Of a stretch of 64,000 nucleotides of DNA, positions 1 through 64,000 are shown piece after piece. The stretch is taken from contig JAIOYF010000014.1 of the NCBI GenBank assembly GCA_021741245.1, forward strand, positions 1 to 64,000, given 5' to 3'. This stretch comes from Paracoccaceae bacterium. Lineage in GTDB: Bacteria; Pseudomonadota; Alphaproteobacteria; Rhodobacterales; Rhodobacteraceae. Made by a program: the position numbers and the translations under genes. Position 1 is the first letter of the stretch, and every line of letters starts with the position of its first letter. The notes under the pieces are model-generated. The model was given only the letters and a program-made list of their open reading frames with translations, was not told the DNA's origin and ran no database searches.

Positions 1-85
1 ATCCATGCTGCCCCTCATTGTCGAGGACCAGACGCACGGCGCGTTCGCGCACTTCAGGGGAAAACTTGTTCGTTGTCTTGCTCAT
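1..85 (-). CDS. IS3-family transposase OrfA, N-terminal part (cut by window start)
   Basis: The first 28 codons of the small first reading frame of an IS3-family insertion sequence; the rest lies outside the window. The protein begins [19 protein letters not shown], the typical start of the OrfA helix-turn-helix protein that binds the IS ends and, fused to OrfB by programmed frameshifting, forms the active transposase. The start ATG is at 85-83, and the gene begins about 50 bases inside the IS terminus at 138, the normal IS3 arrangement. Completeness and activity of the element cannot be judged here. Confidence 0.85.
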
Positions 86-138
86 AATGCTCCATCCTAC
101 TCACGAGTTGGAGCCTCCGGCAAACCCGGCGCGGTTCA
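1..138 (-). mobile_element. End of an IS3-family insertion sequence
   Basis: The element runs off the window start. Read on the minus strand its terminus starts TGAACCGCGCCGGGTTTGCC at 138, followed by a GGAGGCTCC block, a terminal pattern familiar from IS3-family elements, and then the OrfA start codon. The integrase reading frame stops resembling an integrase exactly at this boundary and reads into the inverted repeat, so the IS has inserted into that gene. The other end and the target duplication are not visible. Confidence 0.8.
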
Positions 139-904
139 GGGTGATCCTGATCAGTTCTTGTTCGAGATCGATATCTTGAAGCCTGAGACCGACCACCTCC
201 CCCAACCTGCAACCAGTTTCAGCGAGGACGGGAAACAACAGGGCCAATCGGGAACTTCCTGCTAACGCCAAGGAAGACCCCTGCCTCAACTCCTCTACAG
301 TGAACGTCAAACGCTTCTGGCGGTCCTTGCCCTCTCCCTGAATATGGAGCCGTGAGAAAGGGTTTTGCTGCATGACGTCCAGTTCACGTTGAGCATAGCT
401 TATGACAGCGGCAATTGAGTTGATCCTGCGTCTGACAGTGCCTGTCGAGTTCCCCTTGGTCCTCAAGTAGGCGACAAACGCCCGTGCATCCTCACGTGTG
501 AAGGCCAAAGCTTCCTTGTTACCTACTATGGACACAAGCGTATCAACGGCAACTCTTGGGGGTGTGGGGTCAATCCCCTTCATCTCAATGTATTCACTCA
601 ACCAGTCACTCAGGAGAACGGGACGGGGGCGAACGGCTTCCAGAAGAGCCTTAACATCTACAAGGCGGTTCAGAGACCCTGAAGACCATACCTGATCCAG
701 CTTCGCGCTGAGAGCCTTTGCAAGCTCTGACGCTTCCACCCTATCTTGAGACAGCTTGATTCGAACTGTTGCCCCATAAGCATCGACTGCATGCTTGGGT
801 ACGCGTCTGTTGTAGTAGAAAGTCCCAGTGCGTTCCAACAAATGTGGAACCATTGTGTGACCCGATGTGTGCATAGCATTTTGCTCCGACTGAAAATAAT
901 TCAA
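139..904 (-). pseudogene. Tyrosine-type phage/island integrase, interrupted by IS3 element
   Basis: About 255 codons of an integrase: an N-terminal DNA-binding part containing LLERTGTFYYNRRVP, a SAM-like core-binding domain, and the beginning of the catalytic domain with [17 protein letters not shown], which carries the first catalytic Arg. The remaining catalytic residues (His-x-x-Arg and Tyr) are missing because the IS at 1-138 cuts the frame. The 904 ATG is the longest start; 874 or 853 (MVPHLLER) are also possible. The gene starts about 30 bases from the 3' end of tRNA-Thr, the usual position for an integrase of an element inserted in a tRNA gene. The element itself would extend leftwards out of the window. 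Loss of the catalytic residues should prevent excision unless a helper integrase exists. Confidence 0.85.
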
Positions 905-932
905 TCACAGCAAATGTTTACAGTGTCAGATA

Positions 933-1008
933 TGGTGCCGCTGAAGAGACTCGAACTCCCGACCCCATCATTACGAATGACGTGCTCTACCAGCTGAGCT
1001 ACAGCGGC
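933..1008 (-). tRNA. tRNA-Thr (anticodon CGU)
   Basis: A full cloverleaf on the minus strand: acceptor GCCGCTG pairs with CAGCGGC, D arm GCTC/GAGC, anticodon stem TCATT/AATGA with loop TTCGTAA (anticodon CGT), T loop TTCGAGT, and an encoded CCA at 935-933. It reads ACG codons. Its 3' end faces the integrase gene, so the 3' half is the likely attachment site of the integrated element. Confidence 0.95.
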
Positions 1009-1024
1009 ACTTTCTGGTGTCGCC

Positions 1025-1053
1025 CTACTATGACCCTGTTAAACCCAAGTCAA
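1025..1053 (-). promoter_or_regulatory. Candidate promoter of tRNA-Thr
   Basis: On the minus strand TTGACT (1053-1048) is followed after 17 bases by TAGTAG (1030-1025), about 17 bases upstream of the mature tRNA 5' end. The -35 and spacing fit sigma70 well; the -10 is a weak match. Confidence 0.45.
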
Positions 1054-1168
1054 GCCCCGCATATGCTGTAGATGTTCAGCGGTTCTATCTCGGCTGAAAG
1101 GGTCCGATATGGGCGGGGCGATTTTGGGTTGCTTTGCCTGCAGAGCTGCAAGTGTGGCCGGGACAAAT

Positions 1169-1783
1169 TCAGCGTTCCAGCAAGCGGGCCCAAGTTTCAT
1201 TATGCGCCTTCATAGCGCAAAGCAGCGCCTCAAGCGTCATGTCTTCGACACGGACGAACTGGGTAAACATCGCGTTCAGGTCGTTGAAGATGATCGCGCC
1301 GACGGTGCTGGAATCGTATTCAGCCTGCACCAGCGAAAGGGATTGAAGCCGCTGCACCAAGGCACAGACCTGATCGCAGAGCAGTGCATCCAGCTCGGTG
1401 TATCGCCGGGCAAATGGGCTATCAGGGGCATCGATGGACAGGGCCATCGCGGTTCGCCACATTTCCTTGGTCAGATAGACCAGCGAATGCTCATAGTAGC
1501 CTCGGATCAAGCTGCCAAGTGCTTCGGCGATGTCGTTTGTGGGATTGGCAACAACCTGATGGCCTTGCGACAAGACATCCTCAACCTCCATCGACACTGT
1601 GGCCAAAAGAACGTCACCCTTGGTGCCAAAGTAATTGTACAGCGTGCCGACCGAAACCTCTGCCGCCGCGGCAATGTCTTCGATCCGCGCAACCCCATAG
1701 CCCTGTTCCCTGAACAAACGGGAGGCGGATTCCAGCATCCGACGGCTTCGATCCGCTTTTTGTCGGGCGCGCAGGCCGGTCAT
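1169..1783 (-). CDS. TetR-family regulator of the adjacent ABC-transporter operon
   Basis: A 204-residue one-component repressor. The N-terminal helix-turn-helix covers roughly residues 10-56, with VARIEDIAAAAEVSVGTLYN and YFGTKGDVL typical of TetR proteins; the C-terminal part is the variable ligand-binding domain. An ATG at 1819 would add 12 residues, but MTGLRARQKADRSRR at 1783 is the natural family start. It is divergent from the polyamine-type importer operon and the gap holds a perfect inverted repeat (1821-1837). I infer it represses that operon and itself; the ligand is unknown, perhaps the transported compound. Confidence 0.85.
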   Translation of the reverse strand: MTGLRARQKADRSRRMLESASRLFREQGYGVARIEDIAAAAEVSVGTLYNYFGTKGDVLLATVSMEVEDVLSQGHQVVANPTNDIAEALGSLIRGYYEHSLVYLTKEMWRTAMALSIDAPDSPFARRYTELDALLCDQVCALVQRLQSLSLVQAEYDSSTVGAIIFNDLNAMFTQFVRVEDMTLEALLCAMKAHNETWARLLER

Positions 1784-1820
1784 GTTTATTTTTTGCCTGA
1801 ATTTTGACGTTGACTTCAAA

Positions 1821-1837
1821 AATGAACGAACTTCATT
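1821..1837. promoter_or_regulatory. Inverted repeat, likely TetR operator
   Basis: AATGAACGAACTTCATT is a perfect 6-bp inverted repeat with a 5-bp centre in the divergent gap between the TetR gene and the transporter operon. A TTGACT at 1810-1815 followed 17 bases later by TCATTC suggests it lies inside the operon promoter, so binding would block transcription. The -10 is weak and this promoter reading is tentative. Confidence 0.6.
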
Positions 1838-1883
1838 CTTTTGTCGAGGGCGTCGTCAGAGCGCCAGTTCACAGGAGAGAGAA

Positions 1884-2927
1884 ATGTCCCGTTTTGCATC
1901 CGCCTCGGTTCTGGCTCTTTGCATGGCCAACCCAAGTTTTGCCCAGGAATTGAACGCACTCGTTTGGTGCGACCATGCCGATCCGGCCTTGATCCAGCCG
2001 TTCGAGGAAAAGTTCGGCGTGAAGGTCAATCTCAAAGAATATGAGGGCACGGCCGCCGGGCTTGCCATTCTTGACCAGTCCCGCCCCGGTGACTGGGATG
2101 TTCTGGTGATTGATGGCGTCGACGTCGGCCGGGCCGTTGAAGGGGGGCATCTTGCAGAGCTGCCCGTCGATCAGTTGGCCACGGCAGATTTCTTCCCCGA
2201 GGTGGTGATGGCCGCCAACAATATGGTGGGTGGCAAAACCTATGCCGTCACCGAGAAGTTTGGCTACAACACCATCGCCTATGACAAAACCAAAGTTGAT
2301 CCCGCAGATATGGCGGATATGACCACGCTATGGTCGGGCAAATACGATGGCCGCATTGCCATTTATGACTATTACCTGCCGATCCTTGGGCTGGTGGCGA
2401 TGGAGCAGGGCGTGGCCACAGCCGATATCACCGCCGAAACTGTGGCCGCCCTGAAAGAACCGCTTTTCAAGTTGAAGGCCGCGTCCAAACAGGTGTCGGA
2501 TGTGGTGTCCAGCCAGACAGCCTTGGCGACGGGTGAGGTTGATATCTTGATCGGTGGCGGCGAATGGCTGACAGCCGTTTTGGCGGCGGACAACCCGAAC
2601 CTAGATTGGACCATTCCCGCACAGGGTGGTTTGCGGTGGGCACAGTCCATCGGCGTGGTTGCTGGCAGCACGCAGCCCGATCTTGCCTTGGAATTCGTCA
2701 AATACATCACCTCGCCCGAGGGCCAAGCGGCCCTTGCAACCTCGTCTTGCTACTGGGGGATGCCCGCGAACACCAAGGCGGGTGAGGTTCTGACCCCGGA
2801 ACAAAAGGCGGTCTTGCGCTGGGATGAGCAAACGGAGTTCCTGGCCCGCTCGCAGCTTTACCCGATCCCGGATGCAGCCCTTGACACAGCGATGCAGGAC
2901 CTGTGGACGGCGATGCTGCAAGAATGA
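1884..2927 (+). CDS. Periplasmic substrate-binding protein, spermidine/putrescine (PotD) type
   Basis: A 347-residue extracytoplasmic solute-binding protein of a polyamine-type ABC importer. It has a short signal peptide (MSRFASASVLALCMANPSFA, likely cut near residue 20) followed by a two-lobed binding domain. An upstream in-frame ATG at 1782 is rejected because AGGAGAGA lies just before the ATG at 1884 and the signal peptide starts there. It is the first gene of an operon with two permeases, an ATPase and a hydrolase, the next start overlapping its stop. Family members bind polyamines, but related proteins bind other small organic ions, so the true substrate is open. Confidence 0.85.
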   Translation: MSRFASASVLALCMANPSFAQELNALVWCDHADPALIQPFEEKFGVKVNLKEYEGTAAGLAILDQSRPGDWDVLVIDGVDVGRAVEGGHLAELPVDQLATADFFPEVVMAANNMVGGKTYAVTEKFGYNTIAYDKTKVDPADMADMTTLWSGKYDGRIAIYDYYLPILGLVAMEQGVATADITAETVAALKEPLFKLKAASKQVSDVVSSQTALATGEVDILIGGGEWLTAVLAADNPNLDWTIPAQGGLRWAQSIGVVAGSTQPDLALEFVKYITSPEGQAALATSSCYWGMPANTKAGEVLTPEQKAVLRWDEQTEFLARSQLYPIPDAALDTAMQDLWTAMLQE

Positions 2928-3772
2928 TGCGCAACGGGCGAGAGCACCGTCTTGGCTGGGGCCTTGTGGCCCCGGCTTTGCTTTGGACATTGGCTTTTTT
3001 CGTTCTGCCCTTTGCCGGGATGGTGGCGCTTTCCTTTGCGCGGATGGAGGGGCGCGCCATCGTTCCGGCCTTTGATCCCGGAAACTACATCCGGTTTGCA
3101 ACTGATCCGGTGATGATCAAGGCGCTGACAAACAGCTTTGAGATCACCCTTGTCGTAACCGTGATCTCTATCCTGTTGGCCTATCCGCTTGCGGCGATCA
3201 TTGCCTTTCGCATTCCGCCGCGCTGGCAACGACTGGCCTTGCTGCTGGCGGTTTTGCCATTTTGGACATCCTATGTCGTGCGGTCCTATTCATGGCTGTT
3301 GGTTCTGGGCCAAAACGGGGTGATCAACCGTGGCCTTTCATGGATTGGGATCGGCCCGTTGGAGCTTGCGGCCACACGCGCGGCCACGGTGATTGGGTTT
3401 GTGCATTTCTTTGTCATGCTTTTGACGCTGACGATCTATGCCAACCTCATCCAGCTGTCCCCAAACTATGCCCGCGCCGCCGCTGATCTGGGCGCCAGCA
3501 GATGGGCGACGTTCCGTTTGGTGATCTTGCCGCTGACCCTGCCCGGCGTTGTGACGGGGGCGTTCCTGACCTTTGTGCTGTGCATCGGCGACTACATCAC
3601 CCCGCAGATATTGGGGGGCAACAATGAACTGACGCTGCCGCAGTTGATCATGCTGCAACTGGGTCGGTCAGGAAACTTTCCGCTGGCCTCTGCGCTGTCG
3701 GTGATTTTGATGGGCGTCGTCACGCTGGCCTATGTCTTCAGCGCGAAATGGGTAAGGCTGGACCGGGTATGA
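2924..3772 (+). CDS. ABC transporter permease, PotB type
   Basis: A 282-residue inner-membrane permease with about six transmembrane segments, the first at WGLVAPALLWTLAFFVLPFA. The cytoplasmic EAA-type loop is seen around AAADLGASRWATFRLVILPL, which docks on the ATPase. The ATG at 2924 overlaps the stop of the binding-protein gene (ATGA), implying coupled translation. With its partner at 3769 it should form the heterodimeric channel of the importer. Confidence 0.85.
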   Translation: MMRNGREHRLGWGLVAPALLWTLAFFVLPFAGMVALSFARMEGRAIVPAFDPGNYIRFATDPVMIKALTNSFEITLVVTVISILLAYPLAAIIAFRIPPRWQRLALLLAVLPFWTSYVVRSYSWLLVLGQNGVINRGLSWIGIGPLELAATRAATVIGFVHFFVMLLTLTIYANLIQLSPNYARAAADLGASRWATFRLVILPLTLPGVVTGAFLTFVLCIGDYITPQILGGNNELTLPQLIMLQLGRSGNFPLASALSVILMGVVTLAYVFSAKWVRLDRV

Positions 3773-4536
3773 AGGCGATTGCCTGGGCCTATCTGGCCGC
3801 GATCTATAGCTTTATCTTGTTGCCCGTTGTGGTGCTGGTGGTGTTTTCCTTTCAAGATGGCCGCCTGCCCGTTCCACCGTTTCAAGGGGCTACGGTCAAA
3901 TGGTATGCGCAAGTCTTGGCCGATCGGGATTTGCTGGCCGCCCTTGGGAACTCGGCCTTGGTCGCTGTCACATCATCGGCTGTGGCGCTTGTCCTTGGAT
4001 TTCTGGCGGCGCATGGTCTGGCGCGGGTTCGGCTGCCGGGATCGGTGCTGATGCGGGGGCTTTTGATTGCGCCCTTGACGGTCAGCTATCTGATCATCGC
4101 GCTTGGCCTTTTGAACATGTTCAACCAAATCGGCCTGCGCCCTTCGCTTTTGGCGACAGGGATCGGACATGTTGTGATCAATCTGCCGCTGTGTTTTGCG
4201 ATCCTCTATGCGGCTATGGGGGATCATCAAAAATCGGCCGAGCGCGCGGCACGGGATCTGGGGGCGGGCGAGGTGCAGGTGCTGTGGCTGGTCAGCGCCC
4301 CGATGCTGATGGCCCCGATGGCCGCAGCCTTCTTTCTGTCGGTGACGTTCAGTTGGGATGAGTTCATCATCGCTTTCCTGCTGACCCGCTTTGACGTGAC
4401 CTTGCCGGTGGAGATCTGGTCGATGCTGAAATCGGGGCTAAGCCCCAAGACGAATGCCATCGGCTCTTTGGTATTCTTGGTGTCGATCATGGTGGTGGGC
4501 TTTCTTGAACTCTTTGTCTTTCGGAGGCAAAAATGA
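3769..4536 (+). CDS. ABC transporter permease, PotC type
   Basis: A 255-residue membrane protein with about six transmembrane segments and an EAA-type loop (AARDLGAGEVQVLWLVSAP). The start at 3769 (MKAIAWAYLAAIY) overlaps the previous stop as ATGA; an ATG at 3748 inside the preceding gene is less likely. It is the second channel subunit of the polyamine-type importer and overlaps the ATPase gene downstream in the same way. Confidence 0.85.
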   Translation: MKAIAWAYLAAIYSFILLPVVVLVVFSFQDGRLPVPPFQGATVKWYAQVLADRDLLAALGNSALVAVTSSAVALVLGFLAAHGLARVRLPGSVLMRGLLIAPLTVSYLIIALGLLNMFNQIGLRPSLLATGIGHVVINLPLCFAILYAAMGDHQKSAERAARDLGAGEVQVLWLVSAPMLMAPMAAAFFLSVTFSWDEFIIAFLLTRFDVTLPVEIWSMLKSGLSPKTNAIGSLVFLVSIMVVGFLELFVFRRQK

Positions 4537-5537
4537 CAGCTGGCGTGGCAATTGACCGGGTCAGCCGCAGCTATGGCACAGCCAAGGCGCTGGATGATGT
4601 ATCGCTGGAGATCGCGGCGGGGGAATACATCGTGCTTTTGGGCCCGTCCGGCTGTGGCAAGACCACGCTTTTGAACCTGATCGGCGGCTTTGATGCGCCC
4701 TCTTCGGGGCAGATCAGCATTGGTGGCCGCAGCATGGCGGGCGTCGCCCCAAAAGACCGGCCTACCACCACGGTGTTTCAGGACTATGCCCTTTTCCCGC
4801 ATATGACCTTGGCCGAAAACGTGGCCTTTGGCCTGCGGATGCGGGGCGTGTCACGGGCGGCAAGATTGGCGCGCGCCGCAGAGATGCTGGCCCTTGTCGG
4901 TCTGGAGGGGCGGGGCAATCGCCGCCCCCATGAATTGTCAGGCGGTCAACGTCAGCGTGTGGCCCTTGCGCGGGCCTTGGCAGTTGATCCCGACGTGTTG
5001 CTTTTGGACGAACCTTTGGGCGCGCTGGATCTGAAGCTGCGGCGCGGGATGCAAGATGAGCTAAAGGCCATTCAACGCCGCGTGGGCACAACCTTTGTCC
5101 ACGTGACCCATGATCAAGAAGAGGCGATGGCGATTGCCGACAGGATCGTTGTGATGAACGCGGGAAGGATTGAGGATTTGGGTCCGCCCAAGACAGTCTA
5201 TCTGGCCCCAAGAACCCTGTTCACCGCCACTTTCATGGGCGAGGTCAATCGCATCCCCCTGGGCGGCACCCTGCCCTTTGACCCACCGCCTGCGGGCAAT
5301 TCTGGCGTTTTGTGCATTCGCCCGGAATCCCTAAGCACCGCGGAGGGGCCGCTGAACCTTGGCCCCTGTCGAGTGGACGATATAACCTTTTTTGGCACCC
5401 ATCAGCGGGCGCATGTCACCTCCGTCGCTGCGCCTGACCTGAAGTTGACTGTCCATTTGCCGCAGAATTCACCTGTGGCCCCCGGACAGACCCTTACCCT
5501 GTTTGCCCACGATTTTGTCGTGCTGGAGGCACAATGA
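4533..5537 (+). CDS. ABC transporter ATP-binding protein, PotA type
   Basis: A 334-residue importer ATPase. The Walker A motif is GPSGCGKTT, the Q-loop lies in TVFQDYALFPHM, the signature is LSGGQRQRVALARAL, and Walker B is DVLLLDEPLGALD followed by the switch His in HVTHDQEEA. The C-terminal 100 residues form a TOBE-like regulatory domain (PESLSTAEG region). The start overlaps the permease stop. It powers the importer encoded just upstream. Confidence 0.9.
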   Translation: MTAGVAIDRVSRSYGTAKALDDVSLEIAAGEYIVLLGPSGCGKTTLLNLIGGFDAPSSGQISIGGRSMAGVAPKDRPTTTVFQDYALFPHMTLAENVAFGLRMRGVSRAARLARAAEMLALVGLEGRGNRRPHELSGGQRQRVALARALAVDPDVLLLDEPLGALDLKLRRGMQDELKAIQRRVGTTFVHVTHDQEEAMAIADRIVVMNAGRIEDLGPPKTVYLAPRTLFTATFMGEVNRIPLGGTLPFDPPPAGNSGVLCIRPESLSTAEGPLNLGPCRVDDITFFGTHQRAHVTSVAAPDLKLTVHLPQNSPVAPGQTLTLFAHDFVVLEAQ

Positions 5538-6271
5538 ACCGAATGAACCCAAAAGACTGGTGGCGTGTGCGATCCATGGGGGATGGCGTCACCATGATTG
5601 ATGAGCCGCATATCGTGGAATTCTATCGCTGCAATGTCTGGCACATCCGGGGCCGGGATCGCGATATGCTGGTCGATAGCGGCATGGGCGTGGTCAGTCT
5701 GCGCGACTGGGTTCCGCTGGTGACCGAAAGGCCATTGGAGGCCGTTGCCAGCCATACCCATTTCGATCACGTCGGGTGCCACCACGAATTTCCCTGTCGG
5801 TCCTGCCATGGGGCCGAGGCGCATCTTTTGCGCAACCCGACCCGCGAAAACACCTTTGCCGACAAATACGTGACGGATAACATCTTTACCGCGCTGCCCC
5901 CCACCCCCTACCAATCGCAAACCTATGCGGTAAAGGCCGCCCCGGCCACGCGGCTGTTGTGGGATGGTGACCTTCTTGATCTGGGGGATCGTCAGTTCGA
6001 GGTGATCCACACCCCCGGCCACTCCCCCGGAGGAATCGCCCTGTGGGAGGCCGCGACGGGCGTGCTGTTTTCCGGCGATATCGTCTATGATGGGGAATTG
6101 ATCGAAGGCACAACCGAAGCCGAGGCCGCGCAATACCTGCAGTCGATGGAGCGATTACTGCGCCTGCCCGTCCGGGTGGTGCATGGCGGGCATTTCCCCA
6201 GCTATTCCGGGGCACGCCACAAAGAGATCATCACCCAGTGGCTGAAAGGAAAAGAGGCGGCCACCCGTTAG
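5534..6271 (+). CDS. Metallo-beta-lactamase-fold hydrolase
   Basis: A 245-residue MBL-fold protein, last gene of the importer operon and overlapping the ATPase stop by ATGA. The metal site is visible: SHTHFDHVGCH (HxHxDH), a third-motif His in HTPGHSPGG, the bridging Asp in LFSGDIVYDGELIEG, and a terminal His in VVHGGHFPS. There is no signal peptide, so it should act in the cytoplasm. Placement with an importer suggests it hydrolyses the imported compound or a derivative, for example an ester, lactone or thioester; this is inference. A bidirectional terminator overlaps its 3' end. Confidence 0.8.
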   Translation: MNRMNPKDWWRVRSMGDGVTMIDEPHIVEFYRCNVWHIRGRDRDMLVDSGMGVVSLRDWVPLVTERPLEAVASHTHFDHVGCHHEFPCRSCHGAEAHLLRNPTRENTFADKYVTDNIFTALPPTPYQSQTYAVKAAPATRLLWDGDLLDLGDRQFEVIHTPGHSPGGIALWEAATGVLFSGDIVYDGELIEGTTEAEAAQYLQSMERLLRLPVRVVHGGHFPSYSGARHKEIITQWLKGKEAATR

Positions 6272-6285
6272 GCCGCCGCCTCTTT
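6251..6285. terminator. Bidirectional terminator between MBL hydrolase and RND gene
   Basis: A perfect 11-bp stem, AAAGAGGCGGC (6251-6261) with GCCGCCTCTTT (6275-6285), flanked by A and T runs, which can end transcription in both directions. The left arm lies in the last codons of the MBL gene, whose TAG is in the loop. Confidence 0.8.
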
Positions 6286-6289
6286 GGCG

Positions 6290-9200
6290 TTACTCCGCCG
6301 CTTCAAGCGGTTTGACGATCCGTGGCCCCGACATCGCGTCGATCCTATCCCGCAGATAACGCTGCTCGGCATCCAGAAGGGCGATGCGCTCGGCCAAAAC
6401 ATCAGCCGCGGGCATTGGCTCCTCGGCTTCTTTCTTGCCGATAAAGCGGCCAAAGACCCATGACATCAGGCGGCTGAGGTCATCCATGATCAGATAGAAC
6501 GCAGGCACGATCACAAGGCTAAGCACGGTCGAGACGATAATACCGCCGATCACCGCCGTGGCCATTGGTGCCCGGAAGGAACCGCCCTCGCCCACACCAA
6601 GCGCGGATGGCAACATCCCCGCCGACATGGCGATAGAGGTCATCACGATGGGACGAGCCCGCTTGTGCCCGGCCTCCATCACGGCCTTGTACTTGTCCAT
6701 GCCCTGATGGCGCATCTCGATTGCGAAATCGATCAGCAGGATCGCGTTTTTGGTAACGATCCCCATCAGCATCAAGATCCCGATCAACACCGGCATCGAG
6801 ACGGCAGAGCCTGTCAAGATCAGCGCTGCTGCCACGCCACCAATCGCAAGGGGCAGCGAAAGCAGAATGGTAAAGGGCTGAATGACCGATTTGAACAACA
6901 AGATCAGAACCGTGAGCACCAGCATCAGACCCATGATCATGGCATTTGCAAAAGATCCCATCAGTTCGTTCTGAACCTCGGCATCCCCGGATTCGGCCAC
7001 ACGCACGGTCGGTGGAAGTTCGACAGATGAGACGATTTCCTTGAACCGCTCTGTCGCAGTGCCAAGGGCCACCCCAACGGGTAGGTTTGCCCCGATCGTG
7101 GCCAGACGTTCGCGGTTCAGGCGGTTGACGGTTGACGGGCCTTCGGAAATCTTGACATCCGCCACGGTCGACAACGGCACGGACACCCCTGTCGACGTGG
7201 TGACCTTTAGCGCCGCGATGCGGTTGATATCCTCACGCGCGGAATCGTTCAGGCGGACACGGACCGGGATCAGGCGATTGTCGATCGACAATTTGGCAAG
7301 CGCTGCATCGACATCACCGATTGTGGCCACCCGCACAACTTCGGCGATCTGCATCGTCGTAATTCCAAGCCGAGCGGCCTCTTCAACCCGCGGGCTGATC
7401 TGAATTTCCGGCCGTGGCAATGCGCCTTCGGATGCGACGTTTGCCAAAAGCGGATCGCCAGACAATGCACCCTCCAACCGGGCGACAGCAAGGTTCAGGT
7501 CAGCGTCATTCGACGACAGGATCGAGAACGACAGGTCACGTTGGCCACGGTCATTGAGTTTGAAGGCGCGCACGTCAGGCACGTTGGCCAGCCGCGCAAA
7601 GATCTGGGCCTCGATCTCATTTTGCGGGCGGGTTCTGCCGGTGTTTTCAACCGCTGGAATGTACTGCCCCACATAGGGAATCCTGCGGCTGATTTCAGAC
7701 AGTTTCAAAAGCAGCGAATGATCCAGCCGTTTCAGCAAAACGGTAACAGAGGCCCTGCGAATATCGCGGTCGCCCGTGGGGGATGAACCACCAAGGACAA
7801 AGATATTATCGACCCACTCAACATCCTTGATCGCCTCAACCATGGCCTGTGTGGTCTTGTCGGTTTCGGCCAAAGTCGACCCCGGGGGCAATTCAACCGA
7901 AATCGGGATTCGGCTGACATCTTCCGGCGGGATAAAAGAGCCCGGAATCTGGATCATGAAATAGATGGACACGGCAAGAATGCCGATGGCCCCAAGCAGC
8001 GTCACATAGCGAAAGCGCAAAGATTGACGGATGATTCGCAGATAGTTGCGCATGATGAAGCCGTCGGTTTCATCCTCGGCATGCGCATCTTTGTCGCGCA
8101 TGAAATAGGCGGCCATCATGGGTGTGATCAAACGCGCAACCAGCAATGAGAACATCACCGAGATCGCGACCGTCATACCAAACTGCGAAAAATACTGCCC
8201 CGGAATGCCCGGCATAAAGGACACCGGCACAAAGACCGCAACGATGGTGAAGGTCGTGGCAATCACAGCGAGGCCGATTTCATCAGCGGCCTCAATCGCC
8301 GCGCGGAACGGGGTTTTCCCCATTCGGATATGTCTGGCGATGTTCTCGATTTCCACGATGGCATCGTCGACAAGGATGCCCGTCGCCAGCGTAAGGGCAA
8401 GGAACGAAACGAGGTTCAGCGAGAACCCGAGCAAATCCATCACGAAAAAGGTCGGAACAGCCGAGAGCGGCAAGGCAACCGCCGCAATGAGCGTTGCGCG
8501 CCAGTTCTTCAAAAAGGCCAGCACAACAAGGATGGCAAGAATGGCGCCCTCGATCAGCGTGCTAAGGGCGGCTTCATAGTTGCCATAGGTGTAGAAGACC
8601 GTTTCATCGACCAGCTTGATCTCAACCTCGGGATTGGCGGCACGGATGATATCCAGCTGGGCGTTTACGGTTTCGGCAACGGACACTTCCGAAGCGCCTT
8701 TGGCGCGGAAGACGGCAATGCTGACAACCTGCTCGCCGTTCAGGCGCGAAAAGCTGCGCAGTTCCTCATAAGTGTCGATGACCTGTCCCAGATCAGACAG
8801 GCGCACATAGCGACCCGATGGCAGGGCAATGGTGGTCTGGGCCAAAAGCTCGACCGTTTGCGCATCCCCCAAGGTGCGGATTGCCTGTTCGCCATTGCCA
8901 AGCTCTGACCGGCCAGAGCCGAGATTGGCGTTGGTCGCACGCAACTGTTGGTTCACTGCCGAGGCGCTGATGCCAAAACTGTCAAGTTTGACTGGATCCA
9001 ACTCAACCCGGATTTCCCGATCAGCACCGCCAAAACGCGTTATGCGCCCGACACCGGGGCGGCCCTGAAGGCCACGGGTGATAACGTCATCGACGAACCA
9101 CGAAATCTCTTCCAAAGACATATTCGGCGCACTGACCGCAAAGGTCATGATGGCCTGCCCCTCGACGTCAACACGGGTAACGATGGGGGCCTCAATCGAG

Positions 9201-9562
9201 CCGGGTAAGTCACCCCGGATCTGATCGATGGCGTCTTTGGTATCTTGAACGGCTTTGTCGGTCGTCACCTCCATGCGATACTCGACGATGGTGGTCGAGA
9301 TGCCGTCGTTAACGCTGGAGTTGACGTTCTTGACGCCGGTGATGCCCGCCACGGCATCTTCGATCTTTTTGGTAACCTGACTTTCCATCTCGGCCGGGGC
9401 GGCACCGGGCTGGGCCACGGTCACCGCGACCAAGGGCACGTCGATGTTGGGAAAGCGCGTGATTGGCAGGCTGTTAAAACTTTGCCAGCCAAGCACCATC
9501 AGCATGAAAAATGCCAGTATGGGGGCGATGGGGTTGCGGATTGACCATGCAGAGAAATTCAT
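6290..9562 (-). CDS. RND (HAE1/AcrB-type) efflux pump inner-membrane transporter
   Basis: A 1090-residue proton-driven efflux pump with two repeated halves, each with large periplasmic domains and six transmembrane segments. Helix 4 carries ATGILVDDAIVEIENIARHI with the paired Asp of the proton relay; helix 1 is NPIAPILAFFMLMVLGW. GAGGGG sits six bases before the ATG at 9562, so the GTG one codon earlier is less likely. The adaptor gene is directly upstream and TetR is first in the operon. Substrates are unknown; no outer-membrane TolC-type gene is in this cluster. Confidence 0.92.
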   Translation of the reverse strand: MNFSAWSIRNPIAPILAFFMLMVLGWQSFNSLPITRFPNIDVPLVAVTVAQPGAAPAEMESQVTKKIEDAVAGITGVKNVNSSVNDGISTTIVEYRMEVTTDKAVQDTKDAIDQIRGDLPGSIEAPIVTRVDVEGQAIMTFAVSAPNMSLEEISWFVDDVITRGLQGRPGVGRITRFGGADREIRVELDPVKLDSFGISASAVNQQLRATNANLGSGRSELGNGEQAIRTLGDAQTVELLAQTTIALPSGRYVRLSDLGQVIDTYEELRSFSRLNGEQVVSIAVFRAKGASEVSVAETVNAQLDIIRAANPEVEIKLVDETVFYTYGNYEAALSTLIEGAILAILVVLAFLKNWRATLIAAVALPLSAVPTFFVMDLLGFSLNLVSFLALTLATGILVDDAIVEIENIARHIRMGKTPFRAAIEAADEIGLAVIATTFTIVAVFVPVSFMPGIPGQYFSQFGMTVAISVMFSLLVARLITPMMAAYFMRDKDAHAEDETDGFIMRNYLRIIRQSLRFRYVTLLGAIGILAVSIYFMIQIPGSFIPPEDVSRIPISVELPPGSTLAETDKTTQAMVEAIKDVEWVDNIFVLGGSSPTGDRDIRRASVTVLLKRLDHSLLLKLSEISRRIPYVGQYIPAVENTGRTRPQNEIEAQIFARLANVPDVRAFKLNDRGQRDLSFSILSSNDADLNLAVARLEGALSGDPLLANVASEGALPRPEIQISPRVEEAARLGITTMQIAEVVRVATIGDVDAALAKLSIDNRLIPVRVRLNDSAREDINRIAALKVTTSTGVSVPLSTVADVKISEGPSTVNRLNRERLATIGANLPVGVALGTATERFKEIVSSVELPPTVRVAESGDAEVQNELMGSFANAMIMGLMLVLTVLILLFKSVIQPFTILLSLPLAIGGVAAALILTGSAVSMPVLIGILMLMGIVTKNAILLIDFAIEMRHQGMDKYKAVMEAGHKRARPIVMTSIAMSAGMLPSALGVGEGGSFRAPMATAVIGGIIVSTVLSLVIVPAFYLIMDDLSRLMSWVFGRFIGKKEAEEPMPAADVLAERIALLDAEQRYLRDRIDAMSGPRIVKPLEAAE

Positions 9563-9572
9563 CACGCGCCCC

Positions 9573-10754
9573 TCAATTCATATCAGGAATAGGATTGATA
9601 TGATCGCCATCACGGACGAACGCGCCCGCCTTGGTGACCACCACATCGCCCACTTCCAAGCCAGACTGGATTTCAACCCAACCCCCATCACGAATGCCTG
9701 CCGTGACCACAACCTGTTCTGCCATGTTGTCTTTTATACGCATGACGGTTGTGTTCCCGGCCATGGATCCAACAGCGGTCACGGGAACCGCCAAGGTGTC
9801 GCGCTCATCAATCAGAACTTCCGCCTCGACATACATCCCGGCACGCACAAGCCTTGGCTCGTTTACCTCGATGCGGGCGCGCCCAAGTCGTGAGGCGGCG
9901 TCAATGGTCGGTTCAATCAAGCGAACCGTCCCGGACAATGGCTCTGTTCCGCCCACCAGATGCAAGACTGCCGTCTGACCGATCCGCAAACGCAACAGGT
10001 CTGTTTCCGAAACATCGGCATTCAATTCCAAGGCACCGTCGCGGTTCATCCTGAACATCGGTTGCCCTGCGGCCGACGCAACAGCGCCAACCTGCGCGTT
10101 TCGCTCGGTTATCTCGCCACTGACCGGGGCTTTGACTTCGGTCCGGCTGAGTTGAAGATCAACATTGGCCAGTTGCGCCTCCACAAAAGCAAGCTGCGCG
10201 CGGGCGGCTTCCAAGGATTGCATGGCAACTGTCACACGGGCTGTCGCGGAAATCGCTGCGGCATTCGCCGTATCAGCGGCCGCTTGCGATGCCGACCCTT
10301 GGGCCCGCAGTTTTGCCGTACGATCCTTGACGCGCTGCGCCTCGGCGGCCGAGGAACGGGCATCAACAAGTTGCGCCTCGACTTGGGCGATTGTGGCGCG
10401 GGCAGATGCAAGCGAGGCTGCAAATTGGCTCTTTTGCAGATCCAGCGTGGTCTTGGACAAAACGGCCAGAACCTGCCCTTCGGTCACGAAATCGCCGACA
10501 TCCGCCAAGAGCTTTTCAATTGGCTGCCCTTCGATCAATGGGGCGACCAGAACCGTTTCGACGGGCGCAATAAGGCCCGTCACGATGGCCCGATCCTGCA
10601 AAACGCGGTTGCCGATCGTTGTGACCGAAATCGCTGGAAAAGCTTGTTTTGCAGCTGGGGCCGGATCAGTTGCAGCATTTGCTGTCTCTGCAATTCCGGG
10701 CTGGGCGATGCCAAGCACTGTCACGAAAAGGGAAGTTATCAAGAGAGGACGCAT
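9573..10754 (-). CDS. RND efflux periplasmic adaptor (membrane fusion protein)
   Basis: A 393-residue adaptor that links the inner-membrane pump to an outer-membrane channel. It has an N-terminal signal sequence (MRPLLITSLFVTVLGIAQPG), a biotinyl-lipoyl-like part (VLVAPLIEGQPIEKLLADVG), a long Ala-rich coiled coil at about residues 105-205, and the second lipoyl half around LSRTEVKAPVSGEITERNAQ. It lies between the TetR gene and the pump on the same strand with gaps of only a few bases, so all three are probably one transcript. Confidence 0.9.
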   Translation of the reverse strand: MRPLLITSLFVTVLGIAQPGIAETANAATDPAPAAKQAFPAISVTTIGNRVLQDRAIVTGLIAPVETVLVAPLIEGQPIEKLLADVGDFVTEGQVLAVLSKTTLDLQKSQFAASLASARATIAQVEAQLVDARSSAAEAQRVKDRTAKLRAQGSASQAAADTANAAAISATARVTVAMQSLEAARAQLAFVEAQLANVDLQLSRTEVKAPVSGEITERNAQVGAVASAAGQPMFRMNRDGALELNADVSETDLLRLRIGQTAVLHLVGGTEPLSGTVRLIEPTIDAASRLGRARIEVNEPRLVRAGMYVEAEVLIDERDTLAVPVTAVGSMAGNTTVMRIKDNMAEQVVVTAGIRDGGWVEIQSGLEVGDVVVTKAGAFVRDGDHINPIPDMN

Positions 10755-10758
10755 CTAT

Positions 10759-11373
10759 TCAGCCTTTCGCGGCAGACTGGGAAATTTCTTCGAGGGTCTG
10801 GTCGATTGTACGCATAACCAACTGCTTGAGATCACTTCCATTCGGTTGGTTTGGCGCCTGCATGGCGCAGGCTTTTACAAGCAGGATCAGGAACTGGGCC
10901 TGCGGCCGCCAGCGATCCATCGCGACGGCATGGGGCACACCGGTGGCTATGCCAAACACAGCCGTCAGATGGTTTACGACGTTTTCTTCCATCTTGCAGG
11001 CTGCAGCACCTATCTCGGGCTTGCGGAGGGCGGCGGCAGTGATCTCGGCCCAGATTTGGCCTTCGCCATCACATTTCCCATCCGCTATTCGCAATTCGAT
11101 GGTCCGCCTGAGCGCGGCAATCGGATTCGGATCAACCAGAATGACCCTGAAATCTTGTTCCATCTCGGCGATATCGAAGGCAATCAACGCCTCAACAATC
11201 GCGTCTTTGGAGGGAAAGTAGCGATAGAAGTTCCCGACACTCATGCCAGCTTTGCGGGCAATGTCTTGCATTGACGCCCCATCAAAGCCTTTTTCAGCAA
11301 AGGCGCGGCGCGCGCTGTCCAGAATCTCTGCGGTGCGCAGGTCTGCAACGGGGATGGTGGTGGCCTGATTCAT
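10759..11373 (-). CDS. TetR/AcrR-family repressor of the RND operon
   Basis: A 204-residue regulator with an N-terminal helix-turn-helix (ARRAFAEKGFDGASMQDIAR, then KAGMSVGNFYRYFPSKDAIV) and a ligand-binding C-terminal domain. It is the first gene of its own efflux operon, five bases before the adaptor gene. A perfect 16-bp palindrome lies about 26 bases upstream of its start, indicating autorepression of the whole operon, relieved by a pump substrate. The ligand is not predictable. Confidence 0.88.
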   Translation of the reverse strand: MNQATTIPVADLRTAEILDSARRAFAEKGFDGASMQDIARKAGMSVGNFYRYFPSKDAIVEALIAFDIAEMEQDFRVILVDPNPIAALRRTIELRIADGKCDGEGQIWAEITAAALRKPEIGAAACKMEENVVNHLTAVFGIATGVPHAVAMDRWRPQAQFLILLVKACAMQAPNQPNGSDLKQLVMRTIDQTLEEISQSAAKG

Positions 11374-11398
11374 GAAGGCGATCTATGTTGACGTGAGA

Positions 11399-11414
11399 GA
11401 ATGAACGTTCATTC
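11399..11414. promoter_or_regulatory. Palindromic TetR/AcrR operator upstream of the efflux operon
   Basis: GAATGAACGTTCATTC is a perfect 16-bp palindrome just upstream of the tetR-adaptor-pump operon. Its length, symmetry and position are typical of TetR-family operators. It shares AATGAACG with the operator-like repeat at 1821-1837. Confidence 0.75.
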
Positions 11415-11496
11415 ACCACTTAGATGAGCCTGTGAAAAGATCAAGACCAAATCTCGAAGAATCCGCGGCGATGCAGCAAGAGGGCATCAGACCGCA

Positions 11497-11532
11497 CAAA
11501 AATAATGCAGCCGGGCTTGGGCGGCCCGGCTG
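11497..11532 (-). terminator. Rho-independent terminator of the small membrane-protein gene
   Basis: On the minus strand CAGCCGGGC (11532-11524) pairs with GCCCGGCTG (11516-11508), then ATTATTTTT follows. It lies about 60 bases after the stop of the gene at 11594-11800. Confidence 0.8.
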
Positions 11533-11593
11533 TCTTAGAGGAGGAGAAGGAAACACGTCGATCTTGTCTGACTGTCTTCTTAGTGGCCTTGGT

Positions 11594-11800
11594 TTACGAC
11601 ACCAAAGCCGAAATCGCCCAAACCCAGAAGCCAGCACCCAGCACAACTGAGGGGAGCAGCCACCAACCGGACGGAAGGCTCTTGTGATCTTCAGCAGCAT
11701 TTTCTTGGGTAAAAGTGCCACCAAAACTTGCACGCAGTCGGTCCGATGATGCCTTATCAGCCGAAAAACCCCAGGTCGTTTCCGAATGAACTGTTTGCAT
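11594..11800 (-). CDS. Small single-pass membrane protein, unknown function
   Basis: A 68-residue protein I do not recognise. It has a polar N-terminal half (MQTVHSETTWGFSADKASSD) and one hydrophobic segment near the C-terminus (WWLLPSVVLGAGFWVWAIS). GGAG lies six bases before the ATG at 11800, better than the ATG at 11830. It is a single-gene unit with its own strong terminator, which supports it being real. The role is unknown. Confidence 0.6.
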   Translation of the reverse strand: MQTVHSETTWGFSADKASSDRLRASFGGTFTQENAAEDHKSLPSGWWLLPSVVLGAGFWVWAISALVS

Positions 11801-12073
11801 CTCTCGCTCCGTCTGCTTTCGTTGAGCCATGCAAAAGTTCTATCAAACCATCCAGTCTGCAAGCGACTCCGCATAAGGATGGTGATCTATCCCTTTGGGA
11901 CACAAGTTACCTACGTGTGGATGGTATTGATGCTGGTTTACCCATGCTTTTGGCGATTTCGCATGATTTGGCCCGTCACAATTGGATCATCACATGCGAC
12001 TCAGCTTGGGGAACCAGCGTCACGAAATTGGGGAACAGGGCGTCAGCGCTCTTACTGGAGTGTTGTGTGTGAC

Positions 12074-13978
12074 CTAACGATCTGCGTGTAGCTTGTGAAC
12101 GCGTGCTTTCAGCAGCCCCTCCATAATGGTCGGACGAAACGGTTTGACCACGACGTCTTCCATACCGGCGTCAAGACAAAGCTCGCGTGTTTCAAGATCT
12201 GTATGGGCGGTGACCCCAACAATCATTGTGTGCGGACCAGCCTCGGTTGCCCTGAAACGACGCGTGGCTTCAATGCCGTCAATTCCCGGCATGCTGACAT
12301 CCATGAAGATGATGTCAAACTTCTCGACGGCGAGCGTATCCAATGCCGCCTGGCCATCTTGGGCGCAGAGCGTCACGCACCCATACCGATGCAGAAGGCG
12401 CGCCAGAACTTCCCGGTTGATTTCTGCATCATCGACAACCAGCACCCTGAGCGCATAGACCGACGCTGACGCATCCCGCTTTGCAGCCTGTTCTGCAGGC
12501 GCAACTTTATTGCCGCGAGGCAGGTCAATGCGAACCTTGAATGAAGAGCCTTTTCCCAGAACCGAGGTAACCTGCAAATCGCCAGACATCGCGGCAACTG
12601 CCCGGTTGACCAGCGACAGCCCGATCCCTGCGCCCTCTTCTATGCGCGAATAGCGGTCATTGCCTGTTTCGAACTCTTGGAGCAGCCGATCCTTTTGTGA
12701 AATGTCAAATCCGATACCCGTATCTGCAATCGTAAGGGTGACCCTGTTCCGGCTTTGGTCAGCCGTCGCAATATCCAAGCTGACGTCGATGGTCCCGTTC
12801 TTGGTGAATTTAAGCGCGTTGCCGATCAGGTTCTGAACGATCTGTCGAAAAAGATAGGCATCCCCAAGAACCCCCGCAGCGTTCAGACCGGACCGCATGA
12901 AGTTGATCCGATTTCCGCTTTTCCGGGCATAGGCGGCTTGCTGATCAATGACATCTTGCACCAAGTCCACAAAATCAAAATTGTCGGCAGCCAAATCCGA
13001 GCCGATGCGCGTCTCAAGCCGGGTTACCTCCAGTATCCGATTGACTTGATCAAGGGCGGCTTCGCTTGCACGCGATGCGATACGAAAAAGATCGTAAAGC
13101 TCACGCTCGTCTATTCCGTGGTGCCCCATCAACTCAAGCGCCGAGATGACCCCGTGCAAGGGCGTTCGCAATTCATGGCTCATCATACTCAGAAAGTGGG
13201 TCTTTGCCTTGTCGCGATGCAGCGCCATCCTCATTTGTTGATCAGCCTGTTCGGCCGTGACCTTTGCTTCTTCCAGTCGGATTCGGTCGGTGACATCTTG
13301 AAAAACAATAACAGAGAGTTGGCCATCATCATCGCTTGTCGTCTCGACTGTGATCTCAGAAAAGTGCGCTTCGCCCCTCAGGTTTATGAACCGAAATGGG
13401 TCTGAATTGGCAGCAAGATCGGGGCGGTTTTTCGAAAGATAGGATCGCCATGTCTCTTTCGGAAAAACCTCTTCAAGATGGCTTACAGGCCCAACCATCT
13501 TGATCATGGCCGCATTGCTTTCCAGCACTCGGCCATCTGCCTCGGCGACCAAGATCCCTACACCAATCGAATTGAAGATTAGCCCATATGTGCTTTCCTT
13601 GCGCGCCTTTGCGGAAACCACTGTGTTCCCTTGATCCAGCTGTCTTGTAGGGATTGGCAATGGTTGAATCTGATCCGGGGGATTCAGTCGCAGAAGCGTG
13701 ACACGCTCTGCACCAAAACCATCAAGGCCAGTCAGCTTGCCATATTCCCACGCGCCATCACCTCGCCGAACACCGCAAGGAACAGGCATATTCGTTCCCA
13801 AGGTCATTTTCAGGCTGCGCAGGAACACTTCATCGCGGAAATCAAACCCGATCCTGGTTCGAAAGGTCGCGTTACATTCAGCCACAGAGCCAGACGCATC
13901 CAGAATGGCGGCAGGTGTATTTTCCGCTTCCAAGATGGCAGCGGTGATCCGCAGATCACTCAGCCCAACTCTTGCCAT
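12074..13978 (-). CDS. Hybrid sensor histidine kinase (PAS-HisKA-HATPase-REC)
   Basis: A 634-residue soluble hybrid kinase with no transmembrane segment. It contains PAS-like sensing regions (about residues 10-80 and 130-250), HisKA with phospho-acceptor His in MMSHELRTPLHGVISALELM, an ATPase domain (LIGNALKFTKNG, ADTGIGF, GAGIGLSLV), and a C-terminal receiver with acidic LVVDDAEINRE, phospho-Asp in IIFMDVSMPG and Lys in VVKPFRP. The start is set at MARVGLSDLR, which overlaps the end of the upstream MetOD1-like gene by about 23 bases; an ATG at 14107 is less likely. No separate output regulator is adjacent, so the signal may pass to a phosphotransfer protein elsewhere. The signal is unknown. 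Confidence 0.85.
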   Translation of the reverse strand: MARVGLSDLRITAAILEAENTPAAILDASGSVAECNATFRTRIGFDFRDEVFLRSLKMTLGTNMPVPCGVRRGDGAWEYGKLTGLDGFGAERVTLLRLNPPDQIQPLPIPTRQLDQGNTVVSAKARKESTYGLIFNSIGVGILVAEADGRVLESNAAMIKMVGPVSHLEEVFPKETWRSYLSKNRPDLAANSDPFRFINLRGEAHFSEITVETTSDDDGQLSVIVFQDVTDRIRLEEAKVTAEQADQQMRMALHRDKAKTHFLSMMSHELRTPLHGVISALELMGHHGIDERELYDLFRIASRASEAALDQVNRILEVTRLETRIGSDLAADNFDFVDLVQDVIDQQAAYARKSGNRINFMRSGLNAAGVLGDAYLFRQIVQNLIGNALKFTKNGTIDVSLDIATADQSRNRVTLTIADTGIGFDISQKDRLLQEFETGNDRYSRIEEGAGIGLSLVNRAVAAMSGDLQVTSVLGKGSSFKVRIDLPRGNKVAPAEQAAKRDASASVYALRVLVVDDAEINREVLARLLHRYGCVTLCAQDGQAALDTLAVEKFDIIFMDVSMPGIDGIEATRRFRATEAGPHTMIVGVTAHTDLETRELCLDAGMEDVVVKPFRPTIMEGLLKARVHKLHADR

Positions 13979-14411
13979 TGTATTCACGCCCCTTTGCGTC
14001 GCTTCGTTCAAAAGGAACCACAACACGACACATCCCATGGCCCGCAGCGACAAGCTTTTGAAGCGCAGCCCTGGCGTATCCCCGGCTTTCTGCTGCGATG
14101 TAACCAAAGACGGTTGACGTCATCATGCACAGTGACCTTCTGCCAATCCCCCGGCTGCCTAACGGGCAATCTTGATGGACAAATGTGATCCCGCGCTCAT
14201 CCATTTCTTGAAGCTCAAATATCCCGCCGATGCGTTTTTTGAGGTCAACAAGAACCTCTGGGATGCGGTCATGCAAAAGATCTTGTGCCGGATTGTCACG
14301 ATAGGTCTTGTAAGTCCCTTGACCAATCATGTGACCCACGAGGCCTGCCAGCGTGACTGACAGGTCCCTGTCAGAGGCAAGGACAAATTCTTTGCCTGCG
14401 AGATTGGACAC
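13956..14411 (-). CDS. MetOD1-like (metanogen output domain 1) small signalling protein
   Basis: A 151-residue protein. The C-terminal half (TFVHQDCPLGS, then SLCMMTSTVFGYIAAESRGY and AGHGMCRVVV) resembles the metanogen output domain found near signal-transduction genes in roseobacters; the assignment is from recalled pattern and not secure. Three Cys in this part could bind a ligand or metal. GGAG lies six bases before the GTG at 14411, which I prefer over a TTG at 14423. Its 3' end overlaps the hybrid kinase start, so the two should be translated together and probably work together, as sensor/effector partner of the kinase. Confidence 0.6.
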   Translation of the reverse strand: MSNLAGKEFVLASDRDLSVTLAGLVGHMIGQGTYKTYRDNPAQDLLHDRIPEVLVDLKKRIGGIFELQEMDERGITFVHQDCPLGSRGIGRRSLCMMTSTVFGYIAAESRGYARAALQKLVAAGHGMCRVVVPFERSDAKGREYNGKSWAE

Positions 14412-14981
14412 ATTTTTCTCCAATGTATTCGAGTGCCAGTAAACTGAGCGGGAACCAAAACGGAGAAAAGCAAAGGGTCGATGCTACTGTGGGTTGATCT
14501 AACAGACATCAAAAGAAGATGTAAGGACCTGATGACGACAAACCTTCTTGTGATGACCTTGCTTTGTTTTCCCAGTTTGGGCGATGCGTCTTGCGCCATT
14601 GCGGCTTCTGTTTTCCGTCACGGGCAGAGGTTGTTTGGGCTGTCACAAGATGTTCGTGATGGGCTGATGTTGTCAAACACGCGGCATATCCTAGGCTTCC
14701 CCACACCCAGAAATACCCATGTTTCATTGGCCAAACAGGACTGCTCCTTATGGGATGTCATCCAATCGGCTGCAAAGCCTTTCACTTCTGGAATAAGCGT
14801 TGACCCATGTTGGACCCGCGACCGCGTCTTTTGATCTGGCGACGACCGGACCCGCATCATCTCGCAAAGGGGCGGTTCACAAGGGCGTTATCATTTGCAC
14901 GCTATGGAACTTGGGAGCTGCCGGGATTGTCGCCGCGTCGCATCCCCGCCTCTGAGCCGTTCTGAACACGCGAAACCCCAC
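14412..14981. other. Intergenic region without recognisable gene
   Basis: About 570 bases between the MetOD1-like gene and the broken phosphatase gene. Open frames here (for example 14481-14834 plus, 14618-14860 minus) show no family motif, no good ribosome site and no hydrophobic or domain pattern. It must contain the minus-strand promoter for the kinase pair. It may include remains of sequence lost when the neighbouring phosphatase gene decayed, but nothing is identifiable. Confidence 0.5.
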
Positions 14982-16491
14982 ATGACCCATTCCTGTAAGA
15001 CGTTGATCCTGGCGACAACGGCCTTGATCGCACTTTGTCGTATGAGTTGGCCTTCGTTATGCCAGATAGCCGCACCGTTTATACCGGCAACGACCAGACC
15101 AACGGCGCGATGTTCCGCTTTGTTGCCGATACCGCTGGAGATCTGTCTTCAGGCGAGCTGTTTGCGGCGAAGCTGACGTTGCGGCCGACGCCTGCCCCAC
15201 CGGCTTTACCCCGATCGACACCGAAAATGGCCCGGAATGTCTGACACTAAAGACAACAAATGTCATGGGCATGTCGGCGGATGAGATCAAGCTGGCGGCC
15301 TCGCGTCTGGAAACGGCGCGTTTTGCGGCGGTGATGGGGGCGACCTCGGAATTCCGCAAGATGGAAGGCATCACCTTCGACCCCAAGCGCAACAAGCTGT
15401 ATATGGCGATCTCGGATCTGGCCAAGGGCATGGCGGGCGCGTCCAAACTGGCGGGCACAGCTGATGACATCAATCTCAAGTCCAACAAGTGCGGCGCGGT
15501 CATGCAGCTGTCGGTGGGCGCCGATATCGCAACGACCGATATGGAGGTCTTGGTGGCCGGTGGCCCGGTCAACAGCAGCGCAGTCGTCAACGCCTGCGCG
15601 ATCAACAACATCGCCTCGCCCGACAACGTCACGATGGGCTTTAACGACAGCACCCTGCTGATCGCCGAAGACACCGATCACCACCAAAACGACGTCTTGT
15701 GGGCCTATGACTTGGAGGCGGGGTCGCTGACCCGTCTGCTGACGACGCCTTACGGGTCCGAAGTCACCTCACCGTTCTATTACAAGAACATCGATGACAA
15801 ATACGACTATCTCGTCACCGTCGTGCAGCACCCCTACGGCGAATGCGACGAGGATATGGCGCAGTCGCCAGACGACACCCGCGCCCATATCGGCTATGTC
15901 GCCATTCCAGCCAAGGTTCAGGCCGGCGACACCGTCAGCTTCCAGCCGATGCCATTTGCCGCCACCGATGCCGAAAAGCGGATGGTCAAGTTTACCGACA
16001 GCATGGTGCTGAACGGGACTGAGGTGGAACTGAACGGCTATCGGACGCTGATCCGGTCGGGCGACAAGGTGGGCGAGGTCGTGTTCGGTCAGGCCGTGGC
16101 CCGCGACGGAACGGCGCTGGTGGACTATGTCGACGGCGATCTGCCGGGCGGCGTGTCGACCTCGCAGGACCACACCACGCTGCACCGGACCGAGGCGGGC
16201 GAGGTGTTCTCGATCACGCAGTTCGAAGAAGAAGTTGGCACGATGTATATCGCAAGCCTTGACCATGATGCGGTCACAGGCACACTGGTCGTGACGGGTC
16301 TGAAGCCGGTCGATCTGTCGGCGGCCTTTGGCGGGTTCGACTTCTGCGCCGGGATGGCAACGCCTTGGGGCTCGCACCTTGGTGGTGAAGAATGGGACAT
16401 GGACGCCCGCGCGTTCGAGGCGGCCGGGATGGTCGACAAGGACTTTGACAAGTACCTGACCTACTTCGGCTTTAACGCCGCTGCGATGTAA
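14982..16491 (+). pseudogene. PhoX-type (DUF839) phosphatase, N-terminally deleted and frameshifted
   Basis: Fragments of one PhoX-family protein lie in three frames. A signal-peptide start MTHSCKTLILATTALIAL is at 14982; then a second frame reads LSYELAFVMPDSRTVYTGND and ADTAGDLSSGELFAAK (about 15035-15170); then a third frame from about 15175 reads DACPTGFTPIDTENGPECL and continues to 16491 with FRKMEGITFDPKRNKLYMA and HPYGECDEDM. The family normally has a longer region between signal peptide and VMPDSRTVY, which is missing. The 3' part alone could start at ATG 15265 (408 residues) but would lack export signal and metal-site residues. Enzymes of this family are calcium-dependent periplasmic phosphatases. 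Confidence 0.7.
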
Positions 16492-16510
16492 TCAGGTCTC
16501 TGCAAAGACA

Positions 16511-16543
16511 ATGCCGCCAGTGGGGTCACTGGCGGCATTTTTG
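16511..16543. terminator. Strong hairpin terminator between phoX remnant and ahcY
   Basis: ATGCCGCCAGTG (16511-16522) pairs perfectly with CACTGGCGGCAT (16527-16538), a 12-bp stem with loop GGGT and T5 after it. The sequence before the stem on the minus side is less T-rich, so it acts mainly on the plus strand but may also stop ahcY transcripts. Confidence 0.85.
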
Positions 16544-16560
16544 AAACGCTTTGGCGATGA

Positions 16561-17958
16561 TCAGTAGCGATAATGCTCTGATTTGAACGGACCGTTGATG
16601 GCAACGCCGATATAGTCGGCCTGATCCTTGCGCAGTTCCGTCAGTTTCACACCGATCCGCTTTAGGTGCAGGCGGGCCACTTTTTCGTCCAGCTCTTTGG
16701 GCAGAATGTAGACGCCGGGGGCATAATCCGCGCCCTTGGTCCACAATTCAATCTGCGCCAAGACTTGGTTGGTGAACGAGGCAGACATCACGAAAGACGG
16801 GTGCCCAGTCGCGTTGCCAAGGTTCAGCAAACGACCTTCGGACAGCAAAATGATCCGGCTGCCCGAAGGCATTTCGATCATATCGACCTGTTCCTTGATG
16901 TTGGTCCACTTGTGGTTTTTCAGGGCGGCAACCTGAATTTCATTGTCGAAGTGGCCGATGTTGCCAACGATGGCCATATCCTTCATCTCGCGAATATGCT
17001 CGATGCGGATCACGTCCTTGTTGCCGGTCGTGGTGATGAAAATGTCCGCGCTGTCGACCACATCTTCCAGCAGCACAACCTCGAACCCATCCATAGCCGC
17101 CTGAAGCGCGCAGATCGGGTCAACCTCGGTCACCTTGACGCGGGCACCAGCCCCTTGCAACGACGCGGCCGAGCCTTTGCCCACATCGCCATAGCCGCAG
17201 ACGACGGCCACTTTGCCTGCCATCATGGTGTCGGTGGCACGGCGGATACCGTCCACCAGCGACTCCTTGCAACCATACTTGTTGTCGAACTTGGACTTGG
17301 TGACAGAGTCATTGACGTTGATTGCTGGGAAGGGCAGCTGGCCCTTTTTGTGCAGATCATACAGGCGATGCACACCCGTAGTCGTTTCCTCGGAAACGCC
17401 CTTGATCGCGGCGCGCTGTTTGGTGAACCATCCGGGGCTTGCTGCAAGGCGCTTTTTGATCTGGTTGAACAGGCACACCTCTTCATCCGAGGTTGGAACG
17501 GCAATCAAATCCGTCTCGCCAGCCTCAACCCGAGCGCCCATAAGAATGTAAAGCGTTGCGTCGCCGCCATCGTCCAAGATCATGTTGCACGTGCCGCCTT
17601 CGCCACCGAACTGGAAGATCTTGTCGGTATATTCCCAATATTCTTCCAGCGTTTCGCCCTTGATCGCAAAGACGGGGGTTCCGCTTGCGGCAATCGCCGC
17701 AGCTGCATGATCTTGGGTCGAGAAAATGTTGCAAGACGCCCAGCGAACATCCGCGCCAAGCGCCACGAGGGTTTCAATCAGGACGGCGGTTTGAACCGTC
17801 ATATGCAAAGAACCGGCGATCCGGGCCCCCGTCAACGGCTTGGATGTGCCGAATTCTTCACGGCACGACATCAAGCCCGGCATTTCCGTTTCCGCAATCG
17901 TCAGCTCTTTGCGCCCAAAATCTGCAAGAGCGATGTCCTTCACAATGTAATCGGGCAT
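16561..17958 (-). CDS. ahcY: Adenosylhomocysteinase (S-adenosylhomocysteine hydrolase)
   Basis: A 465-residue NAD-dependent cytosolic enzyme that splits S-adenosylhomocysteine into adenosine and homocysteine, removing the product inhibitor of methyltransferases. Visible motifs: [40 protein letters not shown] with the NAD-site Lys, the nucleotide-binding [20 protein letters not shown], and the C-terminal ...KSEHYRY end typical of the family. It lies beyond hvrA and an HD hydrolase in the regA region, an order also described for Rhodobacter capsulatus. I saw no convincing SAH riboswitch in the 5' leader. Confidence 0.97.
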
Positions 17959-18084
17959 GTGTATCGAAACTCCATATTTGATCTGGGTCCATTATCATTG
18001 ATGAGCCTGATCGACAATGTTGGCCAACCTCGTAATCTGTAAATAAAACTTGTAAAGATCGAGCATAAAGACATCGGAGGCCGC

Positions 18085-18681
18085 ATGACAAAACCTACTC
18101 GCGCATGGCAGCGGATGCTGTCGGGACGGCGGCTTGATCTGCTCGATCCTACCCCGTTCGACATCGAGATTGAGGATATCGCCCACGGACTTGCCTTCGT
18201 TGCGCGGTGGAACGGTCAGACGCAGGGCGACTGGCCCTATTCCGTTGCAGAACACTCTTTGTTGGTTGAACAGCTTTTTGCCCGAATGGTGCCGACAGCG
18301 CCTGCAAAGTGGCGACTGGCGGCTCTGCTGCATGATGCCCCGGAATACGTGATTGGCGACATGATTTCACCTGTGAAATCTGCTGTTGGACCAGGGTATG
18401 GGGCACTTGATGAGCGACTGGCAGCGGCCATACACATCCGCTTTGGCCTTCCTGCCGCGTTACCGGCAAGCATCAAGAAATCGATCAAAGCGGCGGATCG
18501 CATTTCGGCATGGATGGAAGCCGTTCACATTGCCGGGTTTATGGAATCTGAGGCAGACAAACTGTTTGGTCGTCCAACCAAATCGGTCTTGTCAGGTCTT
18601 GAAATCAAACTTCGGCCCGCGTCAATCGTTCGGACGGATTTCGTTACAAGACACCGTGAATTACTTTGTCTTCTTGGATGA
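18085..18681 (+). CDS. HD-domain phosphohydrolase (YfbR-like)
   Basis: A 198-residue cytosolic HD-superfamily protein. Metal ligands are visible as SVAEHSLLVEQL (first His), ALLHDAPEYVIGDM (HD pair), and a later Asp in IKAADRISAWMEA. YfbR-type enzymes are 5'-nucleotidases acting on deoxynucleoside monophosphates; that substrate is only a family inference. GGAGG lies seven bases before the ATG. It is divergent from ahcY and convergent with hvrA, and similar open frames occur next to hvrA and ahcY in related bacteria. Confidence 0.8.
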   Translation: MTKPTRAWQRMLSGRRLDLLDPTPFDIEIEDIAHGLAFVARWNGQTQGDWPYSVAEHSLLVEQLFARMVPTAPAKWRLAALLHDAPEYVIGDMISPVKSAVGPGYGALDERLAAAIHIRFGLPAALPASIKKSIKAADRISAWMEAVHIAGFMESEADKLFGRPTKSVLSGLEIKLRPASIVRTDFVTRHRELLCLLG

Positions 18682-18691
18682 AAGGAATTGC

Positions 18692-18742
18692 ATACATCAA
18701 TAAGAAGGGGCCGCTGTCGCAACCCCCCCCTTATTGATGTAT
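18692..18742. terminator. Long inverted repeat, likely bidirectional terminator
   Basis: ATACATCAATAAG (18692-18704) pairs with CTTATTGATGTAT (18730-18742); the stem continues with GGGG/CCCC after a two-base bulge. It sits between the convergent HD hydrolase and hvrA genes. There is no clean T run, so termination is inferred from position and stem strength. Confidence 0.6.
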
Positions 18743-18750
18743 CGACTATG

Positions 18751-19083
18751 TTAAATAGCCATATCTTCGGGCTTGCTGCCGGATTTCAACGCAAGCTCAA
18801 ACCAACGTGGCTTGCGCCCGCGACCTGACCATGTTTCAGAACTGTCCGCAGGATTGGCGAATTTGGCTGCCGCTGGGGCGCGCTTGCGAACCGTTGCAAT
18901 TCCGGTCAACTCTGCGAGAGAAAAGCCAAGAGTCTTTGCTTTTTCTTCAAGTTCGAGGATCGCTTCTTTCTTCCGGCGATCTTCAAAAGAGGAAATTGCC
19001 TTGCCAATTTGAGCCTGCAAATCCTTCAACTCTTTAAGAGAGAGAGCGTTCAGATCGATGTCCAATTTCGTAATCCTTTTCAT
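18751..19083 (-). CDS. hvrA: H-NS-family regulator HvrA
   Basis: A 110-residue nucleoid-associated regulator. The N-terminal half is an oligomerising coiled coil (SLKELKDLQAQIGKAISSFE then DRRKKEAILELEEKAKTLG). The C-terminal DNA-binding domain contains TWSGRGRKPRWFELAL, the core AT-hook-like H-NS motif. The start at 19083 (MKRITKLDIDL) is preferred over 19116. In Rhodobacter capsulatus HvrA tunes photosynthesis and nitrogen-fixation genes; here the exact targets are unknown. It follows regA as in that organism. Confidence 0.9.
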   Translation of the reverse strand: MKRITKLDIDLNALSLKELKDLQAQIGKAISSFEDRRKKEAILELEEKAKTLGFSLAELTGIATVRKRAPAAAKFANPADSSETWSGRGRKPRWFELALKSGSKPEDMAI

Positions 19084-19140
19084 GTGGTGCGAAATCATTA
19101 ATACGATAGCTACCAAAAGACAAGATTAACAAATATTAGC

Positions 19141-19695
19141 CTATTTAGGGCTTCGCTTTGCAAGGATACGCTGAAGTGTACGGCGGTGCATGGAAAGACG
19201 TCGCGCTGTTTCCGACACATTGCGTTCGCACATTTCATAGACGCGCTGAATGTGCTCCCACCGGACGCGATCCGCCGACATCGGATTTTCGGGTGGGGCA
19301 GGCATGGCTTCGCCTTTTTGCAACAGCGCATTGGTCACATCATTGGCATCTGCAGGCTTTGACAGATAGTCAGTGGCACCGATCTTTACCGCCGCAACGG
19401 CGGTGGCAATGGCACCATACCCCGTCAATACGACGATGCGACAATCAGGGCGCCGTTCGCGCAGCGCTTCAACCACATCAAGCCCGTTTCCATCTTCGAG
19501 ACGCAGGTCAACCACCGCATAGGCGGGCGGGCGCGATTGGGCGATTGCTTTGCCAATGGCAACGCTTTCCGCGGTCTCTGGGATAAAACCCCGACGCTCC
19601 ATCGCACGGGCAAGACGCTTGACGAAAGACTCATCGTCATCAACCAAAAGAAGGGTGCGATCCGGCCCAATGTCAGCCAAAACTTCTTCCGCCAT
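19141..19695 (-). CDS. regA: Redox response regulator RegA/PrrA
   Basis: A 184-residue response regulator. The receiver has TLLLVDDDESFVKRLARAM (acidic pocket), phospho-Asp in YAVVDLRLEDGNGLDVVEAL and Lys in ATDYLSKPADANDV. The C-terminal Fis-type helix-turn-helix is VSETARRLSMHRRTLQRILA. This pattern is highly diagnostic. The regulator controls respiration, carbon and nitrogen fixation and, where present, photosynthesis genes in response to redox state. AAGGGGA lies seven bases before the chosen ATG; the codon before is also ATG. It is downstream of senC and divergent from its kinase gene regB. Confidence 0.96.
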   Translation of the reverse strand: MAEEVLADIGPDRTLLLVDDDESFVKRLARAMERRGFIPETAESVAIGKAIAQSRPPAYAVVDLRLEDGNGLDVVEALRERRPDCRIVVLTGYGAIATAVAAVKIGATDYLSKPADANDVTNALLQKGEAMPAPPENPMSADRVRWEHIQRVYEMCERNVSETARRLSMHRRTLQRILAKRSPK

Positions 19696-19757
19696 CATTC
19701 GTCCCCTTGAAAGTCGTTCCCCCATAAACCCTATGGGCATTGTTCGGCGTGGTCAAT

Positions 19758-20384
19758 TTAGCCAGCGTCACGTGCGTTGGTGACAAAGCATGCCACCCGA
19801 TCTGCCATCTGGTCTGCGGTATCTTCCCGACGAAAGAAATCCACAAACCCTACCTTAGGTAGCATGAGGTAGGTAAACGTCGAATGGTCAACCAGATAGT
19901 AATCTTCATCCCCATCCTGTTTCTTGAAATAGGTCTTGTAGGCTTGTGACGCCGCCTTTACCTGGTCTTCTGTTCCCGTAAGTCCAATCATCTTTGGGTG
20001 CATACTCTCGGCGAAATCGGCCAGAACCTCTGGTGTGTCGCGCGCCGGATCGATCGATATGAACACAGGGTTCACGTCAAAGCCGCGTTCTTCCAGGATA
20101 TCAACCGCCTCGGCATTGCGTGCGTTGTCCAACGGACAGACGTCTGGGCAGAATGTATAGCCGAAATAGACAAGTGAAGGCTTGGTCAGAACCTCCTTGT
20201 CGGTAACGGACTGGCCCTTTGTGTCCACCAATGTGAAAGGTCCGCCGATCTGACCGCCACCCACTTGACCGCCACGGCATTCGGCAAAAACATCCCTATT
20301 TTGTTGCGTCCAAATGTAGATTGCAGACCCCCCAAGAAGACCCGCTACCGTGGCTGCCGCCAGCATGGCATATGTTTTCGTCAT
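19758..20384 (-). CDS. senC: SCO1/SenC/PrrC copper chaperone
   Basis: A 208-residue membrane-anchored thioredoxin-fold protein with an N-terminal signal anchor (MLAAATVAGLLGGSAIYIW). The copper-binding Cys pair is FGYTFCPDVCPLD and the conserved His is in VDHSTFTYLMLP. It delivers copper to the CuA site of cytochrome oxidase and is linked to RegB redox signalling. The start at 20384 (MTKTYAML) has GGGGCGAAA before it. It is the first gene of the senC-regA transcript, facing regB. Confidence 0.93.
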   Translation of the reverse strand: MTKTYAMLAAATVAGLLGGSAIYIWTQQNRDVFAECRGGQVGGGQIGGPFTLVDTKGQSVTDKEVLTKPSLVYFGYTFCPDVCPLDNARNAEAVDILEERGFDVNPVFISIDPARDTPEVLADFAESMHPKMIGLTGTEDQVKAASQAYKTYFKKQDGDEDYYLVDHSTFTYLMLPKVGFVDFFRREDTADQMADRVACFVTNARDAG

Positions 20385-20478
20385 TTTTCGCCCCTGATAC
20401 CCTGTGTCTACCCGCATTGATCCCGTAGGCCAGCAGGTTTAACTATGTCAAAGATAGTGACTTTGGAACAAGATCACC

Positions 20479-21867
20479 ATGTTTTCTCCAAGCGGTGGAT
20501 TTCTTTCGCGTGATACGCGCAGTGACTGGGTTCGCCTGCGGACACTGATCTTGCTGCGATGGATGGCGATTGTCGGTCAGTTGACAGCGATCACGGTGGC
20601 GCATCTGCACTTTGGGGTGCAGTTGCCCTTTGGGCTATGCTACCTCGCCGTCGGGGCGTCGATCATCGCAAATCTGATTTCGATCTTTGTTTTTCCAGAG
20701 AACAAGCGCCTGTCTGAAGCCGAGGCTATGTTGACGCTTTTGTTTGATTTGTCGCAGTTGACCTTCTTGCTTTATCTGACGGGTGGTCTTTCAAACCCGT
20801 TTGCCCTGCTTATCCTCGCCCCTGTCACAATCTCTGCCTCAGCGCTTGAGTTGCGGACGACACTGCTTTTAGGCGCAGTGTCGATCCTTTTCATAACGCT
20901 TGCCTCCTTTTTCCACGTCCCATTGACGTTTGATGACGGCACCATCCTGACGATCCCCGTTTTGTTCGAATTTGGCTTCTGGTTATCGATTGTGATTGGG
21001 ATCCTATTTCTTGGACTGTATTCTAGGCGGATCGCAACCGAGATCCGCTCAATGTCCGATGCCCTTTTGGCCACGCAAATGGCTTTGGCGCGGGAACAAA
21101 AGCTAACCGATCTTGGTGGTGTGGTGGCAGCTGCCGCGCATGAGTTGGGAACACCGCTTGCGACGATAAAACTCGTGTCCTCTGAAATGATGGACGAATT
21201 GGCCGACAACCCCCAACTCAAAGAGGACGCGCAACTTATTCGCGATCAGGCCGACCGATGCAGGGACATTCTTCGCTCAATGGGCCGGGCCGGAAAAGAT
21301 GATCTTCACATGCGCAATGTTCCGCTTGGGTCATTGCTCAAAGAGGCCGCCGAGCCCCATCAATCGCGCGGAAAATCGCTGGAGTTCAGCTTTATGCCGG
21401 GGGAAGCGGGCGCCGAGCGTATTCCGATCGTCATGCGACGGCCCGAAGTCATTCACGGTCTGCGCAATCTTATCCAGAATGCTGTCGATTTCTCTCGTTC
21501 AACGGTCTGGATTGACGGCGAGTGGACCCCTGATCTGATTACGGTCCGCATCGTTGATGACGGCGAGGGATATCCTTCCCAAGTTATTGGACGGATTGGT
21601 GATCCCTTTGTCCGCAGTCGCCGTTCCGTGCAAGATCTTGCCAAGCGTCCCGAATATGAAGGGATGGGCCTTGGCCTTTTCATCGCCAAAACACTTTTGG
21701 AGAGAACCGGGGCTGAACTGACCTTTGCAAATGCATCAGACCCATTCCTGACGCCTGCAGAAAGGCCGCAGCGCAGTGGTGCAATTGTAGAGGTGGTCTG
21801 GCCAGCAGATCGGCTGCTTGCGCCCAAGGTCAGTCGTTTGGGCGACAATCAGCCGATTGAGGTTTAA
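20479..21867 (+). CDS. regB: Redox sensor histidine kinase RegB/PrrB
   Basis: A 462-residue membrane histidine kinase. About six transmembrane segments fill residues 20-190, including the quinone-site sequence GGLSNPFALLILAPVT. The phospho-acceptor His is in VVAAAAHELGTPLATIKLVS. A conserved redox Cys lies in RDQADRCRDILRSMGR, and the ATP-binding boxes include LRNLIQNAVDFSR, IVDDGEGY and GMGLGLFIAKTLL. It phosphorylates RegA when the quinone pool is reduced or oxygen is low. It diverges from senC-regA. Confidence 0.95.
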   Translation: MFSPSGGFLSRDTRSDWVRLRTLILLRWMAIVGQLTAITVAHLHFGVQLPFGLCYLAVGASIIANLISIFVFPENKRLSEAEAMLTLLFDLSQLTFLLYLTGGLSNPFALLILAPVTISASALELRTTLLLGAVSILFITLASFFHVPLTFDDGTILTIPVLFEFGFWLSIVIGILFLGLYSRRIATEIRSMSDALLATQMALAREQKLTDLGGVVAAAAHELGTPLATIKLVSSEMMDELADNPQLKEDAQLIRDQADRCRDILRSMGRAGKDDLHMRNVPLGSLLKEAAEPHQSRGKSLEFSFMPGEAGAERIPIVMRRPEVIHGLRNLIQNAVDFSRSTVWIDGEWTPDLITVRIVDDGEGYPSQVIGRIGDPFVRSRRSVQDLAKRPEYEGMGLGLFIAKTLLERTGAELTFANASDPFLTPAERPQRSGAIVEVVWPADRLLAPKVSRLGDNQPIEV

Positions 21868-21977
21868 GCCGCTTAGCGGGCGCATTTGTGAATTATTCAC
21901 GCTTTGTCCGTTTTCTTTAACATTGAATTAAGGAACTAGCTCCTAGGTTGTGTCTGGTAAGACGCAAGGGGTGCCAG

Positions 21978-23555
21978 ATGGACTTCAATTTGGTCTTTGG
22001 CTTGGGCTTGGGGGTGGCCGCGATCTGCGCGTCGCTTGGTGGGCTGTTCTTGCTGGCTGCCCTTCAGGGAACCGCGTTTCGGCCGAATAGCAGCATTTTT
22101 CAGGAACGCCACAACGGGGCGATGTTCATTTTTGACGCCGATGTCTTGATTGACTGCACGCCCAGCGCCCGCGCAGTTCTTGCCGCTTCTCCCGCACAAG
22201 GGGCACCTTTTGAGAAACTGATTGCCCACCTGTCGCCACTGTTTCCCGATATCGAACAGCATCTGGCAAACCTGTCGCAATCCGGAACCGTGTCACTGGC
22301 TGCAGAGGATCGCGATGACCAGCCCATCTTGCTTGTGGCGGAGTTGCGCGGCGGTCTGACAAGGATTTCGCTGATAGACAGCGAAAACTCTTCCAAGATG
22401 CCCGGACTTGACCCCTTGGTTCATCGCGCGATGACTGACGAGTTGACCTTTCTGCGGTCCATGCTTGCACAAGCACCCCTGCTTGCATGGCGCGAGAGAG
22501 AGGATGGAGAGGTGGTTTGGGCAAATTCCGCCTACCTTATGAAGGCCGCCGATCTTTTACCCAGTGGCCAAGACCTCACTTGGCCCTTGCCACGGCTGTT
22601 TGACCGAACGGCCAGCAACCAAGGGGCTGTCGGGCAGCGTCAAAAGCTGCGTTTTGCGGACGATCTGGTCTCATGGTTCGATCTTGTCAGCGTTCCTGAT
22701 GGGGCCGGGCGCAGGGTCTATGCAATCCCTGCCGATACTGCGGTGCAGGCTGAAACGACCTTGCGTGATTTCATGCAAACCCTGACCAAAACCTTTGCGC
22801 ATCTGCCAATTGGACTGGCGATTTTTGACAGTCAGCGCCAACTACAATTGTTCAACCCCGCCTTGTTGGATCTGACCGGCCTTCCGCCCGATTTCCTGTC
22901 CTTGCGGCCCTCACTCTTGTCGGTGCTCGATGCCCTGCGTGATCGCAAGATGGTGCCTGAACCCAAGGATTATCACGGCTGGCGCAGGCAGATCACGGAT
23001 CTGGAGCGTGCGGCATCCTCGGGCGTTTATGAAGAGACTTGGAACCTTCCCGGTGGGCAGACCTATCGGGTCATCGGTCGCCCGCACCCAAATGGTGCTT
23101 TGGCCCTGATGATCGAAGACATCTCGGGCGAGATTACGCGCACCCGCCGCTACAGGGCTGATCTGGAGCTTGGCCAATCAGTCATCGATTCCATGGATGA
23201 GGCTGTCGCCGTTTTCTCGGAAACAGGCGCTTTGGTCATGACGAATATCGCCTATTCAAAGCTTTGGTTGCATGATCCATCGATCAACTTGTCGGGTGAC
23301 GGGATCAAGTCATTGGCGAACTACTGGCGCACGGTTGCGGCCCCCAATCCAATCTGGGCCGAAGCGGAAGAGTTTGTCTGCACGATCGGGGATCGTGAAA
23401 CATGGGCGGGCGAGGCGCGATTGCTGGATGGCCGCCTGATAAATTGCCGTTTTCTTCCACTGGCCGGAGGGGCGACGTTGGTCGGATTTCGCATCGACAC
23501 CGCAAAAGAGGGCGCAACACCTCGGGTTCAAGGCTCGCAGCGCCGTCGCGCCTGA
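21978..23555 (+). CDS. Membrane-anchored PAS-domain protein without kinase domain
   Basis: A 525-residue protein starting MDFNLVFGLGLGVAAICASL with one N-terminal transmembrane segment. Several PAS-like parts follow: about residues 160-250, 270-370 (LPIGLAIFDSQRQLQLFNPA) and 400-500 (SVIDSMDEAVAVFSETGALV). It has no His-kinase, GGDEF, EAL or methyl-accepting region, so its output is not evident; it may sense redox or light and contact a kinase, possibly RegB just upstream. The start is chosen at 21978 over 21948. The downstream gene tsaE begins 45 bases later. Confidence 0.75.
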   Translation: MDFNLVFGLGLGVAAICASLGGLFLLAALQGTAFRPNSSIFQERHNGAMFIFDADVLIDCTPSARAVLAASPAQGAPFEKLIAHLSPLFPDIEQHLANLSQSGTVSLAAEDRDDQPILLVAELRGGLTRISLIDSENSSKMPGLDPLVHRAMTDELTFLRSMLAQAPLLAWREREDGEVVWANSAYLMKAADLLPSGQDLTWPLPRLFDRTASNQGAVGQRQKLRFADDLVSWFDLVSVPDGAGRRVYAIPADTAVQAETTLRDFMQTLTKTFAHLPIGLAIFDSQRQLQLFNPALLDLTGLPPDFLSLRPSLLSVLDALRDRKMVPEPKDYHGWRRQITDLERAASSGVYEETWNLPGGQTYRVIGRPHPNGALALMIEDISGEITRTRRYRADLELGQSVIDSMDEAVAVFSETGALVMTNIAYSKLWLHDPSINLSGDGIKSLANYWRTVAAPNPIWAEAEEFVCTIGDRETWAGEARLLDGRLINCRFLPLAGGATLVGFRIDTAKEGATPRVQGSQRRRA

Positions 23556-23600
23556 AAGGATCGGCTTGCAGCGGCAACGCCTGTCGCTAAGACTCGGGCC

Positions 23601-24080
23601 ATGCAAGATACGACCACACTTTCCTTTCACCTTACGTCCGACGAGGCGACAGACGCCCTCGGGCGGGCCTTGGCGCAGACATTGGCGCGCGGGGATGTTG
23701 TCTTGTTGTCTGGCCCGGTGGGTGCCGGGAAATCCCATCTTGCGCGGGCCTTCATTCGGGAAAGGCTGAACAGGGCCGAAGATGTTCCGTCGCCGACATT
23801 CACCTTGGTCCAGACCTATGACCACGAAAGGGGTGATATCTGGCACGCTGATCTGTATCGCCTGTCGCATCCGGATGAGGTGATCGAACTTGGCCTTGAT
23901 CAGGCGTTCGAGGAGGCAATCTGCCTGATCGAATGGCCTGACAGGTTGGGGGCCCTTGCCCCCAAAGACGCCATCCACCTTGCCCTTTCCTACGACGGTG
24001 AGGGGCGTCGCGCCGATGTGACCTATCACGGCAGGCCCGCGCTAGCGCAAACACTGCAAAAAGGGCTCCGCGATGAGTGA
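23601..24080 (+). CDS. tsaE: tRNA t6A biosynthesis ATPase TsaE
   Basis: A 159-residue P-loop ATPase that works with TsaB and TsaD to make the N6-threonylcarbamoyl-A37 modification of ANN-decoding tRNAs. Walker A is LLSGPVGAGKSHLARAFI; VPSPTFTLVQTY and WHADLYRL are family hallmarks. It overlaps the following kinase gene by eight bases. Confidence 0.93.
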   Translation: MQDTTTLSFHLTSDEATDALGRALAQTLARGDVVLLSGPVGAGKSHLARAFIRERLNRAEDVPSPTFTLVQTYDHERGDIWHADLYRLSHPDEVIELGLDQAFEEAICLIEWPDRLGALAPKDAIHLALSYDGEGRRADVTYHGRPALAQTLQKGLRDE

Positions 24081-25086
24081 GCGGCGGGTTCTGTCACAAC
24101 GGTTTCTTGACGATATTGGCTGGGGCCGGGCAGATCGCCGCTTTCTGGCCGGGGACGCCTCTGACCGCAGCTATGATCGCCTGACGCGGGGGCATAAAAC
24201 CGCCGTATTGATGGATGCCCCACCTGGTAAGGGGGATGATCCCTTGGCCTTTGTCGAAATTGCCCAGCATCTGACCGGCATCGGACTTTCCGCACCAAAA
24301 ATCCTCGCGCAAGATCTGACCCATGGGTTCTTGCTGATCGAGGATCTGGGCGATGGCCTCTTGGCCCGTCTTGCGGCGGCTGATCCCGCATCAGAGCCCG
24401 GCCTGTATCAAGCTGCGGTTGATGTGCTCATCCACCTTCAATCGCACGACGCCCCCAAGGGCCTTTCGGATTTGTCGGCCAAAGACTGGGCCACAGCGGC
24501 GGCCTTTTGTCTGGATTGGTACGCATTTGCCGCCACCGGCACCCGCCCAGACAGCACCCATTTTATCGAGGCGATGGCAGTGGCGCTTGATAAATATGCC
24601 GATGGGCCAAGGGTCCTGATCCTACGGGACTACCACGCAGAAAACCTGTTGTTATTGCCAGATCGAACCGGCGTGTCACGGATTGGGCTTTTGGATTTCC
24701 AGTTGGCCCAGATGGGGCAACCGGGGTATGATCTGGTGTCCTTGCTGCAAGATGCGCGGCGCGACGTCACATCTGACGTGCAGGCCAGCATGATCACCCA
24801 TTTTGTCCGGCAAAAGGGTTTGAACCCTGACACATTCGGGGCGGCCTATGCTGTGTTAGGGTCGCAAAGGGCCTTGCGCATCCTTGGCATTTTTGCCCGA
24901 CTGTGTCTTGTCGGGGGCAAGTCTTCCTATCTGGAGTTAATGCCACGGGTCTGGGGGCATTTGCGGGAAAACCTCGCCCACCCGGCCCTAGAGAATTTGC
25001 GCGGCATTTGCCACAACTTGTTGCCCGAACCGACAGCAGACATACGAGACAGGATAGCGGCACAATGCGCCAAACATTCCCATTGA
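24073..25086 (+). CDS. amgK: Anomeric sugar kinase AmgK (aminoglycoside-phosphotransferase fold)
   Basis: A 337-residue kinase with an aminoglycoside-phosphotransferase fold: GDASDRSYDRL at the N-terminal glycine-rich loop, catalytic LILRDYHAENLLLLP and metal-binding GLLDFQLAQMG. Paired with a MurU-like nucleotidyltransferase just downstream, it fits AmgK, which phosphorylates the anomeric carbon of N-acetylmuramic acid in the peptidoglycan recycling route that bypasses new UDP-MurNAc synthesis. It overlaps tsaE by eight bases and murU by 22. Confidence 0.8.
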   Translation: MSERRVLSQRFLDDIGWGRADRRFLAGDASDRSYDRLTRGHKTAVLMDAPPGKGDDPLAFVEIAQHLTGIGLSAPKILAQDLTHGFLLIEDLGDGLLARLAAADPASEPGLYQAAVDVLIHLQSHDAPKGLSDLSAKDWATAAAFCLDWYAFAATGTRPDSTHFIEAMAVALDKYADGPRVLILRDYHAENLLLLPDRTGVSRIGLLDFQLAQMGQPGYDLVSLLQDARRDVTSDVQASMITHFVRQKGLNPDTFGAAYAVLGSQRALRILGIFARLCLVGGKSSYLELMPRVWGHLRENLAHPALENLRGICHNLLPEPTADIRDRIAAQCAKHSH

Positions 25087-25775
25087 TGCTTTTTGCAGCC
25101 GGGCATGGCACGCGGATGGGCGCGTTGACCGCCAACTGCCCCAAGCCCTTGATCAAAGTTGCCGGGCGCAGCCTGATCGACCATGCGCTGGCACTGGCAG
25201 ATTGTGGCATGGTCTCTAAAAAGGTGGTCAACCTGCACTATCTGGGCGCACAGCTTGAGGCACATCTTGCGGGACGCGGGGTGGCATTTTCATGGGAGCG
25301 GGGCCAGATTCTGGACACAGGGGGCGGGTTGAAGGCCGCGCTTCCGCTGTTGGGGGATGGCCCTGTCCTCACGCTGAACACCGACGCAGTCTGGTCTGGG
25401 CGCAATCCTCTCTCCACCTTGGCCGAGGCATGGGATGGCGAAAAGATGGATGTGCTGTTCTTGCTGTTGCCCGCCGATCAAGCCCGAAGCGCCTCTGGTC
25501 GCAGTGATTTTGTGATGGACGCCGATGGGCGGATTGACTGGGCCAAAGGGCGGAGCGGCCATCACTATCTTGGCGCGCAAATCATCCATCCCAGACTACT
25601 GAACGATGAGGAAAACCAAGCCTTTTCCCTGCGCGGACCATGGACTCGCGCGATGAGGGCAGGCCGCGCCTTTGGAGTTTGCCACAGGGGTGACTGGTGC
25701 GATGTGGGGCATCCGGAAGGCATTGCCGAGGCAGAAGAGATGTTGCGCGCAAGCACTTGGGTGACCGATGTTTAA
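25065..25775 (+). CDS. murU: N-acetylmuramate-1-phosphate uridylyltransferase MurU-like
   Basis: A 236-residue nucleotidyltransferase with the glycine-rich start LMLFAAGHGTRMGALTANCP and KPLIKVAGRSLIDHALALA, plus the metal Asp in LTLNTDAVW. It would convert MurNAc-1-phosphate to UDP-MurNAc after AmgK. The ATG at 25065 is inside the end of amgK; a longer frame from 24903 has no support. It overlaps addB by eight bases. Confidence 0.82.
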   Translation: MRQTFPLMLFAAGHGTRMGALTANCPKPLIKVAGRSLIDHALALADCGMVSKKVVNLHYLGAQLEAHLAGRGVAFSWERGQILDTGGGLKAALPLLGDGPVLTLNTDAVWSGRNPLSTLAEAWDGEKMDVLFLLLPADQARSASGRSDFVMDADGRIDWAKGRSGHHYLGAQIIHPRLLNDEENQAFSLRGPWTRAMRAGRAFGVCHRGDWCDVGHPEGIAEAEEMLRASTWVTDV

Positions 25776-28725
25776 GGGCGAGGGTCCCCATATCTTTGGC
25801 CTGCCGCCGGGTGTGGATTTCCCCGAGGCCCTTGTCGCCGGATTGCGCGATCGTATGGCGGGCCAACCAACAGAGTCGATGGCGCGGATCACCCTCTACC
25901 TTAACACTGCGCGGATGCGCCGCCGCGTGACAGAGATTTTCACGCAATCTGGTTCCAGCTTTTTGCCGCGGCTTCGCTTGGTGACGGATCTGGGGGCCGA
26001 GAGTCTGGCGCTCGGCGTGCCCCCGGCTATTCCCACCCTTCGGCGCAAGTTGCAGCTTTCCGTTCTGGTTGCGCGCTTGCTGGACAATGCCAAGGATATG
26101 GCCCCGCGATCCTCTATCGCTGACCTGTCAGAAAGCCTGGCCGCCTTGATGTCAGAGATGCAGGGTGAGGGGGTTGATCCAGATCGTCTGGCAAGTCTCG
26201 ACGTTTCAGACTTCTCGGAGCATTGGGCGCGCACGCGGGCCTTTTTGACGATTATCGCCCCCTTCTTTACGGATGCAGAGCAACCCGATGCCGAGGGGCG
26301 GCAACGCCGGTTGGCGATGCACCTGCGCGATCAATGGGCCGTGGCACCGCCGGATGGGCCGATCATCATTGCGGGATCAACCGGGTCACGCGGCACGACC
26401 GCGCTGCTGATGCAGGCGGTGGCGGCGCTGCCACAAGGTGCGATTGTGCTGCCGGGGTTTGATTTCGACATGCCCGCTGCCATCTGGGACAGGTTGGATG
26501 ATGCGCTGACCTCTGAGGATCATCCGCAATATCGGTTCCGCAAGATCATGGATATGCTGGGGATTGGCCGAGCAGAGGTTGCAGCATGGCATGCGACCCA
26601 GCCCACCAGCATCCCGCGCAATCAGGTTGTGTCGCTGGCGCTGCGCCCTGCCCCGGTAACGGATCAGTGGATGGTTGAGGGGCAGTTCTTGCCCGAGCTT
26701 TGCGATGCGACCAAAGATTTGACGCTGATCGAGGCCGCCACACCGCGCCAAGAGGCGCTTTCAATCGCTCTTATCTTGCGTGAGGCGGCCGAGGTAGGAA
26801 AGCGGGCGGCGCTGATCTCACCCGACCGGACGCTGACGCGTCGCGTTTCTGCTGCGCTGGATCGCTGGGGCATTCGGGCCGATGACAGTGCTGGCATCCC
26901 GCTGAACCAATCCGCACCGGGGCGCTTCTTGCGCCATATTGCACGACTGTTTGGCAGACGGCTGACCTCGGATGGGTTGCTGACGCTTCTGAAACACCCT
27001 CTGACCGCCTCGGCGATGGAGCGGGGCGAGCATTTGCGACTGACGCGAGAGTTGGAATTAACTCTGCGCGACAAGGGGCCCGCCTTTCCCGAAGGCGTTG
27101 ATATTGTCGCTTGGGCCGCCGCCCAGAAAAACCCACTGGCCCTTGGTTGGGCCACGGCCCTTGCTGGCGCCATTGATGCCTTGTCAGACACGGAAATGTT
27201 GCCGCTGGCCGATCATGTTGCGCGCACCTTGGCGATGGCCGAACGTCTGGCACGTGGCCCGGCACCCGAAGGCACGGGTGAGTTGTGGCTAGAGGCACCC
27301 GGAGAAAAAGCGCTCTCTTTCATGCGCACATTGGCGCAAGAGGCTGACCACGGCGGAGAGTTGACCCCGGCAGAATTCCGGGATCTCTTTGATGGGCTGA
27401 TCTCGGCGGAAGAGGTGCGTGACAGCAGGATCGCCCACCCCGGCATCATGATCTGGGGCACCATCGAGGCAAGGGTGCAAGGGGCCGACCTTGTGATCCT
27501 TGGCGGATTGAACGACGGAACATGGCCAAAACTGCCGCCGCCCGATCCATGGCTAAACCGAAAGATGCGCAAGGACGCGGGGCTGTTGCTGCCAGAGCGC
27601 AGGATTGGGCTGGCGGCGCATGATTTTCAGCAGGCCATCGGCGCCCCCGAGGTGATCTTGACCCGCGCCAAACGCGATGCCGAGGCAGAGACAGTGCCCT
27701 CACGCTGGATCAACCGTCTGACCTGTCTGTTGGATGGTTTGCCCAGCAAGAACGGCCCCGAGGCGTTGGCCCAAATGCGCTCGCGGGGTCTGATGTGGCT
27801 GGATCGTGCGGCGTTGCTTGACCGACCATTAACGGACGTCGATCCCGACCTGCTGCCCGCAGGCCGCCCAGCGCCGCGCCCCCCGGTTTCTGCACGGCCA
27901 GATCGGCTGTCCCTGACCCGGATCGAGCGGTTGATCCGCGATCCTTATGCCATCTATGCGGACAAGATCTTGAACCTGCACCCGCTTCGCCCGCTGCGGC
28001 AAGTGCCCGATGCGCGCGACCGCGGAACGGTTGTTCATGCCATTCTGGAGCGTTTTGTCAAAGAGCGGCCTGCCGATGAAACGATGGAACAGGCCCTTGC
28101 CCGACTGTCCGTCATCACCACAGTTGAATTGGCCGAACAGGTGCCATGGCCCGCAGCGCGGGCGCTTTGGTCCGCCCGGATGGGACGTGCTGCGGCTCAT
28201 TTTCTAGCGGTGGATACCAAGGATGGTGGGGTTGCCGAAAAGCTGGAAGAGCGGGGGGAACTGCCCCTGACCGACCTTGGCTTTACCCTTTTTGGAACGC
28301 CAGATCGCATTGACCGCCTGCCGGATGGCACTTTGCATCTGATTGACTACAAGACCGGCTCTCCACCCACGGCCGAACAACAAAAATCCTTTGCCAAGCA
28401 GTTGTTGCTTGCTGCCCTTATGGCCGAAGAGGGCGGGTTTCGGGCGCTGGGGCCACAGACGGTGAACAAGATCAGCTATATTGGGCTGGGTGCGCAGGGA
28501 AAAGTGACCGAGACCGTCATGGATGACGAACAGCGCGAAGGTGTGCGCAAAGGACTGCGGCGATTGATTGAAAGCTATATGTCGCAGTCGCAGGGCTATA
28601 CCTCGCGTCGGGCGGTGTTTTCTGAACAGTTTCCGGGCGACTATGACCATCTGGCCCGCTTTGGCGAATGGGAAATGACCGATAGCCCGGCTCCAACACT
28701 TGTGGGGGCACAGGACGGCACATGA
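25768..28725 (+). CDS. addB: Double-strand break repair protein AddB
   Basis: A 985-residue subunit of the AddAB helicase-nuclease that processes broken DNA ends for RecA loading. It has degenerate helicase-like N-terminal domains and a C-terminal nuclease region (DRIDRLPDGTLHLIDYKTG, the Asp/Lys core of the RecB-type nuclease motif). It is typical in length for alphaproteobacterial AddB and overlaps addA by ATGA, so the two subunits are translated together. Confidence 0.93.
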   Translation: MFKGEGPHIFGLPPGVDFPEALVAGLRDRMAGQPTESMARITLYLNTARMRRRVTEIFTQSGSSFLPRLRLVTDLGAESLALGVPPAIPTLRRKLQLSVLVARLLDNAKDMAPRSSIADLSESLAALMSEMQGEGVDPDRLASLDVSDFSEHWARTRAFLTIIAPFFTDAEQPDAEGRQRRLAMHLRDQWAVAPPDGPIIIAGSTGSRGTTALLMQAVAALPQGAIVLPGFDFDMPAAIWDRLDDALTSEDHPQYRFRKIMDMLGIGRAEVAAWHATQPTSIPRNQVVSLALRPAPVTDQWMVEGQFLPELCDATKDLTLIEAATPRQEALSIALILREAAEVGKRAALISPDRTLTRRVSAALDRWGIRADDSAGIPLNQSAPGRFLRHIARLFGRRLTSDGLLTLLKHPLTASAMERGEHLRLTRELELTLRDKGPAFPEGVDIVAWAAAQKNPLALGWATALAGAIDALSDTEMLPLADHVARTLAMAERLARGPAPEGTGELWLEAPGEKALSFMRTLAQEADHGGELTPAEFRDLFDGLISAEEVRDSRIAHPGIMIWGTIEARVQGADLVILGGLNDGTWPKLPPPDPWLNRKMRKDAGLLLPERRIGLAAHDFQQAIGAPEVILTRAKRDAEAETVPSRWINRLTCLLDGLPSKNGPEALAQMRSRGLMWLDRAALLDRPLTDVDPDLLPAGRPAPRPPVSARPDRLSLTRIERLIRDPYAIYADKILNLHPLRPLRQVPDARDRGTVVHAILERFVKERPADETMEQALARLSVITTVELAEQVPWPAARALWSARMGRAAAHFLAVDTKDGGVAEKLEERGELPLTDLGFTLFGTPDRIDRLPDGTLHLIDYKTGSPPTAEQQKSFAKQLLLAALMAEEGGFRALGPQTVNKISYIGLGAQGKVTETVMDDEQREGVRKGLRRLIESYMSQSQGYTSRRAVFSEQFPGDYDHLARFGEWEMTDSPAPTLVGAQDGT

Positions 28726-31700
28726 TCAACGACGCCAGCCTTGCCCAGATCGGCGCCGCACGCCCTGACACCTCGACCTGGCTTTCCGCCAATGCGGGTT
28801 CCGGCAAAACGCGGGTTCTGACCGACCGTGTGGCGCGCCTGCTGCTCAGCGGGGTTCAGCCACAGAACATTCTGTGCCTGACCTATACCAAGGCCGCTGC
28901 CTCCGAGATGCAGAACCGCCTGTTCAAGCGCCTTGGCCAATGGTCGATGAAGCAAGATGCGGACCTGCGAGAGGATTTGGCGGCGCTGGGCGAAGGTGAC
29001 GCTCTTGCCCCAGCCCAGCTTGCCCTTGCCCGCCAGTTGTTTGCACGGGCGATTGAAACACCGGGTGGGTTGCGGATTCAGACGATCCACAGCTTTTGCG
29101 CATCCTTGCTGCGTCGCTATCCGCTGGAGGCAAAGGTATCGCCCGGATTTGCCGAGATGGACGACAGAACCGCCCGGAACCTGCGCGATGATATCGTGCA
29201 AGAGATGGCAGACAGGCTGGCCCCAAAGGCGGTTGCGGACCTTGCCCGCCATTACACCGCCGAAGATTTCAGTGACCTTTTGTCCGAGATTTGCAGCCGG
29301 TCCGAAGATCTGGTTCCCGCCCCAGACCATGCCCGACTGTGCGCCGCAATGGGTGTGCACCCCGATGACAGTATGGACACCCTTTTGGGCGATGTCTTTC
29401 TGGGGGATGAGCATGCGTTCTTGTCCCGCATTGCTGCGCGGCTGGCGGCATCTGCAAGCAAAGTTGATCGGGGCCATGCAGCGCGGCTAACGGCCCTTTC
29501 GCCCATCGCGCCGCGCCCATCAACGATGGCAGAGCTTGAGGGGATGTTTCTGACGGGTGCGAAAACCAAAAAGGCCGCCCCATTTAGTGCAAAGATCGAC
29601 AGCTACGCCAGCGCGGGCATGCGCCAATCCTTTGGTGATGATCTGGATCGTCTGCACCAGTTGATGGCGCGGCTTGAATCGGCACGGCCCCGCAGGCTTG
29701 GACTGGCGGCTGTGGAAAAGGCAGCGGCGCTCTACCGTTTTGCGACGCCCTTTCTTGACCTCTATACCCGCCGCAAAGAAGAGCGGGGGCTTTTGGATTT
29801 TGACGATCTTATCCGCAAGGCACGGGATCTGCTGACGGATTCCAGCCTTGCCGCTTGGGTTCTGTTCCGGCTGGATGGCGGCATCGATCACGTTCTGGTC
29901 GATGAGGCGCAAGATACATCACCCGCGCAATGGGCCGTGATCGAGCGGCTGACCGCAGAGTTCACTGCAGGGGATGGCGCATCATCACGCCAGCGCACCC
30001 TGTTTGTTGTGGGTGACAAAAAGCAGTCGATCTATTCGTTTCAGGGGGCCGACCTGACGGCCTTTGATTCAAAGCGCCTCGATTTTGGCGGGCTTTTCGC
30101 GCAGGTCGGGCAACCGATGCAGGATCGGACGCTGGATTATTCATTTCGGTCGTCGCGTGCCGTTCTGGATGTGGTGGACGCAACTTTCGGTGGTGACTTC
30201 CCCGAGGCTCTGGGCGATCCGCCGCGGCACCTTGCGTTTTTCGGCGATCTTCCCGGTCGGGTGGATTTCTGGCCGCTTGTCCCAAGCGCGGAAAAGACGA
30301 AAGACATAGATGGCTGGGACCCGGTCGATCTGAAATCAGACGATCACCATACGGTTGAATTGGCGCGCACCATCGCAGAACAGCTGGGGCATATGATCCG
30401 AGAGGGCGTTCAGGTGCCGGATGAGCGGGGCGCTTTCAGGCCCGTTCATGCGGGCGATATTCTGATCCTTGTGCAAACACGCGGGCCATTGTTCGCCCAG
30501 ATCATCCGGGCGTGCAAAAAGGCCGGGCTTCCCATCGCGGGGGCCGACCGCCTGAAACTGGGGGAGGAGCTTGCCGTCAAGGATCTGAAAGCGTTGCTTT
30601 CGTTTCTGGCAACGCCCGAGGATAGCCTTTCACTGGCGGCTGCCCTGCGCTCACCGCTTTTTGGGTGGAGTGAGGATCGGCTTTATCGCCTTGCCCATGG
30701 CCGCAAGGGCCACCTGTGGGAGGCTCTGCGCGAGGCAAAGGGTGATCCCACTTTGGAGGTGCTGCGCGATCTTCGCAATCAGGCGGACTTTTTACGCCCC
30801 TATGAGATCCTTGAGCGCATCTTGACCCGCCACCAAGGGCGCGCCCGCCTGTTGACCCGTTTGGGCACCGAGGCGGAGGACGGGATTGATGAACTTCTGA
30901 CTCAGGCCATGATCTATGAGCAGAATGACGTGCCAAGCCTGACTGGGTTTCTGATCTGGCTGGAGGCGGATGATGTCGAGGTCAAGCGCCAGCCAGATAG
31001 TCAGGGCCGCAATATCCGGGTGATGACGGTGCACGGCGCAAAGGGTCTGGAGGCCCCGATTGTGGTTCTGCCCGATACCGCCGACCGCACCCCCCGCGAG
31101 CGGGCCGAGATTTTCCGGCTGGATGGCGGGATTTCTGTCTGGCGCACCGACACGGACAACAGCCCCGAAGAGATTCTGCAAGCCCGCGCCCAGCGCAAGG
31201 CAAAGGCCGCGCAAGAGAACCTGCGATTGCTTTATGTGGCGCTGACGCGGGCCCGCAGTTGGCTGATCATCGCGGGCGCGGGTGAGGCCAAGACGGAAAC
31301 CAGTGACGGCCCCAAACCGCGCGATCAGTGGTGTTGGTATCGGCTGGTTGAGGCAGGGCTAAAGGCGGTTTCGGCGCAACGGGTTGCGACTGGCGGATTG
31401 CAGCATGTGTTTGGCATCTGGCCCGAACCAAGATTTGTCGAAGAGCGCGCGGCTCCGTCGATTGCTCTACCCGACTGGACGCAAAGGCCCGCCCCCCCGG
31501 CACCAAAGGCGCCGCTCATGCTGAAACCCTCTGACCTTGGTGGGGCGAAGGCGCTTTTCGGCGAAGGGGATGAGACCGAGGTTGCCATGGCGCGGGGCAC
31601 CTTCTTGCATGCGCTCTTGGAGCATATGCCAAAGACCGATCCCGCCGATTGGCCAGCCCTCGCAAACCATTTTGCGCCCGAAGGGATTGCGGCAGATATC

Positions 31701-32072
31701 GTGCTGGCCGAAGCGGCGGGAGTGCTGGCAGACCCGGCCCTTGCGCATCTGTTCGGGCCGGACAGTCTGGCAGAGGTTGCAATTACAGCGGAAATCCTTG
31801 GGCATAGAATGGCGGGCGCGATTGACCGTCTGATCGTGGACCCGGGGCGTGTCTTGGCAGTGGATTTCAAATCGAACCGCGAGGTGCCGCAAGACACCCA
31901 TGCCGTTCCAGAGGGTTTGTTGCGACAAATGGGGGCCTATGCCGACGCATTGGCAAAGATTTACCCTGACCGGCGGATCGAAACGGCCATTCTTTGGACA
32001 GCGGTCCCTAAATTGATGGTGCTTGATCCCGATATCGTGACTACTGCGCTGCAACGTGCCACTATAGCTTGA
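28722..32072 (+). CDS. addA: Double-strand break repair helicase AddA
   Basis: A 1116-residue UvrD-type helicase/nuclease. Walker A is SANAGSGKTRVLTDRVARLL, then NILCLTYTKAAASEM (motif Ia), IDHVLVDEAQDTSPAQW (motif II), VGDKKQSIYSFQGAD (motif III), VMTVHGAKGLEAPIVVLPD (motif V) and LLYVALTRA (motif VI). The C-terminal nuclease core is AGAIDRLI then VLAVDFKSN. The trxA promoter lies on top of its stop codon. Confidence 0.95.
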   Translation: MINDASLAQIGAARPDTSTWLSANAGSGKTRVLTDRVARLLLSGVQPQNILCLTYTKAAASEMQNRLFKRLGQWSMKQDADLREDLAALGEGDALAPAQLALARQLFARAIETPGGLRIQTIHSFCASLLRRYPLEAKVSPGFAEMDDRTARNLRDDIVQEMADRLAPKAVADLARHYTAEDFSDLLSEICSRSEDLVPAPDHARLCAAMGVHPDDSMDTLLGDVFLGDEHAFLSRIAARLAASASKVDRGHAARLTALSPIAPRPSTMAELEGMFLTGAKTKKAAPFSAKIDSYASAGMRQSFGDDLDRLHQLMARLESARPRRLGLAAVEKAAALYRFATPFLDLYTRRKEERGLLDFDDLIRKARDLLTDSSLAAWVLFRLDGGIDHVLVDEAQDTSPAQWAVIERLTAEFTAGDGASSRQRTLFVVGDKKQSIYSFQGADLTAFDSKRLDFGGLFAQVGQPMQDRTLDYSFRSSRAVLDVVDATFGGDFPEALGDPPRHLAFFGDLPGRVDFWPLVPSAEKTKDIDGWDPVDLKSDDHHTVELARTIAEQLGHMIREGVQVPDERGAFRPVHAGDILILVQTRGPLFAQIIRACKKAGLPIAGADRLKLGEELAVKDLKALLSFLATPEDSLSLAAALRSPLFGWSEDRLYRLAHGRKGHLWEALREAKGDPTLEVLRDLRNQADFLRPYEILERILTRHQGRARLLTRLGTEAEDGIDELLTQAMIYEQNDVPSLTGFLIWLEADDVEVKRQPDSQGRNIRVMTVHGAKGLEAPIVVLPDTADRTPRERAEIFRLDGGISVWRTDTDNSPEEILQARAQRKAKAAQENLRLLYVALTRARSWLIIAGAGEAKTETSDGPKPRDQWCWYRLVEAGLKAVSAQRVATGGLQHVFGIWPEPRFVEERAAPSIALPDWTQRPAPPAPKAPLMLKPSDLGGAKALFGEGDETEVAMARGTFLHALLEHMPKTDPADWPALANHFAPEGIAADIVLAEAAGVLADPALAHLFGPDSLAEVAITAEILGHRMAGAIDRLIVDPGRVLAVDFKSNREVPQDTHAVPEGLLRQMGAYADALAKIYPDRRIETAILWTAVPKLMVLDPDIVTTALQRATIA

Positions 32073-32097
32073 CGTTTAACCAGCCGAACCCTAGCTT
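32069..32097 (+). promoter_or_regulatory. Candidate sigma70 promoter of trxA
   Basis: TTGACG (32069-32074) and TAGCTT (32092-32097) are separated by 17 bases. The -35 overlaps the addA stop codon, and trxA starts 36 bases after the -10. Confidence 0.55.
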
Positions 32098-32132
32098 CGG
32101 TAGCCGACACATTCCAATCAGGAGATATGATT

Positions 32133-32459
32133 ATGGGCGCTGCGACAGTTGCCGTCACCGACGCCACCTTTGACGCGGAAGTTCGCAAGTCGGACATTCC
32201 GGTTGTGGTGGATTTCTGGGCCGAATGGTGCGGCCCCTGCCGCCAGATCGGACCCGCATTGGAAGAACTCGCGCTTCAATACGCGGGCAAGGTGAAAATC
32301 GTAAAGGTTGATGTCGACAGCAATCCTGAAAGCCCGGCGCAACTTGGCGTTCGCGGTATTCCGGCCCTGTTCTTGTTCAAGGACGGTCAGGTTGTGTCCA
32401 ACAAAACCGGGGCGGCACCGAAGGCCGCTTTGGAAACATGGATCAAATCTGCAATCTGA
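32133..32459 (+). CDS. trxA: Thioredoxin
   Basis: A 108-residue cytosolic thioredoxin, the general dithiol reductant of the cell. The active site is [17 protein letters not shown] and the cis-Pro loop is [18 protein letters not shown] lies eight bases before ATG 32133 and only two before ATG 32127, so the second is chosen. It has its own promoter candidate and a terminator, although it follows addA. Confidence 0.96.
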
Positions 32460-32485
32460 CAGGGTTTTCGAAAAGCCTTTCCATG

Positions 32486-32515
32486 AAACCGGGTCACTTT
32501 GGCCCGGTTTTTTCA
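32486..32515 (+). terminator. Rho-independent terminator of trxA
   Basis: AAACCGGG (32486-32493) pairs with CCCGGTTT (32503-32510), followed by a T run. It begins 26 bases after the trxA stop. Confidence 0.85.
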
Positions 32516-32558
32516 TGACAAACCATTGGTATCTTTTGCCCGGCATCTGTCGGCCAGC

Positions 32559-32587
32559 CTTGCCCGACTTGTGCCTTGGCCCCCATA
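32559..32587 (+). promoter_or_regulatory. Candidate heat-shock (sigma32-type) promoter of hslVU
   Basis: CTTGCCC (32559-32565) and CCCCATA (32581-32587) are separated by 15 bases, close to the CTTGAAA / CCCCATNT pattern of RpoH promoters. It is 35 bases upstream of hslV, a heat-shock gene in most bacteria. Short motifs in GC-rich DNA can arise by chance. Confidence 0.4.
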
Positions 32588-32622
32588 GGGCCATATAGAA
32601 GCAACAAGACAGGAGGCCCCTG

Positions 32623-33183
32623 ATGGCGGACGAGAAATTTCCCGGATGGCACGGCACCACGATCATAGGTGTGCGTCGTGGCGGTGAGGTTGTTGTTGCG
32701 GGCGATGGGCAGGTCAGCCTTGGGCAAACCGTGATCAAGGGCACAGCCCGCAAGGTCAGGCGTCTGTCGCCGGGCGGCCATGATGTGGTGGCAGGCTTTG
32801 CCGGATCAACCGCTGATGCCTTTACCCTTTTGGAGCGTCTGGAAAAGAAGCTTGAAGCAGCGCCCGGCCAACTTGCGCGCGCCTGCGTGGATCTGGCCAA
32901 AGACTGGCGCATGGACAAATACCTGCGCAATCTGGAGGCCATGCTGATCGTGACCGATGGCCGCGATCTTTACGTGATCACCGGAGCTGGCGATGTTCTG
33001 GAGCCTGAGAATGATGTGGCTGCGATTGGCTCGGGTGGCAACTTTGCCTTGGCGGCAGCGCGGGGTCTGATGGAAACCGATCTGGATGCGGAAGGCGTGG
33101 CCCGAAAGGCCATGGCCATTGCCGCCGACATTTGTGTCTACACCAATGGCAATCTGACGGTGGAACGGATCAAACCAAAATGA
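32623..33183 (+). CDS. hslV: ATP-dependent protease subunit HslV (ClpQ)
   Basis: A 186-residue proteasome-like peptidase that forms a double hexamer capped by HslU. The N-terminal catalytic Thr is in [18 protein letters not shown], exposed after removal of the leader. [20 protein letters not shown] and [18 protein letters not shown] are family blocks. GGAGG precedes the ATG. Its stop overlaps the next start (ATGA). Confidence 0.96.
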
Positions 33184-34235
33184 TCGAGGCGCAAGATATC
33201 AACGCAGCTGTAAAGCGCGGCTTGATCACCGAGGCGCAAGCGGCAGAGTTGATGGGCATCGCCGATGCCCGCCGCCAAGCAAGGGATCAGATTGCCCCCA
33301 GTGAAGAGCCTTTTGTGCTGTTCAAGGGATTCAACGAAATCTTCATTGTGATCGGCCTTACGATCCTGTTCTCGGGATGGGTCATCATGGCGGCGGTTTT
33401 CGGGGCCAAAATTGCCCCACCAGTGGGTGCGGAAACGGTTTTGATGGCAGCCGTCACTCTGCTGGGTCTTGGCTATACGCAGCGCTACTTTACCATAAAG
33501 CGGCGGATGATCGCGCCATCGATTTCACTGGCGATCAAAACTGCCTTGACATCTGCGGCTTTGGGTTGGGCGCTGGCAGCAAATTTGGGGCTTGGCACAT
33601 TTGGCACCTCTGCTGTGGGCTGGGGCGTTGTCGCGGCTGCTATGCTTGCGCATTATCGGCTGTTTCGTGTTCCGTTCGATGCGGCAATTATCGCAACAGC
33701 CCTCTTTGCAACGGTTTGGTCGGTGCTTGCGGGGCAGGGAATATTGCCGGGAGACGCGCCAAATCTTTTGCACATGTCAAAGGGCGGGGCGCTTGCCGTA
33801 TTTTCGATCTTGTTCGGAATTGTCTGCTTTACCCTCGCCATGCGCTTTGACATGAGCGATCCGCATCGGATTTCGACACGGGCAACAACGGGATTCTGGC
33901 TTCACGTCGTGGCGGCACCTGCTATCATGAATACAGTTGCTTTGCGGCTGCTGGGAAACGGTCAAGTCGGGCACTTGTTTCTGTTTGTTTTCCTTTTGGT
34001 GCTGGCGCTGGTCGCCATCGTGATCGACCGCCGCTCATTCCTTGTTTCTGGCGCCGGATATGCGGTCTGGCTGACATTATCTTTGTTTGACGGCTCGGCT
34101 ATGGTGATCTTCTTTCTTGGTCTCGGGCTTGTCTTCTTGGGTGCGCAGTGGGAACGCCTGCGAAGCGCCATCATGCGGGGACTGCCGTCGTTTCCCGGCA
34201 AGGACCGCCTTCCACCCTATGGGAGTATGCAATGA
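33180..34235 (+). CDS. Multi-pass membrane protein between hslV and hslU
   Basis: A 351-residue protein, not assigned to a function. It starts with a cytoplasmic helical part ([20 protein letters not shown]) and then has about eight or nine hydrophobic segments, such as [20 protein letters not shown] and [15 protein letters not shown]. Both ends overlap neighbours as ATGA (hslV stop at 33183; hslU start at 34232), so it is co-translated with the protease. A role in membrane stress or as an unrelated passenger is possible. Confidence 0.8.
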
Positions 34236-35530
34236 CTGACCTGACCCCCCGCGAAATCGTGTCAGAGCTTGACCGATTCATCATTGGCCAAAACGATGCA
34301 AAACGTGCGGTCTCGGTGGCCTTGCGCAACCGTTGGCGGCGCAAGCAACTGGCAGATGATCTGCGCGATGAGGTTTACCCAAAGAACATCTTGATGATCG
34401 GACCCACAGGTGTGGGCAAGACCGAGATCAGCCGACGTTTGGCGAAACTGGCCCGCGCGCCGTTCCTGAAGGTTGAGGCGACAAAGTTCACCGAAGTGGG
34501 CTATGTCGGTCGCGACGTTGAAAGCATCATTCGTGATCTGGTGGACGCCGCCATGATCGAAGTCCGCGAACGGATGCGCGAAGACGTCAAGGCCCGCGCC
34601 CAGCAGGCCGCCGAAGATCGGGTGATCGAGGCGCTGGCTGGCAAGGATGCACGTGAGCAAACACGAGAGCTTTTCCGGGGCAAACTGCGCCGTGGAGAGT
34701 TGGACAATACCTTGATTGAGTTGGACCTCGCCGATACTTCCAGCCCGTTCCCAATGCAGATGGGCGGTCCCGGCATGGAAACGCAGATGCAAGGGCTGCA
34801 AGACCTGTTCAAGGCCTTTGGCGGGCGCACAGTGCGCAAGAAGGTGACGGTCGCCGACAGTTATGAATTGTTGATCGGACAAGAGGCCGACAAGCTGTTG
34901 GACGATGAGGCCGTGAAGGCCACCGCACTAGAGGCTGTGCAGGAAAACGGGATCGTATTTCTGGATGAGATTGACAAGATTTGTGCACGGGCAGACGCGC
35001 GTGGCGCCGATGTCAGCCGTGAGGGGGTTCAGCGCGACCTGTTGCCCCTGATCGAGGGGACAACCGTTTCAACCAAATACGGGCCTGTCAAAACGGACCA
35101 CATCTTGTTCATCGCCTCGGGGGCGTTCCATGTGGCAAAACCGTCGGACCTTTTGCCGGAACTGCAAGGACGTTTGCCCATTCGGGTGGAGTTGAAGCCG
35201 CTGACCGAGGGCGACTTTGTTCGTATCCTGACGGAAACAGAAAACGCACTGACCCGGCAATATGCGGCCCTGATGGCGACCGAAGAGGTGACTGTGTCAT
35301 TCACCGAAGATGGCATTGCCGCGCTGGCCCGCATCGCCGCTGAAGTGAACGCCACGATTGAAAACATCGGGGCGCGGCGGCTTTACACGATCATGGAGCG
35401 TGTGTTTGAAGAATTGTCTTTCAACGCCCCGGACAGACCGGGTGACGTGGTTGTCGTGGATGCGGGCTTTGTTGAAGCAAACATAGGCGCGCTTTCCCGG
35501 TCGGCAGACCTGTCACGTTACGTTCTGTGA
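34232..35530 (+). CDS. hslU: ATP-dependent protease ATPase subunit HslU (ClpY)
   Basis: A 432-residue AAA+ unfoldase of the HslUV protease. It starts [20 protein letters not shown]; Walker A is [20 protein letters not shown], with [15 protein letters not shown] (pore loop), Walker [10 protein letters not shown], and the C-terminal ...RYVL tail that docks into HslV. The start overlaps the stop of the membrane-protein gene; the frame open from 34148 is only upstream extension. Confidence 0.97.
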
Positions 35531-35642
35531 TTGCCAAAGGCGCATTAGTGTATATCCAAGGTTGTGATGTCCTTGACCCCCGTTTGGGTTAGGCACAGGG
35601 TCACCCCGACGAAACAGGTTATTCCAGAACTGGGTATCGGCC

Positions 35643-36746
35643 TTGGCTAAGCTTCTGCGCTTATTCTTGATCTTTGTCATCGTGGCCTCTTGCTCGCCGC
35701 GAGGGTTCATTCGCCTTGCGCCAGAGGCAATGGCGATTGGAACGCAACGGTCGGTCTTTATCGGCACAACGCGCGGACAAGATGAGACGGGGGCCTTTGA
35801 TGGCTCCCGCGTGGATGAGTTGCATTTCGCACGCTATGACGTTTCTGTTCCACCAGATCGCAAAAGCGGTGAAATCAAGTGGCCACGGAAAAACGGGCGA
35901 AGCGACCCGCAGACCGATTTTCTGACAACGCGCGAAGAGGCTTTTGACAGCGAAGCTGCTTTTCGCGGTGAACTGTCGACGGCCCTGCGTCGCAATGGTG
36001 ATGAGGCCGTGATCTTTGTCCACGGTTTCAACAACACCTTTTCCGAAGGCCTGTATCGGATCGCCCAAATGTCGCATGACCTCGACCTTCCAGGCGTGGT
36101 GGTTCACTATTCATGGCCATCTGCGGCTCAACCATTGGGCTATGCCTATGACCGGGACTCGGCCCTGTTTGCGCGGGACGGGCTGGAAAACCTGATCAAA
36201 GAGGTGGATCGCGCCGGGGGCAAGCGGGTCATCCTTTTGGCGCACTCCATGGGCAGCGCCCTTTTGATGGAGACGTTGCGCCAGATGGCTATCCGGGGCG
36301 ATACAAAAAGCCTGTCGCGGATCAAGGGCGTCGTCCTGATCTCGCCGGATATCGACGTGGATGTGTTTCGGGCCCAGGCAAACGCCATTGTGCCCCTGCC
36401 GCAACCCTTTGTCATCTTTTCGTCAGAGCGGGACCGTATCTTGAAGCTGTCCGCGCGCCTGACCGGGCAGTCTGATCGGCTGGGCACCTTGAGGGATCTG
36501 AGCCGTGTTGCCGACCTTCCTGTAACCTTTCTGGATACGGCGGCCTTTAGCAGCGGGTCTGGGCATTTCAATCTTGGCAATTCGCCAAGCCTGCTGAGGT
36601 TGCTTGACGGTATCTTGTCCATCGATGCCTCGCTTGACTCTGATAGGGCCGGGCGGACGGGTCTGTTGCCCGGCGCGGTTCTGACGGTTCAGAATGCGAC
36701 CCAGATCATTCTGAGGCCCGTTGCAGATATTGGAACGGCGCGCTGA
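35643..36746 (+). CDS. Lipoprotein alpha/beta hydrolase (DUF900 type)
   Basis: A 367-residue protein with a lipoprotein signal (MAKLLRLFLIFVIVASCSP, lipobox Cys near residue 17), so it should be attached to a membrane on the periplasmic side. The hydrolase fold shows AVIFVHGFNNTF (oxyanion region), nucleophile Ser in ILLAHSMGSALLMETL, an Asp in ISPDIDVDVF and a His in SGSGHFNLGNSP. The start is TTG at 35643, accepted because the signal peptide begins there; no strong ribosome site is seen. The substrate is unknown. Confidence 0.8.
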   Translation: MAKLLRLFLIFVIVASCSPRGFIRLAPEAMAIGTQRSVFIGTTRGQDETGAFDGSRVDELHFARYDVSVPPDRKSGEIKWPRKNGRSDPQTDFLTTREEAFDSEAAFRGELSTALRRNGDEAVIFVHGFNNTFSEGLYRIAQMSHDLDLPGVVVHYSWPSAAQPLGYAYDRDSALFARDGLENLIKEVDRAGGKRVILLAHSMGSALLMETLRQMAIRGDTKSLSRIKGVVLISPDIDVDVFRAQANAIVPLPQPFVIFSSERDRILKLSARLTGQSDRLGTLRDLSRVADLPVTFLDTAAFSSGSGHFNLGNSPSLLRLLDGILSIDASLDSDRAGRTGLLPGAVLTVQNATQIILRPVADIGTAR

Positions 36747-36803
36747 AACCAGATCTTTTCTTTCCCCTGAACCCGTGAAACATGGCGAGGCGGGGGGCCA
36801 AGC

Positions 36804-38048
36804 ATGCCATTCATTTCCTTTTTGCGCAGCAATGCGCTGTTTCTTGCCGCAGGGTTCTTGCTGTCTTTGCTGTCGACCTTTGGGCAAACCGTGTTCATCT
36901 CGGTCTTTGCCGGTGAAATTCGTGACCTTTTCGGGCTGAGCCACGGCGCATGGGGCGCGTATTATGCGCTTGGCACCTTGGCATCGGCCTTTGTGATGCT
37001 GTGGGCCGGAACGCTTACCGATATGTTCCGGGTGCGGCTTTTGGGCGGCGTGGTGATGGTTGGACTGGCCTTGGCCTGTCTGGGAATGGCGCTGAACCCC
37101 TTTGTGATCTTGTTGCCCGTGGTGATCTTTCTTCTGCGCTTTTTCGGCCAAGGGATGATGTCACATATTTCGGGTGTGGCCATGGCGCGGTGGTTTGTCG
37201 CCTCACGCGGGCGGGCACTTGCGATTGCGGCGCTTGGCTTTTCGGCGGGCGAGGTGGTGATGCCGCTGTCTTTTGTGGCGCTGAAATCGCATATGGACTG
37301 GCAGTGGCTGTGGATCATGGCTGCGGTGATCTTGCTGTTGGCATTGCCGATCCTGTCGGTGTTGCTGCGGCTGGAGCGCACCCCGCAATCCATGGCAGAA
37401 GAGAACCAAAGCTTTGGGATGGATGGCCGCCACTGGACCCGGAAAGAGGCCCTTGGGCATCCGCTGTTTTGGTTGCTGATCCCTGCGTTGATTTGCGGGC
37501 CGACGTTCACCACCGCATTTTTCTTTCAGCAGGTCCATTTGGCCGGGGTAAAGGGGTGGGAGCATCTGTCGCTTGTCGCTCTATTTCCGATTTACACAGT
37601 GGCGGGCGTGGTGGCCATGCTGGTGACCGGATGGGCGGTTGACCGCTTTGGCACGGCGCGGATGATGCCGCTTTACCCCTTGGCCGGCGGGTTGTTCTTT
37701 GTGGCCTTTTCACAGGTCGACAGCCTGATGTGGGCTGCGCCGATCATGATCCTGATGGGTTTGTCATCGGGTGCACAGGCCACAGTGCCCGTGGCCTTTT
37801 GGGCCGAGTTCTATGGAACCCGCCATATCGGCGCGATCCGGGCTGTTGCCGGTTCGATCATGGTGCTTGGATCGGCCATAGGCCCGATCGTGACAGGCTG
37901 GCTGATTGACCGGGGCATAGATTTTCCGGCACAGATGATTGGTATTGCCGTTTTCGTTTTCGTGGCGTGCTTTGTGGCGACCCTTGGCGTGGGCCCAGCC
38001 AGTCGCAGATTAGCGGCCGCGCCGAAGGTAGACGTAGTAGGCGCCTGA
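36804..38048 (+). CDS. MFS transporter
   Basis: A 414-residue inner-membrane transporter with about twelve transmembrane segments in two halves, for example FLAAGFLLSLLSTFGQTVFI at the N-terminus and a cytoplasmic centre near residues 190-220. The second half contains VAMLVTGWAVDRFGTARMMP, a typical MFS loop motif. It resembles monocarboxylate/oxalate-type major facilitators in general shape; the substrate is not predictable. Its 3' end overlaps the convergent smr gene by 39 bases. Confidence 0.8.
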   Translation: MPFISFLRSNALFLAAGFLLSLLSTFGQTVFISVFAGEIRDLFGLSHGAWGAYYALGTLASAFVMLWAGTLTDMFRVRLLGGVVMVGLALACLGMALNPFVILLPVVIFLLRFFGQGMMSHISGVAMARWFVASRGRALAIAALGFSAGEVVMPLSFVALKSHMDWQWLWIMAAVILLLALPILSVLLRLERTPQSMAEENQSFGMDGRHWTRKEALGHPLFWLLIPALICGPTFTTAFFFQQVHLAGVKGWEHLSLVALFPIYTVAGVVAMLVTGWAVDRFGTARMMPLYPLAGGLFFVAFSQVDSLMWAAPIMILMGLSSGAQATVPVAFWAEFYGTRHIGAIRAVAGSIMVLGSAIGPIVTGWLIDRGIDFPAQMIGIAVFVFVACFVATLGVGPASRRLAAAPKVDVVGA

Positions 38049-38609
38049 TCCACCGTGGCGCAGATGCGCCTCGGATACCTGAAGCACACATGGCCCCAAG
38101 GGCGGCAGGCGCAGCCATTGCGGCACCTGATGGCGCAACGCGCCGACGCGCTGCGGGATGGGGCCGTGGTCTGGTTTGGACTTGCCCTTGCCGGTAATGA
38201 CCAAGACCAGACGAAGACCCTGCGCATGTGCACCCAGAATGAAATGGGTGAGTTCAGGATGCGCTTGGGCAAGCGTCATGCCATGCAAATCAATCCGGGC
38301 CTCTGGCGCAAGTTTGCCACGGGTCATTTTGCCAAAGGCTTTGGCGTCCATCTGTAGCGGGGCCGATGCAAGTGCCTCTGTCAGACTGGGGGAAAGGTTA
38401 TGACCAACCGCTTGCTTCGTCTTTTCCCCCAAAAGAAATGAGGGGAAACGAGGGGCGGGTGTGGGCTTAAACTCCGCCTCCGGCTTTATAGTTGGTGTGT
38501 CGTGCCGTGCCAGAACGGCTTTTGCGTTAGAATGCATAGGCTTGGCCGTCCGCGCGACGGCATGCCAAAGCTCTTCCTCATCTGGGCGCAGGTGACGACG
38601 ACGGGCCAT
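38010..38609 (-). CDS. Smr/MutS2 C-terminal-domain protein
   Basis: A 199-residue protein with a poorly conserved basic N-terminal half and a C-terminal Smr domain: RIDLHGMTLAQAHPELTHFI (the DLHGMT motif), LVLVITGKGKSK and the ending GSGAYYVYLRRGR. Smr domains bind or cut branched nucleic acids or act in ribosome rescue; the exact role of this stand-alone type is unclear. It starts three bases after mltA and overlaps the MFS gene end on the opposite strand. Confidence 0.88.
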   Translation of the reverse strand: MARRRHLRPDEEELWHAVARTAKPMHSNAKAVLARHDTPTIKPEAEFKPTPAPRFPSFLLGEKTKQAVGHNLSPSLTEALASAPLQMDAKAFGKMTRGKLAPEARIDLHGMTLAQAHPELTHFILGAHAQGLRLVLVITGKGKSKPDHGPIPQRVGALRHQVPQWLRLPPLGPCVLQVSEAHLRHGGSGAYYVYLRRGR

Positions 38610-38612
38610 TTT

Positions 38613-39641
38613 TCAGCCATCCGGCATCAGGGCATAGGCCCGGTCGATGGGCAACAAAAGGACCATGCGGCCACCATCCTTGACCCGGCCGGCTGTTTCG
38701 CCCGCGTCAAAGCCGGTCCCGTAAAAGATATCAGCCCGTTGCGGGCCGCGGATCGCCCCGCCGGTATCTTGGGCGATCATCAAACGCCGAAGCGGCGCGC
38801 GGCCATCCCTTTCTATCCACACAGGGGCCCCGAGCGGGGTAAAATCAGGGTCGATTGCAACGGAACGCAGGGTGGTGATTGACCGGCCCATAGCCCCGAT
38901 TGGGCCATAGTCGGGCGGCAAATCTGGCAGTTTGCGAAAGAACACAAAGGATGGGTTGGTGTTCAAAAGATCGCGTCCAGCTGTGGGGTTCGCGCGGACC
39001 CATGCCTTGATATCTTGCGCCGATACGTCGGATATCGTGTGGCCCCCGCGATTGAGAAGCTCTTGCCCGATGGAGCGATAGGGTTGCCCATTCTTGGCGG
39101 CATAGGCGACACGCAAGACCTGCCCATCCGGCAGTTTGATCCGCCCCGAGCCCTGAACCTGCAGGAAATACGCCTCAACAGGGTCTTCCAGCCATACAAG
39201 CTCTAACCCGCGCCCGCGCAACAGCCCACCCTCGATTGCTGAACGGGGATGCCATTGCTCTCCCTCGACCAATTCGGGCGGTTTTCGATAAAGCGGGTAA
39301 GCAAAGCGCGGGGTTCGGGTCAAAGACCCGCGCAATTCAGGCTCATAGTAACCTGTAAACAGGGCAGGTGGGTCGCCGACGATGACTGGACGAAAGAACA
39401 ATTCAAAGAATTGCCGCGCCGAGGTGCGGCTTTGGCCAGCGTCTGCGGCCAGACGGCAGAGGGGTGCCCATTCAGCATCGCGCAATTGACTGCAAGTGGC
39501 ACGAAAGGCGTCCAGCGCCTGACGCTGGTCATCCTCTTGCCAGCCATCCAGATCCTCAAAGCGGAGGACCTGCGCCTGTGCTGCGGGCGCGGACATCAAA
39601 GCCACGCAGAAAAAGAGAGTGGCAAAGCCTGCACCCCGCAT
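38613..39641 (-). CDS. mltA: Membrane-bound lytic murein transglycosylase A
   Basis: A 342-residue periplasmic enzyme that cleaves peptidoglycan glycan strands to 1,6-anhydromuramic ends. It starts MRGAGFATLFFCVALMSAPA with a signal peptide. The MltA domain includes FTGYYEPELRGSLTRTPRF and the C-terminal 3D domain contains MIAQDTGGAIRGPQRADIFY with the catalytic Asp region. There is no lipobox at the cut site, so it may be soluble here. A longer start at 39680 would overlap the Tim44-like gene and is not favoured. Confidence 0.92.
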   Translation of the reverse strand: MRGAGFATLFFCVALMSAPAAQAQVLRFEDLDGWQEDDQRQALDAFRATCSQLRDAEWAPLCRLAADAGQSRTSARQFFELFFRPVIVGDPPALFTGYYEPELRGSLTRTPRFAYPLYRKPPELVEGEQWHPRSAIEGGLLRGRGLELVWLEDPVEAYFLQVQGSGRIKLPDGQVLRVAYAAKNGQPYRSIGQELLNRGGHTISDVSAQDIKAWVRANPTAGRDLLNTNPSFVFFRKLPDLPPDYGPIGAMGRSITTLRSVAIDPDFTPLGAPVWIERDGRAPLRRLMIAQDTGGAIRGPQRADIFYGTGFDAGETAGRVKDGGRMVLLLPIDRAYALMPDG

Positions 39642-39652
39642 CCCCAACCCGT

Positions 39653-40312
39653 TCAGTCGCCGGTTGCGACAAGCTGCCAATTTGGATCCGCAGCGCCCAT
39701 TGTGCGCCCAAAAGTCCAGATATCGCGCTGACGCTTGATTTCTTTGGGGTTGCCTTCGATGATCTCGCCTGCCTTGTCGCGCACTGCAGACGTGAGTTCA
39801 GCGACGTAGCGGATGGAAACCTCTGCCCGCTTTGTCGTTGGATCAAAGGTGGCGGATTGCAACGACAACTCTTTCAGGCCGATGAATTTTGACTCGATTG
39901 TCAGGCCCTTTTCCTCGCGCGCGTTGATCGCTTGGGTAAAGGCGGCTTCAATCTCATCCTCAAGGAAGGGGCGGATTTCGTCGATATTGCCACGCTCAAA
40001 GGCCATGAGGATCATCTCATAGGCACCGCGTGCACCCTGAAGGAAAGTGTTGACCGAAAAAGACGGCTCTGCCTTTTTCATGCCCATCAGGGCTTTTGCC
40101 GTGTCAGAACCTTCTTCGGCGTGGTCGGCAATATCTGGATCAACGCCACCTTCGATCACCTCGAAGTCACGTTTGACGCGGGGGCGTAACTCCTCCAACG
40201 GCACGGGCGGCTTTTCAAAGCCATCACGCGTCCCGAGGACTGACTTAAGCTTTAGGATCAGGAAAATCGCGATCCCGGCAAGAATGAGAAGCTGGATAAG
40301 CGAAGAGTTCAT
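39653..40312 (-). CDS. Tim44-like (TimA) membrane-anchored protein
   Basis: A 219-residue protein with one N-terminal transmembrane segment (IQLLILAGIAIFLILKLKS) and a C-terminal Tim44-like domain from about residue 85 (AYEMILMAFERGNIDEIRPF and LTIESKFIGLKELSLQ). Bacterial homologues are related to the mitochondrial import motor component but have no proven import role. It is first of the operon with mltA and smr. FxsA and SecB are encoded divergently, so several envelope functions cluster here. Confidence 0.85.
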   Translation of the reverse strand: MNSSLIQLLILAGIAIFLILKLKSVLGTRDGFEKPPVPLEELRPRVKRDFEVIEGGVDPDIADHAEEGSDTAKALMGMKKAEPSFSVNTFLQGARGAYEMILMAFERGNIDEIRPFLEDEIEAAFTQAINAREEKGLTIESKFIGLKELSLQSATFDPTTKRAEVSIRYVAELTSAVRDKAGEIIEGNPKEIKRQRDIWTFGRTMGAADPNWQLVATGD

Positions 40313-40449
40313 TAGCGACCTCGAAAGCGCCGTCAGGACAAACCGTCAGGCCATTAGGGTTGGTAACTTGTACCATCGACCCTTATGTAGGGTGGAGGGC
40401 CGTGCCTGTCTACCGGTAGGCCTCGCAATCCCTCGTGTTGGAGGCCGCC

Positions 40450-40956
40450 ATGTGGCTTTTCTTGTTGTTCCTTGCCGTTCCCTTGGTCGAGATTTCGCTT
40501 TTTATCACAATTGGTGGCTGGCTGACGCTGTGGCCAACCCTTGGGCTTGTGCTTTTGACGGGTATCATCGGCACGGCCCTGATGCGCTGGCAAGGGTTGA
40601 AAGTCTTGGCTGAATTGCGGGGCGATATGGGGCAGATGAAAAACCCCCTGTCACCGCTGGCGCATGGCGCATTGATCGTGGTGGCTGGGCTGTTGTTGCT
40701 GACACCCGGCTTCTTCACCGACACCATCGGCTTTTTGCTGATGGTGCCTGCGCTGCGGGGCTGGATCATTTCCCAGATCGGCGCGAGGGTTCAGGTTCAG
40801 GCCTTTGGCTCACCGCCCGGCTATGGTGCCAATGCAGAGTTTGGTGATCGGAACGACGGTTCGCGCCCCACAAATCCCAACGTCATTGACGGCGAATTCA
40901 TCGAGTTGGACGAGAATACGCCGCCCCGAGGCCCTTCGGGCTGGACACGGCATTGA
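40450..40956 (+). CDS. fxsA: FxsA-family membrane protein
   Basis: A 168-residue inner-membrane protein with about three or four hydrophobic segments (MWLFLLFLAVPLVEISLFI, LWPTLGLVLLTGIIGTALMR, LIVVAGLLLLTPGFFTD) and a soluble C-terminal tail. The E. coli protein affects F-plasmid exclusion of phage T7; the normal role is not known. GGAGG lies five bases before ATG 40450; the TTG at 40435 belongs to that region and is not the start. Confidence 0.88.
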   Translation: MWLFLLFLAVPLVEISLFITIGGWLTLWPTLGLVLLTGIIGTALMRWQGLKVLAELRGDMGQMKNPLSPLAHGALIVVAGLLLLTPGFFTDTIGFLLMVPALRGWIISQIGARVQVQAFGSPPGYGANAEFGDRNDGSRPTNPNVIDGEFIELDENTPPRGPSGWTRH

Positions 40957-41016
40957 GCGTGGCTGGTCAACCTGCTAGGAACTCTTCCGAAGAGAATTCT
41001 TAGGGAGATGCCAAAC

Positions 41017-41526
41017 ATGGCCGAGGAAAACGGCGCTGATGCGCAACCACAGGCCCAGCCGCAGATCAAAATGCAAGTGCTGGCGCAATTCATTCGCGAC
41101 ATGTCTTTCGAGAATATGGTCGCGCAAAAGGGTCTGAACAGTGCCGAGGTCCAGCCGGACATTCAGGTTGCTGTCAGCCTTGACGCCCGCAAGCGCCCTC
41201 AGGATTTTCAGTTTGAAGTGATCCAGAAGTTCCGCGTCACCTCCAAGAACAAGGCCGGTGGCGACACGCTGTTCTTGCTGGAAGTGGATTACGGCGGGAT
41301 TTTCCACATCGAGGGCGTGCCAGACGATCAGATGCATCCGTTCTTGCTGATCGAATGCCCGCGTCTCTTGTTCCCCTTTGTGCGCCGCATCATTTCGGAT
41401 GTGACGCGCGACGGCGGTTTCCCACCGTTGAACATCGACACCGTGGATTACCTGTCGCTCTACCGTCAGGAACTGGCGCGCCGTGCACAGTCACAAGCGG
41501 CCGTGCCCACAAGCCAGCCAAACTAA
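41017..41526 (+). CDS. secB: Protein-export chaperone SecB
   Basis: A 169-residue cytosolic chaperone that keeps preproteins unfolded and delivers them to SecA. Family blocks: QFIRDMSFENMVAQKG, KAGGDTLFLLEVDYGGIF, LIECPRLLFPFVRRIISDV and GGFPPLNIDTVDYLSLY. AGGGAG is nine bases before ATG 41017 and directly against ATG 41008, so 41017 is taken. It ends with a terminator. Confidence 0.95.
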   Translation: MAEENGADAQPQAQPQIKMQVLAQFIRDMSFENMVAQKGLNSAEVQPDIQVAVSLDARKRPQDFQFEVIQKFRVTSKNKAGGDTLFLLEVDYGGIFHIEGVPDDQMHPFLLIECPRLLFPFVRRIISDVTRDGGFPPLNIDTVDYLSLYRQELARRAQSQAAVPTSQPN

Positions 41527-41549
41527 GGTTCATTCCCTTACGGTGCATG

Positions 41550-41577
41550 AGGCCGGTCCAGTTGGGCCGGCCTTTTT
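41550..41577 (+). terminator. Rho-independent terminator of secB
   Basis: AGGCCGG (41550-41556) pairs with CCGGCCT (41567-41573) followed by T5. It lies between the convergent secB and dnaQ genes; the minus side lacks a T run. Confidence 0.85.
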
Positions 41578-41588
41578 GTGGCGTAGGA

Positions 41589-42293
41589 TCAGCCGCGCTT
41601 CTTCCAGATCGCAGCGTCGCCCAGTTTATCCACAAAGGACAGATGAGCGTCAGCTTCGGCCTGTGTCAATCGCGTGGGCAGCGGCGTCGGGCGCGGCCTT
41701 GGCCGCCAATCGCCTGACGTGGCGAGGGACGAATTTGCCTGTTGGCCGGATCGGTTGCCTTGCGCCAGAACAAAGTCGGGCTGACGGCCGCCAACAAGTT
41801 CAAGATAGACCTCGGCCAAAATCTCGGAGTCCAGCAATGCCCCGTGTTTTTCACGGGCCGAGTTATCGACGCCAAAGCGACGGCACAGTGCGTCTAGGGA
41901 GGCTGGAGAGCCCGGAAACTTTGACCGTGCGATCATCAAAGTGTCGATGGCCTGATTGGTGGGAAGCAGGGCAAAACCTGCAGCCTTCAACTCGGCATTC
42001 AGAAACTTCATGTCGAACGCCGCATTGTGGATGACCAGCTTTGCATCCCCTACGAAATCAAGAAATGCCTGGCCGATGGCCCTGAACACCGGTTTGTCGC
42101 GCAAGAAATCATCGCCAAGGCCGTGCACATCGAACGCCTCTTTGGGCATCATGCGTTCGGGATTGATATACTGGTGATATGTTTTTCCGGTGGGCAGGTG
42201 GTTGAACAGTTCCACTGCGCCAATTTCGACAATGCGATGGCCTTCCGAAGGCTCAAAGCCCGTGGTTTCGGTATCGAGGACGATCTCACGCAT
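41589..42293 (-). CDS. dnaQ: DNA polymerase III epsilon subunit (proofreading exonuclease)
   Basis: A 234-residue 3'-5' exonuclease of the replicase core. Exo I is [13 protein letters not shown], Exo II is [14 protein letters not shown], and Exo III is [20 protein letters not shown] with the catalytic His and Asp. The C-terminal part with [20 protein letters not shown] is the polymerase-binding tail. It is the last gene of maf-aroE-coaE-dnaQ, overlapping coaE by eight bases. Confidence 0.95.
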
Positions 42294-42879
42294 GCTGGCC
42301 CCGGCGAATATGGGTGATCAAGGCCTCAACATAGGCGCGCGTCTGATCGAGGGAAAGCGTTTCGACGATATGGGTGGCACGGCTGCGTTTTTCTGCATCT
42401 GGCATCTGGCGCGACAGGATCAGACTGAACTGTTCGATCGTCATGCCGGGGCGAGACAGAACACGCGCGCGCTGCACCTCGGGGCTGGCAGTGGCAAGAA
42501 GCGTTGCGTGCATTTGACTTTCGTAGGATTTCTCAAACAGCAGCGGAATATCGAAAACCGCCATGTCAGAGACTGTTTTTGTACAAAAATCGATGCGATC
42601 AGCCACCACAAGCGGATGAACGATGGTCTCAATCTTTGAGAGTGCTTCCGGGTCACGGCCGATCCATTGCTTGAGGATGTTCCGGTCGATGCCCGCCTCT
42701 GTGACCGCTTCGGGGCATAGTGATGCGATCGGGGCCACAGCGGCACCACCAGCGCCGTACAATCGATGAACGGCAGCATCTGCATCCCAGACCGGCACGC
42801 CCGCCTCACGGAACATGGCAGCCGTTGTGCTTTTGCCCATGCCGATTGATCCGGTGAGACCGAGCCGAAAGGCGATCAT
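42286..42879 (-). CDS. coaE: Dephospho-CoA kinase
   Basis: A 197-residue kinase for the last step of coenzyme A synthesis. The P-loop is [19 protein letters not shown], followed by [14 protein letters not shown] (substrate Asp), [13 protein letters not shown] and [15 protein letters not shown]. It overlaps aroE upstream as ATGA and dnaQ downstream by eight bases. Confidence 0.95.
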
Positions 42880-43718
42880 AGGCCAAGAACCGCGTTTCTG
42901 GTTGCAACGTCAACTTCTGGTCTTTGGCCGAACCAACGCTCAAACCCCGGTGCTGCCTGATGGAGCAACATACCAAGCCCATCGACGATGGTGCAGCCCA
43001 TGCTTTCAGCCTCAATCAAGAATTGGGTCATCAGGGGGGTATAGACCAGATCCGTGACAACCGTGCCGGGGCGCAGGGCATCCAGGGGCACCCTGAAATC
43101 TGGCTTGCCCACCATTCCAAGCGATGTGGTGTTGACCACAAGTGCGGCCCCATCAAGCATATTTGCCGCCTGAACCCATTCACTGACCACGACTTTTGCG
43201 CCGAAATCCGAACGGATCGCCTCGGCCCTTGGTCGTGTGCGGTTGGCAAGGCGAATTTCGGGCACGCCCACCTCGATCAAGGCGGCAATCACCGCCCTGG
43301 CCGCACCACCAGCCCCCAAGACGGCAGCGGGGCCGTCAGTCGGGTTCCACCTTGGCGCGCCCTGCCGCAGGTTGGAGATGAACCCCGACCCATCGGTATT
43401 GTCGGCATGAATACGGCCATCCTTGCGAAAGATCAGTGTATTGGCCGCCCCGATCAGTGCCGCGCGGTCTGTAACAATATCCGCGATGCCCAAGACGGCC
43501 TCTTTGTGCGGGATGGTAATGTTCACCCCGACAAAGCCCATGCGCGGAAGATGCTCCAGCACACTTGCAAGATCGGCGGGTGATACGTCCATGGGGATAT
43601 AATGGCCACGGATGCCGTAGCGGCGCAGCCAATAGCCATGCAAGGCGGGCGACCTGCTGTGCGCAATCGGATGACCAATCACGCCTGCCAATGGAATTCG
43701 AGGGTGGTCACTTGTCAT
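42876..43718 (-). CDS. aroE: Shikimate dehydrogenase
   Basis: A 280-residue NADPH-dependent enzyme of the shikimate pathway (3-dehydroshikimate to shikimate). The substrate site is seen in [20 protein letters not shown], the catalytic Lys in [14 protein letters not shown] and the Asp in [10 protein letters not shown]; the cofactor loop is [15 protein letters not shown] with NRTRPRAEA. It overlaps maf and coaE at both ends by four bases. Confidence 0.95.
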
Positions 43719-44308
43719 TGTTCAACGATGCCTCGCTCTGCGAGATAAACCAGAAGGGGGAGAAGGGGAAGGCCAAGCACAGAGAAGTAATCGCCGTCGA
43801 CTGCGGAAAACAGGCGCGCGCCTTCTTCCTCCAGCTTGTAGGCACCAACACTGTGACGAACACTTTGCCAGTTTCTGCTCAGATAATCCGCCAGATAGGC
43901 ATCGGAAAAATCGCGCATGGTCAGATGGACCTCTGTCACAATCCGCCAGATGGGTTTTGCCTGATGATAAAGCACAGCGGCTGACAGTAGCGTGTGGCGT
44001 TGATTGCGAAGTTGCTCAAGTTGATGGCGGGCTTCCTCGATGGTGTCAGGTTTTCCCCAAGCCTTGCCTTTGAATGCCAGCACCTGATCGCAGCCCAGAA
44101 CATAATCTGACGGGTGCCGATCCGCTACTTTTCGGCACTTCATCTCGGCCAGGGTGTCGGCGATGTCGCGGGGGGGCGCGCCCTCGGCCTCAAGGGCGCG
44201 ACGGATCGTTTCTTCGTCAATACGTGCAGGCATGGCTGTCACTGGCACGCCAGCGGCGCGCAACAGATCTAGCCGGATGGATGAGGACGACGCGAGAATG
44301 AGTGTCAT
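43715..44308 (-). CDS. maf: Maf-family nucleotide pyrophosphatase
   Basis: A 197-residue house-cleaning pyrophosphatase acting on nucleoside triphosphates. The N-terminal motif is [20 protein letters not shown], the catalytic Asp region [20 protein letters not shown], and [19 protein letters not shown] a family block. The start at 44308 (MTLILASSS) is preferred over 44338. It is the first gene of its operon, reading away from the origin candidate. Confidence 0.92.
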
Positions 44309-44723
44309 GGGGTGGTGGACAGCCCTGTGGATAGACACGCTTTGTTCCTGAGACGGATATTCGGGACAAGTGGCGTTTGCAGGGGCAAGGTGCCAGTGGG
44401 GCGGGATTTGTCAAGGTCGCCGAGGAAGATATCCCATTGTGGGCGAGGGAAGATGTGGGCTGTGGATGGAGAAACTATCCTGAAGCTGTGGTTCGTTTTG
44501 CTGACAGCACGGGGAATATCTGGGAGGTTTCAATATACTGAAAAACTGGTGAAGTTTATTTCTTATCCACAGATTTCACATGATATCCACAGACTTATCA
44601 GACCTTTTCCTGCTGTGCATGAAATGTGGGAAAACGGACGTAATCCCGATGTCCACAGGCCCAACAACATCATTCCTTTTCTCTGACTCTTTTATTAAAG
44701 AAGTGGAAAGCAAGGAGCCGCGG
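44309..44723. other. Candidate chromosomal origin of replication (oriC) with DnaA boxes
   Basis: A 415-base region without a gene, between the diverging maf and hemJ genes and more AT-rich than its surroundings. DnaA-box-like 9-mers (TTATCCACA): a perfect copy at 44563-44571; one-mismatch copies at 44583-44591 and, on the minus strand, 44326-44334; two-mismatch copies at 44461-44469 (minus), 44625-44633 (minus) and 44649-44657. An AT-rich stretch lies at 44500-44560 and TTTATTAAAG at 44691. Genes on both sides read away from it, and parAB with parS sites are 3-9 kb right. In other alphaproteobacteria the origin is also close to heme genes and maf. Confidence 0.75.
44563..44571 (+). promoter_or_regulatory. 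Perfect DnaA box
   Basis: TTATCCACA, the consensus DnaA-binding 9-mer, with the near match ATATCCACA 20 bases downstream at 44583-44591 in the same orientation, so the two face the same side of the helix roughly two turns apart. Confidence 0.75.
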
Positions 44724-45173
44724 ATGACTGACTTTCTGAGTGACTGGTATCTTTGGGCCAAGGCTTTGCACGTTATCTCGGTGATTGCCTGGATGGCTGG
44801 CCTGTTTTATTTGCCACGACTGTATGTCTACCACGTTGAGAGTGTCGTGTCGGGTAGCCCCACGGACGTCATGTTCCAAACCATGGAGCGGCGCTTGCTG
44901 CGAGGGATCATGGCCCCAGCGATGATCGCGACGTGGATCTTCGGGCTTTGTCTTGTTCTGACGCCCGGCATTGTCGATTGGTCGATGATCTGGCCCTGGA
45001 CGAAGGCCGCTTCCGTTTTGGCCATGACATGGTTTCACCAATGGCTTGGACTTCGCCGCAAGGACTTTCTGCTTGGCAATAATCAGGTGACGGGGCGTCA
45101 ATTCCGCTTGATGAATGAAGTGCCGACCCTGCTTTTGCTTGTGATCGTTTTTTCAGTCATCGTGAAATTCTGA
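44724..45173 (+). CDS. hemJ: Protoporphyrinogen IX oxidase HemJ
   Basis: A 149-residue membrane enzyme of heme synthesis (protoporphyrinogen to protoporphyrin). It has four transmembrane segments; the conserved His is in WAKALHVISVIAWMAGLFYL and YLPRLYVYHVE follows; a later helix contains WSMIWPWTKAASVLAMTWFH and the C-terminus NEVPTLLLLVIVFSVIVKF. AAGGAG lies six bases before ATG 44724; a frame open from 44580 runs through the origin candidate and is rejected. hemE, often next to hemJ in relatives, is not here. Confidence 0.9.
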   Translation: MTDFLSDWYLWAKALHVISVIAWMAGLFYLPRLYVYHVESVVSGSPTDVMFQTMERRLLRGIMAPAMIATWIFGLCLVLTPGIVDWSMIWPWTKAASVLAMTWFHQWLGLRRKDFLLGNNQVTGRQFRLMNEVPTLLLLVIVFSVIVKF

Positions 45174-45177
45174 TTGA

Positions 45178-45206
45178 TTGACTTTTTCAGACGGTCGCTG
45201 TAATGC
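45178..45206 (+). promoter_or_regulatory. Candidate sigma70 promoter of rho
   Basis: TTGACT (45178-45183) and TAATGC (45201-45206) are 17 bases apart, giving rho a leader of about 85 bases. Such leaders often serve Rho autoregulation, but no specific structure was established. Confidence 0.55.
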
Positions 45207-45296
45207 GCTTTGTGCAGGCCGTCCGGCCATGGCGATCCCCCCTGAGACAGATATGCTTCTGCGTACAGCTGTGCGAGAGGTTTCGAGGATAATTCG

Positions 45297-46568
45297 ATGG
45301 ATATTGAACGTTTGAATCTTGCCGATCTGAAGGCCAAGACCCCAGCAGACCTGTTGGCTATGGCCGAAGAATGGGAGATCGAGAACGCGCCCAGCATGCG
45401 TAAGGGCGAGATGATGTTCCAAATCCTCAAGGAACATGCTGAAGAAGGGTTCGAGATTGGCGGCGATGGCGTTCTTGAGGTCTTGCAAGATGGCTTTGGC
45501 TTTTTGCGCTCGCCCTCTGCAAACTATCTTCCGGGGCCAGATGATATCTACGTAGGACCCGAAATGATCCGCCAGTTCAGTCTGCGGACGGGCGACTCGA
45601 TTGAAGGTGTAATTCAGGCACCACGCGAGAGTGAGCGGTATTTCAGCCTTGTGAAGGCGACGAAGATCAATTTTGATGATCCGGAACGCGCACGGCATAA
45701 AGTGCATTTTGACAACCTGACACCGCTTTACCCCGATGAGCGGCTGAAGATGGAGATCGAAGATCCGACCATTCGCGACAGATCTGCGCGCATTATCGAT
45801 CTGGTTTGTCCCATCGGCAAAGGTCAAAGAGCGCTGATCGTGGCGCCCCCAAGGACGGGTAAAACGGTCCTTTTGCAAAATATTGCGCATTCCATCGCGA
45901 GCAACCATCCTGAGTGCTATCTGATTGTCCTGTTGATCGACGAACGTCCCGAAGAAGTCACCGACATGCAGCGCAGCGTGAAGGGTGAGGTTGTTTCCTC
46001 GACCTTTGACGAACCAGCGACGCGGCACGTGGCAGTTGCGGAAATGGTGATTGAAAAAGCAAAGCGCCTGGTCGAGCACAAGCGCGACGTGGTGATTTTG
46101 CTGGATTCGATCACACGCTTGGGTCGGGCGTTCAACACCGTCGTTCCGTCGAGCGGTAAAGTTCTGACTGGTGGTGTGGATGCGAATGCCCTGCAGCGCC
46201 CCAAAAGGTTCTTTGGTGCGGCACGAAACATCGAAGAAGGTGGATCGCTGACGATTATCGCCACCGCCTTGATCGATACCGGAAGCCGGATGGACGAAGT
46301 GATCTTTGAAGAATTCAAAGGGACGGGGAACAGTGAGATCGTGCTGGATCGCAAAGTTGCAGACAAGCGCGTGTTCCCGGCAATCGATATTCTGAAATCT
46401 GGGACGCGCAAAGAGGACCTGTTGGTCGAGAAAACGGATCTGCAGAAGATGTATGTTTTGCGTCGGATCCTGAATCCGATGGGAACAAACGATGCGATCG
46501 AATTCCTGATCTCAAAACTCAAGCAAACAAAGACCAACGGCGAATTCTTTGAATCAATGAACACCTGA
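45297..46568 (+). CDS. rho: Transcription termination factor Rho
   Basis: A 423-residue hexameric RNA helicase. The N-terminal RNA-binding domain contains [20 protein letters not shown] (RNP1-like). The ATPase has Walker [33 protein letters not shown], Walker [17 protein letters not shown] and the R-loop. It lies after hemJ with its own promoter candidate and 30 bases before mnmE. Confidence 0.97.
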
Positions 46569-46598
46569 GGGTGCAGGTTTTTTGCCTGAGGTGATGAG

Positions 46599-47885
46599 AT
46601 GTCGGATACGGTTTTTGCTTTGGCAACGGCCCGGGGAAAAGCCGGTGTCGCTGTTGTCAGGATTTCGGGCCCTTTAGCGCTAAAGGCAGCCGCTGGGTTT
46701 GGTGTGGGCGAGTTGGTCCCGCGTCGTGCGTCTCTGCGCAAACTGTGGTGGGACGGGGAAGTTCTAGATCAGGCGCTCGTGGTTTTTTTTCCAAAAGGCC
46801 AAAGCTTTACGGGTGATGACGTGATGGAGCTTCACCTGCATGGAAGCAATGCGACGATTGCGGCTGTGCTGCGATGCCTGGGCGACATGGAGGGTCTTCG
46901 GCCAGCCGAAGCCGGTGCCTTTACGCGGCGTGCGCTTGAGAATGGCGTTCTGGACCTGACGCAGGTGGAGGGGCTTGCCGATCTGATCGATGCTGAAACA
47001 GAGGCGCAGCGGCGACAAGCGCAAAGGGTTCTGTCAGGGGCGATTGGATTGCGCGCGGCTGAGTGGCGAAAAGACCTTATTCGCGTGGCAGCATTGATTG
47101 AGGCAACAATAGATTTTGCTGACGAAGAGGTTCCTCAGGATGTGACTCCGGAAGTTGGTACGATTGTTGAGCGTCTGGTGGCGGCATTTGCGCGCGAAAT
47201 TGAGGGAAGTCTTGTTTCGGAGAGGATCCGAGAGGGCTTTGAGGTCGCAATCATCGGCGCACCCAATGTCGGAAAATCAAGTCTTTTGAATGTGTTAGCA
47301 GGTAGAGACGCTGCGATAACCTCGGCTGTGGCCGGTACGACCCGTGATGTTATCGAGGTTCGCATGGACATAGGTGGACTTCCTGTGACGCTTTTGGATA
47401 CAGCCGGGTTGCGAGAGACTGACGACGAAGTCGAGCGTATTGGTGTCGCACGCGCTAGGGATCGCGCTGCACAGGCAGACTTGCGCGTTTTGGTTCTGGA
47501 GCAAGGGGAAGGCGCTGAGGGCTATCCCATACTTAGTGGTGATATAGTCGTTTTTTCCAAGGTCGATCATGGCGGCAGAGCGGACGGCGTATCGAGCAAG
47601 ACCGGATTTGGAATCGACACTCTGATAGAGTCCATCCAGAGAGTTCTTTCTCAGAGAGCTCTGGGCGGTGGTGTAATGGTCCGAGAAAGACATCGCCGAG
47701 CATTGATCGATGCAAAGGGGTCTTTGGAATCGGCGCAAACTTGGCTATATGGTGAACAGGGTTCGGTTGAACTCGCAGCCGCGGACGTGCGAGCGGCACT
47801 GCATCAATTGGAAAGTCTGGTAGGGATCGTTGGTGTGGAAACCCTACTGGGCGAAATCTTTGCAAGCTTTTGCATCGGGAAGTAG
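46599..47885 (+). CDS. mnmE: tRNA modification GTPase MnmE
   Basis: A 428-residue GTPase that with MnmG makes the xm5 side chain of the wobble uridine in tRNA. It starts [20 protein letters not shown]; the G domain has [28 protein letters not shown] (G2) and [15 protein letters not shown] (G3); the C-terminus ends with the conserved FCIGK, containing the functional Cys. Its partner gene follows at once. Confidence 0.96.
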
Positions 47886-47886
47886 G

Positions 47887-49761
47887 ATGTTTCACGTGAA
47901 ACACTATGATGTCGTTGTTATCGGTGGTGGTCATGCCGGAGTTGAGGCTGCTGCCGCATCCTGTCGCGTTGGCGCCAAAACAGCGCTTATTACGCTGCGT
48001 CTGGCCGGAATCGGGGTGATGTCCTGCAATCCTGCGATCGGCGGCCTCGGTAAGGGTCATTTGGTCCGTGAGATTGACGCTATGGATGGCCTAATGGCTA
48101 GGGCAGCCGATGAGGCCGGCATTCAATTCCGTCTTTTGAATCGGAGAAAAGGCCCAGCGGTGCAAGGCCCGCGCGCGCAGGCCGACAGATCGATCTATCG
48201 GTCAGCGGTGCAGAAACTTTTGGCTCAGGAAGAGAACCTCACCCTTTTGGAAGGAGAGGTTTGCGACATTCGCACGGAGGATGGACGCGTTTGCGCGGTG
48301 ACATTGGCTGACGGTTCTGATGTGCGTTGTTCCAGAGTTGTTTTGACGGCTGGAACATTCCTGAACGGGATCATTCATATTGGTCCCGAAAAGCGTCCTG
48401 GCGGTAGAATTGGGGATGCCCCATCCAACAAACTAGGAGCACGTTTGTCGGATTTAGGCTTGGCGCGCGGAAGATTGAAAACGGGAACACCGCCTCGTTT
48501 GGATGGGAGAACAATAGATTGGGATAAAGTTGGGCGGCAACCGGGAGATGAAGACCCTGTCGTCTTCTCATTCTTGAACAAGGGGCCCAAGGTTCGGCAA
48601 GTAGATTGTGGAATAACCCACACCAATGAGAGGACGCATGAGATTGTGCGCCAGAATCTTGGTAAATCTGCTATGTACGGAGGCCACATCGAAGGGATTG
48701 GTCCCCGGTATTGCCCGTCGATTGAGGACAAGATTGTTCGGTTTGCAGATAAGACCAGCCATCAGGTCTTTCTGGAACCAGAAGGCCTTGATGATCACAC
48801 GATCTATCCAAATGGGATTTCATCCTCTCTTCCTCTGGAAATCCAAGAGCAGTATGTCCGTAGCATCGAAGGCCTAGAGAATGCAGTAATTTTGCAGCCA
48901 GCCTATGCTATTGAATATGACTATTTTGATCCAAGAGGTCTTACACCTTCCATGGAACTGCGCGATCTGCCCGGTTTGTACTTGGCGGGTCAGATAAATG
49001 GTACGACCGGCTATGAAGAGGCGGCCGCCCAAGGCTTGGTCGCAGGATTAAATGCGGCAAAAGCTGCCTTAGGTGGGGAGTCAGTCCTTTTCCATCGTTC
49101 TGAAAGCTATATTGGCGTGATGCTGGATGATCTTTTGTCGCATGGCGTGACGGAACCCTATCGAATGTTCACGTCCCGTGCTGAGTATCGGTTGCATTTG
49201 CGCGCAGACAACGCGGATCAACGCCTGACACCACATGGTATTCGAGTTGGTTGCGTTCGCGTGGGTAGGCAGCAAATTTTTGAGACGAAGCTTGGCCAAC
49301 TTGAACTTGGGAGGGCTGCGCTTGGGGCAATAAGCTTCACGTCGCGCGATCTTGCTGGCTTTGGTGTACGCGTAAGTGAGGATGGAGTGCGGCGGAGTGG
49401 CCTTGATGTTCTTGGATCGCTTAGTCTCGATGAGGAACTTCTTAGAACGATTATTCCGTTGCTAGACACTATGGATCCGGCCATTCGGCAACAAATAACC
49501 TATGACTCAATCTACAGTCGGTATCTTGGCCGTCAGGAGTCCCAAGTCGCTCAGCTAAAGCGCGAAGAGGCAACAGCAATTCCACTTGAATTTGATTATG
49601 GGGCGCTTTCTGGTCTCTCAAACGAATTGCGTGCAAAGCTTGAACGCAATCGGCCACCAACACTCTCGCATGCTTCGAGGATCGAAGGAATGACACCAGC
49701 TGCCTTAGCGCTCATTCTTGCTTCGCTCCGCAAAGTGCAAGGTGAGAGGGTTGCTTCCTGA
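47887..49761 (+). CDS. mnmG: tRNA modification enzyme MnmG (GidA)
   Basis: A 624-residue FAD protein, partner of MnmE. The FAD motif is [17 protein letters not shown]; later blocks are [48 protein letters not shown] and [20 protein letters not shown]. The first six codons, coding MFHVKH, are written by a parS site, so the start at 47887 is fixed by it; a longer frame from 47830 overlaps mnmE. Codon use here and in rsmG/parA looks less GC-biased than in distant genes of the window. Confidence 0.97.
47888..47903. promoter_or_regulatory. parS site 1 (at mnmG start)
   Basis: TGTTTCACGTGAAACA, a perfect 16-bp palindrome identical to the general ParB-binding parS consensus. It begins one base into the mnmG start codon and supplies the codons for FHVKH. 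Confidence 0.95.
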
Positions 49762-50381
49762 TGGGTGATAAGATCGAAGACCTTGTAAACAGTGTTTCAC
49801 GTGAAACATCTGCGATGTTGGCGACCTACTCTGATATGATAAGGAGATGGAATCCTGCAATTAATCTCGTATCGAAGCAAAGCGTTGGGGAGTTGTTCGA
49901 GCGACACATTCTGGATTCCTTTCAGATTCTGAGTAATCCACTGATACCTCTTGGTCGTTGGGTCGACCTAGGATCAGGTGGGGGCCTCCCCGGTTTGGTC
50001 GTTGCTATAGACGCAAAGGACAAGTCCATTGATCGACATGTCGTGCTCGTAGAGTCAGATCAAAGAAAAGCGACCTTCTTGAGGGAGGTGATAAGAACAC
50101 TTGATCTCGATGCAGTGGTCATTGCAGATCGCATCGAAGCCATTGAACCACTTTCCTCACCCGTTGTATCCGCCAGAGCGCTAGCCCCTCTGGCCGAGCT
50201 TTGTGGCTTTGCTCAACGACATCTCGTAAGCGGTGGGATGGCGATTTTTCATAAAGGTGGCAGCCGCGCAGCAGAGATCGATCAGGCAAGGGCGGTCTGG
50301 AACTTTGACCTCGTGGAAATTCCAAGTGTGACCAGCCCAGAATCCGCAATTTTGTATCTAAGGAGCCTGCGGCATGTCTGA
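49761..50381 (+). CDS. rsmG: 16S rRNA m7G527 methyltransferase RsmG (GidB)
   Basis: A 206-residue S-adenosylmethionine-dependent enzyme that methylates G527 of 16S rRNA. NPAINLVSKQSVGELFERHI and WVDLGSGGGLPGLVVAID (motif I) are typical; VVSARALAPLAELCGFA and FHKGG follow. Its start overlaps the mnmG stop by one base. Codons 12-16 (VSRET) are encoded by the second parS site. Confidence 0.95.
   Translation: MGDKIEDLVNSVSRETSAMLATYSDMIRRWNPAINLVSKQSVGELFERHILDSFQILSNPLIPLGRWVDLGSGGGLPGLVVAIDAKDKSIDRHVVLVESDQRKATFLREVIRTLDLDAVVIADRIEAIEPLSSPVVSARALAPLAELCGFAQRHLVSGGMAIFHKGGSRAAEIDQARAVWNFDLVEIPSVTSPESAILYLRSLRHV
49793..49808. promoter_or_regulatory. parS site 2 (inside rsmG)
   Basis: TGTTTCACGTGAAACA, a perfect parS palindrome within the 5' end of rsmG, where it codes SVSRET in frame. 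Confidence 0.95.
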
Positions 50382-51186
50382 TCGAGACCCACAGAAAGCT
50401 CCTCGACTTATCGCGGTAGCGAACCAGAAGGGTGGTGTCGGAAAAACCACCACAACGATAAACGTGGCCGCTGGTCTTGCCGAGTTTGGATACAAGGTTC
50501 TTTTGATCGACCTCGATCCACAGGGGAACGCATCGACGGGACTTGGAATAGAATCTTCACAAAGACACAAGACCACCTATGATCTGTTGCTTGAAGAGGC
50601 GCCGATTGAGGCGCTTATCCTACCGTCAAGCGTGCGAAATCTGAGCGTTTGTCCCGCAAACGCGGACCTTGCCTCCGCAGATATAGAACTCGTTTCCAAT
50701 GAAAAGAGGTCGTTTCTCTTGCATGATGCACTTCATGCCAAGGGTGCGCTTGAGATGGGAATGGACTTTATCCTTATTGACTGTCCGCCATCGCTTTCGC
50801 TTTTGACCGTCAATGCGCTTGTTGCTGCCCAATCTGTATTGATCCCACTCCAAAGCGAGTTTTTTGCCCTTGAAGGACTTTCGCAACTCATGTTGACGAT
50901 CCGGGATATTCGGAAGACCGCTAATCCGTCTCTTCGGATCGAGGGGGTTGTGATCACGATGGCCGATGGTCGCAATCGGCTTTCACAGCAAGTGGAGGCG
51001 GACGCTCGCGATACTTTGGGCGATTTGGTCTTTGAGACGACGATCCCTCGAAATGTTCGGGTATCAGAAGCGCCATCTTATGCATTGCCGGTACTCTCGT
51101 ACGACCCTTCATCAAAGGGCGCAGACGCCTACCGGCGGCTTACAATGGAAATCGTGGCACGACATTCCAGTGTTCAAGTCAAATAG
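50374..51186 (+). CDS. parA: Chromosome partitioning ATPase ParA
   Basis: A 270-residue Walker-type ATPase that forms a nucleoid gradient moving the ParB-parS origin complex. The deviant Walker A is IAVANQKGGVGKTTTTINVA; VLLIDLDPQGNASTGLG and DFILIDCPPSLSLLTVNALV follow. It overlaps rsmG by eight bases and is 13 bases before parB. Confidence 0.96.
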   Translation: MSDRDPQKAPRLIAVANQKGGVGKTTTTINVAAGLAEFGYKVLLIDLDPQGNASTGLGIESSQRHKTTYDLLLEEAPIEALILPSSVRNLSVCPANADLASADIELVSNEKRSFLLHDALHAKGALEMGMDFILIDCPPSLSLLTVNALVAAQSVLIPLQSEFFALEGLSQLMLTIRDIRKTANPSLRIEGVVITMADGRNRLSQQVEADARDTLGDLVFETTIPRNVRVSEAPSYALPVLSYDPSSKGADAYRRLTMEIVARHSSVQVK

Positions 51187-51199
51187 ACAGGGGTTGTAA

Positions 51200-52114
51200 A
51201 TGGAAAAGAAACTCGAACGAAAAGGTCTTGGGCGTGGACTTTCCGCCCTTATGGCTGACGTGAACCTTTCTCCTGCTGACGGAACAAATGTCTCTGGTCA
51301 GAGGGACGGATCCAACACAATGATCCCGGTTGAGCAGATCAGGCCCAATCCAGATCAGCCCAGGCGTGATTTCGATCCAGAGGCCCTACAGGAATTATCC
51401 GACTCTATCAGGGCAAAAGGGATAATTCAGCCCCTTGTGGTCCGTTTGGTAGATGACGGTCAGATGTATGAAATCGTTGCCGGTGAAAGACGTTGGCGGG
51501 CTGCGCAACTTGCCCAGTTGCACTCGGTCCCGGTGGTTGTCCGCGAATTTACGGATTTAGAAGTCATCGAGATAGCGATTATTGAAAACATCCAAAGGGC
51601 AGATCTGAACGCTGTCGAAGAAGCGCTTGGATTTCGGCAATTGATGGACCGTTTTGGCCATACGCAAGAAAAGTTGGCAGAGGCTCTGTCCAAGAGCAGA
51701 AGTCACATAGCCAATACCCTAAGGCTTCTGGTCCTCCCGGACGACGTGCAGATGATGATTCGTACGGGAAAGCTGACGGCCGGTCACGCTAGAGCGATCA
51801 TTGGCGCGGCCCAGCCAACCGCACTGGCCCAGCAGGTGGTGTCCAGTGGACTTTCCGTGCGCGAGACAGAAAAGCTTGCCAAGAATCTGTCAGGTAAGTC
51901 AGGCAACAAGAAGACGCGATCCGGGCCTTCTGAAAAAGACGCCGACACACGCGCGATCGAGGCAGACCTTTCGGCCAATTTGGGCATGTCCGTCTCCATT
52001 GATCACGGCGCTGCAGGAGATGGCGGCACGCTGCGTATAAGATACCGCACCTTGGATGACTTGGATCTGCTGTGTCAGGTCCTAAGTGTCATCCCACGTG
52101 ACTTTCCTCGCTAG
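51200..52114 (+). CDS. parB: Chromosome partitioning protein ParB
   Basis: A 304-residue CTP-dependent clamp that loads at parS. The N-terminal nuclease-like/CTP domain has IRPNPDQPRRDFDPEALQEL, GIIQPLVVR and the arginine patch EIVAGERRWRAAQLA; IENIQRADLNAVEEALGFR and a helix-turn-helix (TQEKLAEALSKSRSHIANTL) follow, then a dimerisation tail. Its targets, three parS sites, are in this window. The gene starts MEKKLERKGLGRGLSALMAD, typical for chromosomal ParB. Confidence 0.96.
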   Translation: MEKKLERKGLGRGLSALMADVNLSPADGTNVSGQRDGSNTMIPVEQIRPNPDQPRRDFDPEALQELSDSIRAKGIIQPLVVRLVDDGQMYEIVAGERRWRAAQLAQLHSVPVVVREFTDLEVIEIAIIENIQRADLNAVEEALGFRQLMDRFGHTQEKLAEALSKSRSHIANTLRLLVLPDDVQMMIRTGKLTAGHARAIIGAAQPTALAQQVVSSGLSVRETEKLAKNLSGKSGNKKTRSGPSEKDADTRAIEADLSANLGMSVSIDHGAAGDGGTLRIRYRTLDDLDLLCQVLSVIPRDFPR

Positions 52115-52120
52115 GTCGCG

Positions 52121-53296
52121 TCAGGGAGCCAACTTTCCTATAACGGCATTTAGCAGAAGCCTTCCGCTAAGTGTCGTTTCAATAGCACGGTCTTTTCGAT
52201 TGATCAGACCTTCTGCCTCGAGGTCAATAATTGATTGCTCTGAAAGTGGCAGCCCCATTTTTTTCAGTTCTTCGAGTTGATCAAATCCCGCGACCAAGCG
52301 AAGCCCCATCAAAAGCTTCTCTCTGGCCTGATCGATCAGGGACAGTCGCTCTCGTGGCAGGTTCTCCCCATGACCGATGTTCTCAACTGACTGCAGCCAT
52401 TGTCCGGGGGCCTTCGGACATTCTGTGGCAAAGCGTGCACCAGAGGCATCGGTCAGGCGCCCGTGCGCGCCTGGGCCTACGCCGATGTAGTCTCCACATT
52501 TCCAATAGATCAAGTTGTGTCTCGACTCGGCGCCAACTTTCGCATGGTTCGACACCTCATATGCGAACATCTGCTTTGAGTCACAGAGGGACTGCGTGGC
52601 AAGGTACATATCGGCAGAAAGATCTTCGTCGGGAAGACCCCTCAGTTTACCCCTTTTGTACCTTTCGCCAAAGACCGTCTCCGGCTCGACCGTCAACTGG
52701 TACAAAGACAGATGTTCAGTACCCATCGATAATGCTTGATTAAGCTCTGTCTCCCAAGCTTCTATCGACTGATCCTGGCGGGCATAGATAAGGTCAAAGC
52801 TCACGCGGGAAAACGTTGATTGGGCCAAGTCGATCGCTGCAAGCGCCTCCTTGACACTATGAAGCCTGCCAAGGCGGCGCAAATCTTCGTCATTGAGGGC
52901 CTGCACCCCAATGGAAACCCTATTTACGCCCGCAGACCGAAACCCTTGAAAGCGTTTCGCCTCTACGGAGGTTGGGTTCGCTTCCAAGGTAATTTCGATG
53001 TCATTGGCAAAGGTCCAAATCTTGCCCGCTGTGTCAAGAATGCCGGCAACGGTGTTCGCCGGCATCAGGGAAGGCGTCCCGCCACCAAAGAAGATGCTTT
53101 TCAAGACCCGCCCTTGGGTTTCTTCACCCACTCTGCGCAGTTCGTTTTGGTAAGCCAAAAGCCAACGGTTTTGATCAACGCTGTCCACCACATGGCTGTT
53201 AAAGTCGCAATAGGGGCATTTCGATTGGCAGAAAGGCCAGTGGATATAAAGGCCAAATCCGGATTTCTGCCAGTGTTGCAAGGATTCGTCACGCAT
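52121..53296 (-). CDS. hemW: Heme chaperone / radical SAM protein HemW
   Basis: A 391-residue radical SAM protein related to coproporphyrinogen oxidase HemN. The cluster motif is IHWPFCQSKCPYCDFNSHV (CxxxCxxC followed by Phe, as in HemW rather than HemN), with FFGGGTPSLM and NRVSIGVQALNDEDL. HemW-type proteins carry heme to target enzymes rather than oxidise coproporphyrinogen. A GTG start at 53317 would add seven residues; 53296 puts the start at the usual distance from the motif. It follows rdgB and rph on the same strand. Confidence 0.88.
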   Translation of the reverse strand: MRDESLQHWQKSGFGLYIHWPFCQSKCPYCDFNSHVVDSVDQNRWLLAYQNELRRVGEETQGRVLKSIFFGGGTPSLMPANTVAGILDTAGKIWTFANDIEITLEANPTSVEAKRFQGFRSAGVNRVSIGVQALNDEDLRRLGRLHSVKEALAAIDLAQSTFSRVSFDLIYARQDQSIEAWETELNQALSMGTEHLSLYQLTVEPETVFGERYKRGKLRGLPDEDLSADMYLATQSLCDSKQMFAYEVSNHAKVGAESRHNLIYWKCGDYIGVGPGAHGRLTDASGARFATECPKAPGQWLQSVENIGHGENLPRERLSLIDQAREKLLMGLRLVAGFDQLEELKKMGLPLSEQSIIDLEAEGLINRKDRAIETTLSGRLLLNAVIGKLAP

Positions 53297-53337
53297 ACTT
53301 TGTGCTTGCTCCGCCACTAATCGATGCGAGACTTGGG

Positions 53338-53353
53338 TGTTTCACGTGAAACA
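53338..53353. promoter_or_regulatory. parS site 3 (at rdgB stop)
   Basis: TGTTTCACGTGAAACA, the third perfect parS palindrome, lying across the end of rdgB (minus strand), where it writes the final Cys-Phe-Thr-stop. Confidence 0.95.
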
Positions 53354-53950
53354 ACCCGTGACAAGCTTTCGGAATGCATCGGCGCGATGGCTAATCTCGT
53401 TTTTTTGCCAGCGATCCATCTCTCCAAACGTCACGTCAAATCCGTCTGGCTGGAAAATAGGATCGTATCCATGGCCTTGGCTTCCACGCATCGGCCAAAC
53501 AATCTGGCCCGCCATCACGCCCTCAAAGACCTCATCATGACCATCTGGCCATGCCAGAACCAGGGTACACCGAAATTGAGCCAGCCTTGGAAACAAAGCA
53601 TGAACATTTTCAAGCTCTCGCCATGTCCGTGTCATGGCCATCTCGAAATCCCGACCATGCCCTGTTTCAGCCCAATCGGCAGTATAGACCCCTGGCTGTC
53701 CGGCGAGGGCATCTACGCAAATCCCTGAATCGTCCGCAAGCGCGGGCAGCCCAGCTTGCTTGGCGGCGAAATGCGCCTTGATCCTCGCATTGCCAACAAA
53801 GCTGTCTTCTGTCTCTTCCGGTTCAGGTAAACCCAGATCTCCCGCCGAGACGACAGAAAGCCCGAAAGGCTGGAGAAGTTTCTCAATTTCCTCCAACTTC
53901 CCTTTGTTGTGTGACGCAACGACGATGCGATCTCCGGCGAACTTTCGCAT
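53342..53950 (-). CDS. rdgB: Non-canonical purine NTP pyrophosphatase RdgB
   Basis: A 202-residue enzyme that removes ITP, dITP and XTP from the nucleotide pool. IVVASHNKGKLEEIEKLLQP is the substrate loop, LADDSGICVDALAGQPGVYT the core, and GHGYDPIFQPDGFDVTFGEM and SHRADAFRKL family blocks. The ATG at 53950 is favoured over a TTG two codons before. It follows rph by a few bases and ends inside a parS site. Confidence 0.95.
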   Translation of the reverse strand: MRKFAGDRIVVASHNKGKLEEIEKLLQPFGLSVVSAGDLGLPEPEETEDSFVGNARIKAHFAAKQAGLPALADDSGICVDALAGQPGVYTADWAETGHGRDFEMAMTRTWRELENVHALFPRLAQFRCTLVLAWPDGHDEVFEGVMAGQIVWPMRGSQGHGYDPIFQPDGFDVTFGEMDRWQKNEISHRADAFRKLVTGCFT

Positions 53951-53952
53951 GA

Positions 53953-54669
53953 TCAAAGCCCCAGTGCGGCCTTTTGCGCTGCGACAAGCGCCGTGGCGCC
54001 TGCCTCAGCCAAATCCAACAGCTCCGCCATTTCCGCGCGCGAGAATGTCGCTCCCTCTGCCGACATTTGTACCTCGATCATGCGCCCACGGCCGGTCAAC
54101 ACAAAGTTTCCATCCGTGCCGGCAGCTGAATCCTCTGGATAGTCCAGATCCAAAACGGGCTGACCTGCGAAAATCCCGCAAGATACGGCTGCCACATGAT
54201 CGATGATCGGATCACTGACTATGGCCCCCGAGGCGAGCAGCTTGTTCACGGCCAACCGAAGCGCAACCCAACCACCGGTGATTGAGGCGCACCGCGTCCC
54301 ACCATCCGCTTGAATGACGTCGCAATCCACAACAATCTGCCGTTCACCAAGAGCGCTGCGGTCTACGCCCGCGCGCAGGGCTCTGCCGATCAACCGCTGA
54401 ATTTCCTGCGTACGACCACTTTGTTTTCCTGCGGCTGCCTCTCGGCGTGTCCGACTGTTGGTGGCGCGTGGCAGCATCCCGTATTCAGCGGTCACCCAAC
54501 CCAAGCCGCTGTTCTTCAGGAATGGCGGCGCCTTGTCTTCGATCGTGGCCGAGCATAAGACATGCGTCTCGCCAACTTTGATCAGACACGATCCCTCTGC
54601 GTGGCGCATGACACCAGTTTCAATAGAAACGGGCCGCATTTCGTCTAGTTTCCGTCCAGATGGGCGCAT
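53953..54669 (-). CDS. rph: Ribonuclease PH
   Basis: A 238-residue phosphorolytic 3'-5' exoribonuclease that trims tRNA and other RNA ends. It begins [19 protein letters not shown] and contains [36 protein letters not shown] (phosphate site) and [25 protein letters not shown] is before ATG 54669; the frame from 54768 is an upstream extension. It heads the rph-rdgB-hemW group and is divergent from hrcA. Confidence 0.95.
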
Positions 54670-54784
54670 TGGGCTTCCTTTCCTGAGATTTCGGTCAGAT
54701 AGGCCTGCAGCAGACCCGGATGCAACCCCGATTGACGCCCCCTGCCACTGGAATACTGTGCATACCAAGAGAGGTTAAGCAAAC

Positions 54785-55855
54785 ATGACAGACGGCGCAA
54801 AGTTGATGTCGGAAATGAACACACGCTCGCGCGAGGTGTTTCGTCGTGTCGTCGAAGGGTATCTGTCGTCCGGGGATCCGGTGGGCTCGCGAACGCTCAC
54901 GCGCAGCATGTCTGAAAAGGTTTCAGCGGCCACCATCCGAAATACGATGCAAGATCTTGAATATCTTGGTCTTTTGGATAGTCCTCATACCTCCGCGGGC
55001 CGTATTCCAACGCAATTGGGTTTGCGTATGTTTGTCGATGGTCTTTTGGAGGTGGGCACCGTCTCGGATGAGGATCGCCAGCGGATGGATTCAACGCTCG
55101 GATCCAACGACCATGATGTAGGCGCGCTGCTCGATCACGTTGGGGCAGCCTTGTCCGGAATCACCCGTGGGGCCAGCCTTGTGCTCACGCCCAAGCATGA
55201 GGCCGCCATTCGTCACATCGAGTTTGTCAGCCTCTCGCCGGACCGCGCGCTTGTGGTTTTGGTTTTTGCCGATGGCACGGTCGAGAACAGGCTTTTCTCC
55301 CCACCCGCAGGTCAAACACCCTCCTCCATGCGAGAGGCTGCCAATTTTCTCAATGCCTTAGCAGAAGGCAAAACCCTTTCCGAACTGCGCCGGACGATGG
55401 CAACGGATATCGCTCATCGGCGTCAAGAGATTGACTCCCTCGCCCGTGAACTCGTGGAAAGTGGCCTCGCCATTTGGGAGAATGCAGGCGAACGAAGTGA
55501 GCGCCTTATTGTGCGCGGACGTGCCAATCTGTTGGAGGCCGCAACCGAGGCGGTTGATCTGGACCGCATCCGCAGCCTCTTTGACGACCTTGAACGTAAG
55601 CGGGACATTGCCGAGTTTCTCGAATTGACCGACGAAGGCGAAGGTGTGCGCATTTTTATTGGTTCTGAGAACAAGCTTTTCTCACTTTCGGGTTCCTCTT
55701 TGGTCGTCTCTCCCTATATGAACGCTGATCGCAAGATCATCGGCGCGGTGGGCGTCATCGGACCGACTCGGCTAAATTATGGCCGGATTGTTCCGATCGT
55801 CGACTACACAGCGCAACTTGTCGGACGGTTGCTTTCAGACCGCGGCAAGGGATGA
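54785..55855 (+). CDS. hrcA: Heat-inducible transcription repressor HrcA
   Basis: A 356-residue repressor of chaperone genes that binds CIRCE inverted repeats and is itself kept active by GroEL. The winged helix is seen in RRVVEGYLSSGDPVGSRTL and VSAATIRNTMQDLEYLGLLD SPHTSAGRIPT; the C-terminus has a GAF-like dimerisation region ending GAVGVIGPTRLNYGRIVPIV. I see no CIRCE copy in the window, so its targets lie elsewhere. It precedes grpE. Confidence 0.93.
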   Translation: MTDGAKLMSEMNTRSREVFRRVVEGYLSSGDPVGSRTLTRSMSEKVSAATIRNTMQDLEYLGLLDSPHTSAGRIPTQLGLRMFVDGLLEVGTVSDEDRQRMDSTLGSNDHDVGALLDHVGAALSGITRGASLVLTPKHEAAIRHIEFVSLSPDRALVVLVFADGTVENRLFSPPAGQTPSSMREAANFLNALAEGKTLSELRRTMATDIAHRRQEIDSLARELVESGLAIWENAGERSERLIVRGRANLLEAATEAVDLDRIRSLFDDLERKRDIAEFLELTDEGEGVRIFIGSENKLFSLSGSSLVVSPYMNADRKIIGAVGVIGPTRLNYGRIVPIVDYTAQLVGRLLSDRGKG

Positions 55856-55884
55856 AGACAGGACGAGAAACGAGGAAGACAGAC

Positions 55885-56415
55885 ATGGCGCAGGAACACC
55901 CGGCCCCCGAAGATGTAGACCTGGAACAGGTCGAAGATTTCATTGCCGCCGCAGAGTTGGAAGACCTGCGTGCCGAGCGTGATGAACTGCGTGATCGCTT
56001 CATGCGGGCCTTGGCCGATGCTGAAAATTCGCGCAAGCGTGCCGACCGTGATCGTCGCGAGGCCGAGCAATATGGCGGCTCGAAACTCGCGCGCGACATG
56101 TTGCCAGTCTATGACAACCTGAAGCGCGCACTCGATTCCGCCAGCGATGAAACCCGCACCCAATCAGCGGCGTTGATCGAAGGTGTTGAGCTGACCTTGC
56201 GCGAACTGACCAATGTTTTGACCAAACATGGCGTCAAGCCGATCAGCCCCGCAGTGGGGGATCAATTCGATCCACAAGAGCATCAGGCAATGTTTGAAGC
56301 GCCCGTACCCGGAACCAAGGCGGGGCAGATCATTCAGGTCATGACCGTAGGGTTCATGCTGCATGATCGCCTTTTGCGCCCTGCTCAGGTCGGCGTCTCT
56401 TCCACGCCAGCCTAA
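55885..56415 (+). CDS. grpE: GrpE, nucleotide exchange factor of DnaK
   Basis: A 176-residue co-chaperone. The long N-terminal coiled coil (DLRAERDELRDRFMRALADA ENSRKRADRDRREAE) is followed by MLPVYDNLKRALDSA and the beta domain with PVPGTKAGQIIQVMTVGFML. GAGGAAG lies six bases before ATG 55885, so it is preferred over ATG 55852, which overlaps hrcA. DnaK and DnaJ genes are not in the window. Confidence 0.93.
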   Translation: MAQEHPAPEDVDLEQVEDFIAAAELEDLRAERDELRDRFMRALADAENSRKRADRDRREAEQYGGSKLARDMLPVYDNLKRALDSASDETRTQSAALIEGVELTLRELTNVLTKHGVKPISPAVGDQFDPQEHQAMFEAPVPGTKAGQIIQVMTVGFMLHDRLLRPAQVGVSSTPA

Positions 56416-56428
56416 ACCGGCAAGCCTG

Positions 56429-56454
56429 CGGCGAGGGCCCTCGCCCTCGTCGCT
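56429..56454 (+). terminator. Hairpin after grpE
   Basis: GCGGCGAGGG (56429-56438) pairs with CCCTCGTCGC (56445-56454), one G-T pair, loop about 6 bases; the sequence also contains a 16-bp palindrome. There is no clear T run, so termination is only likely. It sits between the convergent grpE and mutS genes. Confidence 0.4.
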
Positions 56455-56457
56455 GTT

Positions 56458-59097
56458 CTACGCCCCAAGGACCTGCTTTAGCTCATAGAGGGCACGCAGG
56501 GCCTCCAAGGGCGTCATTTCATCGGGGTGAAGGTCGCGCAATCGGACCTCGATCGCCGATGCCGTACTGGCCCTTGGCGTTGGGGCGACAGCGGGCGCGG
56601 CGCGGAACAGCGGCAGGTCATCAATCAAGGCCGCTTGTTTTCCCCCCTCGCGCTCGCCCTTTTCCAGCGCTTCCAGCACGATCTTGGCACGTTCAATCAC
56701 GCTCGCTGGCAGGCCAGCAAGGCGCGCAACCTGCACACCATAGCTGCGATCAGCGGCCCCCTTTCGCACTTCGTGCAAAAAGATGACGTCGCCTTCCCAT
56801 TCCTTGACGGAAACAGTCGCGTTTTCGACGCCTGACAGCTTGCCGGCAAGGGCCGTCATCTCATGATAATGCGTGGCAAACAGCGCTCGGCAGCGATTGA
56901 CCTCATGTAGGTGCTCCAATGTGGCCCAAGCAATCGACAGACCATCATATGTTGCCGTCCCCCTGCCGATTTCATCAAGGATCACCAGCGCACGATCATC
57001 AGCTTGGTTAAGGATTGCGGCCGTCTCGACCATCTCGACCATGAATGTCGACCTGCCTCGGGCAAGATCATCCGCCGCACCCACCCTGCTGAACAATTGG
57101 CTGACCCGGCCGATGTGCGCGCGTGCCGCCGGAACAAAGCTGCCCGCCTGCGCCAAAAGGGCGATCAAGGCATTCTGGCGCAAGAATGTTGACTTACCCG
57201 CCATGTTCGGCCCGGTCAAAAGCCAGATCGCCGGTGTCGTCCCTTGGGTAAGGGCGCAGTCATTGGCAACAAACGGTCCAGACCCCAGCCGCCGCAGGGC
57301 ACGCTCGACAACCGGGTGTCGCCCTGCCGTCACATCAAAGGCATGGCTGTCATCGACAATCGGTTCCACCCAATCCTCGGCTGCGGCAAGGTCTGCAAAG
57401 GCTGTGGCAAGGTCGATCTCGGCCAAGGCCCGGGCCGCCGCGCCGATGCGACCAGACTCTGCCAGAATTGCGCCCAAGAGGCTGTCATACTGCCGCTTCT
57501 CAATCTCCAACGCGTGGTTGCCGGCATTGAGGATGCGTGTCTCAATCTCGCTCAGCGGCACCGTCGTAAAGCGGACCTGTCCCGCTGTTGTCTGTCGGTG
57601 AATGAATGTTTCCGACAGGGGCGGGGACAGCATCCTTTCGGCATGGATGGCGGTCGTCTCAATGAAATAGCCCAGCACATTGTTGTGCTTGATCTTCAGG
57701 CTTTGCACCGCCGTCTGTGCGATATACTCCGCCTGCATCTTGGCGATGACCCCGCGCCCTTCGTCGCGCAGGGCCCGCGTCTCGTCCAGCCCAGCGTCAT
57801 AGCCAGTGGCAATGAAACCACCATCTCGCGCCAAAAGGGGCGGTTCTGCGACCAGCGCTGCCTCCAGCAGGTCAACCAAGGGCCCATGGCCCAGTAAGGC
57901 ACCCGCAGCCTCTGCCAAAAGCGCCGGCGCGCCATCCAGCATCTTGCTGATCTTCTGTGCCTGAGTCAGTCCTGCCCGTATGGCCGTCATATCCCGAGGT
58001 CCGCCACGGTCAAGCGCAAGGCGCGACAGCGCGCGATCCATATCGGGAACCCGGCGCAGGGCGTCACGCAGGGCCTCACGGGTGCCTGCCTGTCCCAATG
58101 CATAGCGCACGGCATCATGGCGGGTGTGGATCGTCGCCAGATCGCACGAGGGGGCTGAAAGCCGCCGCTCCAGCAATCGCGCACCCGCGGATGTAACAGT
58201 CCGGTCTACCGCCGCGATCAGCGACCCTTCGCGCCCCCCAGACAAGGCTTGGGTGATTTCCAGATTGCGCCGCGTGGCAAAGTCGATCTGCATGGCCCCG
58301 CCTGCCGCCTCACGGATCGGCGCGCGCATCAAGGGAAGACGTCCTTTCTGTGTCAGGTCCAGATAATCGACCAACGCCCCCATGGCCGAGATCTCGGCCC
58401 GCCCAAAGGTGCCAAACGCCTCCAAAGAACCAACCGCAAACAGGGTGCACAGGCGCTTTTCGGCATTGGCTGAATCAAAACTGCCGCGCGATAGGGGCGT
58501 CAGTGCCGTGCCCAGATCCTGCGCCAGAGGGATCAAATCCGCCTCGCGTGTCTCATTCACCAGAACTTCGCGTGGGGCCAGACGCGCCATCTCCGGCGAA
58601 AGCCGCGCCAAGGCGCAGGGCATCACCCTGAACTCTCCGGTCGATATATCGGCCCATGCCAGCGCCGCCTCATCTCGAACTTCGGACCACGCGCACAGAA
58701 AATTGTGCCGCCGCGCCTCCAGCAGCGCGTCTTCGGTCAGGGTTCCGGGGGTGACAAGGCGCACAACATCCCGCTTGACGACGGATTTTGATCCGCGCCT
58801 TTTCGCCTCTGCCGGGTCTTCCAGTTGCTCGGCAATCCCAACACGAAACCCTTTCCGGATCAGCGTCAGCAGATAGCCTTCAGACGAATGTACCGGCACG
58901 CCGCACATGGGGATCGGCTCGCCCAAATGGGTTCCGCGCTTGGTCAGCGCAATGTCCAGCGCCTCTGACGCTGCTATGGCATCCTCGAAGAACATTTCAT
59001 AGAAATCGCCCATTCGATAGAACAGCAGCGCGCCGGGGTTCCGCGCTTTGATCTCCAGAAACTGCGCCATCATTGGCGTTACATTGTCATCCGTCAC
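56458..59097 (-). CDS. mutS: DNA mismatch repair protein MutS
   Basis: An 879-residue mismatch sensor. The mismatch-binding domain shows [15 protein letters not shown] (the Phe-x-Glu motif region), and the ATPase has [20 protein letters not shown] (Walker A), [20 protein letters not shown] (Walker B) and [10 protein letters not shown]. The natural start is a GTG at 59097 ([18 protein letters not shown]) with GGGGGACAGG before it; ATG starts upstream to 59325 add non-homologous sequence and overlap the divergent gene region. It is convergent with grpE. No mutL is near. Confidence 0.95.
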
Positions 59098-59224
59098 CCT
59101 GTCCCCCGAGGTTTTCGTGCCGATGCAACAAAAGCACTTTGGCCGCGCAAAGGGAACCATCTGGCGGGGGTGCCCGCCGACAAAAGGTTGAAAGGCCGGC
59201 CCCAACTTGCAATAGTTTGCCACC

Positions 59225-60979
59225 ATGGCCAAAGGGCAGAAGGTCAAAGCAGACGTGTCGAACGAGAGCAGCCCCTTTCCCTTGCCACAAGATCTGATCC
59301 TGAACCCTTTTACAGATCCGGGCATTCTTGCGTTGGAGAAGCCGGACTATATCTGGCGCCCGTGTCAGCCCGCCAAAATCCTTGGCTTTTCGGCAAGCGA
59401 GCATCCCGAAGTTTCCGAAAAGATCGATGCATTCATCGCAAGGACCCAGAGGCATAGGGTCTTTGGTCAGGCAGTGGAGTTCAACACCTTTCCAGTCCTG
59501 ATAGACGACGTCTCGGTCCAAAAGTCGTATCTGACGGCCTATGGGAAATCGCCCATCAGTGGCTCCGCCGGCATTCGTCTTTTGAACCGATACTGTTTTG
59601 AAGGATCGTCACCGGGCTTTGATGCCGAAGCGGCACTTGTGGCATTTTTCAACACTCCTTCAGGCCCGGAAGAAGCGTTTCCGCAACTCACCAAGCCACT
59701 GTCCATCGACACCGCCTTTGTGATCGAGGCCCGCAATACCTTCAATTACTTCCATTTTCTGACGGAAACCTTGGGCCAACTGTGTCTTGTCGAAGAGGCG
59801 GGGGTTCACGGCCCGATCTATATCCACTACCCGAACCCGGATGAAAAGACGGGCGCGTTTTGCAGGGCCTATATTGATGCGCTCTTTCCAGAACTTGCGG
59901 ATCGGGTCGTTTTTCAAAGGGTCCCCGCAAAGCACTCATGCGCCGTCACCCCCTATAATTTCTTGGCAAGCTTCTACCTTTTGCCCGAGGCAGATCGGTC
60001 TGGGATAGACAGCCTTGCCCCGTCAGATTTTTATTGGAAAGGACCTCGGGCGACACGGATTTCGCATGCCGTTCTCAAGCAAAACAGCGTGGACTCCACC
60101 CTGTTCAAACTGCGTGACCGTGCGTTGCGGGCCATTGAAGGCAAGGATTTCAGTCATCTTCCCCGCCGCTTTTGGGTCAGTCGAGAGGATGAAAACAGCC
60201 GAAGCAGACCCATGAAGGGCGAGGCAGAACTGGTTGAGATGTTGGGCCTGTTTGGCTTTGAATCAGTTATGTTTGAACGGCTGTCACCGCTGGAGCAGAT
60301 TGCAATCATGGCCAATGCAGAGGTGATGATATCTCACCACGGCGCCGGTTTTGCAAATATGCTGTTCGCCTCGCCAAAGTCTTGCGTCATTGAGGTGGGC
60401 ACCTTGCAAACGGCTGTCTGGCGGTGGGGTGATTTTTGGCGATTGGCCCATGTCAGCCAGTGCCGATACGTCTCGTTCTTTGCGGATTTCAACAAGGCTG
60501 ACCCGCTTGCGGAACCATCGTTCAACGAGGAAAGCATTGTTCCCGTGCATCTGTCGACAAAGGGTCGCGCCCAAGTGATGTCTTTCTTGGTCTCATTGCT
60601 TGGCCATCACCCGGTGCTTCAGCGGCTAGAAGACCTGCGCCGTGTCGCCGGACAGATGGTATCCATAGGGGCGGATGATCGGGCGGTCGAACTGCTGACA
60701 AAGAATGAAACCTTGGCAAAATCAGATGCTGATCTTTGTCTTTTGCGGGCTGACTGTCATCGCCGCCAGTTTGAACACAACGCCGAGTTTCTTGCGCTTT
60801 TGGATGCTTGGGCTGCGGATGGGTCGCGGTGGCAAACGTTGGTACGCATGATCTGGTACGGGCGCCGGGCGAATAGCACCAAGATTGTCGATTGGGCGCT
60901 TGGCTTGCTGGGGGCCGATTTTCCCGACAGGCATCTGGCGTTCATCAAAAGCGCCGAGTGGGTGCGCAAGCGTCGCTAG
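59225..60979 (+). CDS. GT61-type (DUF563) glycosyltransferase
   Basis: A 584-residue cytosolic protein. The centre (about 150-410) matches family 61 glycosyltransferases: [36 protein letters not shown] and the hallmark [20 protein letters not shown] followed by CVIEVG. The last 150 residues are helical and may form TPR-like repeats. Its role is presumably transfer of a sugar to a surface glycan, the acceptor being unknown; no capsule or LPS genes are adjacent. Confidence 0.75.
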
Positions 60980-61068
60980 AGCGCTCATCTCCAGCATTCG
61001 TTATGCGGTAAAAAGGGACCCGCCCGAAGAAGGTCCTGTTTCATCTGTCCAACATGCAACGCTGCCAC

Positions 61069-62109
61069 TTATATGTTGGTGCGCAAAAGGATCTCAATTC
61101 GGATGTTTTCTTGCGATCCAAGCGTTTGTCGCCGATCCACAATGCCTTTCAACCTTCGGATTGCGCTGCGCACAAGGTGGCCCGCGTCTTGGGCGATGAC
61201 ACCATCCAATGTTCTGTCCCGCAGCGCCTGCTGGGTAAAGGGCGTGCGCTCATGGGCGATCTTGATGATGGAGGGCGCCACGTCCAATTCCTTGAGAATG
61301 GAAAGTGGTATGCGCGCCTCTGAGGCCATGACGTAGATACCGACCGTATCTGGATTGGCCCGCAGGTTGGTCGAAATCACGGAACGTGCCCGCTCTGCTT
61401 GGCCATAGGTTTCCAGTGATGGCAGGGCATGCAAATGGGGAAAGTTTTCGTTGATCTCTTTGTCAAAGCCCATTCTGCGTTCCATGCTGTCGCGAGATTG
61501 CATGCTTTCTGCAATCACCATGACGGACCCACGGCGCGCGCCCACGCACTGGCCTAGCAGCAGTCCAGCAGTCGCCCCTGCGGCGCAGTTGTCGATGCCA
61601 ACCCAATGGGCGTCCATCATCGTCTGGTTTGAAATGAACGGCAGGGCCGCGACTCCACGTTCTTGCAGTCGTGTGATCGCATCGCGGACCTGCGGCGTTT
61701 CTGGCGACATGATCGCGACACCCGAAACATCTTCCTTTGACAGCGATCCGAGAAAGTTTGAAATGCTGTGGGGATCGTTTTCATCAATATGGTGCACGTC
61801 GCACCAGACGTGGTCGGCGGCGAAAAGGGCGTCGGCCTCTTCGATGCGTTCGATGATCTGCTGCAAGAATTGATCACCAGACCGGGGCAGGGCAAAGACG
61901 AACCTGTAACTTTGCGATTTTGCCAGATTTGCAGCCTGCAGATTGCGGACGAATCCCAACCCCTCAATCGCCTTGTTGACCCGATCAACGGTGTCTTGCT
62001 TTACGCCTTCCCGGCCATTCAGCACCCGATCAACGGTTGCCCGGCTGACGCCGGCCGCCTTGGCGAGATCTTTTGTTGTGGGTCGCAGCGTAGGCTTCTG
62101 GATCGTCAT
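61069..62109 (-). CDS. LacI-family repressor of the adjacent sugar ABC operon
   Basis: A 346-residue regulator. The N-terminal helix-turn-helix is TTKDLAKAAGVSRATVDRVL NGREGVKQDT, followed by the hinge and a sugar-binding periplasmic-protein-like domain (WVGIDNCAAGATAGLLLGQ). It is divergent from a CUT1 sugar transporter, and the gap carries paired CACGTG-centred repeats. I infer it represses the transporter until a sugar binds; the sugar is not known. Confidence 0.9.
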   Translation of the reverse strand: MTIQKPTLRPTTKDLAKAAGVSRATVDRVLNGREGVKQDTVDRVNKAIEGLGFVRNLQAANLAKSQSYRFVFALPRSGDQFLQQIIERIEEADALFAADHVWCDVHHIDENDPHSISNFLGSLSKEDVSGVAIMSPETPQVRDAITRLQERGVAALPFISNQTMMDAHWVGIDNCAAGATAGLLLGQCVGARRGSVMVIAESMQSRDSMERRMGFDKEINENFPHLHALPSLETYGQAERARSVISTNLRANPDTVGIYVMASEARIPLSILKELDVAPSIIKIAHERTPFTQQALRDRTLDGVIAQDAGHLVRSAIRRLKGIVDRRQTLGSQENIRIEILLRTNI

Positions 62110-62196
62110 TTCAGTCTATTTCTTACACTTATCAGTCGTTTGATGGTCAGGGCGACCGACCGGCGCTTGGGTCGGTTTCGTCGGCTTATCATAACT

Positions 62197-62242
62197 TGAG
62201 GCACGTGTCGCAGAAAAATCTTGCTATGAGACACGTGCCTCA
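62197..62242. promoter_or_regulatory. Paired operators for the LacI-type regulator
   Basis: TGAGGCACGTGTC (62197-62209) and its exact reverse complement GACACGTGCCTCA (62230-62242) lie in the divergent gap. Each is itself a near-palindrome around CACGTG, as LacI operators are, and their centres are 30 bases (about three helix turns) apart, allowing two dimers on the same face. Confidence 0.75.
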
Positions 62243-62315
62243 TTATGCATTTGTTACGATAGTGGCACGGCGAGGAGGCTGAGCCGGTCGACAGTCCTTT
62301 GGGAGGAACAATCGA

Positions 62316-63638
62316 ATGAAACTGAAATTGATGATGACGGCTGCGGCCGGTGCCTTGATTGCCGGTGGTCTGTCGACAGCGGCGACCGCCGAGGACCTGA
62401 CCCTGTGCTGGGCAGCTTGGGATCCCGCAAATGCCTTGATCGAACTCAGCAAGGATTTCGAGGCCCAGTCCGGCAACACCATGCACTTCGAATTCGTGCC
62501 ATGGCCGAACTTTGCCGACCGGATGCTGAATGAGCTTAATTCAGGCGGCAAGCTGTGTGACCTGTTGATTGGTGACAGCCAGTGGATCGGCGGCGCGGCT
62601 GAAAATGGCCAATACTTGAAGCTGAATGATTTCTTTGATGCCAATGGCATATCGATGGCGGATTTCATCCCGGCAACCGTCACCGGCTATGCAGAGTGGC
62701 CAAAGAATACGCCCAATTACTATGCGTTGCCTGCATTTGGCGATGTTGTCGGCTGGACCTATCGCAAGGACTGGTTCGAACGCCCCGAACTTCAGGCGGA
62801 ATTCAAAGCGAAATATGGTCGTGATTTGGGCGTTCCTGCCACTTTGGAAGAACTCAAGGATATCGCCCAGTTTTTCCAAGGCCGCGATATTGACGGAACC
62901 ACCGTGTATGGTGCCGCGATCTACACCGAGCGCGGGTCCGAAGGGATCACCATGGGCGTGACAAACGCGCTTTACAACTATGGTTTCCTCTATGAGAATC
63001 CGGAGAAGCCCTATGACATGCAAGGCTTTGTAAATTCGCCCGGCGCTGCTGCTGGTCTTGAATTCTACAAGGCGCTTTACGACACAGCCACCCCTCCCGG
63101 GTCTTCGAACTGGTACATGGGTGAGAACATTGATGCCTACCGGTCTGGTCAGGTTGCGATGCAAATGAACTTTGCCTTTATCTGGCCGGGCGTCGAGGCA
63201 GACGCGAATGTTGGTGGCGGCAAATCGGGATATTTCCCGAACCCGGCTGGGCCTGCGGGTCAGTTTGCGCAGTTGGGGGGGCAGGGCATCTCGGTCGTCG
63301 CCAATACCGAGCATCAGGCCGCCGCGCTGGACTACATCAAGTGGTTTGCCCAACCCGATGTGCAGGCGAAATGGTGGTCACTTGGTGGGTATTCCGCATT
63401 GCGGGCCGTTGTCGAAGACCCCGGCTTTGCAACCAGCCAGCCCTATGCACAGACCTTCCTCGACAGCATGGCGATCGTAAAGGATTTCTGGGCCGAGCCT
63501 GCCTATGCAGATCTTTTGCTGCCGATGCAGGAGCGCATCCATAACTATGTGATCGCTGGCGAGGGCACCGCCCAAGAGGCGCTTGATGGTATTGTGAGTG
63601 ACTGGACGGAAGTGTTTGAGGACGAAGGCAAACTCTGA
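62316..63638 (+). CDS. Sugar ABC transporter substrate-binding protein (CUT1)
   Basis: A 440-residue periplasmic binding protein with a signal peptide (MKLKLMMTAAAGALIAGGLS, cut after TAATAED region). It shows the two-lobe fold of family 1 sugar-binding proteins, for example LTLCWAAWDPANALIELSKD and YRSGQVAMQMNFAFIWPG. GGAGG precedes the ATG. The permease genes follow. The sugar cannot be named from sequence; homologues bind di- or oligosaccharides. Confidence 0.88.
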   Translation: MKLKLMMTAAAGALIAGGLSTAATAEDLTLCWAAWDPANALIELSKDFEAQSGNTMHFEFVPWPNFADRMLNELNSGGKLCDLLIGDSQWIGGAAENGQYLKLNDFFDANGISMADFIPATVTGYAEWPKNTPNYYALPAFGDVVGWTYRKDWFERPELQAEFKAKYGRDLGVPATLEELKDIAQFFQGRDIDGTTVYGAAIYTERGSEGITMGVTNALYNYGFLYENPEKPYDMQGFVNSPGAAAGLEFYKALYDTATPPGSSNWYMGENIDAYRSGQVAMQMNFAFIWPGVEADANVGGGKSGYFPNPAGPAGQFAQLGGQGISVVANTEHQAAALDYIKWFAQPDVQAKWWSLGGYSALRAVVEDPGFATSQPYAQTFLDSMAIVKDFWAEPAYADLLLPMQERIHNYVIAGEGTAQEALDGIVSDWTEVFEDEGKL

Positions 63639-63677
63639 TCTCCTCTCTGTCTGGCACCTATGGTGTTTGGCAAACTG

Positions 63678-63705
63678 CTCTGGCCGGTTTTCGGGTCGGC
63701 CAGAG
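63678..63705 (+). terminator. Hairpin between binding protein and permease genes
   Basis: CTCTGGCCG (63678-63686) pairs perfectly with CGGCCAGAG (63697-63705), without a strong T run. Such intercistronic hairpins usually stabilise or partly end the message so that the binding protein is made in excess over the permeases. Confidence 0.65.
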
Positions 63706-63764
63706 TCTGTTTCACGCGCGCCTTAACGGCACGGGCCTGACGGCGTCGTAAGGAAAGAGGAATA

Positions 63765-64000
63765 ATGGACTCTCCGATTGACAGGGCGGCAATCAAGACG
63801 CCCGATGGGATAGCGCGACGGATCCGGGGTCTTTCCGACCGGACGATTGCCTGGATATTTGTTGCGCCAACGATTTTCCTTCTACTGGCGGTCAATATCT
63901 TTCCATTGATCTGGACAATCCGGCTGAGCTTTACGGATTTTCGTGTCAATCGCCCCAACAATGCGATCGAATGGGTGGGCCTGCGCAATTATGAGCGGAT
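63765..64000 (+). CDS. Sugar ABC transporter permease, N-terminal part (cut by window end)
   Basis: The first 78 codons of a CUT1 permease. After a cytoplasmic start (MDSPIDRAAIKTPDGIARRI) comes a first transmembrane segment (AWIFVAPTIFLLLAVNIFPL) and IWTIRLSFTDFRV, the usual entry of MalF/UgpA-type subunits. GGAAAGAGG precedes the ATG at 63765. The remaining permease, second permease and ATPase are expected beyond the window. Confidence 0.88.
   Translation, partial: MDSPIDRAAIKTPDGIARRIRGLSDRTIAWIFVAPTIFLLLAVNIFPLIWTIRLSFTDFRVNRPNNAIEWVGLRNYER

What the first reader, a model, noticed from the sequence alone, without database searches (positions are those of the whole stretch)
44309..44723. 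Likely chromosomal replication origin between maf and hemJ
A gene-free, AT-rich 415-base region carries one perfect and several near-perfect DnaA boxes. The genes on either side (maf-aroE-coaE-dnaQ to the left, hemJ-rho-mnmE-mnmG-rsmG-parAB to the right) read away from it, as expected for leading strands. Position near heme genes and parABS fits alphaproteobacterial origins.
Basis: partly seen in the sequence, partly recalled or inferred. Interest (0 to 1): 0.8.

Follow-up and report, generated by a model that had tools for sequence, protein, structure and literature searches.

The report
Chromosome replication origin between maf and hemJ
This short stretch between two genes is almost certainly where this alphaproteobacterium starts copying its chromosome; such origins are expected and already predicted in its relatives, but a regular three-base pattern beside its last DnaA site may be a variant of a known DNA-opening signal.

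Summary
In detail: 44309-44723 is a 415-bp gap between divergent maf and hemJ, with one perfect and three one-mismatch DnaA boxes. None of 1.73 million 409-bp windows sampled from this and five related genomes held as many. The same gap in 99 loci (this one and 98 relatives) carries 36 times the box density of its flanks. Three perfect parS sites, the genome's only ones within one mismatch, lie 3-9 kb to the right. Sampled GC skew in three relatives puts the best-fit origin 22-92 kb from hemJ. In two distant alphaproteobacteria the box cluster of this gene block lies between hemE and COG1806, the Caulobacter position; here COG1806 was not found and hemE is on another contig. Hence: a Caulobacter-type oriC whose flanking genes left. 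Against it: the window's own skew does not change sign at 44 kb, and no CtrA or IHF consensus was found. One unexpected feature: a conserved period-3 array (CAA-CAA-CAT-CAT) four bases after the last box, placed like B. subtilis DnaA-trios but without their fixed middle adenine. That reading is post hoc; a test of the published trio pattern was negative.

The parts
44309..44723 (.). oriC: gene-free gap between maf (-) and hemJ (+)
44326..44334 (-). DnaA box CTATCCACA, left-end box next to maf
   Evidence: minus-strand boxes 0-20 bp from maf recur in relatives
44461..44469 (-). weak DnaA box CCATCCACA (2 mismatches)
   Evidence: marginal
44527..44566 (.). AT-rich stretch (75% AT) overlapping the start of the perfect box; first candidate unwinding site
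   Evidence: mean AT peak 160-200 bp upstream of hemJ over 96 gaps
44563..44571 (+). perfect DnaA box TTATCCACA
44583..44591 (+). DnaA box ATATCCACA, 20 bp after the perfect one
   Evidence: alignment
44614..44622 (-). DnaA box TCATGCACA
44625..44633 (-). weak DnaA box TTTCCCACA (2 mismatches)
   Evidence: marginal
44649..44657 (+). last DnaA box ATGTCCACA (2 mismatches here; in 12 of 12 same-genus gaps examined the box at this place has 1 mismatch)
44658..44661 (.). 4-bp G+C spacer GGCC between last box and triplet array
   Evidence: spacer 4 in 31 of 70 placed gaps, 13 in 19, 14 in 7; 26 of 96 gaps could not be placed
44662..44673 (+). period-3 array CAA-CAA-CAT-CAT (CWW triplets); DnaA-trio-like element
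44674..44705 (.). pyrimidine/AT-rich stretch after the array; second, preferred candidate unwinding site
   Evidence: mean AT peak 20-60 bp upstream of hemJ over 96 gaps
43715..44308 (-). maf, left flank
44724..45173 (+). hemJ, right flank
47888..47903 (.). parS TGTTTCACGTGAAACA at the very start of mnmG
49793..49808 (.). parS near the start of rsmG
53338..53353 (.). parS at the end of the minus-strand ORF 53342-53956, right of parB
50374..52114 (+). parA and parB

Best explanation
It is the chromosomal oriC. DnaA binds the box cluster (44326 to 44657), oligomerises from the right-hand boxes, and opens AT-rich DNA, most likely to the right of the last box (array 44662-44673 and the stretch after it), so that helicase loads and two forks leave toward maf and toward hemJ. 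ParB on the three parS sites 3-9 kb away then moves the copied origins apart. Shown here by computation: box cluster, its conservation, parS sites, skew in relatives, synteny. Inferred: DnaA binding, the unwinding site, bidirectional firing, ParB loading.
For: Box density in 99 homologous gaps 8.96 per kb against 0.25 per kb in their flanks (perfect boxes 1.07 against 0.002 per kb); 98 of 99 gaps have at least one box and 86 of 99 at least three (rows). None of 1,732,737 sampled 409-bp windows reaches four boxes. Three perfect parS, the only sites with at most 1 mismatch in the genome. Sampled skew: best-fit origin 92, 22 and 50 kb from hemJ in G024, G001, G002; left samples negative in 28 of 31, right samples positive in 18 of 29. 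Same-genus contigs G011 and G020: left negative 14 of 20, right positive 6 of 8. Box clusters of distant relatives G051 and G057 lie in the hemE/COG1806 gap of the same gene block. dnaA is on another contig, with one lone one-mismatch box in the gap before it and no cluster.
Against: The window's own skew does not change sign at 44 kb: 22-39 kb is mostly positive, 52-60 kb mostly negative. The genome is a 27-contig draft, so its own cumulative skew was not drawn. In G024 the three samples at +92 to +452 kb stay slightly negative, and 11 of 29 right-arm samples over the three genomes are not positive. One homologous gap (L053) has no box at 1 mismatch and 12 others have only one or two. Six of 12 outlying loci show no cluster of four or more boxes. 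No TTAA-N6-8-TTAA and no IHF consensus in the region.
Confidence: 0.96

Rival explanations
1. The origin lies next to dnaA, as in many bacteria; the maf/hemJ gap is only a DnaA-titrating or DnaA-regulated site.
For: In G024, G001 and G002 dnaA lies about 82, 91 and 211 kb from hemJ, close enough that sampled skew cannot separate the two sharply; in G024 both places score 0.071.
Against: Around own dnaA (20 kb of C19) there are six scattered one-mismatch boxes and no cluster; hemJ scores higher than dnaA in G001 (0.070 against 0.060) and G002 (0.037 against 0.020); parS and parAB are at hemJ.
Confidence: 0.03
2. The gap is merely a two-way promoter region whose boxes serve DnaA control of hemJ or maf.
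For: Divergent genes need promoters; AT-rich ends fit promoters.
Against: Eleven Paracoccus loci without a maf match here keep a 392-531 bp gap beside aroE with two to six boxes; in the two distant genomes checked (G051, G057) the cluster lies in the hemE/COG1806 gap and not beside hemJ or maf.
Confidence: 0.01
3. The period-3 array at 44662 is coding: an N-terminal extension of HemJ (the frame is open from ATG 44580).
For: ORF 44580-45173 is in frame with hemJ; 39 of 96 gaps have no in-frame stop within 84 bp before hemJ.
Against: 57 of 96 gaps do have such a stop, and the offset of the array modulo 3 is spread 36/28/22 over 86 scored gaps.
Confidence: 0.02

Closest known systems
Caulobacter crescentus Cori (hemE/COG1806 gap; 404 bp; five DnaA boxes, five CtrA sites, one IHF site, according to PMC1914354, passages read)
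   Same: Length about 400 bp, box cluster, AT above genome average; the gene block maf-aroE-coaE-dnaQ on one side and rho-mnmE-mnmG-parAB on the other (Caulobacter gene order beyond hemE and COG1806 is recalled)
   Different: hemE is on another contig and COG1806 was not found in this genome, so the flanks are hemJ and maf; no CtrA full site or IHF consensus found
Rhodobacteraceae oriC as predicted with Ori-Finder plus manual curation for 101 of 109 closed genomes (PMC6699656, passages read)
   Same: Box cluster near parAB; same kinds of evidence
   Different: The passages read do not name maf/hemJ as flanks and report prediction, not experiment
Basal unwinding system (DnaA-box, spacer, DnaA-trios) of B. 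subtilis (PMC8287927, and PMC6669920; passages read)
   Same: Last box, 4-bp G+C spacer (or 13 bp, room for a second box), then a three-base repeat, then AT-rich DNA
   Different: Here the constant base of the array is C on the top strand (G on the other) and the middle position varies between A and T, while the described trio consensus is 3'-GAT-5' with a conserved middle adenine

Membership tests
Bacterial chromosomal oriC | Cluster of DnaA boxes in a gene-free region, above chance | tested here: met
   (at 1 mismatch; at 2 mismatches not unique in the window)
Bacterial chromosomal oriC | AT-rich stretch beside the boxes | tested here: met
   (75% AT 40-mer; right half in top 0.2%)
Bacterial chromosomal oriC | Lies at the GC-skew minimum of its chromosome | tested here: inconclusive
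   Own genome is a draft; three relatives agree within 22-92 kb at sample spacings of 100-280 kb; the window's local skew does not flip
Bacterial chromosomal oriC | Copy-number peak, DnaA binding, autonomous replication | not testable with these tools
   bench work needed
Bacterial chromosomal oriC | parS sites close by | tested here: met
Caulobacter-type Cori (hemE/COG1806) | Syntenic block maf-aroE-coaE-dnaQ / hemJ-rho around the cluster | tested here: met
   (no Caulobacter record itself was fetched)
Caulobacter-type Cori (hemE/COG1806) | hemE and COG1806 as direct flanks | tested here: not met
Caulobacter-type Cori (hemE/COG1806) | CtrA full sites TTAA-N7-TTAA | tested here: not met
   (one lone TTAA at 44695)
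Caulobacter-type Cori (hemE/COG1806) | IHF site | tested here: inconclusive
   strict consensus absent; degenerate sites not modelled
DnaA-trio / basal unwinding system | Box, spacer of 0-16 bp, then a three-base repeat | tested here: met
   (post hoc CWW definition)
DnaA-trio / basal unwinding system | At least three triplets with middle adenine, more than chance, anchored on the box | tested here: not met
   26 of 83 against 43.9 in shuffles; an unanchored test for runs of four was positive (83 of 96 against 50.8), though the other strand was too (46 against 13.8)
DnaA-trio / basal unwinding system | Array needed for DnaA-driven strand opening | not testable with these tools
   strand-separation assay needed

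The most novel reading that the evidence does not exclude
Origins of Rhodobacteraceae, and perhaps of many Alphaproteobacteria, open through a deviant DnaA-trio: a three-base array after the last DnaA box and a 4-bp (or 13-bp) spacer, in which the base fixed at every third position is G on the DnaA-bound strand (3'-GWW-5'), not a middle adenine. This would be the kind of deviant motif that the authors of PMC8287927 wrote they suspected.
Probability: 0.4. Interest if true: 0.55.

Novelty: new member of a known kind. Interest (0 to 1): 0.3.

Why it matters
It fixes the origin of a draft genome to a few hundred bases and gives a position (maf/hemJ) that can be read directly in draft genomes of the relatives. 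It explains that position as a Caulobacter-type origin whose two neighbours left. If the triplet array works in opening DNA, it would broaden the rule by which DnaA reads single strands.

Tried and rejected
Local skew of the window as proof of the origin: rejected, it does not flip at 44 kb. Third-codon-position skew split by strand: computed, not clearer than plain skew, not used. Origin beside dnaA: no cluster. CtrA, IHF and GATC sites: none found in the region; one GANTC at 44685. Published DnaA-trio pattern anchored on the box: 26 of 83, fewer than the 43.9 of shuffles; my choice of box there often fell on a more distant box, and shuffles of T-rich DNA give long runs, so I hold the test weak, but it stands against the trio reading. 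Period-3 C after boxes in 12 outlying loci: 9 of 61 boxes have a run of five or more against a shuffle mean of 1.4 (largest of 300 shuffles 6; 0 of 61 upstream); the hits come from 6 of 12 loci, some may lie in coding DNA, G runs were raised too (4 against 1.15), and four window boxes outside the region also show C runs of five or more, so this proves little alone. My combined motif CC[AT]AC-N0-9-CATCA is in 39 of 96 gaps (shuffle mean 0.2; 0 on the other strand), and the window has two further chance-like matches. Paper searches for a mapped Rhodobacteraceae origin or for this array listed none that I recognised as such from titles and abstract starts; six papers were opened, all by passages only.

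Full report
What is there. The window is the first 64,000 bases of contig C12 (81,612 bases) of a 27-contig draft of 4.2 Mb. The records that hold the 73 named relatives of its HemJ mostly bear Rhodobacteraceae or names of genera of that family (which genera belong is recalled). Between the minus-strand maf (ATG at 44308) and the plus-strand hemJ (ATG at 44724) lie 415 bases. They hold four DnaA boxes with at most one mismatch to TTATNCACA and three with two. The perfect box TTATCCACA occurs ten times in the whole genome, twice in this contig: at 44563 and, inside dnaQ, at 41626.

More than chance. In 90 sampled stretches of this genome and five relatives (1.77 Mb, the 99 gaps not among them) boxes occur at 0.25 per kb, and none of 1,732,737 overlapping 409-bp windows holds four; the most is three. 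At the looser level of two mismatches the region has seven, and another place in the window (near 17780) has nine, so the claim rests on the stricter level. The perfect box overlaps the end of the AT-rich 40-mer 44527-44566 (75% AT; 0.008% of window 40-mers are as rich). The whole gap is only moderately AT-rich, 51% against 43%.

Conservation. Of 103 loci examined (the window, 73, 29), 99 gave a gap between hemJ and maf, or aroE in eleven Paracoccus loci without a maf match. Of the 99, 86 are 390-450 bp long. Together they carry 8.96 boxes per kb against 0.25 in their flanks, and 47 perfect boxes in 44 kb. One gap, L053, has none at this threshold. Box places recur: a minus-strand box 0-20 bp from maf, and a group 70-160 bp before hemJ. 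The loci are related to each other, some nearly identical, so these counts are not independent events. Three of 15 same-genus genomes gave no HemJ match, all of them incomplete.

Other marks of an origin. Three perfect parS sites at 47888, 49793 and 53338 are the only ones with at most one mismatch in the genome. In six other genomes tested the perfect sites also lie within 9 kb of hemJ; two one-mismatch sites lie further off, about 33 kb in G006 and about 770 kb in G001 (positions). Spaced skew samples of three chromosomes put the best origin 92, 22 and 50 kb from hemJ, at sample spacings of 100-280 kb. Two same-genus contigs show mostly negative skew left and mostly positive right of hemJ. 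The window itself does not show this; local gene strands may mask a weak signal, which is inference.

Where it comes from. Twelve further loci were taken, ten from other families of the class and two from outlying members of this family. hemJ was found in 12 of 12 and rho in 11; in the 11 with some of the left block, 1.2-5.4 kb separate it from hemJ. A group of four or more boxes in 450 bp lies left of hemJ in 6 of 12; the other six have at most three. In G051 the boxes map to 3605403-3605665, inside the gap between hemE (ends 3605144) and COG1806 (starts 3605846); in G057 to about 444730-445043, inside 444441-445190 (positions converted; hemE and COG1806 are matches to PF01208 and PF03618). 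That is the place reported for Caulobacter Cori (PMC1914354, passages read). COG1806 was not found in G000, G020 or G024, and hemE lies elsewhere in these three. The simplest account is that the lineage lost COG1806 and moved hemE, so that maf and hemJ became the neighbours.

How it probably works. Boxes read as TTATCCACA point toward the side that is opened in E. coli and B. subtilis (recalled). By that rule the last box, 44649, points to the right-hand AT-rich stretch. Directly after it come GGCC and then CAA-CAA-CAT-CAT. Across 96 gaps the commonest letter at every third base here is C: 0.95, 0.90, 0.56, 0.98, 0.78, 0.74 at 44662, 665, 668, 671, 674, 677; the window itself has another letter at 44674 and 44677 (aligned by MAFFT). 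Runs of four or more CWW triplets occur in 45 of 96 right ends against 0.7 in dinucleotide shuffles, and in 0 of 96 on the other strand. In 70 of 96 gaps where both could be placed, the spacer from box to array is 4 bp in 31 and 13 bp in 19, which differ by the length of one box. Within the genus the letters between the fixed C vary (CTA, CAA, CAT). The array is unlikely to be coding. This is the layout of the basal unwinding system (PMC8287927, passages read) with another fixed base. The idea came after seeing the data, and the first test I ran, of the published trio pattern anchored on a box, was negative.

Known or new. Curated Ori-Finder predictions exist for 101 of 109 closed Rhodobacteraceae genomes (PMC6699656, passages read). 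The origin is therefore a new member of a known kind. The triplet array is the only part that might surprise a specialist; whether published trio searches already flag it in this family was not checked.

Noticed in passing
L076 near 4361 (contig C12 about 68.4 kb): A second, smaller group of three one-mismatch DnaA boxes in about 400 bp, 24 kb right of the origin; could be chance or a DnaA-titrating site.
   Followed up: no
window 41626-41634: A perfect TTATCCACA inside dnaQ, 3 kb left of the origin; two of the ten perfect boxes of the genome thus lie within 3 kb.
   Followed up: no
window 47888-47903 and 49793-49808: Two parS sites are built into the first codons of mnmG and the early codons of rsmG, so the protein starts carry them as coding sequence.
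   Followed up: partly
genome G000: TTATCCACA occurs 10 times against 18 for the reversed control pattern, which may hint at avoidance outside the origin.
   Followed up: no
window near 17780: Nine boxes with two or fewer mismatches in 400 bp, more than in the origin at that loose level.
   Followed up: no
L201 near 4674, L203 near 5263, L204 near 5194, L205 near 4991 (orientation): In distant alphaproteobacteria three-base repeats with a C every third base also follow a plus-strand box by 5-17 bases.
   Followed up: partly
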